Source of the DNA: Dioszegia crocea
Taxonomy: Eukaryota; Basidiomycota; Tremellomycetes; Tremellales; Bulleribasidiaceae
Assembly (NCBI GenBank): GCA_001600615.1
Contig: BCKK01000002.1
Location: 1,146,809-1,210,808 of the forward strand
Direction: 5' to 3'
Length of the DNA stretch: 64,000 nucleotides
The position numbers and the translations under genes are program-made. Shown here in pieces: positions 1 to 64,000 of the stretch (position 1 is the stretch's first letter; the number at the start of each line of letters is the position of its first letter). The notes beneath the pieces are model-generated. The model searched no databases, was not told the DNA's origin, and saw only the letters and a program-made list of their open reading frames with translations.

Positions 1-652
<652 letters not shown>

Positions 653-931
653 TAGTTTGGGTCGCGGTGCGGATAGTCGGGACAGGGCATAGGATGCATT
701 TGCTCAATGACTTACGACGTAGGCTTCACCTGTGTCGCTTGACCGGTAACTCTAAGGCGATGATGCTGTGATTCAAAGTCATGTATACGCTGAAGCCTTA
801 CGCCACCGAAATAGAAGCCATATTCATAATCGCGTGATCCCGCTCTGGCGGAGATGATAGCTTCCTGAACACGGCGCATACGACGTGCTGAAGTACGCCA
901 TGCGAGATACATATATGGCTACAATGCTAAG

Positions 932-2119
932 TTATACAAAGTAATTCGGTGCCCCCTGCTCATCAGCAACCAGCGCAAATGTAGACTCACCATTCTTCGT
1001 AATATAGGATTCTTCTGATCTGACGCATTCTCCACGGCCGCCTCGTATACTTTGAAAGTTGCCTTACCGTCCTCGCCCACACGCATGACCGAAGCTGAGT
1101 TGCCACATCGGTAGCAGTAATTCGGGGCTGACCAGACTGTGACCAGAGACTCGTCAAACATGTATTTAAAGCCTTCCTGGACTAATTGATGGGCGCGTGC
1201 AATCAGATTTAAGCCATTGATATGATTGAACTGGACATCAGCCTTATAGATATGATGACCTACCTCAGCCGTTACTTTCGATCCGAATAGCCAACCTGCG
1301 CCTCGAGGCGATACCGCCCATGCCCCACCTTCCACATCGTCTGGATCTGACCACATTAGATCACAGAAGGCGCCCTCGTGTGGTACTTCCTGCGCGCGCG
1401 GGATGATTCGGATTTGGTCTAGGGTTCGGATATCGGGTGAGAGGCCGCCGTGGACACATAAGATGGATGAATCGATAATCTAGCGAATCAGTACTTGTCC
1501 ATTGAGGCAAGACTTACAGCTGCGAGATTTAGATGGTCGAATACCTGACAACATGCTTTCCAGACTGAGGGATTCCCGTATTTCTGCATACATTCGTCTG
1601 AACCGTCAGTACGATGCAGCCAGACAGTGACATACCGTAGAATCCGTACACCTGCGTTATTTGCCTAGATTCGTGGTTCCCTCTTAACAATGTAACTCGA
1701 TCGGGATATCTCGCTTTGAGCGCTAGTAGTAAAGATAATGTCTCAAGGGAGTAGTATCCCCTATCAACGAAATCTCCCTGAACTGTCAGTTATAGCTCGG
1801 CCAAGAAGCAAGGGAGACACACGCACCATGAAGATATAACTACTTCCGGGAACTTCTCCGCCCTGTCTGAAAATCTCCAATACGTCCCAGAATTGCCCAT
1901 GTATATCTCCGCAGACAGTGACGGGTGACTGAACGAGATGAACGTTTGATTCTTCCAGAAGCAAATCTCGGACCCGAGCACAAAGTGATTTCATCTGTCG
2001 TTCGGGAAGATGCTTGCATTGTCGGATCTGGCTGTCAGCCATATTTTGGGCTACTTGGATTGACTTACATGCTCTATCCAGCGATCTGGATCTGATGAAG
2101 AGGGGACTGAAACTGGCAT
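932..2119 (-). CDS. SIT4: PP2A-like Ser/Thr phosphatase catalytic subunit, PP6/Sit4 type
   Basis: Metallophosphatase of the PPP family; the PP6/Sit4 branch acts in G1/S progression and TOR signalling. The start at 2119 opens [17 protein letters not shown], and an intron then joins [15 protein letters not shown], matching the N-terminus of PP6. Catalytic motifs are visible in order: [41 protein letters not shown] and [12 protein letters not shown]. The last intron (956-990) leads to GAPNYFV and a stop, so the carboxymethylated tail of the family (usually YFL) ends in [11 protein letters not shown] and [14 protein letters not shown] favour PP6/Sit4 over PP4 or Ppg1. At least six short introns are present, one apparently only 33 bases (1231-1263). 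A regulatory partner of this enzyme class, TAP42, is encoded at 58051-59401. Confidence 0.9.
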
Positions 2120-2968
2120 GACGTGGTGAGGGATGGGAATACAGCGATGATCTCGGGAATCGTTGGTCGGTCGGAAGAAGCTCCCTTTCGCCAATCTGTC
2201 GGTGTTTTCTGATGATTCTTTCGTCGGTTGCTTTCGTATGTCTCAAGCCTGCCGGTAGAGCTCTTGTGATGTGGTTGGTGATCGGAGGTGCAAGTCCAGT
2301 ATCGCTATGTCAGTCAAGGTAGTGTGGTGGAATCGCCTTCTGTGTGGCGAAATCTCATGCAATGGTGTTGACGTGACGTGGCATTAATTCCCGCTACCTC
2401 GTGCCTGCTTTCTGCCCCCAACCTCTTGACCATCATCAAACGATCATTGTCTGGGCCCTCACCCTTTGAACAGAGCAGAGCAATCAGCTACGGACGCACC
2501 AAGAGTATACCGCTGCTGACAATGGATCAGCCGGAACAAGGAACCGAAAGCATAAACTGGCTCCCCGTATGTCGACCAGAGCTTTGTTTCCACCGTCATC
2601 TGGACTGTCTGCACTGCACATGCAACTTACTTACCCAATCGTATTCTTAAGCCTGAGAATACTCGAATAGCTGGCTCACAGCAGGCAGCTGTCCCTTTTC
2701 TATCAACACTAATCTTGACCTCGACATCGATAATCAAGGACCGCTTTCCTAATATCCCGCTCTGACCCCGACTTGGACACACTCACGCACAGACGCTCAC
2801 GCACGTACCCTGTACTCTGCGGATGCGTGTCTGACTGGCAGCGACGCGCGTCGCCGTCCACAGAAATCGCCAACCCCCGTCTGACCTTTACTCTCTTCCT
2901 CCGCGCGCGCGCTATCCCCCCTTAACCTCCCTCGTCCTACAACCTCACTCGCCTTAGGCTCTTATGCA
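2120..2968. promoter_or_regulatory. Divergent intergenic region between the PP6 gene and the 2969 gene
   Basis: This 849-base region lies between two divergently transcribed genes and should hold both promoters. The right part (about 2700-2960) is C/T-rich on the plus strand (acactcacgcacagacgctc and similar), typical of leaders in this window. A 90-codon plus frame at 2378-2650 has no recognisable content and was not called. Confidence 0.5.
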
Positions 2969-3861
2969 ATGCCTGTCGCCCCCCAGATTCCCGAGCTCAA
3001 TCCTCCTTTGATGTCTCGTGTTGGCCGACCGGACACGGTTGACTATGATGATCTTGGGCCAGATTCCGACTCGGACGCCGAGCCAGACTTTCCGGTCGAC
3101 CTCACACGGTACTACGCCGAGTCCGAGGACTGTGACTCTTCCAGTGTCGAAGAGGATCACATGGACGATGTTAAGTCGGCTGACGTTTGCCACCTCGCTA
3201 CCACCCAGCAACCGCCTATGTCCAATGACAACCGGCCTGACTTCGCGCCAGTGCCCCTGAATACCCTCACCGGACCCGCCGACCCTTCTTCGCAAGAGTC
3301 TAGCTCCGCGCCCACGCATCCTATGCCTAGCCCGGACCAAACCCCCCCCGTCCTCACAGCGATCGGAAATCGCCGAAATTATGCCTCTTGCGCACCCCTC
3401 TCCCATCATCCGCTCCTCTTTCATCGACCCGTCGCCGATATCCGCCGTATCCCCCGAAGAACCCACCGCCAACGCATGGCCACGCATCAGTCGCCCTGAA
3501 ACCTACAACAACCTTCCTCCCCGATCGCGCCACCCCTCTGACGAAGCTGGAGTCAAGCACAATGGCCCGGTGCCAAAAAGGCAAAGGACTTCACTATGGG
3601 ATGACATGAAGGCCTCCACGGTATGTTCTCTCACGAGCACAGCTGACTTCAGGATGGTGATTCTTCTACTCAGGACCTACGCGCAGTGCTCAAAATCTCG
3701 GGAGATGAGACGACACCAGAGTCAGCTGACTTTCAGATTTGAACGATCCCGACGAGCGAGTCGACATACTCGTGGGCCACCTGGATACGACGATACGCCT
3801 CCTGTCCGAAGCTGCTTCAAAGACATACCAGCTGAAGGTGGAGAATGCGCATCGATCCTAG
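2969..3861 (+). CDS. Unrecognised acidic protein; gene model unresolved (frame discontinuities)
   Basis: No family recognised. The ATG at 2969 follows a pyrimidine-rich leader and opens MPVAPQIPELNPPLMSRVGR, then an acidic stretch (DYDDLGPDSDSDAEPDFPVD) and SSVEEDHMDD. Coding character then passes to another frame, SQRSEIAEIMPLAHPSPIIR through PKRQRTSLWDDMKAST. The change lies around a run of eight C at 3342-3349. After a good intron (GTATGT...CTTCAG, near 3622-3653) the frame reads DGDSSTQDLRAVLKISGDET. The most protein-like end, DLNDPDERVDILVGHLDTTI through QLKVENAHRS with TAG at 3859-3861, is in yet another frame, and I found no ordinary intron linking them. It could be a real nuclear protein with missed splicing, a sequencing indel, or a decaying gene. 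Confidence 0.45.
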
Positions 3862-4428
3862 CAGAGATGCAGGCGTAGCGATCCCAGTTCCGAGAGCCGG
3901 TCAGGTAGAAAATCCATACATATGAAACCCTAGCTACTGTCATAAGGCTCTGGACGGTTCCGTTCAGTAAGCGTCGATCCACAGACCGCGTTTGTAAGGA
4001 GCTAAGCGTTGTACATCTACTGTAGGGTTCGCAGAGACGAGGCATGAATGCACCCACCATCCAGCAGCTATATAGAGTAGGGTTGGCCTATCGGCGATCG
4101 CCGCCTGCCCAGCCAAAAACGCGATTCGCGTCAGGCGCGTCTCTGCGCGTCGAGCAAATTGAAGTGATCCATCCATCTACCCCCTTACTACATCCATAGA
4201 GTGCTTGGAATTCCTCCACTACAGTAGCCCCTTCCATTGCTCAGGGATACTCTACTACACGTGAGTACTGACCAGCGCCACCCGGGGCTCACCGAGGTAG
4301 CGTGAGAGCTGACAATCGCGGTAGAAAATCCCCACAAGCAATCTTCCCTACTTCTTCCGCATCGCCTAGACGAAGAAATAGTGCTACCTTTGCCGATCTT
4401 CTTTTCCGATAACGTCGATCTGGACAAC
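3862..4428. promoter_or_regulatory. Intergenic region, probable promoter of the MBF gene
   Basis: This 567-base spacer lies between two plus-strand units. I see no RNA gene or repeat in it. A GTG-initiated extension of the downstream frame (from 4381) is not used because an ATG with adenine at -3 follows at 4429. Confidence 0.45.
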
Positions 4429-7400
4429 ATGTCCGGGAAAGCCCCATCAGCTTCGCCACACCCCAATTCCCAAACAGAAGGCGTAGCGACATCCCTCCCA
4501 ACGCACGCTGGACACATGCCTCCTCCATCGAACGGCTCGATGCACCAACAACAACTCGCTCAGGCACATCACCAGCAGCAGCAGTATCAGGCGTACCACC
4601 AGCATCAGCAGCAGCAGATGCAGCAACATCAACAGCAAACGCAAACACCTGGCCAAAGCAAAGCTCAACCACAATCCCGATCTCACACCCCCTCACATCC
4701 TGGCGCTGGGCAGATGCACATGGTGCCCCTGACACCGGGGCAGGCGGGTGTATTTGGAGGTGTTATGGGCTCGCAGGGCGTCCAAAGCGGGGCACAGGTC
4801 TATGCTAGCGTATACTCCGGGGTGAGTGGCCCTGTCCCTAGGCATCCATCCCGAGGCTGACCTTCGCAGATCCCAGTATTCGAAGCTATGATCCGAGGCA
4901 TATCGGTCATGCGCCGGTCTTCCGACTCCTGGGTCAACGCCACGCAGATCTTGAAGGTTGCTGGCATTCCCAAGTCTGCCAGAACGAAGATCCTCGACAA
5001 AGAGATCATGGTCGGCCTACACGACAAGGTGCAGGGCGGGTATGGAAAGTACCAGGGAACATGGTGAGTCTCTGGGACCCTCACAGGTAGATGAATCAAG
5101 CTGACCACCAGGATCCCATTCCAACGCGGGCAAGAGCTAGCTCAACAATACGGCGTCACCCAGTACCTCGCCCCCATCTTCGACTTTGTGCCTTCCCCAA
5201 GCAACATCGCGGCCCTGCCCGTTGCCCGGGGAGGTACACCGGATCGTGGTCAAAAGACTCCCGCTGGTCTGGGTGGCTACAACGCTGCCTTATCAACACA
5301 TACACCCAGAGCAGGTCACCCTTCTGCCCCTCCGTCATCCGGACCCGGTACGGGCGGGCCTGGCCGTGTTTATTCCCCATTACACCAGTCTGATATCCCA
5401 CCACCTCCCGCACCTCAATTCGGCAACCCTGACAATATGCCAAGTCACCTACAGCAACAACATCTTTACCAGCCAATGTACTTTGCGCCTCCAGGAATGA
5501 TGCCACCGGGCGCTCGACCCAGTACCGACGGCCTCGGTCCACCTGTCGATATCAACGGGTATGGCCTACCGCCTAGTATGTCCGATGTTTACATTGATCA
5601 ATTTGGACAACCTCATTCTATCCATTTCACCAATGGGTCCAATGGCGGTGGGAGCGGCTCAATGGAACCGCCAGCGAAGCGAATCAAGGCCGAGGATGGC
5701 ATGGTGGTGGAAGGCGACGACGATGGGGAGCTAGCGCAGGCTACCGAGGCGGCGTCGGTGGCTGGTGCGCAGCAGGAAGACGAAGACTCAGACGATGAGC
5801 AAGGGGAGAGACCACCTGTACCCTCCAGCATGCGGCTGTGTACAAAGCCATCTCGGCCGAAGCCGTCTCCGGGGGTTGGGAGGGCAAGGGCCAAGCTGCT
5901 GGAGCTCTTTCAGAGTACAGATGGGGTCGACGTACGGTCATTCCTCGGTATCCCCGCCGCCCCAGTCGAGGAAGCGGACGAGGAAGCAGAACCGAACGAC
6001 ATCGGGATCGATATCGACGCGATCATAGATGATCAAGGACATACTGCTCTGCATTGGGCGGCTTCGCTAGGTCTCAACGATCTCGTCCGGCAACTCGTCG
6101 CCCTTGGGGCAGATATTCATCGAGGGAATTACGCCGGCGAGACTGCTCTGATGCGCTCGGTATTGACGACCAATCACGCCGAAGCCAACTCCTTCTTGGA
6201 CCTCCTGGAATACCTTTCACCCAGCATACAGACCCTAGACCACGCATATCGGACAGTCATACATCATGCCGCGCTCGTGGCTGGTGTCAAGGGCCGAGCC
6301 GGGAGCGCGAGGCAGTACCTCATTGGCGTGTTGGGCTGGGTGGCCAAGGACCAGCAAGCGGCCAAAGCTGCTGCGGCTGCGGCCTCGGCCTCGGGATCAA
6401 TCGCTTCTGCATCTGAGAGTGGGTTTGGAGGTGGGAATGGATCCAAGTCGGGACTCAGCATGAAGACGTTGGTAGATGTGCAGGATGTCCACGGCGATAC
6501 GGCGCTTAATGTCGCGGCGAGAGTCGGGAACAAGGGTTTGGTGGGGTTGTTGATCGAGGCTGGAGCAGATAAGGCTAGGGCGAATAAGCTTGGCTTGAAA
6601 CCTGCCGATTTTGGAGTGGAGACCGAGGTCAGTCTGCTTTAACATGCTTGAGGCATGAGCTGACTGTATAGGCGCTACAGGTGTCTCCAGGCGAAGCCGT
6701 GATTTCATCCCTAAAATCAGACGTCACGCGGCCCGAGCGACAGAGCCGAGATGTCCAGGAGAGTCAGTCTGAGCTTAGGGAGGGTTGTGAGACTGATAGC
6801 TGACTTTGCAGATATTGGAGCGATATTCCAAACTGTCAACGAAACCTTCACCACGGAGATGTTAGCCAAGCAAACCAAACTGAACGCCATCGAAGCTTCG
6901 GTCCGGCACGCGACTCGTGCTCTTGCCGACAAGCGACAACAAGTCCAGAGGGTCCAAGCTGCCCATCGCGAGCTGGAGAAGATGCAACAGCAAGGGGAAA
7001 ATGTCCAGAACGCTCTTTTGGACGGATCAGCTGTTTCGGCGGAAGACTGGACGGGTCGGACACCACTTTCGAGCGAATCAGCCAACGCCGCCTCCATCCC
7101 GCCCGCCTTCCGGACCTTGTCGGTTGAGTACCAGGTCATTGATGCCGGGCTTGATGAGTCGGGCGAGGCGATACCGCTACCCGGCAGAGAAGAGGAAGGG
7201 GCGTTGGTCAGGTTGAGAAGAATGGCAATGTGGGAAGATCGGATGGCGGCGATGCTGCAGGATAGGATTGACACGCTTCGTGGTCAGGGCGCGGACAAGG
7301 CGGTCCAGTACCGGAGACTAGTCAGTCTGTGTACCAAAGTGCCAGTAGAGAAGGTCGATGGGGTAAGTCCTTGTGCTGTGGTTCTGGCTTGGTGCTGATG

Positions 7401-7511
7401 GGTCAGATGCTAGACGGGCTAGCGGCAGCAATCGAATCTGATGGGAACTCGATCGACTTGGGCAGAATAAGCAATTTCATGAGTAGAATAAAGCACGAGC
7501 AAGGGGTCTAG
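4429..7511 (+). CDS. MBP1: APSES/KilA-N and ankyrin-repeat transcription factor, MBF/SBF DNA-binding subunit (Mbp1/Swi4/Res family)
   Basis: Cell-cycle transcription factor expected to bind MCB/SCB-type sites and drive G1/S genes. The start [13 protein letters not shown] leads a Gln/His-rich N-terminus (residues about 30-90). The first intron joins YSG to [20 protein letters not shown], then [20 protein letters not shown] and [20 protein letters not shown], the APSES DNA-binding domain. Ankyrin repeats follow: [27 protein letters not shown] and [20 protein letters not shown]. After short introns a coiled coil begins at [20 protein letters not shown]. The last exon reads [20 protein letters not shown]...RIKHEQGV, the conserved C-terminal dimer tail. 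The protein is about 950 residues, longer than yeast Mbp1 because of the low-complexity head and the linker after the APSES domain. Which yeast paralogue it matches best cannot be decided by eye. Confidence 0.9.
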
Positions 7512-8475
7512 AGCGAGGTCGAGATTGGGGTGACTTGGGATCTAGGGTATGGTGGCTAAAATGTAAAACGCGTGGCTGCTCGAGTATGGGCGATCTACGT
7601 ACCCCAGTCGTCTGGCGGTACGGAGATGTTGGCTATCCCTTCTGCGCAGTGCACCCATACCCAGAGTGTACGTCGGGTTTGCATCATCGGGGGCCGACTG
7701 GGTGATGCAATTGCCGGATGGGGCGATCTGGACGAAGATCTTACGATGAGTGGGTGCCGTCACCATTCCTCAAGCGTCCAGCCCGAGTTAGCGGAGTTAT
7801 CGTAAGACACGAAAAGCTGCTGACAGCGTCACGCTTGTTGACATCTATACGAGTACACATATACTACTCGTATAACATCTTCGCCTTCCCCTCACCATTA
7901 CTCCCAGGAAGCACCGCCTCGTTGCACGTCATACCCTGACAGCTTGGTCTAATATTGGCCAAGAGGTCGGCGCGGCGTTGCTGTTTTTTCCCGAATCCGA
8001 TCCGACTCCGAGCCCGAACAACATTCCGGCCACGTCCTGCCACGCCCCGCAGCAGCTCCCAGAGTCACATCTTAGACTTTCCTATCATCAACGTCCCTCC
8101 CCAACGTCGGCACGTCACATGTGTTTCTGACAACGCACCATTCCTTGACGACAACGTACCGCGCTTTCGTCATATGCACCCGAGCTCGGCCACCGCGGGA
8201 TCCCCGACGGTCTCCGTGCCTGCATATTCATAACAATTCTATAGCGGGCACAAAGGGACTACGCCTCGTTTAACGTTCGACTCCCTTTCCCTTCATCTTG
8301 AGGACAGTGGAGCAAAATACACACGTACCCACCCACCCACACACCTCATCGCGCCATCTCCCTCCCTTCCTTTAGGTTCATCATCGTCCCACTTCAGTCA
8401 AATCTTCTTTCGCGTCGCGCGATTCCCATCTCAACTTCATCCATCTCATCCCTGCCTTAGACACCTCCCTCCGCC
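7512..8475. promoter_or_regulatory. Intergenic region with pyrimidine/CA-rich leader
   Basis: This 964-base spacer follows the MBF gene. The last 200 bases are a C/T- and CA-rich leader (cacacgtacccacccaccca), probably the 5' UTR of the next gene. Short frames here have no coding character. No tRNA-like boxes were noticed. Confidence 0.45.
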
Positions 8476-10681
8476 ATGCCATTCCTGCCCACCTTCAGCG
8501 ACTTGAAGAATGCCACCCTCTCCATCAACCCCCTTAACCTTTTCAATGACTCGAAATTTAACGATTCCGACCATTTGACGACGGTTGATGATGGTTTTGG
8601 GAAGGCGGGTCCCGGTCCATCATCCCTTGCCAATCGGACTCGACCAAGTCTTAAGTCAGACACGTCTTCTTCGGACTCTTTCGAGGGTCATGAGAGGCGG
8701 AAAAGCTGCGGTGTCATGATTCAGGAAGATGCGAGGCCAAAGCGGGAGAGGAAAAAGAAGGTGCAGATGGATGTAAGCTGGCTGCCTACAAAGCTGAGTC
8801 AAGCTGATATTTCAGTCCTACATTATTGTCAAGCCCCCTCCGACTACGTCAAAAAATCCCCTTAACCTGCAAATCCAAATGGTCATGGGTAAAAGCGGTC
8901 GGCCTCGCTCAGACTCGACCGCCACAAATAATACGGGCTCCCGTGCACCATCTCTATTCTCAGATCCTCCATCTGCTCGTACTCCCGCATCATCCGGTCC
9001 AGGCACACCTCCTCTCGCTGCGAGTACGCGATCCATCCCTCCCACCACATTCCCAGGCGAGACGCCTAGCGATGGCCTCGACAGTCCCCATTCAAGCGAA
9101 GATGCCTTCGCACCGCCGTCCAGAGCGACTACATCCAGCTCAAGCGGCCCTGCGCTGCGACAAATTACAAGCCGAAAAAGCTCGACTGGCAGCATTCCTC
9201 TGTCGTTGACTTCGGGAGGTGGCCAGAAACGCATTCAGCCAATGTTCAACCTGAACGTACAATCTGTGATGCACTCATCAGTCGTCACGGATGCTGGAAC
9301 AGATGCAAAGGTGGCCAAGGTACGATTCATCTCATGCAAAGACGTACTCATGCTAACGATGTAGTTTGGTAAACGCCAACTTGACATCCATGACATCGGT
9401 ATTTTAGAACCTACCGAAATCTGGCAGGTTCCCGCCAACTCGTCCGCCCTCTTTCCCCCTACTTCCGCTTTGGAGGAAACCAAATCACGACCCATGTCAA
9501 TGTACTCTCTCACCGCTCCCATTTCCCCCACAGTGACTCGGGTCGCCGAAGACGGAAGCCGGATTCGCACGAGCTTGGATCTTCTACGTCCTGAGATCTT
9601 GCAGGAAGGCGGGGCTGGCGCCAAGCGCTTCTTTGGGAAGATCGGAGGGGCCTTCAAGAAGAAGGCTGATAAGGATGGGGCGAGTCAAACCTCATCGACC
9701 CTTGGACCCAGCCCTAATCCCAATAACGGTGCTTTCCCAAGCACAGTCGGTCTGGCACGCGGCGTGTCCAGAGACGGAACGGTGCATTTGCCCCAAAGCG
9801 TCGCGGTCGGACCTCCCACGTTCGGATGCTCGCCAAACGTCATCGCTCGTCGATCCTCCCTTCCTAAATTATCCTCTCTATCCGTCGAGGGTCTGGCCCC
9901 GCCCGACTCGGCTTCGTCCGCCCGGCCTCCATCCAACCGACCCGTCGCGTATGCTTGGACGGTCAGGAAATGGGCGCAGCGGAACACGGAGGGATGGGCT
10001 GCCCACCTTGTCGAGGCCGTGACGCAGGGCGTGACCATGCAGGGCTCACTGTCGAGCGAGGGGGACAATGAGGTCATTTTCGAATGGGCGAAAAGCCGTC
10101 CGTCTCCCACCATCACACCTCGGAGTCGTCGATCCTCCATCGCATCCCGAAGCCAATCACGTCCTCCCTATTCTTCTCCGCGCACCGAAGAAGCCCATGC
10201 CCCCGTCATTCTTGGGCCGGCTGTTGCAACTCCTACCACCCCCGGTCTCTCGCCCCGCCCCGCCCCGATCCGCCGCTCATCGGCTACATCCCTTTCTCCC
10301 TCCAAAACTGACACCAACATCCTCCCGGACGACTGCTCTGCCGTCTACCATACCGCAGAGGAGGACGATTCCGACCCGGAAGATTCGGAGACCCCCTGGA
10401 CGTGCACCCTCATTGTCAAGCGGACGGGCGAGACGCTGGTCATTGGGACATTAACGCCGGCGCCACATCATCCCAAGGTCGTTGGGCAATTGCGTCTTCC
10501 AAACAAGCTTGAAACTCTCTGCCTCGCCAATCTTGCTGGCAGCGAGGAGGACGTTTCGCGGGTACAAAAGGAGGTGTGCTTGTCGGATGCGGCGGTGAAG
10601 GACGTGGTCTGCGTGACTGCACTGTGGCTCGTAGCGCGGGAGGGGTGGAATGGCCTAGGTAAGGTCAAGCGGGGGAGATAG
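8476..10681 (+). CDS. Unrecognised Ser/Pro-rich protein, three exons
   Basis: The ATG at 8476 opens MPFLPTFSDLKNATLSINPL. Intron 1 (GTAAGC...TTTCAG, about 8774-8815) joins KKVQMD to SYIIVKPPPTTSKNPLNLQI. Intron 2 (GTACGA...GATGTAG, about 9320-9364) joins AKVAK to FGKRQLDIHDIGILEPTEIW. The product is about 705 residues. It has a long Ser/Thr/Pro-rich disordered middle with many SP/TP sites, and two ordered-looking parts: RKRIQPMFNLNVQSVMHS through EPTEIWQV, and a C-terminal block PWTCTLIVKRTGETLVIGTL ... VKDVVCVTALWLVAREGWNG. Conserved-looking ends around a disordered centre suggest a scaffold or regulator, but I recognise no domain. Exon structure is well supported by splice signals and continuous frame. 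Confidence 0.8.
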
Positions 10682-10970
10682 AGCAGAACGGGGTTTCTAT
10701 AGGACACATTAGGGATTACCAGCCATATATTTTGACCGTCATCTACCGCTTGTCATACACCTGTTGATATATCCCATTGTATGCATAGCCCACGGATCTG
10801 CCCGGTCATCTATGAAGATCTTACATTGGCAAGAGCTAGGCGAGGTGGGAGAAGGGCACCCCCACGAAATCGGGGGCAAATCCCCAAAGCCTTATCTTAT
10901 CGCCGCAACAACGCATTCCTCGGTTGACTTTCTTCTACGCTTTTGCTAACTTCCACCGAGCTATATCACC

Positions 10971-12709
10971 ATGAACACCTCGGTACCGCGAATTGGAGGC
11001 TTGTATGCTCACACCAATGCCATCGCCAGCTCCTCCCGCGCTCCTCTTACTTCTGTGGCTCGAGGTAGAACGTGGTCTCCGCCCCAAAATCCCCGCACCG
11101 CTTTTCCTCTGGCCTTCAGCAGGCAATACGCGTCCGGTCCCACAGCTTCGGGCCCTGGCGCTGCCTCAACCTCATCGCAGCCTCCTCACATACCCGTCAT
11201 TCGGTCGTTAGCCCAGCTTAGGCGATGGAGGCGGATGGTAAGGGATCAGGGATTGGAAGTTGGGGTGGTGCCTACCGTACGTCTTTCTCGCTGAACTGCA
11301 GCCTCGCTCCTTATCACAATGAGCCTATTGCTGATGCGATTAGATGGGAGCGTTACATCAAGGACACCTTGACCTTGGTGAGCTTGATCTGTGGCGTGTG
11401 TGCTCCCATTGGGAGTCTAACCAGACGCTGCCGACTGGCTGCAATACACAGTGCTGACTACCCCAGTGAAGACATCTCTATCAAAGCATCCATTCACCGT
11501 CATGACCCTCTTCGTCAACCCTATGCAGGTACGTCGCAAGTCAATTCTCGCTATATGACATACTGAACTCTGCCAGTTCGCCCCCACTGAAGACCTCTCA
11601 GCCTACCCCCGGACACTCGAGCGAGATCTAGACCTTCTTCGTACACTCTTACCGGCTCACTCCGCATCGAGTGGGGGTGGACTACGCGGTCTAGGGATAT
11701 CAGAGAACGACTCTGTGCGACCTGCTGCGCCGGTACCTACGCCCGTCCCTGAGCCCGTGGCTCCCGTCGTCCCACGAACGCGCAGAGAGCGACCAAGGAG
11801 CGAAGACCACATCTTGCCGGTACATGAAGAAGTGCTGGGGAACCTCGTAGTGTTTAATCCGGGACCGGAGGTGATGTATCCCCTGAAAGGAGAATTACAA
11901 GATCTCGGCAAGAAGAGAGGAGTCGAGGTGGACGTCAAGGGCTGGGGAGATGTGATGGAGGGTGCATCGAGACGTGAGTCGTCAGTCCAGGTTGGCTCTT
12001 TGAGGGGGACTGACTTGGTACAGCCCAGTTCTTCAAAGGGGTTGCTACGGTTTGCACCAAGCTGTTCAATGCTGTCGAGGTGGGTGTTCCGACTTCTGCT
12101 GTCATGATGTCTCAGATACCCTACTGACGCCTCAGCCTGATCATGCCTACTTCGGCCAGAAAGACATCCAACAAGCTCTGCTTCTTAAAATCAGTCAGTC
12201 GGTGGCTTGTCTGCTTGACCTCAAGGCATTTCCAAGCTGACTACCCAGTGCTGACCGACCTTCTGCTCTCTCACCCACTACCCGAGAATCTACATATCCT
12301 CCCGACGACCCGAGACCCAGTTGATCACCTCGCTCTCTCGTCTCGAAACGCCTACCTCACACCTGCCGAACGCCAAATTGCCCCCATCCTCCATCGCGCC
12401 CTATCCGCCGCCCAGTCCCTCTTTGCCTCCATCTCCGAAGGAGCAGAGATGAGCGGTGAAGAGATGATATCCGCTGCTACGCAAGTCGTGCTAGATGAGC
12501 AGCAGAGAGTGCTGGATATGGGCGTGGACGTTGACTTGCGGATGGACTATTTTGAGGTCTTTGACAGGCACACGTTCGAGCCGGTCCGAGGACGGCTGGA
12601 GGGCGGGCGGGAAGTGGTCATTGCGGGTGCGGTATGGGTTGGGCGAACCCGGCTTATCGATAATTTGCTTTTGGGCTGGGGCGTGGAGAACTCGGCGTCC
12701 AGTGTGTGA
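10971..12709 (+). CDS. PAN6: Pantothenate synthetase (pantoate--beta-alanine ligase)
   Basis: Condenses D-pantoate with beta-alanine using ATP, the last step of vitamin B5 synthesis. After intron 1 the frame reads GVVPT|MGALHQGHLDLV, the family signature with the HIGH-like ATP motif. Then come KTSLSKHPFTVMTLFVNPMQ, FAPTEDLSAYPRTLERDLDL, VFNPGPEVMYP, MEGASR|PQFFKGVATVCTKLF, PDHAYFGQKDIQQALL and DPVDHLALSSRNAYLT, all expected blocks in order. Two features are unusual. About 60-80 extra residues (Ser/Gly- and Pro/Arg-rich) sit between LDLLRTLLP and LVVFNPGPEVMYP. The N-terminus is also Arg/Ser/Ala-rich with no acidic residue through the first 55 positions (RIGGLYAHTNAIASSSRAPL ... FSRQYASG), resembling a mitochondrial presequence. 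At least six introns are present. The end is TGA at 12707-12709. Confidence 0.93.
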
Positions 12710-13011
12710 GGTCGGTGATCGGTGGAGGGTCGGGTGGTCGTGATAGATGTACACAGGACCGTGCGCTCTTGTCAGATTTCGCTTAGAGCTTAGATTGACT
12801 TTCCCTGGTGTGCTGCTCAATCATAGCTGTACACTCTGCCTTGTCTCTCGACCCATAGCCTGCGCTGAAGCGTCAGCCGGCCAGCCAAAATACTAGTCCA
12901 GTGTACTGTATGAACAAACGGCCTCCGCGAACTTCGAATTTGCCGAAATCAACATTTGTGTAACACCTTTCAACATTCTCTTTGCTCTCTCGTGCTGGCC
13001 GACCCACCGCT
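12710..13011. promoter_or_regulatory. Short intergenic region upstream of MDM12
   Basis: About 300 bases between two plus-strand genes. It holds the 3' UTR of PAN6 and the promoter/leader of MDM12; nothing else seen. Confidence 0.4.
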
Positions 13012-14319
13012 ATGTCTCTCGATATAGACTGGTCCCTGTTGACCTCCTCCTCGGACTCCTCCTCCTCATCCCTATCCTCCACGCTCATCGCAACCCTCAA
13101 TGGCCACCTAGCATCCACATCTCGGCCCTCTTTCATCGGTCCCATCTCCATCGCCGCGTTTGAATTTGGATCCACGGCTCCATCAGTCGAAATCCGGGAC
13201 ATACGCGATGTCTGGCGCGCATTCGACGAGGACGATGATGAGGACGAGGATTACGATGATGAGGATGAGGACGATTATGATGAAGGGGAATGGGGTCGGG
13301 GAACGAGGGATCAATCGTTTGATTCTTACGAATCTCATGCCCTTCCGCGTATTGGCGCTGGGTCTCAGCGGGCCATAGGCGGTCCTAGGTGGAATGGGGA
13401 GATAGGAAGTGAGGAGGAGTATGAGATGCTCAGTCCTATACCAGGTGAAGACGTGGAAGGAGAGGATGGGGATATGGACGACAACGTCTCAGTGTATAGC
13501 GGGATGAGCCCCCGTTACTCTGTCGCTGCGCTGGGTGTGGGTATGGGCTTTGGTCTAGGAGCTGGGACACCTTCAGCCAGGCAAATGGGTAAACCGGGAT
13601 ACAAGCCTCGACAACCTTCATATCGCCCTTTCCCACATAGTCGCTCTATCTCTCAGTCCCTCTTTTCACCTCCACCTCTACCCCCCTCCGCCCGGCCACT
13701 CCCTTCACAGCCTACAATGCCCTCTCGTCGTCGGCCCCGACCACTATCTATGGCTACACATCAACAGCCTATTGGATCTACCCCTTCGTCCCTTCCCCCT
13801 TCCCCACCCACCCATCCGTCAGACAGTCCCAGCTCTTCCTCCGGCGCCCCCTCACTCCAGCTCCACGTTCACATCAGCCACGCATCCGATATCACCCTCA
13901 CCCTCCTCACGTCCCTACAGGTCAACTACCCCTCATCACTCTTCATGTCCCTGCCGCTCCGGCTGTGCGTTACCGGTCTTTCAATAGAGGCAGACATTGT
14001 GCTAGCCTATGCCAACTCGTCAGACCGGGATTCTGGACCAGAGACGCATGGCGGACAGCGGAATAGTAAGGCGCGGCGGAAGCGGGCGGGTGGGGACAAG
14101 GGCAAGGTGCATCTCTGCTTGACAGACGAAGATCCCTCGTCAGCCATTCCTGTTGGACAGCGCATCATACCCCATGTCCAGATAGAGTCGGAGATAGGGG
14201 ATGGGGATGTGCATGTGTTGCGGAATGTGGGCAAGGTCGAGAGGTTTATAGTAGAGGCGCTAAGGAAGACCATAGTAGACGAGTTGGTGTTTCCTAATTT
14301 TCATACGGTCGTTTTGTAG
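13012..14319 (+). CDS. MDM12: Mdm12, ERMES tether subunit
   Basis: Mdm12 is the SMP-domain subunit of the ER-mitochondria encounter structure, which moves phospholipids between the two membranes. The gene is a single exon of 435 codons. The start MSLDIDWSLLTSS is the typical Mdm12 N-terminus; an in-frame TTG 30 bases upstream was rejected. The SMP domain is split. The first part covers about residues 1-65 (FIGPISIAAFEFGSTAPSVE IRDI). A long acidic (DEDDDEDEDYDDEDEDDYDE) and Pro/Ser-rich insert follows. The fold resumes at LQLHVHISHASDITLTLLTS, SLFMSLPLRLCVTGLSIEAD and HVLRNVGKVERFIVEALRKT, ending VFPNFHTVVL. Insertions of this kind are common in basidiomycete Mdm12. The assignment is firm. 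Confidence 0.92.
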   Translation: MSLDIDWSLLTSSSDSSSSSLSSTLIATLNGHLASTSRPSFIGPISIAAFEFGSTAPSVEIRDIRDVWRAFDEDDDEDEDYDDEDEDDYDEGEWGRGTRDQSFDSYESHALPRIGAGSQRAIGGPRWNGEIGSEEEYEMLSPIPGEDVEGEDGDMDDNVSVYSGMSPRYSVAALGVGMGFGLGAGTPSARQMGKPGYKPRQPSYRPFPHSRSISQSLFSPPPLPPSARPLPSQPTMPSRRRPRPLSMATHQQPIGSTPSSLPPSPPTHPSDSPSSSSGAPSLQLHVHISHASDITLTLLTSLQVNYPSSLFMSLPLRLCVTGLSIEADIVLAYANSSDRDSGPETHGGQRNSKARRKRAGGDKGKVHLCLTDEDPSSAIPVGQRIIPHVQIESEIGDGDVHVLRNVGKVERFIVEALRKTIVDELVFPNFHTVVL

Positions 14320-14559
14320 TTGTAGATTGGGTAGCGAGAGCAGGAGAGACAGTAGGAAAATGGGCACATAGGATCAGAAGTAGATGTACCTAGATCACAG
14401 CGAGAGATGTGCAGCCTGGCTCAAGATGTTCTCATTCACGACGGGGTCATCTGCCAAGCTGAGCTGCTAACGATCTGAAAAAGCTGTACATACAACAATC
14501 TATCTGATGCGAAATCCCAGATTCCGCTATGACCCTTCCAATACCATGAGCCTAGCTGA

Positions 14560-17293
14560 CTATCTACGACGGGTCGTCCCGGACTTGTCCTTGCCCTGAG
14601 GCTTGGGCGCAGCCACCTTGTCCCTATTTCTGTTCTTGACATTCTGCGAGAGTCAGTGGTTGATCATAGAAAGACAGTAAGAAGGACATACGGCAGTAGT
14701 GTAGTAATTTGTAGCCTTCTTCTTGTTGGTGGTCATCCGCTTCTCCTTCTTTGTAGACTCGCCCTCTCCCTCATCATCGTGACCGGCAGTAGCGGCTGAT
14801 CGCTTCCGAGATGACGGAGCAACAGCCGCGGCAACTGCTTCCTCGTCTTCGTCGTCCTCATCATCCTCATCGCTCTCCTCAACAGCGACAGGGGCAGCCT
14901 TAGCCTTTGATTTCGATTTGATCGAAGCCGTCGACTTGGCAAGTAGAGTCTCGATCTTCGACGGGCCAGCGTCAGGGAAGACATCCTCCCATGCCAAATC
15001 GTCATCCGTTCCGGCCTCTTCCTCCTCGTCTTCGTCATCATCCGCACTCTCGCCGTCCTCTTCATCACCATCCTCCATATCCTCGTCGTCCTCTTCCTCA
15101 TCATCGATCTCCGCATCTTCCTCTTCTATCCGCCTGACGTCTTCCCCGCCAAACTTGGCACTAGTGATGACACCCTTCAAGCCCTGCGACACACCCTTGA
15201 CTCTCTTCTCGCCCAGCAGCTCACCCAGCCGCTTCTCCTGGCGCTCCATGACCTCCCTCTCGCCCTCGGTATCGCCCGATATTGGCTCTTCTCCACTAAC
15301 ACCCTCGCCCTCTCTTACTGGTGGTGCAACAAAGTATGGGATCTTGCCCCTGATCCAGTCGTTCAAGATCATCTTGGCCGCAGCCTCCTGATCCGCCTCA
15401 CCACCCTTCATCAATTTGCCCGACTTCCTTGCCAGGGCAGTGAGAAGCAGCACCGAGCCCTCCTCGCCATGCCAACCACCTTCGACCTTGTCGAGGCCGT
15501 ATGTTCGCTCCATGTACTCTGGGCGGACCCGCTCGAGAAGCGCCGGGATGTGTTCCGCTGGAGTAGCGAGGTTCTCCACTCGAACAACACCCTTCAGCAC
15601 AGTGACCGTGTCTGAGTCCCGGGCTGAGACGGGCACGACTCCGGGACAGTCGATGAGGTAGATACGGCGCATGAGGGTGATGTACTGCCAGATCTTGGTC
15701 TCTCCGGGGATGGGAGCGACGGTGCAGACCTTCTTCTTTTTGAGCGTGTTGATGATGGAAGATTTGCCGACGTTGGGGTAACCGATAAATCCGACAGAGA
15801 TCTGCTTCTTATCGGAGTGGAGGACGGAGAATTGGCGGAGAAGCTGGATGAGGGCACCTTTACCGAAGGAGTTGTTGATGGAGGCGTGGAAGGCAATAGT
15901 GGGGGCGGAGAGGGAGAGATGTTTGACCCATCGAGCCTGTGGTTTCAGCTTTGCCCCATGAAATCATGAAGTATCGATTAAGAGAAATGTGTGACTCGAA
16001 ACTAAGGGATCCGAAATCCGCATACTGACTGAGCACAGCTCGGATCCCAACTCTATCAAGTCTGCTGTGCACCACGGCGCCAGACCGATCAAGACGACCG
16101 GCCATACCTCCTAGTGTCGTACAGCCAAGACGGCCGACAACGAGCGGAGAGGCGTAAAGTTGTGAAATGCACTTGTTCTTCCACTCTCGTAACGGGCGCT
16201 AAGCGTGGAGGTGTGCCGAAGCGCGCAAAGAGCCCTGACTGGAGTGTGGGTTGAAGGAGGGAGGGAAGAGGGGGAGGAACAGGCTCAGACGAATAGGATA
16301 TCAACTCACAGTGACCCAAGTAGGAACCAAGTCCACCTTGTTAAGCACATACACCAGATGCTTGTGCGCCTTCTCCTTCCTCAGGTACTCCACAACAGGC
16401 TTGCACCTCGTGCCAAGCGGGTCTCGGGCGTCAAGCACGTGGATGACCACGTCGGACGAGTCGAGCACCTTGTACAGCTCTCCCCAGATACGGCGAGACG
16501 TCCCCTTGTGATAGATGGCCTCACGGACGAGAGGGACGGCGTTGTGATAGGCGTCGGCAGTGGCAGCCTCGTCGTGTCCTGATAGACCGAATGAGTCCTC
16601 TCCATCAGGGATGACGGCCGACTGGCCGAGCTCTTCCAGAGAGCCGAGGTCGAGACGGGGTCGCTTGCGCTGGGATTTGGGGCCGAAGGTGTTGGAGTAG
16701 GGCTCAGTCTCGACAATGTGGGGTTTCTGTTGGGTAAGCTTTGCAATAAATAGGTCAGCGACAGCTTACCTTGCCATCAGTCTTGCTCTCGTCCTCGAGC
16801 AGACCCATTGGTAGCTTGTTCCGCTTGAGCAGGACAGAGTAAGGGTCGGCCTTCTGGGCTGAGAGTGCCGTTCTGAAGTGGTCGAGGGCCGTTTGAGAGA
16901 TGACTCGGGTGTTGCCTGAGGACATCAGCCATGGTCTCGGTTGACTTAACGGCTTGTACTCACCGAACCACTTGCGATCAGGCATGACCCGTCCGGGCTT
17001 GATCAACTTCTCTCCGCCCTGATACGCCGCAGCCTTAGTGATCACACCGTCCTTGTCACGAACAGCCTTTCCACCATTCAACATCTTGACCATCGATGCA
17101 GCCTTGGAGTCTCGGTAGAAATTCTCTCCTGGACCATGGGTCAGCTACGATGCAAAATTTGCCTCGACGAGATAGACTCACCCTTGACTCTCTTCATGTT
17201 GAACTCGGGCTTGCTCGCCGAGCTGCCCTTCTTGGACTTGGTCTTGCCGAAGTCGGGGTTAGCCTTGCGGTCATGATTCTTCCCTTTCGCCAT
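14560..17293 (-). CDS. NOG2: Nog2/Nug2, nucleolar GTPase for 60S assembly
   Basis: Circularly permuted GTPase of pre-60S particles, required for late nuclear maturation and export. The ATG at 17293 opens [17 protein letters not shown]. The NGP1NT domain follows ([44 protein letters not shown]). G motifs occur in permuted order: NKVD ([13 protein letters not shown]), then GYPNVGKSS, then DCPG ([20 protein letters not shown]). The C-terminal part is long and acidic ([20 protein letters not shown]), then basic, ending [10 protein letters not shown]. Most introns are about 50 bases, but the one between VPTWVT and [10 protein letters not shown] is about 375 bases (about 15938-16312). Its size is explained by an H/ACA snoRNA (15987-16122). 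NOG2 diverges from the NUO9.5-like gene with only about 200 bases between them. Confidence 0.95.
15987..16122 (-). ncRNA. snR191: Intronic H/ACA box snoRNA, candidate snR191 orthologue
   Basis: Sits inside the long NOG2 intron, same strand. The 5' hairpin (16069-16122) has lower stem GUACGAC/GUGGUGC (one mismatch) and upper stem GGCCGGUC/GAUCGGUC (8 pairs, two G-U) with loop GUCUU. An H box ACAGCA follows at 16063-16068. The 3' hairpin (15993-16062) has lower stem GACUUGA/UCGAGUC (7 pairs, one G-U) and upper stem GGGAUCCGA/UCGGAUCCC (9 perfect pairs), then ACA (15990-15992) and three tail bases. The 3' pocket strands UAGAGUU and UUAGUU pair with the conserved 25S helix 69 sequence AACUA-UG-ACUCU, five pairs each side, leaving U and G unpaired. 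This places the guided base at the site equivalent to yeast Psi2260. In S. cerevisiae the snoRNA for Psi2258/Psi2260, snR191, is also encoded in the NOG2 intron. The 5' pocket's target was not identified. Confidence 0.88.
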
Positions 17294-17501
17294 TGTGAAT
17301 AGAGCCTGATGAGGTGGGTGGATGGTAGATGGATAGCCGTTTCAACTTTTTGGATCAGAGAGAAATTTTGCAGGCAAGGGTGTCGTTACGTAACATCTCA
17401 CCCGGAAGCATATTTGGGTGGTGCATATTTGGGTGAGACAGCCCCTACACCTCTCTCCTCTGCACAACGCCTATATACAACTCAGCAGGGAATACAACAG
17501 C
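17294..17501. promoter_or_regulatory. Compact divergent promoter, NOG2 / NUO9.5-like gene
   Basis: Only 208 bases separate the start codons of NOG2 (minus) and the small complex I gene (plus). A direct repeat lies at about 17408-17435 (catatttgggtggtgcatat ttgggtgaga): the unit catatttgggtg occurs twice, 15 bases apart. Confidence 0.5.
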
Positions 17502-17957
17502 ATGGTCTACAGATATCTTGTGAGTGGAAATAGCGGTCGGCGTTTGCCCGTGGAAAGAATGGTCAAGATCGGAACACAGGACGTGAAGTACGAGCTGCCC
17601 GACCTCACCTGGCCTGTTGCTCAGGTCATCATCCGCACTCCAGGCAGAGCTAATATCACAGCAACGTGCAGCGCACGAGTCTCCCGTCATCTTCTACTCC
17701 CTCGTTATTGGAATGGTCGGTAAGTTGACGTTTGCGTCTGATTGTGGCGACGGCATAGCTGACCCGGCAAAGGCCCAATAATGGTCATGACTGTTCCCCC
17801 TATTCGCAGATCAATGGGCTGGAAACCAGCAGACAGAGTACCAACTACCTTCCCATGTAAGTCCGCGCTTGGAGGTGTGCCACTCCGCCGGGCCGGAGCT
17901 GATGTTATAGTACCAAATCGCCCTAGACAAGCTGTCAGCGGATACGCCGACCCATAG
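17502..17957 (+). CDS. Small NADH:ubiquinone oxidoreductase subunit, NUO9.5-like (four exons)
   Basis: Accessory single-TM subunit of mitochondrial complex I, recognised by similarity to the Neurospora 9.5 kDa subunit (family recall). Exon 1 is only MVYRYL (17502-17519). Intron 1 (GTGAGT at 17520 to CACAG at 17661) joins QRAAHESPVIFYSLVIGMVG. Intron 2 (GTAAGT...GGCAAAG) joins PIMVMTVPPIRRSMGWKPAD then RVPTTFP. Intron 3 (GTAAGT...GTTATAG) gives LPNRPRQAVSGYADP and TAG at 17955-17957. The hydrophobic span VIFYSLVIGMVGPIMVMTV is the single membrane helix. The total is about 68 codons, so no exon forms a long open frame and the gene is easily missed. Internal phase consistency across three introns and the family pattern support it. 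Confidence 0.8.
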
Positions 17958-18251
17958 GATGTCGTTGGGATTCTTTGAGGCGTGCAGGGTGGAGGGGAGA
18001 TGCAGCTGTGTTTGTACCGATTCCCACGGCCTGGCTTCTGACTAGAGACGCCCTTATGCTATTGGCTCTCCTAGAGCACACTGACCTGGCCCACACGATT
18101 CGCTATTCGACACAGATGTGAAGTGTCGAGAATTACATGGTATGGTACAAGGTATCTATAATGCAGGGTATGCCTCCAACCCACGATCGCACTTCCAGCT
18201 GCCAACCCATCTAATGCGGCAGCAAACCCACGAAGCCAAGGATATGCCCAA

Positions 18252-20483
18252 CTACTTGACGCAAAAGAACCCCATGCCCTCTCTAGCTTCCGCAACCCGC
18301 TTCTCCATCTCCCGATCATCTTCGCCCAGCCACCGTTCTTCACCCTGTATCGCATCCGCGCTTCCGAGCTCTTTCACCAGCCGTTCCCATTTTTGCCTCT
18401 TGGCCGCCAATTGTAGCATCGGCTTAGGATCCGCGTGGCCTGTGACGAGGATGAAGGCAGTATTACGGGGAAGAGCGGCGTGTAGCTTCGCCAATCGCGT
18501 ATTGAGCGAGGCGAGGGCTGAGGGGAGCTGATCAACAGGTGCCGATGCAGGGTGAGAGTCAGGATTGCCGGAATCAGGCAGATTGGTCTCGCCATTCCCT
18601 ACTTTGTCAGCTGCTGAATCTGCCTTGATCTCGAGAGATCACTCACATCCTTGCACATTGGCCAATTCCATGAAGCGTCCAAAGACAAGATCGTGCTGGC
18701 CGACATGCTCAAGCATAGCACCCAAGATTTCATCGTCATTGTTACACTTCACGGCGATAGTGGCCTTGGCGCCGTGTCCTGACTTTGGATTCGAGTAGTC
18801 GCAGACAGCGGTGGTCTGGGCTGTCTTTGATTGGATTGTGCCATTGGCTGAAGGTTGAACGAATCGGTTGACACGCTCGAATATCGGTTCTGTCGTATCG
18901 TTGAACGCGCCAAAATCAGGTCCTGCGGCATCAGCACAACCCTTCAGAATCACTCACCGTTTGCGACCTTAAGCCTCAGCAGATCAACACAGGTCCTTGC
19001 GTCTTCCGCCGAATCGTGACCTCCCGCCTGATTTTGGATTTCCCTCCCTAGCCATTTATTGGCCAACCACTTCAAAGCAGGCTTGTACGGTGCGCCTCGT
19101 GGATGCTTGAACAGCAGCGCGGTATCGACGCAGAGCGGATGTCGGACCCGAAGGGCATTCAGATCGCACTCGAGCGAATGGCCAAGGAGGATTGTATATG
19201 GGGAGATGAGTGCGGTAGGCGAAGTGAGAAGGGCTTTTTGAATTGAGGAGACAGTATGGGTAGCGCCCGCGAGCCGTTCTTTGGTCATGCCAGACCACTT
19301 TGTTCGGTAGTCTATGACGGGGTCTGGAGGTTGGACGAGGTGGTCGAATATTGCTTCGCCTGTAGCGTAGTCTATTATGGATACCCGGGCCAACTCGTTG
19401 CCTTTGGTAGTTTCGACCTAGGCGTCAGCGGGGCTCTTGGGGTGAACATACCATTTCGCAATCCATAGCCAGGACGGGATATCTCCCATCTGTTGGTGCA
19501 GATCCTGCCTCTTTCGTCTCCGCCCAGCCTGGTAGCAACTTGCTGCTCGGTTGACTTCTCACATTCTCCACCTTCAACCCCTCGACTAGATCGTCCGGCA
19601 ACTTCTCATTCGCTCCTCCGGCCAACTTGGAAAATGCTTCAGGCACCTTGTCCAGTCCAGGTATCGTGACCCGATCGCCGGGAGATATGTATCCAGGAAG
19701 CTTATAGTCGTTGTCTAACATCTGATTGGGGGTGAGAAGATAAAGGAATGGCGGCGAGTCATCAGTCTTTGCCAATTCTGATAATCAGCTGGTGCTCTCG
19801 CTTTTTAGACCATAGACTCACCTGCTACTCGCTTATCTTCCTCTTCTTTCTTCTTCCGGATGCTCTCAGGTAATGGCGAGTTCAGAAGCGTGCTCATCAC
19901 ACTGAACATGCGCCGATTGTCTCCGGGCGCTCGGACAGGCACGCCATACGCGAACATCTTGGCGAGATAGGGGATCTGGTTCTTCGTCCGCTCAGCTGTG
20001 GGAGGATGAACTGGAGCAGTAGGGAAGGGGAGGTTGGCGGCGATGGGGATGTCGAGGCCCAAATGAGAAGGTAGAAGGCCCGGAACGAGAAGTAGAACGG
20101 TCCGCGTGATGTTTCCCTTATGCTTCAAAGAGTCAGCTCCGCAGCGGCATAGGGGGACGGAGACTTACCTCGGCAACAATCCAGTTGGGTTTCGGCCCAT
20201 CTGCAGCTAGAAACAAGACCAACTCCCTCACATGCGCCGTCCCAATCTTCCGACCCTGCCTGAATTGGCCTACGTCGAACGCAAATGAAGGACGATTCTT
20301 CTCCACTTTCCGTAACTTGCGCTTCTCGTCTCGCGTCAGAATCTTGGTGAACCCATCTGTGCCGTCTTCTACCGCGGTGGACCCGGCTGCTGAGGCGGAC
20401 GAGGGGGTGGAAGAAGAGGGGGTCGCTGGGTTGGGAGGTGGAGACTGCGGAAGCTCCCGCTTGGAGGGTACGACGGATGACAT
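18252..20483 (-). CDS. REX1: Rex1/Rnh70-type 3'-5' RNA exonuclease
   Basis: DEDDh exonuclease that trims 3' ends of 5S rRNA, tRNA and other RNAs in the nucleus. The start is MSSVVPSKRELPQSPPPNP at 20483; an upstream TTG-initiated reading was rejected. Catalytic motifs: Exo I YPVLAMDCEM, Exo II LLGHSLECDLNALRVRHPLC, Exo III GGHDSAEDARTCVDLLRLKV with the H. Upstream blocks HKGNITRTVLLLVPGLLPSH and NQIPYLAKMFAYGVPVRAPG are typical of the Rex1 N-terminal half. The C-terminal RNase H-distal region ends EGMGFFCVK. Roughly 660 residues with about five short introns. It diverges from MGS1, with about 375 bases between the starts. Confidence 0.92.
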
Positions 20484-20857
20484 GGTCAACGTGTTTGTTC
20501 AAGATCCAGTGGATTGGGGCATGACTCTATTCGAGCAGTTTTTGTAGTGTATGATCTGGATGTGGACAAGGTGTTGATGGTGGCCAAAATGAACTTTTGA
20601 AAGGTGGAGGTGGGGGAGTAGTGACGTGGATATCGCGTGTTATCAACAACACATTCCTCATTTTGGCACGCTTCCTCCCTTGCCAACCACCTACAGAGCT
20701 ATGCATGCGTCACAAGAAGTCAAGCGAAGCAAAATTGGGGTATGTTAGTGTATAGGAATGAGACTTGGAATGTGAAGTTGCAGAGGCAGGAAGGCCGACA
20801 TGGGCGGCTGAATACCAAATCTCACTTTCCCTTCTTCCATATACGCGGTATAGCGGC
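20484..20857. promoter_or_regulatory. Divergent promoter region, REX1 / MGS1
   Basis: 374 bases between two divergent start codons; no further elements recognised. Confidence 0.45.
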
Positions 20858-23308
20858 ATGAGTAAAGGTTAGTTCTATCCCTTCAATATGACTACCTAAG
20901 CTGTCCTCAGCGGCAATGCGACCATTATAGGACGAAAACGTGCTAACAGAAGGAGTCCAGTGCCCGGTATGTGACACCGAGGTCGCCGAATCTGAGATAA
21001 ACCTGCATCTTGATCTCCAATGCCGCGGCCCTGCTGGCCCATCGTCCTCCGCAGCACACTCCGCCTCGGGATCAGTACCCGGCAACTCCCAGGCACCATC
21101 AGCTGGCGATATCATGGCCCAAAAGAAGACCCCGACCAATGCCAAGGGCGCTACACAGCGACCCGCAACGCAAATTCACGTCATTGATGATGATACCCCG
21201 CCCCGACCCGCTCGTCCGCCCAAAAACGTAGCTTCAATTTTCAATGGTAAGAGGAAGAAGCCGGCGGATGAGGATGGGGTGGATGAGAAGCCCAAAGAGG
21301 TAGTTCGGCGGATATCTTCCCAGAAAGAAGGAGGCGCCGCTCCTGATAGAGAAGAGAAGAAACCTAGGATCAATCCTTTGGTGGCTGCTCAGCCGTACGT
21401 CATAAAGCTCCGGTAAAGACGTCGAGCTGACTGTATAGGCTAGCTGAGAGGTCTCGGCCCTCCAATCTGGCGGGATATGTCGGACAAGCGGATATAGTCG
21501 GTCCTGGCAGTTTGCTGCGCGCGCGGATAGAAGCTGGAGAAGGTGTCGGAAGCTGTATACTATGGGGTCCTCCGGGATGTGGCAAGACGTGAGTCTGTGG
21601 CATGGTCAATAGGGACTTCATGACTCTGATCAGATAGGACTCTTGCCAGGCTCATTGCCAAGACGGCAGATGCGGACTTCAAAGAGTTGTCGGCGACGAG
21701 GTAAGCTGAGATGTGCCCTGATTGTCTCTCGGGACGGACCAAGCTCACTTTCAACAGCTCTGGTGCAGCAGATGTCAGACAAGTCTTCGAGCAGGCGAGA
21801 AATGGACTTAAGTTGACGGGAAGGTAGGTTGGCCAGACTACTTCCGAGTGATCTCGCTGACACATAAGAAAGACAATTCTCATGGTTGACGAAATACACC
21901 GGCAAGTTGCTCGCATGCCATGGAGGGGCTATGACTGATATATCCAGTTTCAACAAATCGCAGCAAGATCTCTTTCTGCCTTATGTTGAGAATGGCTGGG
22001 TGCAGCTTATCGGGGCAACAACGGAAAATCCCTCTTTCAAGGTCAACGGAGCTCTTCTGAGCCGATGTCAGTAAGTTGCGCCTATCTTAGCGAGAGACTC
22101 ATCTGACAACCAGAGTGTTCACATTGCAGGAGCACGATCCCACTTCCCTCATTGAGATTCTCCAAAACGCCCTCACCTCCCTGCCTGACCCCGCGCCCCG
22201 GCTTCCCCCCGATCTCCTGCCTTTCCTCGCGGACGTAGCCGATGGCGACGCCAGACAAGCCTTGAACAGTCTGGAATTGGCACTGAAGGTCTGCGCGGCG
22301 CCAGTACAGAGCACGTTGTCAGCCAATGGGGAGGTAGCGAATGCAGAAGAGCAATTGGCGAAGAGGGACGAGCAATTGATGGACGCCGTCCGGAAGGGTC
22401 TGAGAAAGGGGTATGATCGGAGTGGGGAGGAGCGATATGATATGATTTCCGCACTGCACAAGTGTCTGAGAGGGAGCGATGGGAGTGCGGCAATGTATTG
22501 GTTGGCCAGGCGAGTCATTGACGGGATGGTAGTGGAGGTCTGAGGCTGACTATATACAGAATGATCACGGGCGGTGAGGACGCGCTGTACATCGCTCGGA
22601 GACTCGTAGTCGTGGCAAGTGAGGATGTTGGATTGGCGGATCCACAAGCTCTACCACTGGTACGTGCAATCGTCAACTGCCACCTTCAACCTTGTCCAAG
22701 TGGTATCTGAGCTGACCAAACAGGCGATGGCGACGTATCAAGCGTGCCAAGTAATCGGTTTGCCAGAGTGTCGCATCAACTTGGCTGTAAGTCGGCCGTG
22801 CTTCTTCAATGCCGCTTTTGGAGCTGATGTGCAGCATTGCGTGGCGTATATGGCCGAAGCTCCCAAATCTACTCGTGCATACACTGCCTATAACCGAGTG
22901 AGATCTCCTCTCTGAAGTTACATCAGGACCAGCTAACAATCAAGGCTGAAGCTCTTACGAAGAAGCCACCCCTTCCAGGCGTTCCTCTTCAGATCCGAAA
23001 TGCACCTACCAAACTTCTCAAACAGCTCGGATACGGCAAAGAATACTCTTACAACCCCGATTTCGCACATCCGGTTCACAACGTATGTCCTCTCAGAGGC
23101 CTTTGGTCAGAAGCTGACACACCAGGAATACCTCCCTCCTGAACTCCTTGAACACTCCTCCTTCGCCGCAGATGCTGATAAGCATATTCTCAAGACACCC
23201 GAGGCGGAGCTCAAGGGGAAAGAATGGGACGAGAAGAAGTTGGGAGAGTGGGAGAAGGAAGTGAATGGCGGTTCGGCTTGGGGAGGGCCTTTCGAGCCCG
23301 AGCTGTAG
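20858..23308 (+). CDS. MGS1: Mgs1/WRNIP1 AAA+ ATPase with UBZ zinc finger
   Basis: Replication-fork AAA+ protein that acts with PCNA and ubiquitin in post-replication repair. The best start is a ten-base exon, ATGAGTAAAG (20858). Splicing to AAGGAGTCCAG gives [20 protein letters not shown] and NLHLDLQC, a UBZ4-type finger. After a disordered linker come [20 protein letters not shown], Walker A GPPGCGKT, Walker [30 protein letters not shown] and [20 protein letters not shown]. The C-terminal helical domain has [35 protein letters not shown] and [20 protein letters not shown]. At least ten introns. The intron at 21902-21947 is GC-AG, needed to restore IHR|FNKSQQD. The stop is at 23306-23308. 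The first intron is an inference; identity is firm. Confidence 0.93.
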
Positions 23309-23817
23309 GTGAGAGTGAGGTTGGGGCGAGTATGGATAATGTTGTCTTACTCAAGATGTGAAGTCTGTGCCAGCCATCACTGGTATGTGTCACGCAGGTT
23401 TGGGCTGGCTATGCGGCAGGGATCTCAGACTTCGGGAGTGTTTCGATGGCTACGCTGGGGGTGTCCTGACCGGACCGGACGAAACTTCGGACGATTGAAA
23501 GTTTCGGAAGTGCTAAATCGCGTTATGGTCCCTGGCCGCAGCCTCCAAGCTTCAGGGCTGGAGCGCTGGCTATACACAACGAAATCTCACGGTGTGCTTC
23601 GAAACGAGATCCCGTCGATGAAACGCTGAAATTGCCCAAAGAAGCGATTTCAACTGACGTGTTTCAGAATTTCAGCTCGCCGTAGGTCCACCCTTCCATG
23701 ACTGTCCACTACCAGGGGATTCTGTATCAAAGCATAAGATGGGAGGCGTTGTCTGCCCAGGACATAAAGGCTGCAGATGTCGCTGATGTCTTCGCACACT
23801 CACCTCGACCCTTGATA
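23309..23817. promoter_or_regulatory. Intergenic region between MGS1 and the 4-TM gene
   Basis: 509 bases, 3' UTR then promoter. An in-frame ATG at 23698 could extend the next gene by 40 residues, but the segment (MTVHYQGILYQSIRWEALSA...) is not membrane-like and was left out. Confidence 0.4.
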
Positions 23818-24605
23818 ATGAAATTTAACATTGGAAGCAAGACACCTTCTCCCCCCGCTGCTGCAGTCCAGCAGAAGGCACCGGACAAGCAGAATGGCGG
23901 CAGCGGCTGGGTCAGTCCACTGACGTGAGTTGGTCCTCCACCTAATTCGAAGCTGCTGGATTGTCTTGGCTGAGTGATGCAGAACCGTCGCCGTGGTAGG
24001 CAGCGTAGGGTCATGGGGTATGGGAACCCTGATCTTGCGCGGAGCCAACAGTAATGGTGCTCAGCCCTGGGCGAAGCTCCCATTGCGTCCCTCGAGACAG
24101 GCAGTCTGTCAGTATCTCGCCTTCTGGGCACTGTGTGAGTCTCCGTATTCGCCCACTATACCGAGTCTCTGGACTGATGGAGATAGTCCACGCCGCCCCG
24201 CTTGCGTTGGTAGTTGGTACGCATCGCAATCCTGAATTTTCCTACACGTGAGCATCTTTCTCCTCGAGCGGGCGCCCACTGACCTACAGGCGCAATGTCG
24301 GTACTCGTCTTGCAGTAGCTGGCTCTGTGGCGGGTACCGGCTATATCATGTATCAGACTCTTGGGGCTCTGCGGGCGCTTCGTCGTGTTGAGTTCCCCAA
24401 GGGACCGTTCTACGCCGGGAGACTTCCCACATTGGCCGCTGGCGCGTTTGTCACTTGTGAGTCAGAGTGTCGGTTTCGTGGCGGATGGATGGAGGCTGAT
24501 GATGCAGTCTACGCAGGAGCAACCCTCTTGGCTTTGCAGATGGCGTATTCCCCCCCGCCGGCGGTGAAGACGGATGAGATCGAGAAGCTCAGCGAGATGG
24601 AGTAG
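23818..24605 (+). CDS. Small integral membrane protein with four predicted TM helices, unknown
   Basis: Start chosen at MKFNIGSKTPSPPAAA (adenine at -3). Introns are GTGAGT-type, one ending GATAG joining FWAL to FHAAPLALVVGTHRNPEF (donor GTGAGT after CTGT). Hydrophobic spans in order: TVAVVGSVGSWGMGTLILRG, CQYLAFWALFHAAPLALVVG, RLAVAGSVAGTGYIMYQTLG and LAAGAFVTYAGATLLALQMA. The spliced product is about 190 residues and ends KTDEIEKLSEME. Two loops carry conserved-looking R/P residues (SRQAVCQ, RRVEFPKGPFYAGRLP). The glycine-rich helices resemble small mitochondrial or ER membrane proteins, but I cannot name a family. It converges on the chitin synthase gene. Confidence 0.75.
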
Positions 24606-25008
24606 ATAGATCGCCCTGTTAGGGTTGAGCCTCGGCCGATAGTGCATCCATATGAATATGCAAGCTGTGTCTTCGCTGCCTACGTAGAGTCATCAACCTC
24701 AGCCAGCTGTGCGCAGCGCCGGGCGTTCCTTATCGATCACCGAGACAATGAAGGCAAGGGCTATCAGTGAAAGCGGTCATGGCTCGGTGAACTGCAAATG
24801 AGAAGTAAGCGGGATGGGTGCCTATAACTCAGACTATGCTCACCCTTGAGTTTGATACCTCATGAGACTGGCAATGATGCATCCTCCGCAACAGTAATAA
24901 CTAATGTCCGTCGTGTCGATATGTGAAAGTATGAATACAGTGTAAAAAGTAATAGTAGGGAATGTCGAACGTCATTGTCATCATCTCTCTGAACAGCTAC
25001 CATCCTCA
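24606..25008. other. Convergent 3' intergenic region
   Basis: 403 bases between two converging genes, presumably both 3' UTRs and polyadenylation signals; AT content rises near 24890-24960. Nothing else seen. Confidence 0.4.
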
Positions 25009-28000
25009 TCATTCTACACAATCAGCAGGGCAAAAATGTACGCAGCGTGAAGTACTCACCATTCAAGACCTTTTCGATAATCCGGTTGATTGTCTCCTTC
25101 CTCTGATCCAGGCCGACCCCATGCTCCTGCTCCAGCTGCTTCCTTACACCCTTCTTGGTAAGATTATCCAGATCCGCCTCAGCGCAGATCCTGCGGATAG
25201 ACATCTCGAGCTGCGCGTCTGACAGACCCATCTCGCCCATATCCAGCGGCGCCCATTCTTGGCCGGGTAGGACCTGCGTAGCCGGTCGGCTGGTCTGCTG
25301 GACCTGAGCTTGATGGTTCAGCGAGTAAGAGGACGCGCGCTGATCCATCTGCTGGCCCATGTTGGGTTGGCCATAGAAGGAGTTGTAGGCAGATCCGGGC
25401 CCGGCGCCGGTCTGGTACAGCGAGCGATTATCAAACATGGCCGCCTGATGCAGACTGGGGTTGCTCGCAAAGGGGCTCATGGCGGGATCGCCCATACCGC
25501 CGTATGGGACTTGCGGGGGCGCGTAGAATGATGGAGCGCGGGATTGGGCTTGGGCATGGAGGTCTTGATAACTCGCCATGGGAGTCGGGCCGCGGGGGTT
25601 GTAGCCGTTCCCGGGTCCCTGGGCAGTCATGACTGATCCGGGCCGGCCGTATTCGCCACCGTAGCCAGACGCAGCGGCGGAGCGGGTGTCGTATTCGGCC
25701 TTCATCGGAGGGAGGTAGGACCCCGAGTGGTTGGATTCGTGGTCCCACAGCTCATTCCTGAGAGTCAGCGAAGCACGGTGTATCTGACATTTAGACTCAC
25801 TCATACTCGTTCCAGCTCTTGAGCGGGATAGATCTCGGGTCGAACTTGCCCTCATCCTGGGAATCAGCGTTGATCCTACTTCGAGATTCGCCCGACTCAC
25901 ATGAATGACAGTCTTCTTGCCCTTATCACCCACCACCAGCCTGGTTGTTCCCCAACTGAAATCATCCATCTTCCAGAACGAGTATAATGGGAGGAAGAAG
26001 GAAAAGACGGGGATGGCGAGGATGTAGAAGATCATCCAGGCAACCATGTCCCATCTCATCCGGAAGATGAAGATTAGGGCCTGTAGACCGTAGATAGCCG
26101 CGAGCATGACGATGGAGAGAGTGGGGATGGTTCCGCCTTGACCAATGACGATGTATAAGAGATATCCAATCTGTTGTCAGCTAGCCCAGACTTTCGACTT
26201 ACATAAGCTACAGTGACTGGCGCAATGACCGTCGAGAGCAGATCGATGAATACCACGAATCGCATGGAGAAGCAGCAGAATCCACAGAGCTGATCGAGGA
26301 AGACCAGCTCTGCAAGATTGTGCACGGTGGAGTTGATCCATCGTCGCCGCTGCGAGAGCAGCACGGATGCCGAGTCCGGTGCGACGGTCTGAGCGTACGC
26401 GTGCCGTACGAACTTAGTCTTGTAGGTGGGGAAGTGCTTGAGCACAAGCGTAGTGAGGTATCGATCTTCTCCAAGGTGAAGAAGATTCTTCAGATGGAGG
26501 GTATCGACACGGTTCTCCGAGTACTCGTGGATGATCTGATTCGAGATGAAGAGGGGTTTGTGGGTATCGGGAGTGCGAAGGCGGTACATGGAGAAACAAC
26601 CTGGGAGACAGGTGATGGATCCGAAGAGCGACTCGAAAGCTTTAGCGAGATGGTGGGAGATGAAGTACTCGTATACCTGCGCCATGGTAACGATAGATTG
26701 TTTCGAATTGGCAAGGGATGTCTCGCCACAAGCACCAATGATCTTTTTATCGTGCATCATGGCGGAAATGAGCCGGTTGAGCGAGAGCTCTTCGACCGTC
26801 GTATCGGCATCGACCATGAAGAGGTACTCGTAGAAGCTGGGGTTGACACCGATGACGTTTTTGATTTGGTGGTACATTTCGAGCTCGAGGGGGTTCATGG
26901 GAGCATTGAAGTGAATCTATCAATCAGCTTAGTCCAGGGCGGAATACCTGACGTACCTTATTCAAAAAGTGCATGATGACCATCTGCGAGTCTCGCTTCC
27001 CTCGATTCCCTGGCTTGGGCCTCTCGGTTGGCTTGCCCACCTTGACAACAACAAGGTACGGCACGACATGTCCCGAACACTCGTACAGCCCTGCGTAGAT
27101 CTTCCCCATGTTATGCTGCTTTGCACCTTCGCCAAGACTCTGGAAGGATAGAGGTTCGGGATCAGAGTTTGGATCGACGCCAAGGATATCGAGCACGATG
27201 GCAGGTGTGGCCTTTTCGTTTCCGAATCCCTTGATGTTACCGTCGCAAATGATCAAGAGGAGTTTCCGCTTGTCATCATACTTGGTCTTAACGACCGAAT
27301 CGATCGTCTTTCGAAGCGATTCCTCGCCTTCGGTATAGCACGGGACCTGGCAGATGACAAATTTGTCATGATTCTCCGGCGCGCGAGCCGAGCCAAAGTG
27401 AATGGCGGCGATGAATTTGAAAGCAATGATGGCGACCATGATGACGGAGAGGGCGAGGAGGATGTAAGTGGAGAATTGGCATTGGGGAGAATCTCGCGTA
27501 TCGAGTTCGCCAATGATGAAGAGATTGCGCAGGCAATCTCGCTGCCAATTGACAACATCCTGTCCGATCGTCGGGACGAGGTTGTCAAATAGCTGGGTGA
27601 CATCCTGACCCGAGTTGTAGGTAAACACCGAGACGACCTGATCGGCCATGAATCGGCGATCGCGCGTATCGTCCGCCGTGAGTTGGACTCCGTCCGGTGC
27701 TTTGAGCCCACCACCATTTTGGGCAATGTAGGTGGTCAACTCGTACACCTTGCCCTGGTAGATCCCGACCGCGCGTCCTGCTCCCGCCATATTCCGCACA
27801 TCCTTCTTGGAGTAGCCCATGAATCCCTTGCGGAACCGGGACCGCATCATGATCATTTGCTCCTGATACCAGTCTGGACGGGGGTCGGTGGTGTAGCTTC
27901 GGAAATCGTGGTATTTGGTGTAAGGGTCCGACGTGTTGGTGGTATCGAGCGTGACGTAAGGGCTCAGGCTGCCTCTGGTCCCCGAGCAAAGTGCCGACAC

Positions 28001-31000
28001 TTGCACGGGGAAGATGTTGGACGCGTCTAGCCCGCCGTACTGCATGATCGAACGGACAGGCACGACCGGTACCGCCGTCAGATGCGTCCGGGCGAGCGCG
28101 ACGAGATCAAAGACTTCGCCCCGAACGGCCACGAGGGCATTGTTCGGGTCGTTATTGAAGCTTTTTGACTGTAGCTCGGAGGAGTTGTAGACGTGTTGAG
28201 TGGGGCAGATGAGGGGACCGAGGATGGCAATGACGAAGATGGTACAGCCGCAGATGAACCAGATGATGAGGTTGATCGCGAGCTTTTCTCGCCATGCTTG
28301 TCGGACATCCTGACGCTTCATCCCGCCCCACCAAGAGAGCAGCGGGCTGGGCACCCAAAAGGTCAACATCCAGCAAAGCGCCACCCAGCGCCTGCGAGCA
28401 GCGGTCTCCTTGTATTCCTCCTTGACCTCTCCGTCGTGCGGGGCGGCATCAAGCACATCCTTCTCCTTGGTGTCGAAATCTCGGAACATATTCCTCGATG
28501 GAGCATACGTCTCGGTACCGACGTTCGAGACGCCATCGCCGTATTTGTCAGATATCTGACTCGGGGCAAATTCCCTTCTTTCGTCGAAATCGTCGACGGA
28601 AAAGTTGTCGTGGTGGCGAAGGGGTTGTGCGTTTGGGACAAGGGGGAGAGCGATCTGAGAGTCGTCCCGATCGTAAGGATCCTTCTCGAAGGCTGGTGAG
28701 GCAGGGGAGACGGCGCGGTAGGGAGTGAAGGGATCCGGCGTTCTTCCTTCCAGCATCTCCACATCTTCCCTCGGTCTCCGCTGCTCGTCTCCTTCTGCAG
28801 AGCGTAGTCGGTCCTCGAAACGGTGGAAAGCATGATGCGAGAGGAACACCTAGCGGTCAGTCATTGCTTCATCAAGTGCTAGCAGACTTACCCTATTTGT
28901 GCCGATCGCGATCTCTACATCTCCATACCCCAATACCCGCTTCAAATCCTTCAACCGATCGACGTGACTCGGCCCCTCCAGTATACCCCGAACTTGTAAC
29001 TCATCCTCGTACCTCTCGCAAGCCTCGGCATGGGTCATCCGGACCTCGTAGCTCGTCTGCAGCTTTTGCGCCATTTCTGACAATCCCAAAGCCCGGATCT
29101 GCGCCTTCATCGACCGGATCTCGACTTGTGCAGGTAATTGCGAATCGTTCGGTCGGAGACAGAAGATGTACCATGGTTGAGCTTGGTCAAAGCTGGAGAG
29201 GAGCAGGTTGAGCGCCTGCCAGTGCTGTCCAGCGACGCACTGTAGCTCGTGACCGCCTGTCGCAGTCTCGTTACCTCCTCCCACCTCATCTCCGTCGTAG
29301 TTCCCGCTCTGATCCTCCTCGACCGCCGCGAGCCGAGGGTTCTTTTTCCTGCGCGTAGATGGCGCACGCATTGGCCGCACGGGTTGTTGTACCGCGACGA
29401 TCGTGTCGTCGTTCCGAGGATGCGCCTGGGTGGTGAGACTCTTGGACGAAAAGAGGCTTTTGATGAAGGGATTGTTGGACCCTTGGTCATCCGCGGCATG
29501 ACTCCCCGACATACTCCCCTTCAACAACCTCAGGATATCTGAACTTGTCTCGTTGGCATTCCGTTCCAAGAAATTCTCGGCGGAATAGGTGACCGAGCCG
29601 CCGTAGTGATTGATTGTAAATGCCCCAGCTCCCCGATCCGCCTGAACCGAGAATGACGCATGGCCAGCATGACGTTTCCCAATCGCCTCCAACATGCTCG
29701 ATGCTGATCTCTTCTTCCGTGCCTCGTTGTCCATGATATGAATCAAGCCTCCCTTGGAGTCACTCATCATTCTCAGACATTCCGAGTTGTCAAAGTAAGG
29801 GAGCCGCGTTACAGGCAACTTCTCCTTGGACGCCTCCTCGAGCGACGTCTCGTGTATTCGGTGAAGAAGCCAATTGTGGACCTTCTCGTTGGCAAAGTTG
29901 AAGCAGAATTGATCGACCGAGTTTGTGCTGCCGCCCATCTGTCCGGCTGTGTTTTGGTGGCCTGGCAAGTCGAGAAGCGCAATGTAAGACGAGAAGGAGT
30001 CTTTGCAGAGCTTCTGGTTGACATGCTCGTTGAGCCAGGAGAACAGAAGCGAGTATAGCGTCCTCGCGAGCTCATCTCGCACCGCTTCCGCCTGCTCCGC
30101 ATCCAGGAACGTGGTACAGACCTCCTTACCCATGAGCATCGTTTTGAACGAAAATAGCTCAGCAAGGGCCTCCTGCGGCACACCGAGAAATTCGGAGACA
30201 GTCGCGAGCACCTCGTAATTTACGACAATGGCGCCTTCGTGAGATTTGTCGTCGGCTGTGAAGTGGAGGTTACCGATGTGGAGGATGGTGGCGAGGAGTT
30301 GGCAGACCTGAGCGACCAGCCGCTGGGACAACCCGACATGCTTGAAAGCCTGTTTGAGTTGTTCAAATCGCTGCTGGTCCTCGATACCCTGCCGCCGGAC
30401 TCGGCACTGTAGATATCGGTAATCGTTCACAGCGCCGAGTTTGAGGAATGACCGTTCCTCGCCCTGCACTCCGCTGACGAGGTAGTAAAAGATGTGGAAG
30501 TTGCGCTCGCCGACGGAAGGTGTCTGCGAGACTCGTGATCGTTCAAAGTAGTACTCGATAGCTTTGAGACCGGCCAGTCGGCCGCGTTCGTTAAATTGGA
30601 GTTCGGTGTAGTTTCCGAATCGGGAAGCGTTGTCGTTCGTGAGGGTATGGGCGTTACCGAAGGATTCGAGAATGTACTGGGGTCAGCCATGTCGTAAACT
30701 GACTTACTTGAGCGTTGGCGATCTGACCGCCGAGCTTGGCCCCTTTCTTGCCCGGCGCCGCAATGGCCACCTCAGCGATAGCCTTGATCACTAATCTCCT
30801 CATTTCCGTCTTGCCTGAACCCATTGCGCCGCTGACGCGTCAGCCCAATCCATTGAAGTCGGCCAGAACTCACGTCAAGACTAGGATCTGATCCTGACCT
30901 GTTCTCCGCATGTTGTAGTAGCTCGACAGAGCCAGTCGGAAAACATGCGGTCCAAGCTTTTCCTTGACTACAGGCGACGCATCTCTTGATGTCGCATCGT

Positions 31001-31288
31001 CCACCGCAGACTGGTAGTATTCAGAAACATAGTTGTGGAGCGATGAGTCGCCGTTGATGGGAAGATAGATGTGAGGATTGACTGATACAAGGGCGGAGGA
31101 GGCAATAGAGGTGTAGGGTTGGGAATCAAGATAGCGCTCGCGAAGGGTGGCCAAGATCGTGTCTTCGGCAATGGTGGGTAGGGCGCTAGAAGTCAGCGGA
31201 GAGTGCTAAAATAGGCTACGAGACTCACGAGAGATCGCTGATGCCCTGGAAGCGAGAAGGCCCAGATTTTGGCTGGGAGCCAGACATG
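25009..31288 (-). CDS. Class V-type chitin synthase with N-terminal myosin-like motor and C-terminal DEK_C domain
   Basis: Plasma-membrane enzyme that polymerises UDP-GlcNAc into cell-wall chitin. The start is [20 protein letters not shown] at 31288. The motor domain (to about residue 750) has P-loop GAMGSGKTE, switch-I-like [20 protein letters not shown] and a switch-II-like LLDLPGHQN, so it is a divergent motor. Membrane helices follow ([58 protein letters not shown]) with a cytochrome-b5-like region between ([17 protein letters not shown]). The catalytic core has [25 protein letters not shown] and SQRRRW. C-terminal TM helices and a Gly/Tyr/Pro-rich linker lead to [20 protein letters not shown] (DEK_C). 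A final intron with good GTGAGT/GTGTAG signals puts the stop at 25009-25011, giving IIEKVLNE; unspliced, it ends at 25022. About 1,950 residues. Confidence 0.93.
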
Positions 31289-31835
31289 TTGATCGGGCTG
31301 GCGATGTTGAAAGGGAGGGATAAACTCGAGCTGGACTATGGCTGTGAGGCGATATGGTCGTAATCTGTCGTGATGTTGCGTGTCCTATCTTTTAAAGTCT
31401 ATCACTCGTACACGCTCATCGCCTGGCCCGCCTGATGCCGGATAGGTGAGGAGGGGTTGAGGGAAGAGAAAGCAATCAGAGAGGCTGTGCGTTTGACCTT
31501 TTCACATGAAACGGCATGCCGTAATAGCTCTTCAGGTGGCATCTCGATCGCTCTCTGTGTCAAGCTCTCCTCATCGTACGCGCTTCTGCAGCAGTCTTAC
31601 GTCGAGCGGTCTGTCATGACATTCTCGCCAGCCGTCAGTATGCACAAGCAAAGCATATAGGGTGAAGATGCGCTACAGAAGGTGCCACACCGGAAGCAAA
31701 TATTCCGCCACATTGGCTCTGTTACGTCATCCTCCTCCTTGCACTCAAAATCGAAGCCTCGCCAGGCCTCGCCATCCATTCCTTTCCTTCTCATTGTCTA
31801 TCCCATTCATCCTCTAGTAAAACACGCAATCAAAG
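31289..31835. promoter_or_regulatory. Divergent promoter region, chitin synthase / srp1
   Basis: 547 bases between two divergent start codons. A 67-codon frame at 31457-31660 has no recognisable content. Confidence 0.45.
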
Positions 31836-32930
31836 ATGGTGAGTCCTGTCATGGGAGCCCAACAGAGTGGATAAGCTGACCAGGCAGTCGAACCGAACGT
31901 AGGTCAACTTCAGTCACCCGCCATGACCCCTTGCCGCATCTGCCACCCTTGCTCATACTAATCCCTCAGCGTTCTCTACGTCTCTGGTTTCTCTGGCCAG
32001 CTCCGTGCTAGAGATCTTGCCTACGAATTCGAGCGATATGGCCGACTCGTCCGATGCGACATTCCCGCCCTCAAGACCCCGTCGTCGTCCCGTAAGTCCT
32101 CGTGCTAGATTGGTCCGGTCGATTCGCGCCCATCTTTTCGTCGTTCTCGTCCTGTCCTTCGAGGTCCCGGCCGAGCTCTCTACGCTCAGGCAGCGGTATA
32201 GGCGTTATACATTGGAGGCGATCCAGATCCGAGCGAGTCTTCTTCTTTTCCTCGTCCTTTGGATTCGTCCGATCTCGCATCTATCCTGCATTCACCCAAT
32301 CACCGTTGTCGCGTTCATTCGAGGCAAAATCCCGCCAGCGATTCTCTCAACTCGGATCCGTACCCGATAGACGAATCCGAGCTTACCGCGTCAAGCTTTC
32401 GCCTTCATTGAGTTCCGCAGACCTGATGATGCCGAGGACGCTTACTATGACATGTGAGTGTTTGCTTCTTGGTCTTCTTTCTTTCGCTGACGACATAGGC
32501 ACGGTCGAATGATTGACGGGCGTCGAATCACCGTTCAGTGGGCCAAGCGCCCCCCTTCCGCCGCTTGGAGGCACGATGGGTAAGTTCTTTGAGACTGAGG
32601 TGATCAAGGCTGATTGTTAGGGCCGGTGGACCCCCTGAACGCCGCGAGCGAGACACTAGGCGTGACGATCGAGGTGACTCTAGGGGCGACACTCGAAGGG
32701 ACGAGCAGCCTCGGCGCCGCTCCCCCTCGCCCGTCCGGAGCAGGGATGACCGTGACCAGGATCGACGAGGTGGTCGGGAATCGCTTTCTCCCGTGCGCAG
32801 GACCGCCAAGAGGGATGATGGGGAGGGCTCTGCGAACCCGGTAGAGGGCAGTCGATCCCCAGCTGCCAAGGTCGATCGAGAGGATCACGACATGGGCCGA
32901 GAGGATGAGAGGGAGAGGCGGGACGATTAA
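31836..32930 (+). CDS. srp1: Srp1-type SR splicing factor (single RRM plus RS-like tail)
   Basis: Pre-mRNA splicing regulator; the RRM pattern closely follows fission-yeast Srp1. Exon 1 is the ATG alone (31836-31838). Exon 2 is 11 bases (31888-31898). Exon 3 from 31970 gives MSNRT|VLYVSGFSGQLRARD and LAYEFERYGRLVRCDIPALK. A 304-base intron (32092-32395) joins TPSSS|PFAFIEFRRPDDAEDAYY, the RNP-1 strand, then HGRMIDGRRITVQWAKRPPS. The tail is rich in R/D/S (RRERDTRRDDRGDSRGDTRR, PRRRSPSPVRSRDD, SPVRRTAKRDD) and ends DERERRDD. Introns here are GTGAGT, GTAGGT, GTAAGT, GTGAGT and GTAAGT types. The one long intron stands out against neighbours of about 50 bases and may take part in autoregulated splicing, as SR genes often do (inference). 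Confidence 0.9.
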
Positions 32931-33519
32931 GGGGAGTATGCTCACCGCACCATAAAGTTCAACAGTTCCGTGTTATCCCGCCCTTTTCCTACACCCTCAG
33001 ATACCAGCTAGCATGTCACTCAAGCTTTCCACTCGTACTTGAGTACCGCGCTATGCATAATTGCCTCTATGATGTTTGCTGTCGGCAACAGCGGTGTACA
33101 GAAAGACTTTGCATTGCACGATCACCTGCCCCGGATAGGTTTAATCACCTAGTGCATAAGACCTCTAGACAGAATTAATACGGCAACCACCAAGGAAAAC
33201 GAAAAGCCATTCTAAGTAGGGACGAAAGTAGAAGATACGGAACGCAACTATTGAAGCCGAAACCCAGAAGAATCTGAAGGTATTTCCTGTGTTACAAAGA
33301 GGCGGAGAAGGGTATTCTGAAGACGAGGAGAACAAACATAGGGGTATCGCCAGAAAAGGTATCGCTAGCCCAGAGAAGAAACCCGAAACCACAAAGAGAC
33401 CCATTGATCAAAATCCGCCCGATCCCGCCATCACGCCACCGAGCGCCAGTCTCAATGCCTGATCTCCTGAATGAAAGCTCCCCGCTCACATCCTTGATAC
33501 CACCCCTTACTCTCCCTTT
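32931..33519. other. Convergent 3' intergenic region at the left edge of the mating-type cluster
   Basis: 589 bases between converging srp1 and the first STE12 gene. No RNA gene or repeat was recognised. Confidence 0.4.
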
Positions 33520-36175
33520 TCACTCCGCATACTCCGCTCCGCCTTCTTCGCCCTGCTCAGGCCCGACTAACGCTCCCGGTTCGTAGCTCCTCCAGCCCCA
33601 GCCCATCGGCGCACCACCCCTGCCAGTAGGGTTTTCATACTGCATCCCGCCGTAATCCTGCATAGGCATCTGCATCTCCACCGGGACGTGCATAGACATC
33701 TGCATCTGCTGATCCATCGGGATCTGCATTTGCGACGGCATTTGGTTGTGCTGCAAAGACATCGGCGTGGACTCGCTCTGAGCATCGTCTTGTGAGCCGG
33801 AGAGATCCATGGGGATGGCGTCAAGAGCGTAGTTGATGCCGCCGTCGTTCGCCGAGATGGGCGTGGGGTATGCGCCCATCATGTCCACCGCTGGTGCAAT
33901 GACCGGCTGGGCGTAGGCCAGATTGGACGAAGTAGCCGGGGCGTAGGGAGTGGCTGAGCGGTGACGACGACCGGCATCGTAAGGGCTACCGTAGGTTGGG
34001 ACGTCGAGCATTTGAGAACCTCCGTACGTGGGGGTGACGGAACGCTGGAAGGGGGATCCGCCAGCCGGAGCGCCAGACGAGAAGTTGGGGGGGAGGGTAG
34101 AGTGCCGAGTGTAGGGACCGGAAGGAGGAGGCATAGCGCTCGACGATCGCGAGTAGGCCCTGTATGTCAGCTGTTGGCCACTCCAGTGTGCTTACTCATA
34201 CATCATGTCCGGTCCGGGACTTTCCGAATACCTCCTATCTTCATCGCTCAATACTCCACCCTCGCGGTCCATCTTCTCGTGCGTCTTGAGGTGCATGGCA
34301 AGATTGTCTTGACGGCTAAAGTTCCGATTGCATCGTTGACACACGTACGGTCGTTCCTGGGTGTGGGTGCGGACGTGTCGCTTCAAGTGCTCCAAACGCT
34401 TAAAGGGCCGATGACAGAAGTCATATGGGCAGAGGAAGTTCCGACTTTCGCCATCTCGAGGATCCGCAGAGCCAGCTCGGGATCCGGCCCGAGAGCTGAG
34501 TCTCGACCTAGCGCGGGACTTGTCGCGAGGTTTCTTGCGTAGCGAAGGCAGCAAGTTACTCTCGTCTACTCGTCAGCTATGCTCGTACAGAAACGTACCA
34601 GAAGCAAAGGAGCTATCTCCGATATTTCCAGGACCGGGAGACTCGGTGTCCCGGACGTCTACGCTGGGGCCTCTCGCACTCTCGCTCATTGGCGTACCCG
34701 ATTCTGGAGTGTCTCTCGCCTTGGTCCTACGGCGCTTGTAGTGTGGACTACCCTCAAAGACGGTGTGGGTGTAGGGTAGCGCGGCCCGATGGTGATGGAC
34801 GGGGGGAGGCGTCGGCTCGTGCATGTGCATCGGCATGTACTCTTGCATGTGATGATCGTCATGATACATGTGTTGTTGCATTGGGTGGCCGTACGGATCG
34901 ACGGCGGGGTTGTAGACCGAAGGGTAGTCGTTCTGCTGCTGCATGGGCGAGTCATTGTATGAGACCATGTCGCGCATCTAGTCGTCAGCACGGTGGCTGC
35001 GATTCAACACTCACAAGAACGTTCAAGCCGGGGTTTTGGCCAGCAAACTGGTCATACAGACTACGGCGTGGATCATACCTGTGCTGTCAGCCAGATACAA
35101 GAAGGACAGAGGAGACTTACCTGAAACTACGAGCGGGCTCGCCAACGACGATACTGGTGGGTTCTTGATTGATCTTCTCTCGCTTGAGATCTCGCTCGAG
35201 CGCATCAAGGAAGAGTCGGTCGTGAGGGACTGAAAACCTGACATGTCAGTCCTGGTCAGACTGTAGACCAGGAAGAACTCACCAGTAGAATACCTGCAAA
35301 GGAATGTCAGATTAGTCTTTTCTACCAGTCACGTCGAAACATACCTTTTGCTGCAAGGGTCAGCTCGAGCCAACTGCCACTGTCAAATCAGACTCACCTT
35401 CTTCTGGGTCCTGATACAACCATTACGGAACAGAAAGTCCAACAGAGGCGACCTTGTCTTTAGCTTTGCGCCTCTTGGTTACGGTGGCGAAGCTTACTTT
35501 GGATCCTCAAGACAAGCATCCTGTCCGGGTTTCAGATTCCGCAGATCGGAGAATACTCCCTCTTCCCACTTCTTGGTAGCGTGTATTGGTCGACCAAATG
35601 CCTCGAACCTAAATGCCAGAGCACGGACTGAGAAGGTTTTAGCTGATCTGTCGTACTGTTGCCTCGGCGACGCGGGTAGGCAGAATAGGTCTACGCACCG
35701 ATGTCTGTACCAGTGACGTGGTAGAGGCCATTCCAGAGCACACACGAGATGCACTCGCCGTTGGGCAGCTGGAACTTCGAGATTCGGGATGTGATCTAAA
35801 CAGTTAGCGTTCAATAATTTGCGCCAGTCTGACAGGCCGCCAGTCAAGCAGTTGGACCGTGGATCTGGTACTGACCATTCCGGGATTGTCCTGCCATCGT
35901 GTCGGTGCCGTAGCCAGGAACTGGTGGTCAGCCTCATTCCCGTTTCATACACGAAAAGTATGCGCACGAATTGAAGGCGGGACAGTGTGTCGATCCTTGA
36001 TTCTTCTTCGGCAGTCAGGGGACGAGCCGGGACATATTCCGGTGTCGGAAGAGGATAAAGCGAGTCCGTATGAGGCACCAGAGAGATTGATCTTGACAAG
36101 CATCAGCAGGTGGTACCAAACGATGACCCTGGTCACTCACCCGTCATATGCGGAGGGCGGCGTGATTGTGGCCAT
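33520..36175 (-). CDS. STE12: STE12-like transcription factor, copy 1 (homeodomain plus two C2H2 fingers)
   Basis: Target of the pheromone-response MAP kinase cascade. The start at 36175 gives [12 protein letters not shown], and an intron (36092-36140) joins [20 protein letters not shown], then [20 protein letters not shown]. The STE-type homeodomain spans [83 protein letters not shown] and [21 protein letters not shown] middle His/Met-rich region follows. Two C2H2 fingers are [20 protein letters not shown] and [20 protein letters not shown]. The C-terminus is Met/Gln-rich ([20 protein letters not shown]) and ends EEGGAEYAE. It has many small introns at positions shared with the second copy (44359-47320). 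It is divergent from UBP6. The architecture is that of basidiomycete STE12; no key residue is visibly lost. Confidence 0.92.
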
Positions 36176-36546
36176 GGCGATGATGTATCGAAAATCTCGT
36201 GTCCTATCCAGTCCGTCAATACGATACCAACATCAAACGAAGACGAATTTGACATACGGTGAGTGTCACTGCGCTTGACGTGAAGTAGAAGGCCGAAGCA
36301 AACGACTTGCGCTAATCTGATACAAGCAAACCTCGCATATGCTTGTTTCAAGCGTTTCCGAAACAAGCTATCCTTGACCTTACAATCTTACGTAGTCTCT
36401 GGATTCTAGTGACGTGGCTTTCCACCACCGCTCCCGACATCAAGTATGCATGACTGGGAAGCAGCTGCCGACCCTCATTCGCAGCCTGTCATAGCTATAG
36501 ATCACGGAGCTGTATACTCCCAAGACGTAGTGATCAGTCCTCAACC
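36176..36546. promoter_or_regulatory. Divergent promoter region, STE12 copy 1 / UBP6
   Basis: 371 bases between divergent start codons. No ACAAAAGG element was found here, unlike the pheromone and STE3 promoters. Confidence 0.45.
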
Positions 36547-38728
36547 ATGATAGGCAAATCGATCCATCTACAATATGCACCTCTGGGGCTAACGATAGGG
36601 CAGTCCAAATCAAGCACGCAAACAAGATCCATCAACTGGATGTAGATCTCGGTGGATCAGCTACAGAGTTCAAGCAATGTATATACGAAGCGACTGGTGT
36701 GCCTCTCGGTAAGCGGCCTATTGCTACCGCTGCGGCCTGCATTGACGCTCAAAAGATCGTATGAAAGTCATGGTCAAAGGAGGCATGCTGAAGGTAATTG
36801 ATCGATATGATTATACCTGACACCGCAGGACACAACGGACCTCTCGAGTCTCGGCTGGAAGGAGGTACGTGACAACTTTCGATAGCATGACTCGCTCGAA
36901 GGGGTCTAGCTGACTACCTCAGGGACAGACTGTAACGGTATGTGTTGACCATGATGAAGCCTAATATAAGCAGGTCATCGGCTCTGCCGGTCCCCTGCCC
37001 ACAGCTCCCCCGAGTCTTGCGTCGTTTGGTAAGTCAGGGGTCGACCACTCAGCTTACATCAGTGGAGGACTTGGAATCAACCAGCAGTATGGACGGAGTG
37101 AGTAATGTACACTGGGAGGACTAATAGTAGATACACGATCCTGTTGGCCTTGTCAACTTAGGGCAGACTTGCTATTTGAATTCCAGCATCCAGATGCTGC
37201 GCTCGATACCCCAGATCTCTACTGCTCTAAGCGGGTGAGTCAATCCTATGGACACGCGCTGAGCGTAGCGCTCTAGTGAACCCTACCTCGGCTGAAGGCC
37301 GCGTTGCCAAAGCCATCAAGAACGCCCTCAGCCTGATGTCGACCGAGGTCAATCCCGTGGTGCCCATCGAATTGCTCAACAACCTAAGGGTCCTCGCACC
37401 ACAGTTTGCAGAGAGAGACTCTCGTGGTCATTTCGCTCAGCAAGGTACAGCTTAACATCGAGCTTTGCTGATGCGCGACATAGACGCCGATGAAGCCTGG
37501 ACCCAGATTATCAACTCGCTCCGGGCATCCTTATCGGGAAGCGTGAGAGGGGATTCGCAATCGTTCATTGATAACATCATGGGCGTGAGGTTGCGGACTA
37601 GGTATGTCCTCCTGCACAGTCACAGCTCACACTGCAGCCAGACATGCTTGGAAAATGCCGAAGAACCTCCTACCCAGAGGATGGATACCGTTTTGAAGCT
37701 AGAGTGCAACATTTCTGTTTCCACCAACTATCTCATGTCGGGTATACAAGAAGTCAGTCTCACAACTTATGGAACTGATACTGGCAGTCCTTAGATCAAC
37801 AGGTCGAAAAGAGCAGTCCCAGTCTCGGCCGATCGGCAATGTACCAACAGTGAGTGACGTGAATGGACCAGCTGATCCAGTCAATCTCGCTTGGCTAAAT
37901 TGCCCCAATATCTTCCTATACACATGGTATGTTTTCGATGTTGCAGCCTTTGACTGGGCAGGTTCGGTTCTACTGGCGCCGAGACATTCAGTGAGTCAAA
38001 AGGTAGGTTCTGACTAATGAGCAGGAAGAAAGCAAAAATCATGCGCAAGGTCAAATTCCCTCTACAGCTCGATGTATCGGAGATCGTGAGTTATGTTTCG
38101 CTTCGCTTTCACTGCTGGTCACTGACAAGTAGATGACTGATGAGCTCCGCTCTGATACCCGAAATCTCCATGCCGCGGTCAAGCGCATTTCTGCCGATCG
38201 TGTTGATCGTATCCGTCGATCCCAGAAGGCCGCGTCTAAGCGCAGCGACCAAGACCAAGAATTATCTTTGAGAGGAGACGAGCGCAAGGAAGTGGCTCAC
38301 CTGTCGCCCAGTGCGGATTTCATATCTTCTGGGCTGTATGAGCTTTGCGGTGAGTCCCTGCATTGTAGCAAGCTGATATAAGGCATGGTTACCCATAAAG
38401 GCGCCTCGGCGGATTCTGGTGCAGTCTTCAGCTCCTTGGGGAGGAAGCTTTCTTGCTGATGCCCAGGTCATTACATCGGTTGGTCGATAAAGGAGGATGC
38501 CATGAACCCCCTGGAGGCTGAGCATTGGCACAAGTTTGATGGTGAGTGTACCTTCCACATCAAAGGACGTGCTGACAAGCAGACGATAAGGTGTCAACTG
38601 TCACAGCGTGAGATGGTCGATCACGATTAGATACTAGGAATTGACGCTCATGTATGTCTAGTGAACAAATCCTAGCTTTGGACGGGGGTGGTGAGGACTC
38701 TGTTGCGTACTTGCTGCTGTATCGGTGA
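36547..38728 (+). CDS. UBP6: Ubp6/USP14 deubiquitinase of the proteasome
   Basis: Cysteine protease that trims ubiquitin chains at the 26S proteasome. The proposed start is ATGATAG with a GC-AG intron (36554-36603), giving MIVQIKHANKIHQLDVDLGG. The ubiquitin-like domain continues over five small exons: RMKVMVKGGMLK, DTTDLSSLGWKE, GQTVT (15 bases, 36923-36937), VIGSAGPLPTAPPSLASF and VEDLESTSSMDG. The peptidase Cys box is GLVNLGQTCYLNSSIQMLRS. Then come SLMSTEVNPVVPIELLNNLR, QQDADEAWTQIINSLR, KIMRKVKFPLQLDVSEI and the His box GASADSGHYIGWSIKEDA, ending GGGEDSVAYLLLYR at TGA 38726-38728. A possible last intron there would add a few residues. It has more than ten introns. It lies inside the mating-type cluster between the two STE12 copies. 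Confidence 0.9.
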
Positions 38729-39166
38729 GTTGTCCCTCAGGCCGAAGCTGATTCCAAGTGCTGTCCGCATTTGACGGGCTGGGGGTCTGAGACTGCATCG
38801 AGTCCAGCGTATCATGCCTATCGCAGCAATACTTCCTGGACCAGAGTGGAGTACACATTACATGCATAGATATTTCAACTAGTCAGTCTCACTTTACTAG
38901 CTACTGGCTGGTAGCATATAGTACCGACACCTAGCTTGACAACCTGCTATGTACAAGCTGCTACAAGGCGGCGCGCGGAGCGCCTCGGCCGAGATTGGAA
39001 CTCACCTGAATTCACCCAATGAGGCAATTTTTAAATATTACCCCATACGGCTACAGATGTTTCAGCTGTGCCTTTGAGTTTCATGGTGAAACCTTCTTTT
39101 TGTTCCGTTCAAGCCGATATCTCCGAACAACCTGAAGCGATCGGCCATACATGTGCTGCACGATGT
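38729..39166. other. Intergenic region between UBP6 and the pheromone promoter cluster
   Basis: 438 bases. It contains a small inverted repeat (GCTAC...GTAGC within gctactggctggtagc), a GC-rich patch (ggcggcgcgcggagcgcctc) and an AT-rich patch (caatttttaaatattacc). No gene seen. Confidence 0.4.
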
Positions 39167-39541
39167 CCTTTTGTTGGGTGCCTTTTGTCCAATTTCCTTG
39201 TTCGCATGCTTGGCTTTGTAGCTCCCTTGTCTTCTTCGTTTCAGCTACAAATAACCCTCTGGAACAAAAGGTGACCCGGCCTACCACATCTATCATGCAT
39301 CGACTTTGCCGAGACTTACGTATAGCTTGGACGGCCTTGTTCATGCCCAAGTGAGATCGTCGTTCCGTCGTCGCTTTTGTCCTTTTGCCTTTTGTTTCTC
39401 GGGAATTTTCCCAGTGTCTTGAAGACAAAAGAGCTGGAGAGCCTTCCAAATGGGACCCTTTTGTTGTTTATGCTGGGAAACACTCCTTGATCCAAGCGCC
39501 TTTTGTCTTCGTGCCACGTCCGGCACTACAGACTCTTTTGT
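39167..39541. promoter_or_regulatory. Pheromone promoter: cluster of ACAAAAGG/CCTTTTGT elements
   Basis: Exact CCTTTTGT or its complement occurs at 39167-39174, 39181-39188, 39264-39271 (opposite orientation), 39388-39395, 39457-39464 and 39499-39506. One-base variants occur at 39373 (GCTTTTGT), 39381 (CCTTTTGC), 39425 (ACAAAAGA) and 39534 (TCTTTTGT). Chance expectation for an exact octamer on either strand is about 0.01 in this length. The sequence resembles HMG-box pheromone response elements such as ACAAAGGG bound by Ustilago Prf1 (established for that species). Binding by a Mat2-like HMG protein here is inference. Confidence 0.85.
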
Positions 39542-39621
39542 GCGAAGAAACAACAACGCATGCTACATTGGACAAAAAGAGAACGTTGGGTTGAGACTGG
39601 CTGAGAGTTCACTTCAGTGAG

Positions 39622-39629
39622 ATATATAA
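39622..39629 (+). promoter_or_regulatory. TATA box of the pheromone gene
   Basis: ATATATAA, about 105 bases upstream of the pheromone ATG and 80 bases downstream of the last ACAAAAGG-type element. A CA-rich 5' leader (39655-39720) follows. Confidence 0.7.
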
Positions 39630-39734
39630 GGGGGATCAAAGTTGGACTTTAGACCCTCATCCACCCACCACAACCACTACCACACCACCACCACTACCAC
39701 CTCCAACCCACCCAAACAAACTCCAGTCTTTACA

Positions 39735-39908
39735 ATGGACGCATTCACCACCACCCTTAACGTCTCCGAGGCTCCTGTCGATGCCGAAAACAACCGCAGC
39801 ATGTGGACCTACGGCTGCGTTGTCGCTCAATCTGCCCCCGTCACCGAGGCGCCGAAAGACGCGGAGAACAACCGCAGCATGTGGACGTATGGCTGTGTGG
39901 TCGCTTAG
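39735..39908 (+). CDS. MF: Lipopeptide mating pheromone precursor with two tandem pheromone copies
   Basis: The 57-residue precursor opens MDAFTTTLNVSEAPV, the MDAFT start seen in Cryptococcus mating factors. It contains DAENNRSMWTYGCVVA twice, separated by QSAPVTEAPK, and stops right after the second copy. CVVA is a CaaX box, so the C-terminal copy should be farnesylated on Cys, trimmed and methylated. Each copy is preceded by a similar spacer (SEAPV, TEAPK) that could be the N-terminal processing site. The two 16-codon units differ at seven third positions, all synonymous. The gene is a single exon. It lies between UBP6 and DBP10, with a strong promoter (TATA, six PRE-like elements). Its receptor-type partner STE3 is 8 kb away. 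How the internal copy is released is unknown. Confidence 0.92.
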   Translation: MDAFTTTLNVSEAPVDAENNRSMWTYGCVVAQSAPVTEAPKDAENNRSMWTYGCVVA

Positions 39909-40261
39909 GGGAACCTGTGAGTTAGCTGCTAGTCTGAATGGAAAGTGCTCGACTGACAAGCCTTAGCAGACAGATCGGATGCGGCGAGGGAAGGAAGGAG
40001 TAAATATATTTAGTATAGAGCATGCAATTTTGCCGTGTTCCGTCCTCTCTAAGTCTCTGAAGCTCTTGACCTCCCAGTCTCAACGCCCACTTTCGACTTT
40101 TTAAGGCCTCGGTTTGGAAGCGACCAGTCAATGGAGAGACCTGCAGTTGTAGGGCAGCAATTAAGGGAAGGGGCATCATGCACATCAAACTTCTCGAGCA
40201 CTTGCAAGCGAATTATGTATCGTATGCAATATTGGGGCCGCTACGAAGAGTGGTCCGATAA
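39909..40261. other. Convergent 3' region, pheromone gene / DBP10
   Basis: 353 bases between the converging pheromone gene and DBP10. It holds a TATA-like AT patch at 40000-40030 and no coding signal. Confidence 0.4.
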
Positions 40262-42662
40262 CTAGGTCCTCTGTCGGCGGGCTGGTTTAGAATTCTGGCT
40301 TTGCCTCTGTCTTATCAGCGACAGATTCATCGCGCTCCACAACGAGGCAAAGAGGAAGCTGACCTTCTGCTGTACAGTACGACGCTTGTGTACCATTGCT
40401 GATGATAACAACCCGCCTGCTTTCGTCTCATGGCGATGACCTGGAGTCTGGGAAATCAGCTTTGCAAATTTCAACTGCTCACATGTTGTCGTCCTCCTTG
40501 ATCTTTAGATTCCGGTAGAACATGCCTCGATTTCGCCTTCCATTGGCGGTACTTGCCACTGTTGTACGATGCGGGTAGCACGGTGCCGCTCTCGGTTTTG
40601 ATCATCTTCCCCTGCTCGGCCTTGCCGTCGGCATTGCCCTGAGTGAAATTCTTCTGTTTTCTATCCCAGCGGAGTTGACTGGCCTTTTGCGTTCGATGGC
40701 GTAGTTGATCGTCGTCGGGGATAGAGCCTCCTCTCTGGTCTCCGAGCCCAGCGGACGATAAGGAGTATCTAGTGATCAGTATGGCTCCTATTCGCGTATA
40801 AAGACTCATACTCTTTTTCGCCATCAACGATAGGCTGCGCATCCTGCATGTAAAAGTCCGCATCTCTGAACCGCTGGAGGTGTCAACTGCGCTAATTACC
40901 CTGACTTACTGATTGTTGCGTAGAGGATTGTGTGACCTCGGCAAGTTGGGTCTTAGGCACAGTGGCCTCAGCATTAGACGGCTCAATTGTGCGAGGTATT
41001 TTAGGCCTAGATGTGCGCTTGATAGCTGCTGCTGTAGCAGCTACGGCAGGCGTGCCGGGTCGAAATGCCGAAAGGGATGATAGGAGATCTTGCCGCTTGG
41101 TCTCAACAGATGATAACGGCTCCTCGCGGGCGTCAAAATCGACCAGTTCGGTGGGGAGGGTGCGCGCTGCCTTGTAGCCCGCGGCTGATGCCTTCGAGCG
41201 TGATCGACGATACATGGATTCGCCCCGCAGCATCACTGCACGGAGATCGGTAAGACCGGATGTGTGATCAAGGGAAGAGGCGATGTGTTCCGCCATATCT
41301 GCGACTTGGTGGCGTGACATGGCATGTAGAACGGTCTCTTGACCGGCGGTGCGCAGAAACGCGTTGAGGTCGCAGAGGTACGGAAGATCGCTCTTCTCAA
41401 CCAGCGACCAAGCGGTACCCTGTCGACCGCCTCGAGCTGTCCTGCCGGTCCGGTGAACGAAGACTCGCGAGTTTGCTGGGAAATCGTAGTTGATGACATG
41501 GTCGACCAGAGGAACGTCGAGACCCCTGGCTGCGACATCGGTGACGACCAAGATACTCGACCGACGATCTCGAAAGTCCCGCAGTTGACTTTGTCGAGCT
41601 ATTTGATCGAGATTGCCGTAGACGTATGCGACCTGGTATTGCGCTGCTTCGAGTAGAGCAGCGACGTATTCGACGTGGTGCTTTGTAGCGACAAAGACGA
41701 TGGCCTGAGGTTGCCCTTCGGATGGAATTCCAAAAGGCACCTTGATGGACGTAGCTAGTAGGCTGAGTAATGACGCGTCCTTCTCGGCTTCGTTGACTCG
41801 AAGCATGTAGGTTGTGAGGTCAGGATTGATTCGATACTCTGCGTCCAAGCGTACCATGGCGGGATTGGATAGGCCGGCCCGAGCAAATTCGGCGACCGAG
41901 GTTGGCAGTGTGGCGGAGAAGAGCATGCTTTGGCGAGTGGGAGGGAGGCGTGCCAAGATCTCGTGTAGCTGGACTTGGAAACCCATTTCGAAAAGTCTGA
42001 ACAGTCAGCGCGGGCGTCTAGATGAGCGAGAACATACCTGTCTGCCTCGTCATAAACTACAGTCCCAACATCCCTCAAATCCGCACTCATTTCCACCAGT
42101 AAGTGCAATAGACGGCCTGGAGTGGTTATGAGACTGGGGTAAGCTAAATACCGCATAATACCTACATGTCTGGCTTGCTTTCCATCAACTCGAATTGCTT
42201 ATCCAAAGCATCGCCTCCCATAATCAATCCCCAGCGTAGCGGCTTCCCCTCGGCCTCTCCTCTCCGCTTCACGCCTCTACTCAGATCTTTACCAGCCGTC
42301 ATGACCTGTAATGCGAGCTCCCTCGTAGGGATCAGAATGAGAGCGCGAGATGTAGCAGCGTCAGGCGAGATGAGACGCTGCAATAGGGGTATGATATAAG
42401 CGAAGGTTTTCCCAGAGCCAGTGCGAGCCATGCCAAGCACATCTCGTGGAGGAGATCCGATCAGGAGTGGGATTGAAGCTCGCTGAATAGGCGTAGGGAT
42501 CTTGAAGCCTCTTTGAGTCAAGGCTTTAGCAATGATTGGGTCGACGCCTGTGGAATTAGCTTAATTGCGCGGCGGCAGAAGACGAGGTGTTGACTTACCG
42601 AGAGCTTGCCATGTACCCTTGCCGGACTTGAATTTTGAGGCTGGGGTATTGGTGTCCTCCAT
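40262..42662 (-). CDS. DBP10: Dbp10/DDX54 DEAD-box RNA helicase
   Basis: ATP-dependent helicase of early 60S assembly. The start MEDTNTPASKFKSGKGTWQA is at 42662. Helicase motifs: TQRGFKIPTPIQRASIPLL (Q motif), ARTGSGKT (I), PTRELALQ (Ia), TPGRLLHLL (Ib), DEADR (II, the exon ends after R), SATLP (III), VVTDVAARGLDVP (V) and HRTGRTARGG (VI). The DBP10CT block is present: KNFTQGNADGKAEQGKMIKT ESGTVLPASYNSGKYRQWKA KS. The frame then continues over an intron to TPGHRHETKAGGLL, with a last short exon ending KPARRQRT. At roughly 715 residues it is shorter than the 880-1000 usual for the family. It is divergent from REI1, another 60S factor. Confidence 0.92.
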
Positions 42663-42887
42663 GGCGGATATTGGGAGTGTGATCTGAAGGGGAGTATGTA
42701 AGGGTTGTATAGCTGTGTCTGATGTGTATAGTGTATGCTCTGGTTGTATGAGGCTGGTGGAGGTAAACACGTGCAAGTGGGTGAAAATTTAGCTTTACGT
42801 AAATAAATAGAGTGGATGACTGAGGCAGCCATCATCCAGCACCCATCTACACCCTTCTCACTATACACCCCCTCAACATCTACAATC

Positions 42888-44245
42888 ATGTTCACCTGTA
42901 TCTCCTGCAAGGTCGCCTTCGAGGATGCATCCGAACAGCGCTCCCACTTCGCCACAGATTGGCATCGATATAACATGAAGCGCAGAGTGGCAGATCTCCC
43001 GCCACTCCCAGCTCAAGCCTTCAATGAGAAGGTGCTCGAGAGGAGGGAGCAGAACGCCATTAGGACCGACCCTAGAGGGATGCAATGCTCAACCTGCAGG
43101 TGAGTACTTACGAGGTAGCCAGACCCTTAGCTGATTGTCAAGCAAATCTTTCTCAACCGAGAATGCTTATCGATCTCACGTCCAATCCAAACGCCACCGC
43201 GACCGAGAATTCCAGCAGCTTAACCGAGGTCATTCCGAGCAGGTGGGAGAGTCGCACACATCCATCGAGCACCCAGTCGAGGAGGCGGAGCGTCTCAGTG
43301 ATGAAGAGGGATTGAGTGAGGAGGATGAAGATGAGGACATCGACAAGAAACTTGCGTCGTTCCGTCGGCGTATCCTCCCCTCCGACTGCCTCTTCTGCTC
43401 GACTCGCGCCGCTTCTATCGAAGAGGCGGTTGCTCACATGGGCCGGTTCCACAGTTTCTTCCTACCTCATCGAGAAGACATTGTCGATCTGGCAGGTCTA
43501 CTGTCCTACTTAGGGGAGAAGATCGTCATCGGCAATCTTTGTCTCTTTTGTCCAAATGGCGGGAAAGAGTTTGGCAGTGTCGATGCCGTGCGCAAGCACA
43601 TGATAGACAAAGGTCATTGCAAAATGGCGTTTGAGGCGGGCGCGGATCAGGCGGAGGTGCAGGAGTACTACGAAGGCGGACGAGGGGATGAGGAGTGGGA
43701 GGATGTTGAGATGGGCTCGGATGATGATCAGATTGTGAGAAACCGTGCTCGCTAAACTGACCATCAGGCGGACACCCCAGCACAGCCATTCATATCTGAT
43801 GACGGGCTATCCCTTACCCTACCCTCCGGCAGGACGTTGGGTCACCGCGCTCTAAAAATCTATTACGCTCAACGCATCCGACCTAGACCCATCGGTGACA
43901 ACTCTCTATCGAAGATCGAAAGCGTCAGGCAACAGCTGGCCGACCCTACTCAAGCGCTGATACCGCGCAGAGGCGGGCATGGAGGCTTTGGGCAGGGATT
44001 GGAAGTGATGAAAGTCCGAAACGCCGGAGAAGCCAAGTGGGCAAAGAAGCAGGGCGCGGCTCACTTGGATCAGCGGAAGAGGGCGGATTTCAAAGCTCGG
44101 ATCGGTCGTGTTGGCAACAATCAAGCACGTAAGTACCGGACTCTTCAAAGCATTGGAAACGAAGCTGATTCACCAGATTTCCGAGATCCTCTTCGTAAGT
44201 CTAACCATGTTTCTCGCTTGAGCGCGCTGACGAACAGTGCAATGA
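42888..44245 (+). CDS. REI1: Rei1/ZNF622-type cytoplasmic 60S maturation factor
   Basis: C2H2 protein that helps release Arx1/Alb1 from exported pre-60S particles. The ATG at 42888 opens MFTCISCKVAFEDASEQRSH (first finger). An intron precedes KSFSTENAYRSHVQSKRHRD (second). Next are LPSDCLFCSTRAASIEEAVA HMGRFHSFFLP and NLCLFCPNGGKEFGSVDAVR KHMIDKGHCKM (third and fourth). Late blocks are TLPSGRTLGHRALKIYYAQR and RIGRVGNNQA|HFRDPL|LQ, with two small terminal introns and TGA at 44243-44245. HFRDPLLQ is the diagnostic C-terminus of the family. It shares a 225-base divergent promoter with DBP10, which acts in the same pathway. It converges on STE12 copy 2 with about 110 bases between the stops. Confidence 0.94.
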
Positions 44246-44358
44246 GCGTCTCTTTTGTTGGACTACCATTACCGTTTTGTATGTGTAAACATTGAGCTAC
44301 TTCAATGCATCCTCCAAACTCTATGAGTACATATCACAACACACTGCAGACGAAATAT

Positions 44359-47320
44359 TTACACGCTCCCATTTGCCCACTCTGCAAAGCCCGAAGCTTC
44401 AGCTACCGCGTCGGTCGGCTTATTCTGAATCGCGTTGACCAGACCCATCGCAGGAAAGATCGACGCTGGGTCGCCCGACTCTTGCGATTGGAAGAGATAA
44501 TCTCGGGCAGTGGGTTGCTGGCGGAAGATGCTATTGCTTCGAGCAGGAGGGTTCAAGTGCTCGGGCAGGAGTTGGCTGGTCGGTGCGGCGGTCATCCGAT
44601 GAGGTACCTGGAAGGAATCCACCGACGAGGACCGGTGCATTGGAGCACTACCGTGGGGGATAGCCGCGAGAGGGGGCAGAGCGTACGGGTGATAGCGTGC
44701 GCTCATTGTAGATGGGTTCGCTGATCGGCTCGAGGTTATGTTCGGGGTCATCGACCTGTGCCGTTTCAGCAGGTTCGAGCGGAGCTGGTCCATAGGAGGG
44801 GGATGAGCACCATCCCTGCCGCCTGCCCACGACTGCTCCAGGGCCGACGACCATCCGGGCGTGTCTTGGGTGCCGAAGTGAGGAGTGATGCCGCCTTGTT
44901 GACCGGGACTCATGTAGACTTGTAACTGAGTCTCGAACGACCTTGAGAGGTGGCTTTTGTCTATTTCATCAGCGCTGTGCCGAACATAAGGATTGAGAGA
45001 CTCACTCATGACATGGCGTACGGGGTAACCTTCTGCCAACCCTGATCCATCCCCTGCAAGACCGAAAGTCCTCATCTCCCTTGCCGCCATCGCGTCGACC
45101 TCCGCCTCGAGATACCTCACTACCTCATCCTCTGTATTCTCCGACGCCTCCGTCTTCATCCTCTCCCCTCGGTCCGCCTTCTCATGGGTTTTGACATGCT
45201 GGGTGAGGTTGTCACTCCTACTAAAGCGCTTTGAGCACCGCGTGCACTCGTAAGGACGCTCCTGCGTATGGGTCCGCACATGCCGTTTCAAGTGTTCGAG
45301 GCGTTTGAAAAGCCGGCCGCACGATAAGAGCGGACAGCTGAAGCCCTTGCCGACGAGGCCTTGCTGAGCGGGGATCGGAGGCGTGACAGCATGGATGTCG
45401 TCCGGCTTCACATCGTGGTCCATCGGAGATGATACACCGGAAGACGTTCGGGGATCGAATGCAGCCGAGTCTCGGTTGACAGGCTGGGACCACGCTGGTG
45501 GATCGCAGATGTGGGACGGAGAAAGTAGGGGAAGGCGAGACTGCAGTTGTACATTGTGGTGGGAAGTGAGCAGATGCAGCTGCGGGTCTATACAGTCACC
45601 GCGCTGTGTAGGATTGTCGTTGCCGAAAGGAGTACTGTAGGTTGGGAAGCGGACCATGTCGTTTTCCGAACCGCTTTCCTCGTTCGCAGAGTCGTACTGC
45701 GTACCGGCTGTGCTGGCGCGAGACTGACGCTTGCCTCGGATAGCCTTCTTACGCCTCTGCTTGTAGGATGGACTGCCCTTGAGGAGGGACCTAGAGAAGA
45801 GGACGGAGGATGTAGACTCGGCATACACCGCGTCGTCCCCGCCAGCTGACCTGTGTTCGTCATCCGCCGGTGGTGTGAGGCGGGCAGGTAGGACGTCGAA
45901 ATCCTCGGTCTCCTTCGTGCTCGACATTGGCCCTTGACTCCCGTAGGCGGAGCCAGGGGTAGGTTCGGCCAAGTCGGGTTGCGACGAAGCAGGAGAATTG
46001 GGATCTTCCTACATGAGTCTCAGCGAAGAACTCAGACTGCGTAACCCGCATCAAGACCAACAGCAACTCACTGAGGGCTCAAGGCCAGGTTGCTTGCCGG
46101 CAAACTGCTCATACAAGCCTCGAGTCGGATCGTATCTGGAATGTATGTCAGCTTGGTCAGATCTTGGGAGATTAGGCGCTTACCTGAAACTCCGAGCAGG
46201 CTCGCCTAGCACAGCGGTGGTAGGCTCTGTGTTTGCCTTCTCACGCTTGAGATCCCTCTCTAGCGCATCAAGGAAGAGTCGATCGTGTGGAACGGAAAAC
46301 CTGCAGGTCAGAGAACTTTCCGATCATCCTCGAACGCTGGACTCACCAATAGAAGACCTGCAATCGCACGTCAGTCAATCAGTCAAATCGGAAAGGACGG
46401 GTATGAGTATTCTAGCGTTACCTTTTGCTAAGTGTTGTTCAGCTCCAGTCTGATATCCACCAAACTGAGATCCCACCTTTTTCTGGGTTCTGATACATGC
46501 ATTACGAAACAGAAGATCGAGGAATGGGGACCTGATAGTTAGAAAGCCCAGTGTGTCACGTACTTAGGCTCCTCAAGGCAGGCATCTGTGCCCGGTTTCA
46601 AGTTCCGCAAATCAGAGAAGACACCCTCTTCGAACCTATCACCGTCAGTCTCGATCGAAGGGCTTCGGTGAGAAACCGACTTTTTCATGTTCTGAACGGG
46701 ACGGGAAAACGCCTCAAAGCGAAAGACTAGAGCTCGTACTGGGAGTCAGTCTTATGTTGGTCTACCCTAGTAGGAACTCACCGATGTCGGTTCCAGTGAT
46801 GTGGTACAATCCATTCCAAAACACGCAGGAGACATACTCTCCGTTGAGCAGGGGGAACCGATTGAGATTCGGGTGTCGCGCAGGAGCAGCAGTCTGCTAA
46901 TCTCAGCTATGCGTGACCGACCTCAGACGAAGCAAAACGGCTCTTACAGGCATCGAGGAGACATTGTCGTCATTACCGGTCCAACGCGTGGGCGCGGTCG
47001 CGAGGAACTGCGAGGTCAGATCACGGCTGACAACAGACTTACGAATTGTAGTCTGCTCAGATGCTTTACAAGCTGCGATTCTCGCTCAGTCAGCGAGCGC
47101 GGCACGACGTTGTTCGGCGCAGGAAGCGGCGTGTTCGGATTCTGGGCGGCAGTCCGGGGAGTGGGCCTTATGTGTCAGTAGGCTCCATTGTACAAGTCAC
47201 TGGAACTCACGAAGGGCTTGCCCCGCTCCTCCAGCTCGGTGTTCCTCCGCCGACACTGCAACATGCCGAGTCGAGTCCTGGCACGAGACCGCCCGGAATA
47301 ACTCGGGTTTGGGTATCCAT
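44359..47320 (-). CDS. STE12: STE12-like transcription factor, copy 2 (homeodomain plus two C2H2 fingers)
   Basis: Second STE12 paralogue. The start at 47320 reads [20 protein letters not shown], then an intron to [20 protein letters not shown] and [20 protein letters not shown]. The homeodomain spans [85 protein letters not shown] and [20 protein letters not shown]. The two fingers are [20 protein letters not shown] and [21 protein letters not shown] long C-terminal region ends [13 protein letters not shown]. Exon borders within the homeodomain match copy 1, so the two come from one ancestral gene. Amino-acid divergence is considerable outside the DNA-binding parts. It is divergent from STE3 across a short promoter with two ACAAAAGG elements. 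Confidence 0.92.
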
Positions 47321-47750
47321 TTGGGTTAGACAATGATGAGCGTGTGTGGGTCTGGAAAGGTCAAATGTCAGGAGTCATATGGTACGTTTCAGTATTGTTT
47401 CATGGACCACTTGTTCACCGTGCGGGTCAAGTTTGAGAAAGGAGTCGCCATAGAAGAATGGAGCAACGCTCATCTCCTTTAGTTTCAGATTTCTGGTAAG
47501 CGGGTGTGTATGTGCGAGGGGTACAGCCACGTGTACTTGCAGCGGGGAGGGGCTCCGCTTTTCCCCGCTTTTCCCCACTCTATATCTTCGTGTTGGCCTT
47601 TTGTTCTCTGTTCACGTATAATCTACCAACATGAACGCCTTTTGTTCGAGCAATCGGAGGGTATCGAGGGGCGCTGGCGTGGCCACTGCTATATTATATA
47701 GCCCGCAGTGAACACCACAGATGTCCATCATCCCGCATTCACCAAGAAAA
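47321..47750. promoter_or_regulatory. Divergent promoter of STE12 copy 2 and STE3
   Basis: 430 bases between divergent start codons. Two exact CCTTTTGT elements lie at 47597-47604 and 47638-47645. A tandem pair of cgcttttccc units lies at about 47554-47574, and an AT-rich TATA-like stretch (tatattatata) at 47690-47700. Both genes could be driven together by the same pheromone-response factor (inference). Confidence 0.75.
47597..47645. promoter_or_regulatory. Two ACAAAAGG/CCTTTTGT elements upstream of STE3
   Basis: CCTTTTGT at 47597-47604 and 47638-47645, 41 bases apart start to start. This is the same octamer that is repeated six times in the pheromone promoter. Confidence 0.75.
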
Positions 47751-49032
47751 ATGCACGACGCCGCTCTTGTCTTTTTCACGGCCATCGCCATCACCCTCTG
47801 CCTGCTTCCCCTTCCCATGCAATGGCGAGCTCGCAATACCGGAACGTTGCTCAACATTCTTTGGAACCTGATCGGTAATCTGGTCTGGTTCTTGAATGCT
47901 GTCATCTGGTGGAATCGCTATGACGATAGAGCTCCGGTCTTCTGCGACTTCAGTCAGTTATTCCACTTGTAAGATGCCTCTGCTCTTAGCTGACAATGAT
48001 AGGCGTCAAGTTGCAGACTGCGCTTGCGCCGGGCTTGACAGCAGCTAGTCTTTGCATCAACCGCCGGCTAGCATCGATCGCTATGTCGAGAGCTGTGTCA
48101 ACCACCCCTAACAAGAAGCGAATTGACCTGGCGATCGACTTAGCCCTCGGCGTCGGGTTTCCGATCATCCTCATGGCTTTATCATATATCGTACAGGCCC
48201 ATCGCTATGACATCTTCGAAGGATTTGGGTGCGAGATGCCGGTGTATGTGTCGATCCCCGCAATATTCGTGATCTACCTCGCTCCCATCATCTTGGGAAT
48301 CATCTCGGCCATTTATGGGGGTGAGTGGAATCGGATGGGGATACCAGGGCATTTCTAACACTACCAGGCATCGCAGTGGCGTTCTTCCTATCCCGTCGAC
48401 TCCAATTCAACGCCCTCCTTAGGTCTTCGCAGAGCGGACTCGACACCAACCAATACATTCGGCTGGTGTCATTGGCCTCGCTCGACTTATTCATCAGTCT
48501 CCCACTCAGCATCTTCTTCCTAGCCAATGCTGCGCCGGTAGCCGCGGCACGTACTTGGCCTGGTCTTGCGGATGTCCACTACAACTGGCACCGGGTGGAT
48601 TTCTTCACCGCCGCCGCACTGGAACAGTTCCCCACAAGCAACATCATCCGAGCTCTCACTCGATGGGTATGCCCCGTTTTCGCGATCGTGTTCTTCATCT
48701 TTTTTGGCGTATCACGAGATGCGATTTCAGAATACTCCAAGTATTACGTGTGGACGGCGAGCAAGTTGGGAAGCAGGCAACTCAGCCGGGAGACATCTCC
48801 GTACGTCTATATTATCTTTCGGATCTACTCTGTCTAGAAGCTGATGAGACCCAGGCCAGCATTTATGCCGAAGCTTGGCTCCACGGTCGCCGAGCCACTC
48901 GGCGCCGACTGGCAGTCGCAAGGGCGGGAGAAGGGTGATCTCGAGGCTGGCACAGTGGTCTCAATGGGCGGCGGCAGCCAAGGCATCCCTGGAATGGCGG
49001 TTGCAGTCAAGGTTGAGAGGGAGACGATCTAA
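47751..49032 (+). CDS. STE3: Ste3-type pheromone receptor (seven-TM GPCR)
   Basis: Class D GPCR for prenylated pheromones. The start MHDAALVFFTAIAITLCLLP at 47751 is preferred because adenine is at -3 and the TATA-like element lies about 55 bases upstream. The ATG at 47721 (10 extra residues, MSIIPHSPRK) is only about 20 bases from that element. TM regions: ALVFFTAIAITLCLLPLPMQ, LLNILWNLIGNLVWFLNAVI, LAPGLTAASLCINRRLASIA, IDLALGVGFPIILMALSYIV, YVSIPAIFVIYLAPIILGII, LVSLASLDLFISLPLSIFFL and ALTRWVCPVFAIVFFIFFGV. Three introns are visible (after CDF, after YG, and GTACGT after ETSP). The cytoplasmic tail, about 65 residues past the last intron, ends AVAVKVERETI at TAA 49030-49032. It converges on STE20 with 90 bases between stops. 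Confidence 0.94.
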
Positions 49033-49122
49033 ATGTGATTCCATATATGCAAACAGTTATATTCTGACATTCGCGTGACATGCGGACGTGCGGTAGTGTG
49101 ATAGCAGTATTATCATCGCTGC

Positions 49123-51515
49123 CTAGGCATTCTGCTTAAAGTCCAACAAAGGAGAGAGCTGACGGATCGGGCATGCCAGACTGAGGAAATCATGCTGTCA
49201 AGTCAGCTGGATCGCTGTTGAAATTTACCTTGAGCAGCTCAGTTGAGGTAGCCCTGAAGCTGACATCTACACACAGGCAGACCGACAGAAAGTGCTTCAA
49301 ATCCTGGCTGAGTTTCTCCGGCGTTTTCAGAGTGGGAGTGCCGTTGGTTGCAATGAGATAAAGCGCTTTGAGCGGTTCCTCGTCGAGATAGGGCGGCTCG
49401 TTCTCGATCATCTCAATGGCCATGATGCCCAAAGACCAGATGTCGACCTTTGCGCCGTACTCCTTCTGCTTGACAACCTCAGGAGCCATCCAGTATGGTG
49501 TGCCGACCATTGTCGCCCGCTTTGATTTTTGGTCTGTCAATTTGGCACAAAAACCAAAGTCGGCTACCCCACGTCAGCTTGGGTCGCGATGCGGGGAGAG
49601 ACGTACTGATTTTGACTTCCCCCGTAGAGTTCATAAGGATATTATCAGATTTGATATCGCGATGAATAATTGATCTCGAGTGGAGATGCTGAAGGCCCCG
49701 GCAGGTCTACATTATTAGTTGCAGGAACTCGATCGCAGCTTACCTCCAGGCAGATGGCGGCAATCTGTTCCTCCTCCAGCTTGTTGTTTTCAATGACATC
49801 TGTCAACGCGCCGCCTTCCATATACTCCATCACTACCCATAATTCCGAGCTGCGGACCAGGAAGGAATCCAGAAAGTTGACGACGTTGGGATGTTGACTC
49901 TCCCGCATGACGATGATCTCGTTGACAATCAATTCCTTGCGGGGCTGTTGAGCTAGATCCATTTGCTTGATGGCAACCTTTTTGCCCGTAGCAAGGGTCT
50001 TGGCTACGAACACTAAACCAGATGCCCTGGGGGTCAGCTCGGATACGATAGCTTCGACTCACCCCTGCCCGACCTTTTTGATCTTCGAGTACAATGTAGA
50101 AGGATCTACATCAGAGACGACAGACCGCAATTTCTCCATTATCTGCGCTTCGTTCATACTGCTGATTCGTCGCTCGGGACGGGCCGTACTGGCGGCCGAC
50201 GGAGCTACAGCTTTCGGCTCTGGTGGAGGACGGGCGACGGGTTTCGGTTGAGAGTCAGCCGGTTTAGGAGCCGCGCGTGGAGGCGCAGGCGCTTTGCGCT
50301 CGGCAACCAGTGGCCTGGTGGGCTAAAGATCAGCTCAGTGGTCCCTCTCTTAAGCTTACCTCTCTGATTTCCGGTCTCGTCTCGCTGGGTCTTTGGACAT
50401 GCCTACTGGAGCTCGCCTGCGACTGCGATCTAGAGCGCTGCTCCTCCTCTCTGGCTCTGTCCATCTCCCTTTGCCTCTCCCTCTCTCTCGCCGCCTGCCT
50501 TTCCCTTTCCCTCTCTACGTCCCGCTTCTTGTACTCCTCCTCCCGATCGCGATCACGCTGAAGTTGGGCCAACCTCTCTCGCTCTCGCTCCCGTTCCTGA
50601 TGTTGATGCTGGGGTTGGCCAGCCAATCCAACGCCCTCGAATCTCATAGCTGCCGCGCTCGCAGTCCTGCTCGGGGCGGGAAGTGAAGGGATAGATTGAG
50701 GCGTTTGTTCCGCAATGTTGCCGTTCATTTGATGCGTGTAGAATTGTAACGCGTCCAGCACAGCTTCAGGGTTGCGTGCAGCTTCCTCTTTAGTGATGGC
50801 CGAGCTGGTGAGGAGTTTGGACCACTGAGGGGGAAGGCCCTGTATATTCAGCCGGCTGATGTACTGGTAACTCACTGTGAATCCACCTGAGATGGGGTCG
50901 AACCCAACGTGAACTTGATGAACGAAATTGGTCGGCTGGCTGACTCCCATTAAGGGCGACCGCGAGTATAGGTCCTCCATCCACGCGTAGACTTCCTCGT
51001 CTGTCCGGAAGGCAAAGTAGTATAGCTTATCCTTACCCTCGACTTCTAGGCAGAATGGTTTGAGATCGACGCGTTGGATATCCTTGACTTGTTCAAGATC
51101 GACCAGATGTTGAGGTGTGGAGGCTTGCTGACAGAGTCAGATAACATCATTTTTGAGTCGCTACACTGACCTCATTCTTGAACACCTGAAGCTCGTTGCC
51201 CCCCAGCACCAGCCACTTTTTGGACCAAAGAAAACTTCGCAGACCCTCTTCTTTCATGCTTGCCTGTCCTGTCCTGACCACAGTATTCCGACTGCCCGTG
51301 CGCGCCGGGGAGAGGGCTGATGAAGAGTTCATGATCGGGAAGGAAGACGCGTAAGCTGAGCTGGAGAAGGCTGATTTGCCGCCTGGCGGAGTAGTGTTGG
51401 TGCCGCGCAGTGAGGGAGGGGATCTGAAGGAAGATGAAGGGGTACTTGCTCCAGGGCGAGAGGGAGGGGTGGGCGCAGGACGCGAAGGTGTGAGGGAGGC
51501 GAGATTGTACGACAT
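49123..51515 (-). CDS. STE20: Ste20-type PAK kinase with PH and CRIB domains
   Basis: Cdc42/Rac-activated Ser/Thr kinase at the head of the pheromone MAPK cascade. The start [20 protein letters not shown] is at 51515. A PH domain runs [20 protein letters not shown] ... [20 protein letters not shown]. The CRIB domain is [35 protein letters not shown] long charged Arg/Glu-rich segment follows ([20 protein letters not shown]). Kinase motifs: [10 protein letters not shown] (catalytic Lys), [26 protein letters not shown] terminal intron yields [23 protein letters not shown] with TAG at 49123-49125. PH plus CRIB places it with Cla4/Ste20-like PAKs. STE20 lies in the mating-type locus of Cryptococcus species (established), which supports calling this locus P/R. 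About 670-700 residues. Confidence 0.93.
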
Positions 51516-51819
51516 TCGGGGAACTTCGAGGTGCCGAGATGGGCGAGTGCGAACCTGGGGGAACTGATTGAACCCTGTCAAGATACGTGATAGGGGTAAG
51601 TGTGTTGAGATAGGTTGGGATGAAAACAACAACAAAGCCAAAGCTAAAGGATGTATAAGGTTGGGCCCGTGGCTGACGCGCCTGGAGAAGGAATGCCGTA
51701 TGGCCGCATTCCAGATGCCACTCCTGCACGATCGCAAGGGCTACAAGGCCGCCGGCAAGACTTCAGGACTAGCACTACAGATACGAACAAGCGTGAGGCA
51801 CTAGGTGCCATTCCAAAAG
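51516..51819. other. Upstream region of STE20
   Basis: 304 bases between STE20 and the 3' end of the C2/MUN gene. A plus-strand frame (51568-51804) shows no family resemblance and lies antisense to the expected STE20 leader. Confidence 0.4.
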
Positions 51820-54800
51820 CTACCGAGTAAATCGACTCGTCAAACCCCTCGCCTTCTTCGGATTCTCCATCTTGACCACGCTCATGATTTGGATCTGTTG
51901 CGCGAGGAACTCCTGTGTACCGGACCTAAGTTGTCAGTGAGGGCTGGAGGTGTCCTGGAGGAGTAACTCACCTCATACGCAGTATCCGCATGATCATCTC
52001 TGTATTGTTGCCTCCTTGCGCCATAGCCTTCTTTGCCGACTTTCTGGCCCGAATCGTCCCAAGATTCCGCTGAGATGCTAGACTCTTACTCGGTCTCGTC
52101 GCCCTGTGTTTGAGGGTGGATTGAAAGCCCTTTATACATTCCTGCCTCGTCAGCCTCGTGAAGGTATCCAATGCTCACCTCCATGAGATCATCCGTCGCC
52201 CAATCGTGATAGATCCTGAGACTCATAATCTCATTATACTTAGGCGTTTGCAGAGTAGTCAGAGGTACCCCTCCCTCCGCCCCTCCGGCATAGAAGAAAT
52301 CTCTCAGGAATTTCAACCATTTTAATGCAATGTCCAGCTCCCCGTCACCCAAAGCCCTCAGATGGCTCGGCTTGTCACTCAAAGGGGGAACGATGAGCGC
52401 CTCAACTGTCATCAAGACCTGCTTCCATAGTTTCGCCATGACACTCTGCATCGCATCGGAAGACAGAGTCGATGCGAGAGTGTGGTTATTGGCGTCGAGG
52501 TAATCAAAGAGGGGATGGATGGCAGTTTCGATCTCCGCGTCGGACGGTGCTCTGCGGATCGGCTTCTCGGACGGAGGGAGAGGGATCGAGTAATCACTGG
52601 AGCCCATGGCGGAACGATACGCCGCGGATATTTTGTCCAAAGCTTGATTGTAATCGAGGGTGTTACCTGGACCTGGAGGTTTAAGGACGGATTTGATAGA
52701 AGCTCGGGATAGAGTATGCCGCAAGACCGGCGTCATCTGTCAAGTCAGCGAGATTGGCCTACATGAAGAGTGATTAACTGACCTTATCGACAAAGATCCT
52801 GACCATATCCGATTCAGTTCGTTTTAACCACCTGAATGCCCTCCCAAAGTGGAATTGAATATCATCCCTTTCCCCCTCCATGCTGATTCGCAGTAACAAA
52901 TGGCCCCGGGTATCGAGGGGCAACAGCACATCCTTCGAGATGAGATCGACATGCTGAGTCGGATCCAGGCGCAAGTAGGATCTCCCGAGCAGATCGTGCT
53001 TGCCTGACAGGTTCCTATGTCTCAAGGTGGCCATGAACCATGCACTCCCCTTGACAGGAATGTCAAAGGTCTCGTCCCATCGTGGATCGGCATCGTCGTA
53101 GATCGTCCGAGTTTTGGCATAGCGATTACCGTGCTCGTCCGAAAGAATGACGAACGAGTCGGGGAGCTTGGCGGATCCGTCCAGAGCCAAACCCTCGGCA
53201 AGTACGACTTTGACGCTGAAAAGGAAATTCACACCGTCCACGGAAGAGGTTTCGACGTGTGGGGCCGATTCTGTCTCGTATGCAGCTAATTCGTCGACGC
53301 GCATGTCTTGATATAGCTTGTCCAGCTGTTGTCGAGCGGACTCGATGTTGTTTAGCTTGACGCAAGACTAATGAATCAGCTGGTGGGCATATAGGCTAGT
53401 GCAACACCTACCGCCGAGGTAAAGTTGAAGAATGCAGTAATCTTTTTTTCCCCCTGCAGATTCGCAATGGTCGATTTTGCCTTCTCGATCCAGGCCCTCT
53501 GCTTGGCTTCCGCCTGGTCGGGTTGTTGATAGTCGTTCTGCCTCATGTCCGCAGCAAACAGATGTTCCACTTGTTGGCAGTAATCGTTGATCGATATGCT
53601 TATTATCTGGAGTAATCAGCCCAGACTGGTTCCAGACTTACCTTGGCCAGACGGGTAGCGAAGTTGGCCAGCTGATGCTCGTCGGGCCAAGAGAGATCCA
53701 TAAGGAAATTACTGGCGGACCGAAAAGAGTCAAAGAGATCAGTGACGGAAGACGAAGGACCGTTCTCAGTGGTGGGCTCAAACTGGGAATAAGCTTGGTT
53801 GACACTGGATGCATCGCTAGACTTACGCTGTCCACAGCAAGAGCCTGAATTGTTAGGTATGTTTTGACTGGACATTCGTGTGCTTACCGAGTCTGCCCAT
53901 TGTCTGGTCTTCAACGCGGTCTGGTCCAGCCAAAGCCCGACTGTTGCCTCGAACATCGGACCCACGCCAAATTTCAGAACCTCGCTGCGATAGTCAGGCC
54001 ACGAACAGACGAGAGTCATACAGAACTTACCTCGAGAAGGCATTACCCATGTCCACCAATCTTGAAGCGAGTCTATACAAGGCGAAAGCCTCGTCTAAAC
54101 CGTGGTCCGACCCGGTCGGTGACGGTGCACGCATCGTATCCTCCAAATCTCGAAACCAAAGGGTGAGGTGTTGGATGAGGACCAGAGACACAATATCAAC
54201 TTTCCTGTATTGCTTAGCCAAGGCCTAATCGATCTCCGCCGGTGGACTCACTCCGCCAGCGGTTCCTTGAACTTCTTCATCAACCTCTTGGCTCCCTTCT
54301 CTATCCACTCGCCCATCACCAATGCAAAGCCTCGGGTCTTGCCACCCTCATGCTCGAACCGTTCGCTAGCTTCGCCAATGTACACTTTGTATGCTTGTAT
54401 TCTGACCCTCTCGACAATGCTCTTGGCAGCACGATCCATAGAGGGATGCCGGCCGACATCGGTGTCGGCGAGGCTGAGGTAATCTTCCACTGCCTCCTGG
54501 AAGTCTGGAGAGAGGTAGCCAGCTTCGATGTGGATGAGGGCAGTCTCAATGGCCGTCAGGAGGCAGGTGTCGCGGCGAAGGAATGCAGCTATTAAGCCAT
54601 TGCGCTAAACGTCAGTTCCGACTCTTGACTAAACTTACATCAGATGTGGCCCACTGATCGACCGATATGTCCTCCGAGACCTTTGCCACCATGCCTGAAG
54701 CTTCGTGAACACAAGCCGCAGGAACCAGCCCCTGTTCGCATCTGTCTACGATGGCATCCAGGAAGACCCAAGCCCGAAAGCTCTGCGGTACGCGCCACCA

Positions 54801-56222
54801 TGTCGCACATTCCCCCAGCAACGCCACATGCTCAGCACTCAATACACCGAGCGACACATCCTCGTCCTCCGGTAGTGTCTTCAGCACCTCCAGATCCCAA
54901 TCCAGACACACCGAAAGGAGGTGGCGATACGCCGCCAGCGGATCCGGGGGTATGAAGGTGAAAGGGGAGTCTGTAGATGATGTGCCGAGCTTGAGACCCA
55001 TAACACGAGCAGAGAGATCGCCTTGGGAGTGTCGATCCCGATCTGCCTGTACGAGGGCCGAATTTGATTGCATTATTGTGAGCATCATGCTGGATAAGGT
55101 CGACACTTCAGCCGCGCGATAGGTGGCCCAAGCAGATGTTTCCGCAAAATCCGAGGGACCGTATGGTAGGGGAGTATCGGTGTTTAGAAGTTTGAGGATA
55201 TTCTATTTGGTTAGTTGCGCGCGAAAGAAAAGGATTTCGCTTTACCTTGAGATCATCCAGCGCTGCTCCTTCTGTACAGGTGTTTTGCAGTTCTCTTAAC
55301 TTTCCCGCGAGAGCGTCCGCTGGCATCCCAAACAGCTTCCATACCGCATCCGTCGCCTTGCCCTTCAGCCCCATACTTGGTTGTGCGCCCTGGCTCCTTG
55401 TCGACTCCTTCTCGGAAGCCTCCTTGGAAATCGCATTGGTCGGTTGCGCACCAGGTGGACTGTCCTTCAATCTCTCCTTGTAGCTCTCCAACCTCCCCAT
55501 CAACTCTGATGGCGCGCCTCCAGTCAAGTACAGCGCATCGGCGAGAAGGGAGATGAAGAGAGCTATTTGAGTATTCAGCTCAGACTTCCACTGCCCTTCG
55601 GGCAATTGTGGATCGTCTTTGAGCGATTTGGTGGCGGTAGTGACAAAGGGCAAGATGATGTCTTCGATTTTACGCGAATCTTTGAGTTGGCGCTGGAATG
55701 ACTCCTGACCCCATTGCTTGCCCCAGAACAGCGCTACAGCGCGTCGAAATCGAGCGTCAGAGTATCTGGCTCCAATCAGCTTTGATACGCGGCATCACAT
55801 TGAGGACTCACTTTGTCTCTTGACCCATCGAGATCCGCTTCAGCTTCTCGTCCAGTATTCTTGTCATCTCCTTTGGATACTTTGATTTGCTACCCTCCCT
55901 TCCCATCAGGCTCGACAGATCGAAGGCGAAGAATCCCCCTCCACCGCCATCTGCATGGCTACGCCGGTTTGCGTTGGGCGACGGATTAGATTGGTTCCCG
56001 CTGAGTGCCGCTACCGGATTCGGTGCAGATGAGGTGGACAGTGACCCATTCGAAGTCAAAGAGGCAGCTGAGGCTGCTTCATGCTTGACCGATTGTCGTT
56101 CGAGCACAACCTGCAGAGCAGCGACACGCAGGGTATACCTAGAAGTTTCAGCAGATGTGGCAGATGTTAAGGAGGTACCGAGCGATGGAGGCTTACTCGA
56201 GACAGGTTGAGACCGACGACAT
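51820..56222 (-). CDS. C2- and MUN-domain protein, UNC13/Git1-like
   Basis: Large protein (about 1,290 residues) with the layout of fungal UNC13-family factors, which act in exocytosis; fission-yeast Git1 and Ync13 are relatives I recall. The likely start is MSSVSTCLEYTLRVAALQVV at 56222. Helical blocks include SDARFRRAVALFWGKQWGQE, ALFISLLADALYLTGGAPSE and SAEHVALLGECATWWRVPQS. The C2 domain is VNFLFSVKVVLAEGLALDGS ... DSFVILSDEHGNRYAKTRTI YDDADPRWDETFDIPVKGS, GKHDLLGRSYLRLDP. MUN/MHD2 helices lie on both sides (TESDMVRIFVDK|MTPVLRH, AMQSVMAKLWKQVLMTVEAL, LKWLKFLRDFFYAGG). The C-terminus over two introns reads ECIKGFQSTLKHRATRPSKS ... MIMRILRMR|SGTQEFLAQQ and ends ARGLTSRFTR at 51820-51822. 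More than twelve small introns. The 5' end is the least certain part. Confidence 0.85.
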
Positions 56223-56791
56223 GCTACGCGGCGGATGTCCCGCTACCAGCTGGGAGGGGTGGGAGTGGTGCAGGGGTATAGATGTTGTTGTCTCTCATCT
56301 GCAATCAGGCAAGAGACGTTTCAGCCGAAAATTAGCTTCCGGCTATATGGGTCTCTCGACTATCAATCATGGCTGCCTGGAGGCCAGATTGGTTCTTTGA
56401 CTGTATCATGGGGCAAGGCAAATCAGACCTGGCTGCTGCCAAGCGTTCAGGCCATAATTGCATGTCGGATCCTCAACTATTCCTCACTGAAGGCGCACCC
56501 CCGTTGACATCTCTACCTCCAATTGAGCTGCCACACACAGCCCAGTCAGCCCCATCTCTCCATCTCCTCGCCTGACTGACCTGATCAAACACTCTCATGG
56601 CGTTGATCGACTAACCGTAGCGAGGCGAGTCGTCAACACCTTGGAGCCTCATATGTCAAGCCGACGAGACACCTTCCTAAGGGTCCTTGCGGTCCATCCC
56701 TTCCCTCTCAACAAAGCCAAGGAGGATGTCGCGATGGCTAGGGCTTGAGAGGTTCCCGAATCCGGGGGGGAACTAAACCCAATATCGGGAC
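56223..56791. promoter_or_regulatory. Upstream region of the C2/MUN gene
   Basis: 569 bases. On the minus strand a short frame MRDNNIYTPAPLPPLPAGSG ends in a stop just before the chosen start, so it is probably leader. Short plus-strand frames here are not supported. Confidence 0.4.
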
Positions 56792-57708
56792 TCACCCAAC
56801 TGAGACTATCAGCTGTAAACGCCGATCAGGCAAGACAAAATGCAGACTTACAAACCAGTTCCGATCTGCAGCCTAGTCTTCCGCTGGTCCCGCCAAACGC
56901 CTTTGATCATTTCTGCGTTTCGGCCACCTGATATGGCGAAGTTTGACATGCAAGCGGTCGCGCCTGTAAGCGGCACAGCCCCGCTCAATGCCACCGAGGA
57001 TGTTGAAGGCAGATTTCCAGCAGAGTTACTCAGCGAGTCGGGAACACCGGTTGCACCCAGGGTCTGGGCGAGACCAAATTGTAAGGTCAATTTGGGTAGG
57101 GAAGACCGCTGATGAGAGCGCGTGTTCAACTCTATCGGTATCGGCCTATCGCGTCAGCGAAGATGGTAAAGTCGGGTATCGTGCCACTCACAAATCGTCC
57201 AGCGGATGAGGATCCTCGGCCGTTGTCAGGAAGCTACCCTGGACGTATCTTCTTCAATTGTCAGCTGCGAAAACGATACTTCAAGATCACGTTCACGACT
57301 CACTCCATAGCCCGATGACCCTTGCCCTCCACCCCGCCACTGCCTCCCAGCTTTTCCCCTTCTTCCCATATCCCCCTCAAGTGCATACCCATCACCCTTC
57401 GTCGCCTGTCCCATCGTATTCCCACAGCATGAAGCTCTTCCGCTAGGCGGATACTCTCCGTCATGAGGCTCTTGGGAGCAGTGCGAACTGGGGAGAGTGA
57501 TTGCCGAAGCAGCAGAGTCAGCTGACGCGCCTCCGAGAGGCAAAGAGGGCGAAAGATGACCGCCTCTGGGGCTTCGGGTAGCAAAGAGGGCATCGAGGAG
57601 AGAGTCGAGGGGGAGGCCATGGCTAAGGACATGGCTCTGAAGAGTCGGGACTTGAGATTGAGACGGCGGCGATGAGTCGCAGTGAATACGGAAGCCGGGG
57701 TAATATGT
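56792..57708 (-). CDS. Unrecognised gene, 3' four exons resolved, 5' end unresolved
   Basis: Four exons join in one frame on the minus strand: 57304-57708 (135 codons, TYYPGFRIHCDSSPPSQSQV ... GGGQGSSGYG), 57192-57238 (GSFLTTAEDPHPLDDL), 56853-57145 (PIPIELNTRSHQRSSLPKLT LQFGLAQTLGATGVPDSLS ... KGVWRDQRKTRLQIGTG) and 56792-56799 (FG, stop). The three introns (65, 46 and 53 bases) have GTGAGT/GTAAGT donors and CTGAC/CTGAT branch sites. Exon phases agree throughout, which is the main evidence that this is real. The first exon starts at an acceptor (GTTAG), so upstream exons must lie in 57709-58050, where I could not find a consistent chain. Low complexity in the middle (Gly/Ser). No family recognised. 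Confidence 0.5.
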
Positions 57709-58050
57709 CTAACGATTCCCGCTCTTGATATTGGATCGAGATGTCGGTGAATTGTAGTTTTCGCTGTGGTTACTCGTACGACGCAGAGTGTTTTCAACCG
57801 CAGCGGGGTTGGTGATGAAGGGATGAACAACGGGGAAGCAGATCAGCGGATTGGCTCCCTGAAGCGTTAGCATAAAGGAAGCGCGATCCCAAAGCTTGCA
57901 CGCAGATGTCAGTCCCCGTACGAATATGAGCGAAAGGAGACTGGTTGCGCATCTCCACATCCCACGAATAAGTGAAGGAAAAAGCAAACGCACGTTCGTA
58001 ACCGGGACACTCCTCAACGCACCCATGCTGATGATATTGCCCATCATGCA
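57709..58050. other. Region between TAP42 and the resolved exons of the unknown gene
   Basis: 342 bases. It must hold the 3' UTR of TAP42 and probably the 5' exons/promoter of the minus-strand gene at 56792-57708. Candidate coding text on the minus strand (GANPLICFPVVHPFITNPAA VENTLRR) could not be joined in phase. Confidence 0.35.
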
Positions 58051-59401
58051 TCATCCCCTGTTCATAGTATTACCCGCCCCTTTCTTATTCTGTTCTCCGT
58101 ACTGAGCCCAGTACTCCTCTTTTAGCCGCTTCTCCTCCGCTGCCTCGTTCCCCCGCATCGTCCCATCGTTCTCTGAGCTCAAAGCCAGAAGCTCAGAAGT
58201 TGTAGGAGCATCTGCCGATGCTTGACTACTTATATCAGTATCAACGGCATAGTCATGTGAGAAAATCACGCACCCTCCACCTGTGATGATATTCCCTCTC
58301 TTATTCTCTTCATCGAGATACTCGTCGATGGTCATCGTAGGCAGTCGGTGTCCGTTCCGAAATACCTCGCCTTTGAGCCGTTCGCGGTCCGATAATTGAC
58401 TGGTACTTGGAAGAATCGTAAAAGGCCTCAATACTCTGCCTCCTCCCGAGATCAGATCCCTGGGGCGATACTGCACCGCCGACCGGTCAAGTCGCCAAGT
58501 ATTGTCGTGCTCCTCGCCATCACGAGGCGGGGCTGACGAAGTCGAAGAGGACGCGGCGGGGTCGCGTGGGGCAGAGGTTAGGAGCTCGAGCTCCATAGTA
58601 TTGTGTGAGAGGGAAGCAAGTGCCAGGGTATGCAGTAGGCGGAGGAGCTGGAGAGTGATGTTTCGCTGGCCTCTTGGTTCGGGATTGACCGAGGTGGAAG
58701 AAGATTTTTCATGGGTCTTGGGCGAAGAAGGAAGCAGAGCCAGTAGGAACGCTATTGGATTGGAAGACGGTTCGATCTGGCCGGGCAGAGAGCCCTACAG
58801 GGCGTTAGCAACCGCGAAACCGTAAGGAGCTTGGTCGACTCACTGATATTGCCTCGCGCAATTCCTTCTCTCGTTTGTACTGTCGAATTTTGGCCTCTCG
58901 CCTTTGAGCCGGATCTCGAGGAGCAGCCCTGGATCTATCTGCCATTCCAGTGTTTTCCGCGCCTTCTTCAGGCGACAGGACGCCGTACGATAGCAAGAGA
59001 TGGAGAAATGCACTGTATGCTGTCTGGATGCAGTCAGTCATCCGTTGAGTTCCAGCAATTATGCGCTCACTCACATCCGAGCGACGTATACAGGCCATCC
59101 TCTCCCCGTACCCACCAAGACCGGTCCGTCCTTCCACCTCACCCAGAACCCATCCAGTGGCCAGGAAGACCAGCTCTCCATCTCCCAACTCCTCCACTTC
59201 CTCATTTTCCGAAAATATTCCCAGAGATGTAATCATTCGAGATACGAGGTAGAGATCATCCAATGCCCTGCCGAGTTTGGCTTGCGAGGTAGCGAGGGAT
59301 AATGGGACGTCGTCATTGAAGATAGGCAGTATCGTATTCAGGATTTGGGCAAGGTAAAGGGGGAGGGGAAGATGCGTGGTGGTGGCTTCGGTAGCGGACA
59401 T
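58051..59401 (-). CDS. TAP42: Tap42/IGBP1-type regulator of PP2A-like phosphatases
   Basis: Binds the catalytic subunits of PP2A, PP4 and PP6/Sit4 and links them to TOR. The start MSATEATTTHLPLPLYLAQI is at 59401; an upstream extension in frame was rejected as leader. The helical N-terminal half has RALDDLYLVSRMITSLGIFS and LVFLATGWVLGEVEGRTG. Then LHLLLSYGVLSPEE and QRREAKIRQYKREKELREAI S, the conserved RRxxKIxxYKxxKxL block. After one intron the C-terminal half reads WRLDRSAVQYRPRDLISGGG RVLRPFTILP, GEVFRNGHRLPTMTIDEYLD EE and EYWAQYGEQNKKGAGNTMNR G. The order and spacing fit Tap42. Its partner phosphatase class is encoded at 932-2119. Confidence 0.93.
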
Positions 59402-60414
59402 CTCGTTTCCAAAACCGAGATGGCTCTGATGTGCAGCCCAGAGGTATAAGGCGACTCTATGGGACGAAGAGAGCACAGACTGCCGCCGCGGAGAGAATTG
59501 AAGTTCCGACCGATGATATGCTGGGTGTGTACATCGTCAAATGTTGATCAGGCGTTGATCGGCGTAGTCAATACTCGTAATCAATCCGCAGGTTTGGAAA
59601 TTAAGGTTCCGGGGCTTTTTGACTGGCGGTTGGGCTTGGCTCCTCGGGCCTGGGTAATATGTCAAGTGCATGTGTCTTCAGGCGATCAATGGTTTATCAA
59701 TCATGGCGCAATTTGATACAATACTCATGTATAAGATTCAGCGGGGGTCTGAACCTGAATCGGTCTGCATGATCAAGGCATGCAAATTCCACTAGGGAGG
59801 ACAGCTGACTCTCCCTGCCGAGGACAAGGAGATTCTCGAACCATGCAAAAAAGCAGCTTTCAGCACAGTTCTTGGCAGGTCTCCTAGTCCTGTTGCAGCG
59901 CCATGACCCTATCGTGGCACTCTGACGTACACTAGGCTGCAACATCAGCTCTGGCTGAGCCTAGATCGGGCCTGCAGGGGCCCCACGATCTGATCCACGC
60001 ACAGCACGTGGAGCGAACCCTCCTGCAAACTCACGATCAGCCTCATTGGAGCACATTACTAGTCATAGTAGAGGATTATGGGTGCCAACACCATGGCGAG
60101 TTCTTGAGAGCCCACTGAAGGTGTGGTCAGTTCCTCTTGTCTCGCCAAGGTTCATGAGCTTCGTGCCGGAGTCTGGGCAAATTAATAGCATTGACTTCCC
60201 GCAGCTTTGTTGGCGATGGTCAGCAGGCAATGTCAAGCTAAAGTGTCGGCATGCCGCGCAGCCCTGTCAGAGAGAAGTGTCCTGCCCCCTTGTTAAGCAA
60301 CGACTCATTCAGTTTGGCGGTGATAATCTCAATCCAGAGCACGGGTCCACTCGTACAGATCGTATGTGCGTAGACTGTTGCTTGGTATCGAGCTGAGTGT
60401 TTGCATGAGACGTA
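59402..60414. other. Long intergenic region upstream of TAP42
   Basis: 1,013 bases, the longest clear non-coding stretch in the right flank, between two minus-strand genes. It should contain the SEC72 3' UTR and TAP42 promoter. I looked for tRNA-like boxes, repeats and long frames and found none convincing. Confidence 0.4.
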
Positions 60415-61447
60415 TTAAGCATAAGCAGTTCTGGCCAGCTGCTCGTCGATCTCCTTTAAAAACGCGTTCAACTCCTGATAGCGTTAGCCCGGACATCAAC
60501 CTGGCTGGAGAAAAGCGAGGACCATATCGGCCGACTCACTTTATCTTCCGGCTCGAATTGTAGACCGTCGACCAATGCGTCTCGTGCATCTTCCAGCCTG
60601 TTGAGTCCGACCAGAGCTCTAGCTTTTCTGCGCGTGTCAGCTTCTGGACGTATCCAAAGGGAGTGAGCAAAAACATACCTGAAATGTCCCTTTGTCCATG
60701 GTCGTCTCAAGATGATGACTGCTTCTGCATCCGCTAGGGCGCTAGTCCTAGTCATGTCAGCCGTGAATGGTGGAATGGTCCCTCGACGCAGGTTGAGCGA
60801 CTGACCACTGGCTGCCAAAAGCGTACGCAGCGCTTCGGTTACACAACGCAATGGCTATTTCCTCCTTGCCTATCGCAGCTGGTTCCCATGGTGGGCGACT
60901 CAGCGCCATATTAGCTGATTGCGAGTAGATCTCAGCAGCTTGTTTGTACTGTTGAGCTTTGAATGCAGTCTGTGGGTCAGCCGCGTCCACAGCAGAGGAT
61001 TGTTAACGACGAGTCCACGCCAGTACTGAATGATGGCAGATCGCGGCGTCTTCTCACTCCTCTGAGCAAGTGGTGACTCACGTTGCCGGCCTCCTTGGCA
61101 CTCTTTATCGCCTCCGCTCTCTGCACGGGTGGAGGATGATTTGGTGGTGGTGGAATCGCGTCCACTGGCGCAGCATAGAGGAACTGGTGCATATGGGCCA
61201 GCGGTCCGTAATCGACGCCACACTCAGCGCATGTCATCTGCTTGTGGGCAGGGCATAGAGCCATGTGACTGTTCTGAGGTGGCTGTGCGTTAGGGAGATT
61301 GACCTCGACAATGGCGAGGGGGAGAGATGTTGTGGGTAGTGAGTCGAGAAGAGCTGTGAGTGCTGGATTTGCGGGGATAGAAGGTGGGGGTCCCTGTTGC
61401 TGAGGGTGAGAATGGGGATGAGGGTGTGGGTGTGAGTGTTCTGCCAT
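60415..61447 (-). CDS. SEC72: Sec72-like TPR subunit of the ER post-translational translocon
   Basis: Sec72 is the cytosolic TPR subunit of the Sec62/63 translocon and receives Hsp70-bound precursors. The start at 61447 is a His/Pro-rich head (MAEHSHPHPHPHSHPQQQGP) followed by TSLPLAIVEVNLPNAQPPQN and a Cys/His motif (CPAHKQMTCAECG). The TPR part is QRAEAIKSAKEAGN|TAFKAQ QYKQAAEIYSQSANMALSRP PWEPAAIGKEEIAIALCNRS AAYAF. The remaining exons give ALADAEAVIILRRPWTKGHF R|KARALVGLNRLEDARDALV DGLQFEPEDKELNAFLKEID EQLARTAYA and the stop at 60415-60417. MALSRPPWEPA is characteristic of fungal Sec72. About 260 residues, four introns. Confidence 0.85.
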
Positions 61448-61813
61448 TGTATCTGAGGAATGTGTTGTGGTGTATAGGTGATGGCAAGCTCGAGCTCAGC
61501 TGTCTGATCAGCGCGACACGTCTCTGATGGAGATCCCGCAATCTCCGGACCATTAGAGCTGGATATACTCCCGCTAATGTAATAATTGCGTCATGATTAG
61601 GATTATTGGATGTTGGTTGTTTACATGACATACCTCATCCATTGGGCAAATTGCCACCCATCCCATCTCCTGCAAGCCATCTCTAATTCTCCATCTCATC
61701 CCCCATCCCCCCATCCAAGGTCATCTCTGAAACATCCCCCCACTCTCATCCCCATCCTCTTCTTCTTCCCTTCTCCCCATCTTGCCTTACCCCATCTCTT
61801 GATTCGACTAGTC
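61448..61813. promoter_or_regulatory. Divergent promoter region, SEC72 / SAP-TM gene
   Basis: 366 bases between divergent start codons; the right half is strongly C/T-rich (leader). Confidence 0.4.
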
Positions 61814-63259
61814 ATGTCGTAAGTCAACCTCAAGACTATGTCTGATTCCTTGTTGACGTTCAACAGCACCACAACTTTCTCAGGCTCACTCAGCGGGAAG
61901 CGTCGGGCGGACCTTGTGGATATTGCAGAGGCGCTGGGCTTGGACACCGATGTCAAGATGGTCGAGCTTAAGGAGGTCATCCAGAACCACCTGGACCAGA
62001 ACGAGGCGACTCTGTCCACCTCGCCGAGGTTCAAGGGGTTGTATGTCCGCAGAAGGTAGGTTCTGGTCTCTGCAACAGGGAGGAGGGAAAGGCCTTTGGG
62101 AGCTACTGACCCTATACAAGTCTCACTCGCTGACTCGCCAGGAGCCACAACAACAACGACCAGAACAACGAGTCCGACTCCGAGACTGCCGGTGGAGAGG
62201 CCAAGTCCGTCATTCGCACTGCTCGCAAGTCCGTCAGCCGGGCCGTCGACAGAGTACAGGCAACCATCGACGCTGCTGGCATCCCTCTGCCTGATTCGCC
62301 TATGGTGTAAGTCTTATCTCGCGGTTGACGTACAAAGCTGACTTTCCTAGCCATAGAGTTGCGGAAGTCGCCAACGACGTCGCTGCTCAAGCTGTCGATG
62401 CGGCCAATGCTGCTGTTGTTGTCGCTACAAACGCATCTCAAGCGCTCGTCCCCACCGAGAAGACCCAGCGGCATATGCGCAAATACTGGAACAATGTTTC
62501 CAGTCAGGTAGTCAAGTACTCCAAGATGGGACAGGACCGCGTAGATGTGGGCGTTACTCCAGTCCGAGAGGTATGTTCTCAGCTACCTGTGGCTATGCTC
62601 GCTGACGCCCCAGTTCCTTTCATCTCCTCAGAACCTCATCATTGCCTTCTTATCGATCGAACTCGTCCACCTCCTCATGACGTCTTCGCAATCATACAAC
62701 CACACCATCTTCTTCCCCCCAGCAGGCGGATTGTCAGGTTCGATTGACTCGCTACTGAGCGGTCTCTTCTTCTGGGCGCCCAAGATGCAGTTCACGGTCA
62801 GGGTGCCAGAATGGGCGAATTGGAGTTCGACAAGTCAACTTTGGGGCGCTGTCTCATGGTGGTGAGTGTTTTGAACAGTGGATTTGGGCCAATGCTGACG
62901 TATCAGGGTCATGGGCACAGTCATCCCTGCGTTGGCTGGCTCTAGCATCATTTCCCTAACGCACCACACCAAACATGCCGGCGTTACCACTCGACACCAA
63001 GCTCAGGGTAAGTCCTCATCCTACTACCCAGTCCTCTCCGTTCAAGCTGACACATGCAGTTGCCCAGACCAAGCAAACGTTTGACCCCTTGGTCTTTGCG
63101 CTGCTCCGCTTCGTCCTCCTTTTGTGGCCCCTGACCACCGCCGCGCCAACAGCAATGGTCGATTCGCTCGAGATGTGCGGCAACCTCCAGGGCCGTGCGC
63201 TCGCTGCTGGACTAATGGCAGCTTTGGTCACTGCCCAACATGCCTCTGCGTCAAGCTAG
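61814..63259 (+). CDS. SAP-like N-terminus plus transmembrane helices, function unknown
   Basis: Exon 1 is ATGTC (61814). Intron GTAAGT...CAACAG gives MSTTTFSGSLSGKRRADLVD. The N-terminal helices KRRADLVDIAEALGLDTDVK MVELKEVIQNHLDQN resemble a SAP/LEM-like fold. A middle region has SVIRTARKSVSRAVDRVQAT and VAEVANDVAAQAVDAANAAV VVATNASQAL. Membrane spans: FLSSPQNLIIAFLSIELVHL LM, LWGAVSWWVMGTVIPALAGS SII and DPLVFALLRFVLLLWPLTTA A. The end is AALVTAQHASASS at TAG 63257-63259. Five or six short introns. Related proteins with an N-terminal SAP-like motif and TM helices are, as I recall, widespread in fungi but uncharacterised. An inner-nuclear-membrane role would be a guess. Confidence 0.8.
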
Positions 63260-63607
63260 TGATCGAGGTGAGGGATCGGCGGAGGGGGAATCTATTCGGG
63301 CGGGTCAAAATGAGGAATTGGGATCTGAGTTTCGGGTCGATGATTGGGTCGGGGCGTTATTGAAGGTTGGCGAAATTTCGAATTGTGGCTCCTCTTGTCG
63401 AGTTGAAGCTGGTGAGGGTGTGTTGTGGCTGTAGTACGAGATCATATTATAATAGTCGCCCCGCGGGCGCATGTGAAGTATACCCCTTGCCCGTGATGGT
63501 GCGCCAGTGTATGGATGTACAGAATACAAGAACAATACAGATTTCAAGCTTTTGCCGAGTGTCTATACAACGATATCCCACATATCAGCCTACCTCAGCC
63601 TCAGGCC
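63260..63607. other. Convergent 3' region at the right end
   Basis: 348 bases between two converging genes; no coding signal or repeat recognised. Confidence 0.4.
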
Positions 63608-64000
63608 TTATCTCGTCACGCCCAATCCGGCCTCTGCCCTACCTCGATCAAGCACATCCAACAACCCTCCAGCCGCATGACGCACATCAAACCCCGTCGC
63701 GCCATCTGCCAATTCCGTAAGGCGTGTTTTGAGCTGATACGGATGGAACAACTCCAGCATTGCTTGTCTGGGCCGACGAGATCGTGTCGAGGCTTCAATA
63801 AGGTGTCGGAGGGTCCGGATAGAGGCATGTTTGACCAAATCGGACTTGGCGTTCTGCCATCAGCAAGCATTTCGCAGTATTTGTTGAAGTCTGACTCACT
63901 AGGGCATCACTCAAACCCTCCACAATCTCCACTCGCGAGACCAGCGCCTGTCGCATGCGATCATTGCCCAATGCAAGATTTGATAGCGTAAAAATTGCCT
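63608..64000 (-). CDS. Armadillo-repeat protein, C-terminal part (runs off the window)
   Basis: The frame enters from the right edge: AIFTLSNLALGNDRMRQALV SRVEIVEGLSDAL. An intron (GTGAGT...GGCAG, about 63853-63899) then joins NAKSDLVKHASIRTLRHLIE AST, followed by ARHLIE-type helices, LTELADGATGFDVRHAAGGL LDVLDRGRAEAGLGVTR and a stop at 63608-63610. The hydrophobic spacing (SNLALGNDRMRQALV; ASIRTLRHLI; HAAGGLLDVL) is that of ARM/HEAT helices. ARMC8/Gid5-like or Vac8-like proteins are possible, but the visible part is too short to decide. Confidence 0.65.

Follow-up and report, generated by a model that had tools for sequence, protein, structure and literature searches.

A probable snR191 orthologue with two predicted helix 69 guides in a NOG2 intron of a basidiomycete

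In yeast, the H/ACA snoRNA snR191 guides pseudouridylation of 25S rRNA at Ψ2258 and Ψ2260 (PMC8307265) and is hosted in an intron of NOG2, a description that was part of the original prediction for the locus studied here and that agrees with PMC8307265, PMC5033589, and PMC8476143. Orthologues of snR191 have been reported in all Saccharomycotina (PMC4937481), where the NOG2-snR191 pairing occurs with losses and relocations (PMC5033589 and PMC4202332), and an intronic homologue is listed for Trichophyton rubrum (PMC3890542). In 2021, a conserved NOG2 intron position together with intronic H/ACA snoRNAs (snR191 in yeast) was reported for eight intron-poor fungi, with the snoRNA prediction for Meira partly of low confidence, and the intron position was kept in 72% of the fungi examined in that study (PMC8476143). 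Here, we describe a 64 kb stretch of DNA (the window) that carries a NOG2 gene, and we conclude that its intron 4 very probably encodes an snR191 orthologue, an H/ACA RNA of about 267 nt with predicted guides for the U2258 and U2260 sites.

The predicted product of the host gene was 66 to 68% identical to proteins of Kwoniella, 68% to those of Tremella mesenterica and Naematelia, and mostly 62 to 67% to those of Cryptococcus (best 120 of 6671 matches), which makes a member of the Tremellales the probable source. It also matched PDB chains of yeast Nog2, with a best E value of 5.6e-174, and the alignment to yeast Nog2 was free of gaps across the intron 4 junction. The exon model, the PDB match, and the fungal NOG2 matches all agree with NOG2 as the host gene, as originally proposed, and the snoRNA lies inside a NOG2 intron, as snR191 does in yeast. 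The same intron had been singled out as about seven times longer than its neighbors, and this was borne out by the lengths (373 nt for intron 4; 53, 48, 43, and 48 nt for the other four).

Three other frames were seen around the host gene. Adjoining NOG2, an exon-like frame at 18950-19417 on the minus strand weakly resembled the Pfam Exonuclease family (RNase_T), at 22.1 bits (E 2.5e-4) versus a cut-off of 24, which we take to be perhaps part of a multi-exon gene for a Rex-type RNA exonuclease. On the plus strand, the frame at 12964-14319 matched the mitochondrial morphology family MMM1 of Pfam at 34.3 bits (E 2e-8) versus a cut-off of 21.9 and could, we presume, encode Mdm12 or a similar ERMES subunit, while that at 12128-12709 matched pantoate-beta-alanine ligase (E 1e-20), an ordinary vitamin-biosynthesis gene.

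In its sequence and predicted fold, the intronic RNA has the features of an H/ACA snoRNA, with two pocketed hairpins, an H box, and an ACA located 3 nt from the predicted 3' end (Table 1). The original proposal of an H/ACA snoRNA homologous to snR191 in a basidiomycete is upheld, with boxes, guides, and NOG2 host in agreement.

Table 1. Host gene, host intron, and elements of the predicted snoRNA (positions in the window)
Feature	Positions	Strand	Basis or remark
Host gene NOG2 (nucleolar GTP-binding protein 2), 722 aa encoded in six exons	14560..17293	minus	Hand splicing on GT-AG borders
NOG2 intron 4, 373 nt, GTGAGT...CCACAG, phase 0, codons 280/281 (PTWVT|ARWVKH)	15937..16309	minus	Exon-intron model and protein alignment
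snR191-type H/ACA snoRNA, ~267 nt	15985..16251	minus	Predicted; ends from Rfam alignment
5' hairpin, guide pocket AGUCA (16240-16236) / GUUAC (16193-16189)	16180..16251	minus	Fold and guide match to GUAAC-UA-UGACU (U2258 site)
H box AGAACA (ANANNA)	16174..16179	minus	14 nt from start of GUUAC
Middle domain, closing stem and two inner hairpins	16067..16172	minus	Fold; lies on the multibranched middle of the Rfam model, partly unaligned
Second ANANNA motif, ACAGCA, before 3' hairpin	16063..16068	minus	H box of the original prediction; first two bases paired in MFE fold
3' hairpin, guide pocket AGAGU (16054-16050) / UAGUU (16004-16000), with ACA box 15990-15988	15988..16062	minus	Complementary to AACUA-UG-ACUCU (U2260 site)
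Three-base tail UUU after ACA box	15985..15987	minus	Sequence; end of Rfam alignment

Both pockets are complementary to helix 69, with five pairs on each side. In the 5' hairpin, AGUCA and GUUAC pair with the UGACU and GUAAC that flank UA at the U2258 site, and in the 3' hairpin, AGAGU and UAGUU pair with the ACUCU and AACUA that flank UG at the U2260 site. Scored as complementarity against yeast letters, the 5' pocket fits the first site and the 3' pocket the second, which is the arrangement expected of snR191. The letters of both sites are those of yeast; they were used because no 25S rRNA turned up in the 20.6 Mb assembly, either with two patterns conserved in helix 69 or with a 178-nt yeast DNA query, the empty result of the latter carrying no weight unless paired with a positive control. 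The rDNA may be unassembled, or may have been skipped by this search. The pairing of the 3' pocket with AACUA-UG-ACUCU, and its reading as the guide for the U2260 equivalent, had been predicted correctly. The U2258 site had also been said to lack a match in the 5' pocket, the target of which was left open; this was mistaken because the wrong hairpin had been examined, and the true upstream pocket forms five plus five pairs with that site.

In H/ACA snoRNAs, the guide pocket lies about 14 to 16 nt upstream of the H or ACA box. Both pockets show this spacing, with GUUAC starting 14 nt before AGAACA and UAGUU starting 14 nt before ACA. An ACA box followed by a three-base tail had been part of the original prediction and both are present, but an end at 15987 fits an ACA two bases further upstream, 12 nt from the pocket; counted from the 3' pocket, the 14-nt spacing leads to the ACA at 15990-15988, and its UUU tail ends at 15985.

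The Rfam covariance model of snR191, RF01263, aligned over its full length (1-273) to 16251-15985 on the minus strand, with 23.7 bits and an E value of 0.0029 in a search of 701 bases. A scan of 4227 families against these bases gave 3 matches with E values of 10 or less, of which RF01263 was the best; its E value is multiplied over the 4227 families and corresponds arithmetically to about 7e-7 for RF01263 by itself. The whole window, scanned with a limit of E 3, also gave 3 matches; RF01263 was again the best of them, with an E value of 0.27, and the score alone is therefore not convincing. The curated gathering score of the family is 46 bits, and despite the end-to-end alignment the match, at 23.7 bits, falls below this inclusion rule; a scan at gathering thresholds therefore reports nothing here, and no family passed in the window. 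The covariance search that had been proposed as a check thus succeeded in alignment but fell short in score. Since the host, the guides, and the layout fit but the threshold is not reached, we name the RNA a probable snR191 orthologue and do not list it as a member of RF01263. A search of the genome itself with RF01263, in which 28 of 370 candidates were scored, did not report the snoRNA. The threshold misses this copy, and genome annotations based on Rfam only may therefore lack such genes. The other sub-threshold Rfam matches, NEAT1_2, TP73-AS1, flavi_FSE, and SMAD5-AS1_2 in the window and SOX2OT_exon3 in two overlapping loci (L003 and L011), were taken as chance.

Folded without constraints, the 267 nt gave an MFE structure in three parts, the 5' and 3' hairpins with a branched domain between them (z -2.28; 2 of 200 shuffles as low), with both guides placed in internal loops. 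The 3' hairpin folded separately had a z score of -3.38, with none of 200 shuffles as stable; its pocket has one unpaired U per side between the guide and the upper stem in the MFE fold. Stability was only moderate for the 5' hairpin (z -2.03; 10 of 200 shuffles as stable), and the centroid of the whole RNA is without the lower stem of this hairpin. For the middle domain, which might conceivably be a third guide unit, the separate fold gave a z score of -1.79, and 7 of 200 shuffles were as stable.

The locus was originally read as a compact, 136-nt H/ACA snoRNA at 15987-16122, with two hairpins, ACAGCA as its H box, a helix 69 match for the 3' pocket only, and an open 5' target. We regard this version as highly improbable. 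The motif ACAGCA is present at 16068-16063 on the minus strand, fits ANANNA, and stands directly before the 3' hairpin; the 5' hairpin, however, has a box of its own, AGAACA at 16179-16174. The 3' hairpin stands as described, but the supposed 5' hairpin is the second arm of the middle domain, which lies between the two ANANNA motifs and has a closing stem that reaches back to 16172. The 136-nt interval thus consists of the 3' hairpin and about half of the middle domain. It does fold well (z -2.62; 2 of 200 shuffles as low), and on the plus strand, which is the wrong one, the z score was -0.49. Against the compact version, it omits the upstream hairpin, whose guide forms five plus five pairs at the U2258 site and has a box 14 nt away, and the Rfam model covers 15985-16251 from end to end, making the RNA about twice as long as had been proposed. 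In addition, yeast snR191 is 274 nt long (PMC12389098).

A second alternative to the snR191 orthologue, somewhat less probable still, is that the intron holds a decayed, non-functional remnant of snR191, in which the guides persist by chance or through slow decay. The sub-threshold Rfam score and a 5' hairpin of modest stability would be compatible with such a remnant. Yet the single genomic copy that was found has kept all 20 guide bases, the spacing to each of the two boxes, and a clean 3' hairpin, and neutral decay would not be expected to spare just the functional positions.

The question of chance was addressed with shuffled sequences and genome-wide pattern counts. Among 20,000 shuffled introns of unchanged dinucleotide composition, none had the strict 5' unit, the strict 3' unit occurred 10 times, and the two together in order were never seen; with relaxed, four-pair units, the counts were 88, 236, and 0, respectively. 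Across the 64 kb window, the minus strand has 3 relaxed 5' units and 2 relaxed 3' units and the plus strand has none; they form one pair, which is the snoRNA site. The exact guide patterns had 10 and 11 matches in the 20.6 Mb genome, against 13 and 34 for the reversed controls, and both were found together only at the site in NOG2 intron 4. Loci of about 3 kb were assigned to 16 of these 21 matches, corresponding to 14 separate places (L003 overlaps L011, and L014 overlaps L015). Among the 16 loci, only L003 and L011, which both cover the snoRNA, gave an snR191 match when E values of up to 5 were admitted (E 0.2 for each of the two). A DNA search found a single copy of the snoRNA in the genome. 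A pattern search for orthologous NOG2 introns in genome contigs matched 11 stretches, of which none was confirmed, and the single pattern match obtained in viral contigs was not confirmed either. A structured intron with fortuitous rRNA complementarity, for which it speaks that each single guide pattern is no commoner than its reversed control, is very unlikely already on the combined features and retains a vanishingly small probability, given that the two patterns co-occur only in intron 4, that none of 20,000 shuffles had both, that NOG2 is the known snR191 host, and that the Rfam alignment is of full length.

By analogy with the snR191 family, the processing, protein binding, and modification activity of the RNA can be outlined. 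Once the NOG2 pre-mRNA is spliced, the H/ACA proteins (Cbf5, Nop10, Gar1, and Nhp2) would bind the two hairpins and shield the ~267-nt RNA from exonucleolytic attack. Each hairpin would then guide the pseudouridylation of one base of 25S rRNA, namely the equivalent of yeast U2258 for the 5' hairpin and that of U2260 for the 3' hairpin. Both predicted targets belong to helix 69, which lies at the A-site subunit bridge.

A further question is why the pairing of NOG2 and snR191 has been kept across many fungi. In cryo-EM structures of late nuclear pre-60S particles, Nog2 disrupts H69, and the C terminus of Rpf2 lies between Nog2 and H69 (PMC6393466 and PMC7385084). Since Nog2 docks at H69 and displaces it, and snR191 guides the modification of H69, host protein and guest RNA act on one helix, and it could be speculated that the pairing is maintained for this reason. 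We consider this explanation doubtful, the odds being clearly against it, although the overlap between the modified and the displaced helix makes it a testable one. If true, a single transcript would couple helix 69 modification to helix 69 remodeling, a link going beyond a shared role in ribosome biogenesis. We found no paper joining snR191, Nog2, and H69 in a literature search outside of which most subscription papers lay. In synthetic yeast, removal of the NOG2 intron costs fitness while NOG2 expression is unchanged, and the linear intron is noted to build up in stressed cells (PMC10667330). The intron is thereby shown to matter in yeast, but this alone gives coupling no support. Moreover, snR191 has a transcript of its own in Candida parapsilosis and C. 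orthopsilosis (PMC5033589), lies outside NOG2 in Kazachstania africana, and has been lost from Naumovozyma dairenensis (PMC4202332); coupling is therefore not essential everywhere.

Taken as a whole, the RNA of intron 4 is a well-formed, ordinary, probable snR191 orthologue. It shares with the snR191 of S. cerevisiae and other Ascomycota (RF01263) the NOG2 intron as host and the two helix 69 guides for U2258 and U2260, and its predicted size is 267 nt compared to 274 nt for yeast snR191. The order of elements is also common to the RNA and the RF01263 consensus, i.e., hairpin, ANANNA, middle domain, ANANNA, hairpin, and ACA; as read from the consensus line, the two ANANNA motifs of the family are AGAUUA and AGAGCA. 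Unlike RF01263, the middle domain aligns only in part, and the score is about half of the threshold (23.7 versus 46 bits). In vertebrates, U19/SNORA74, which is unusually long and is found in other host genes, is said to guide the equivalent two pseudouridines. Among basidiomycetes, Ustilago, Pseudozyma, Malassezia, and Meira belong to the Ustilaginomycotina. H/ACA RNAs in the NOG2 intron have been reported for U. maydis, P. hubeiensis, M. sympodialis, and Meira miltonrushii (PMC8476143), and the present RNA resembles these in host and RNA class; unlike them, it comes from a probable member of the Tremellales. The original proposal that the pairing predates the split of ascomycetes and basidiomycetes agrees with this evidence, but it is not new, because NOG2 intron snoRNAs from both groups are already reported in the same study. 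The locus is in keeping with an ancient NOG2-snR191 pairing in the Dikarya, to which it adds a probable Tremellales case that has kept the pair of helix 69 guides as well as snR191's unusual layout in three parts.
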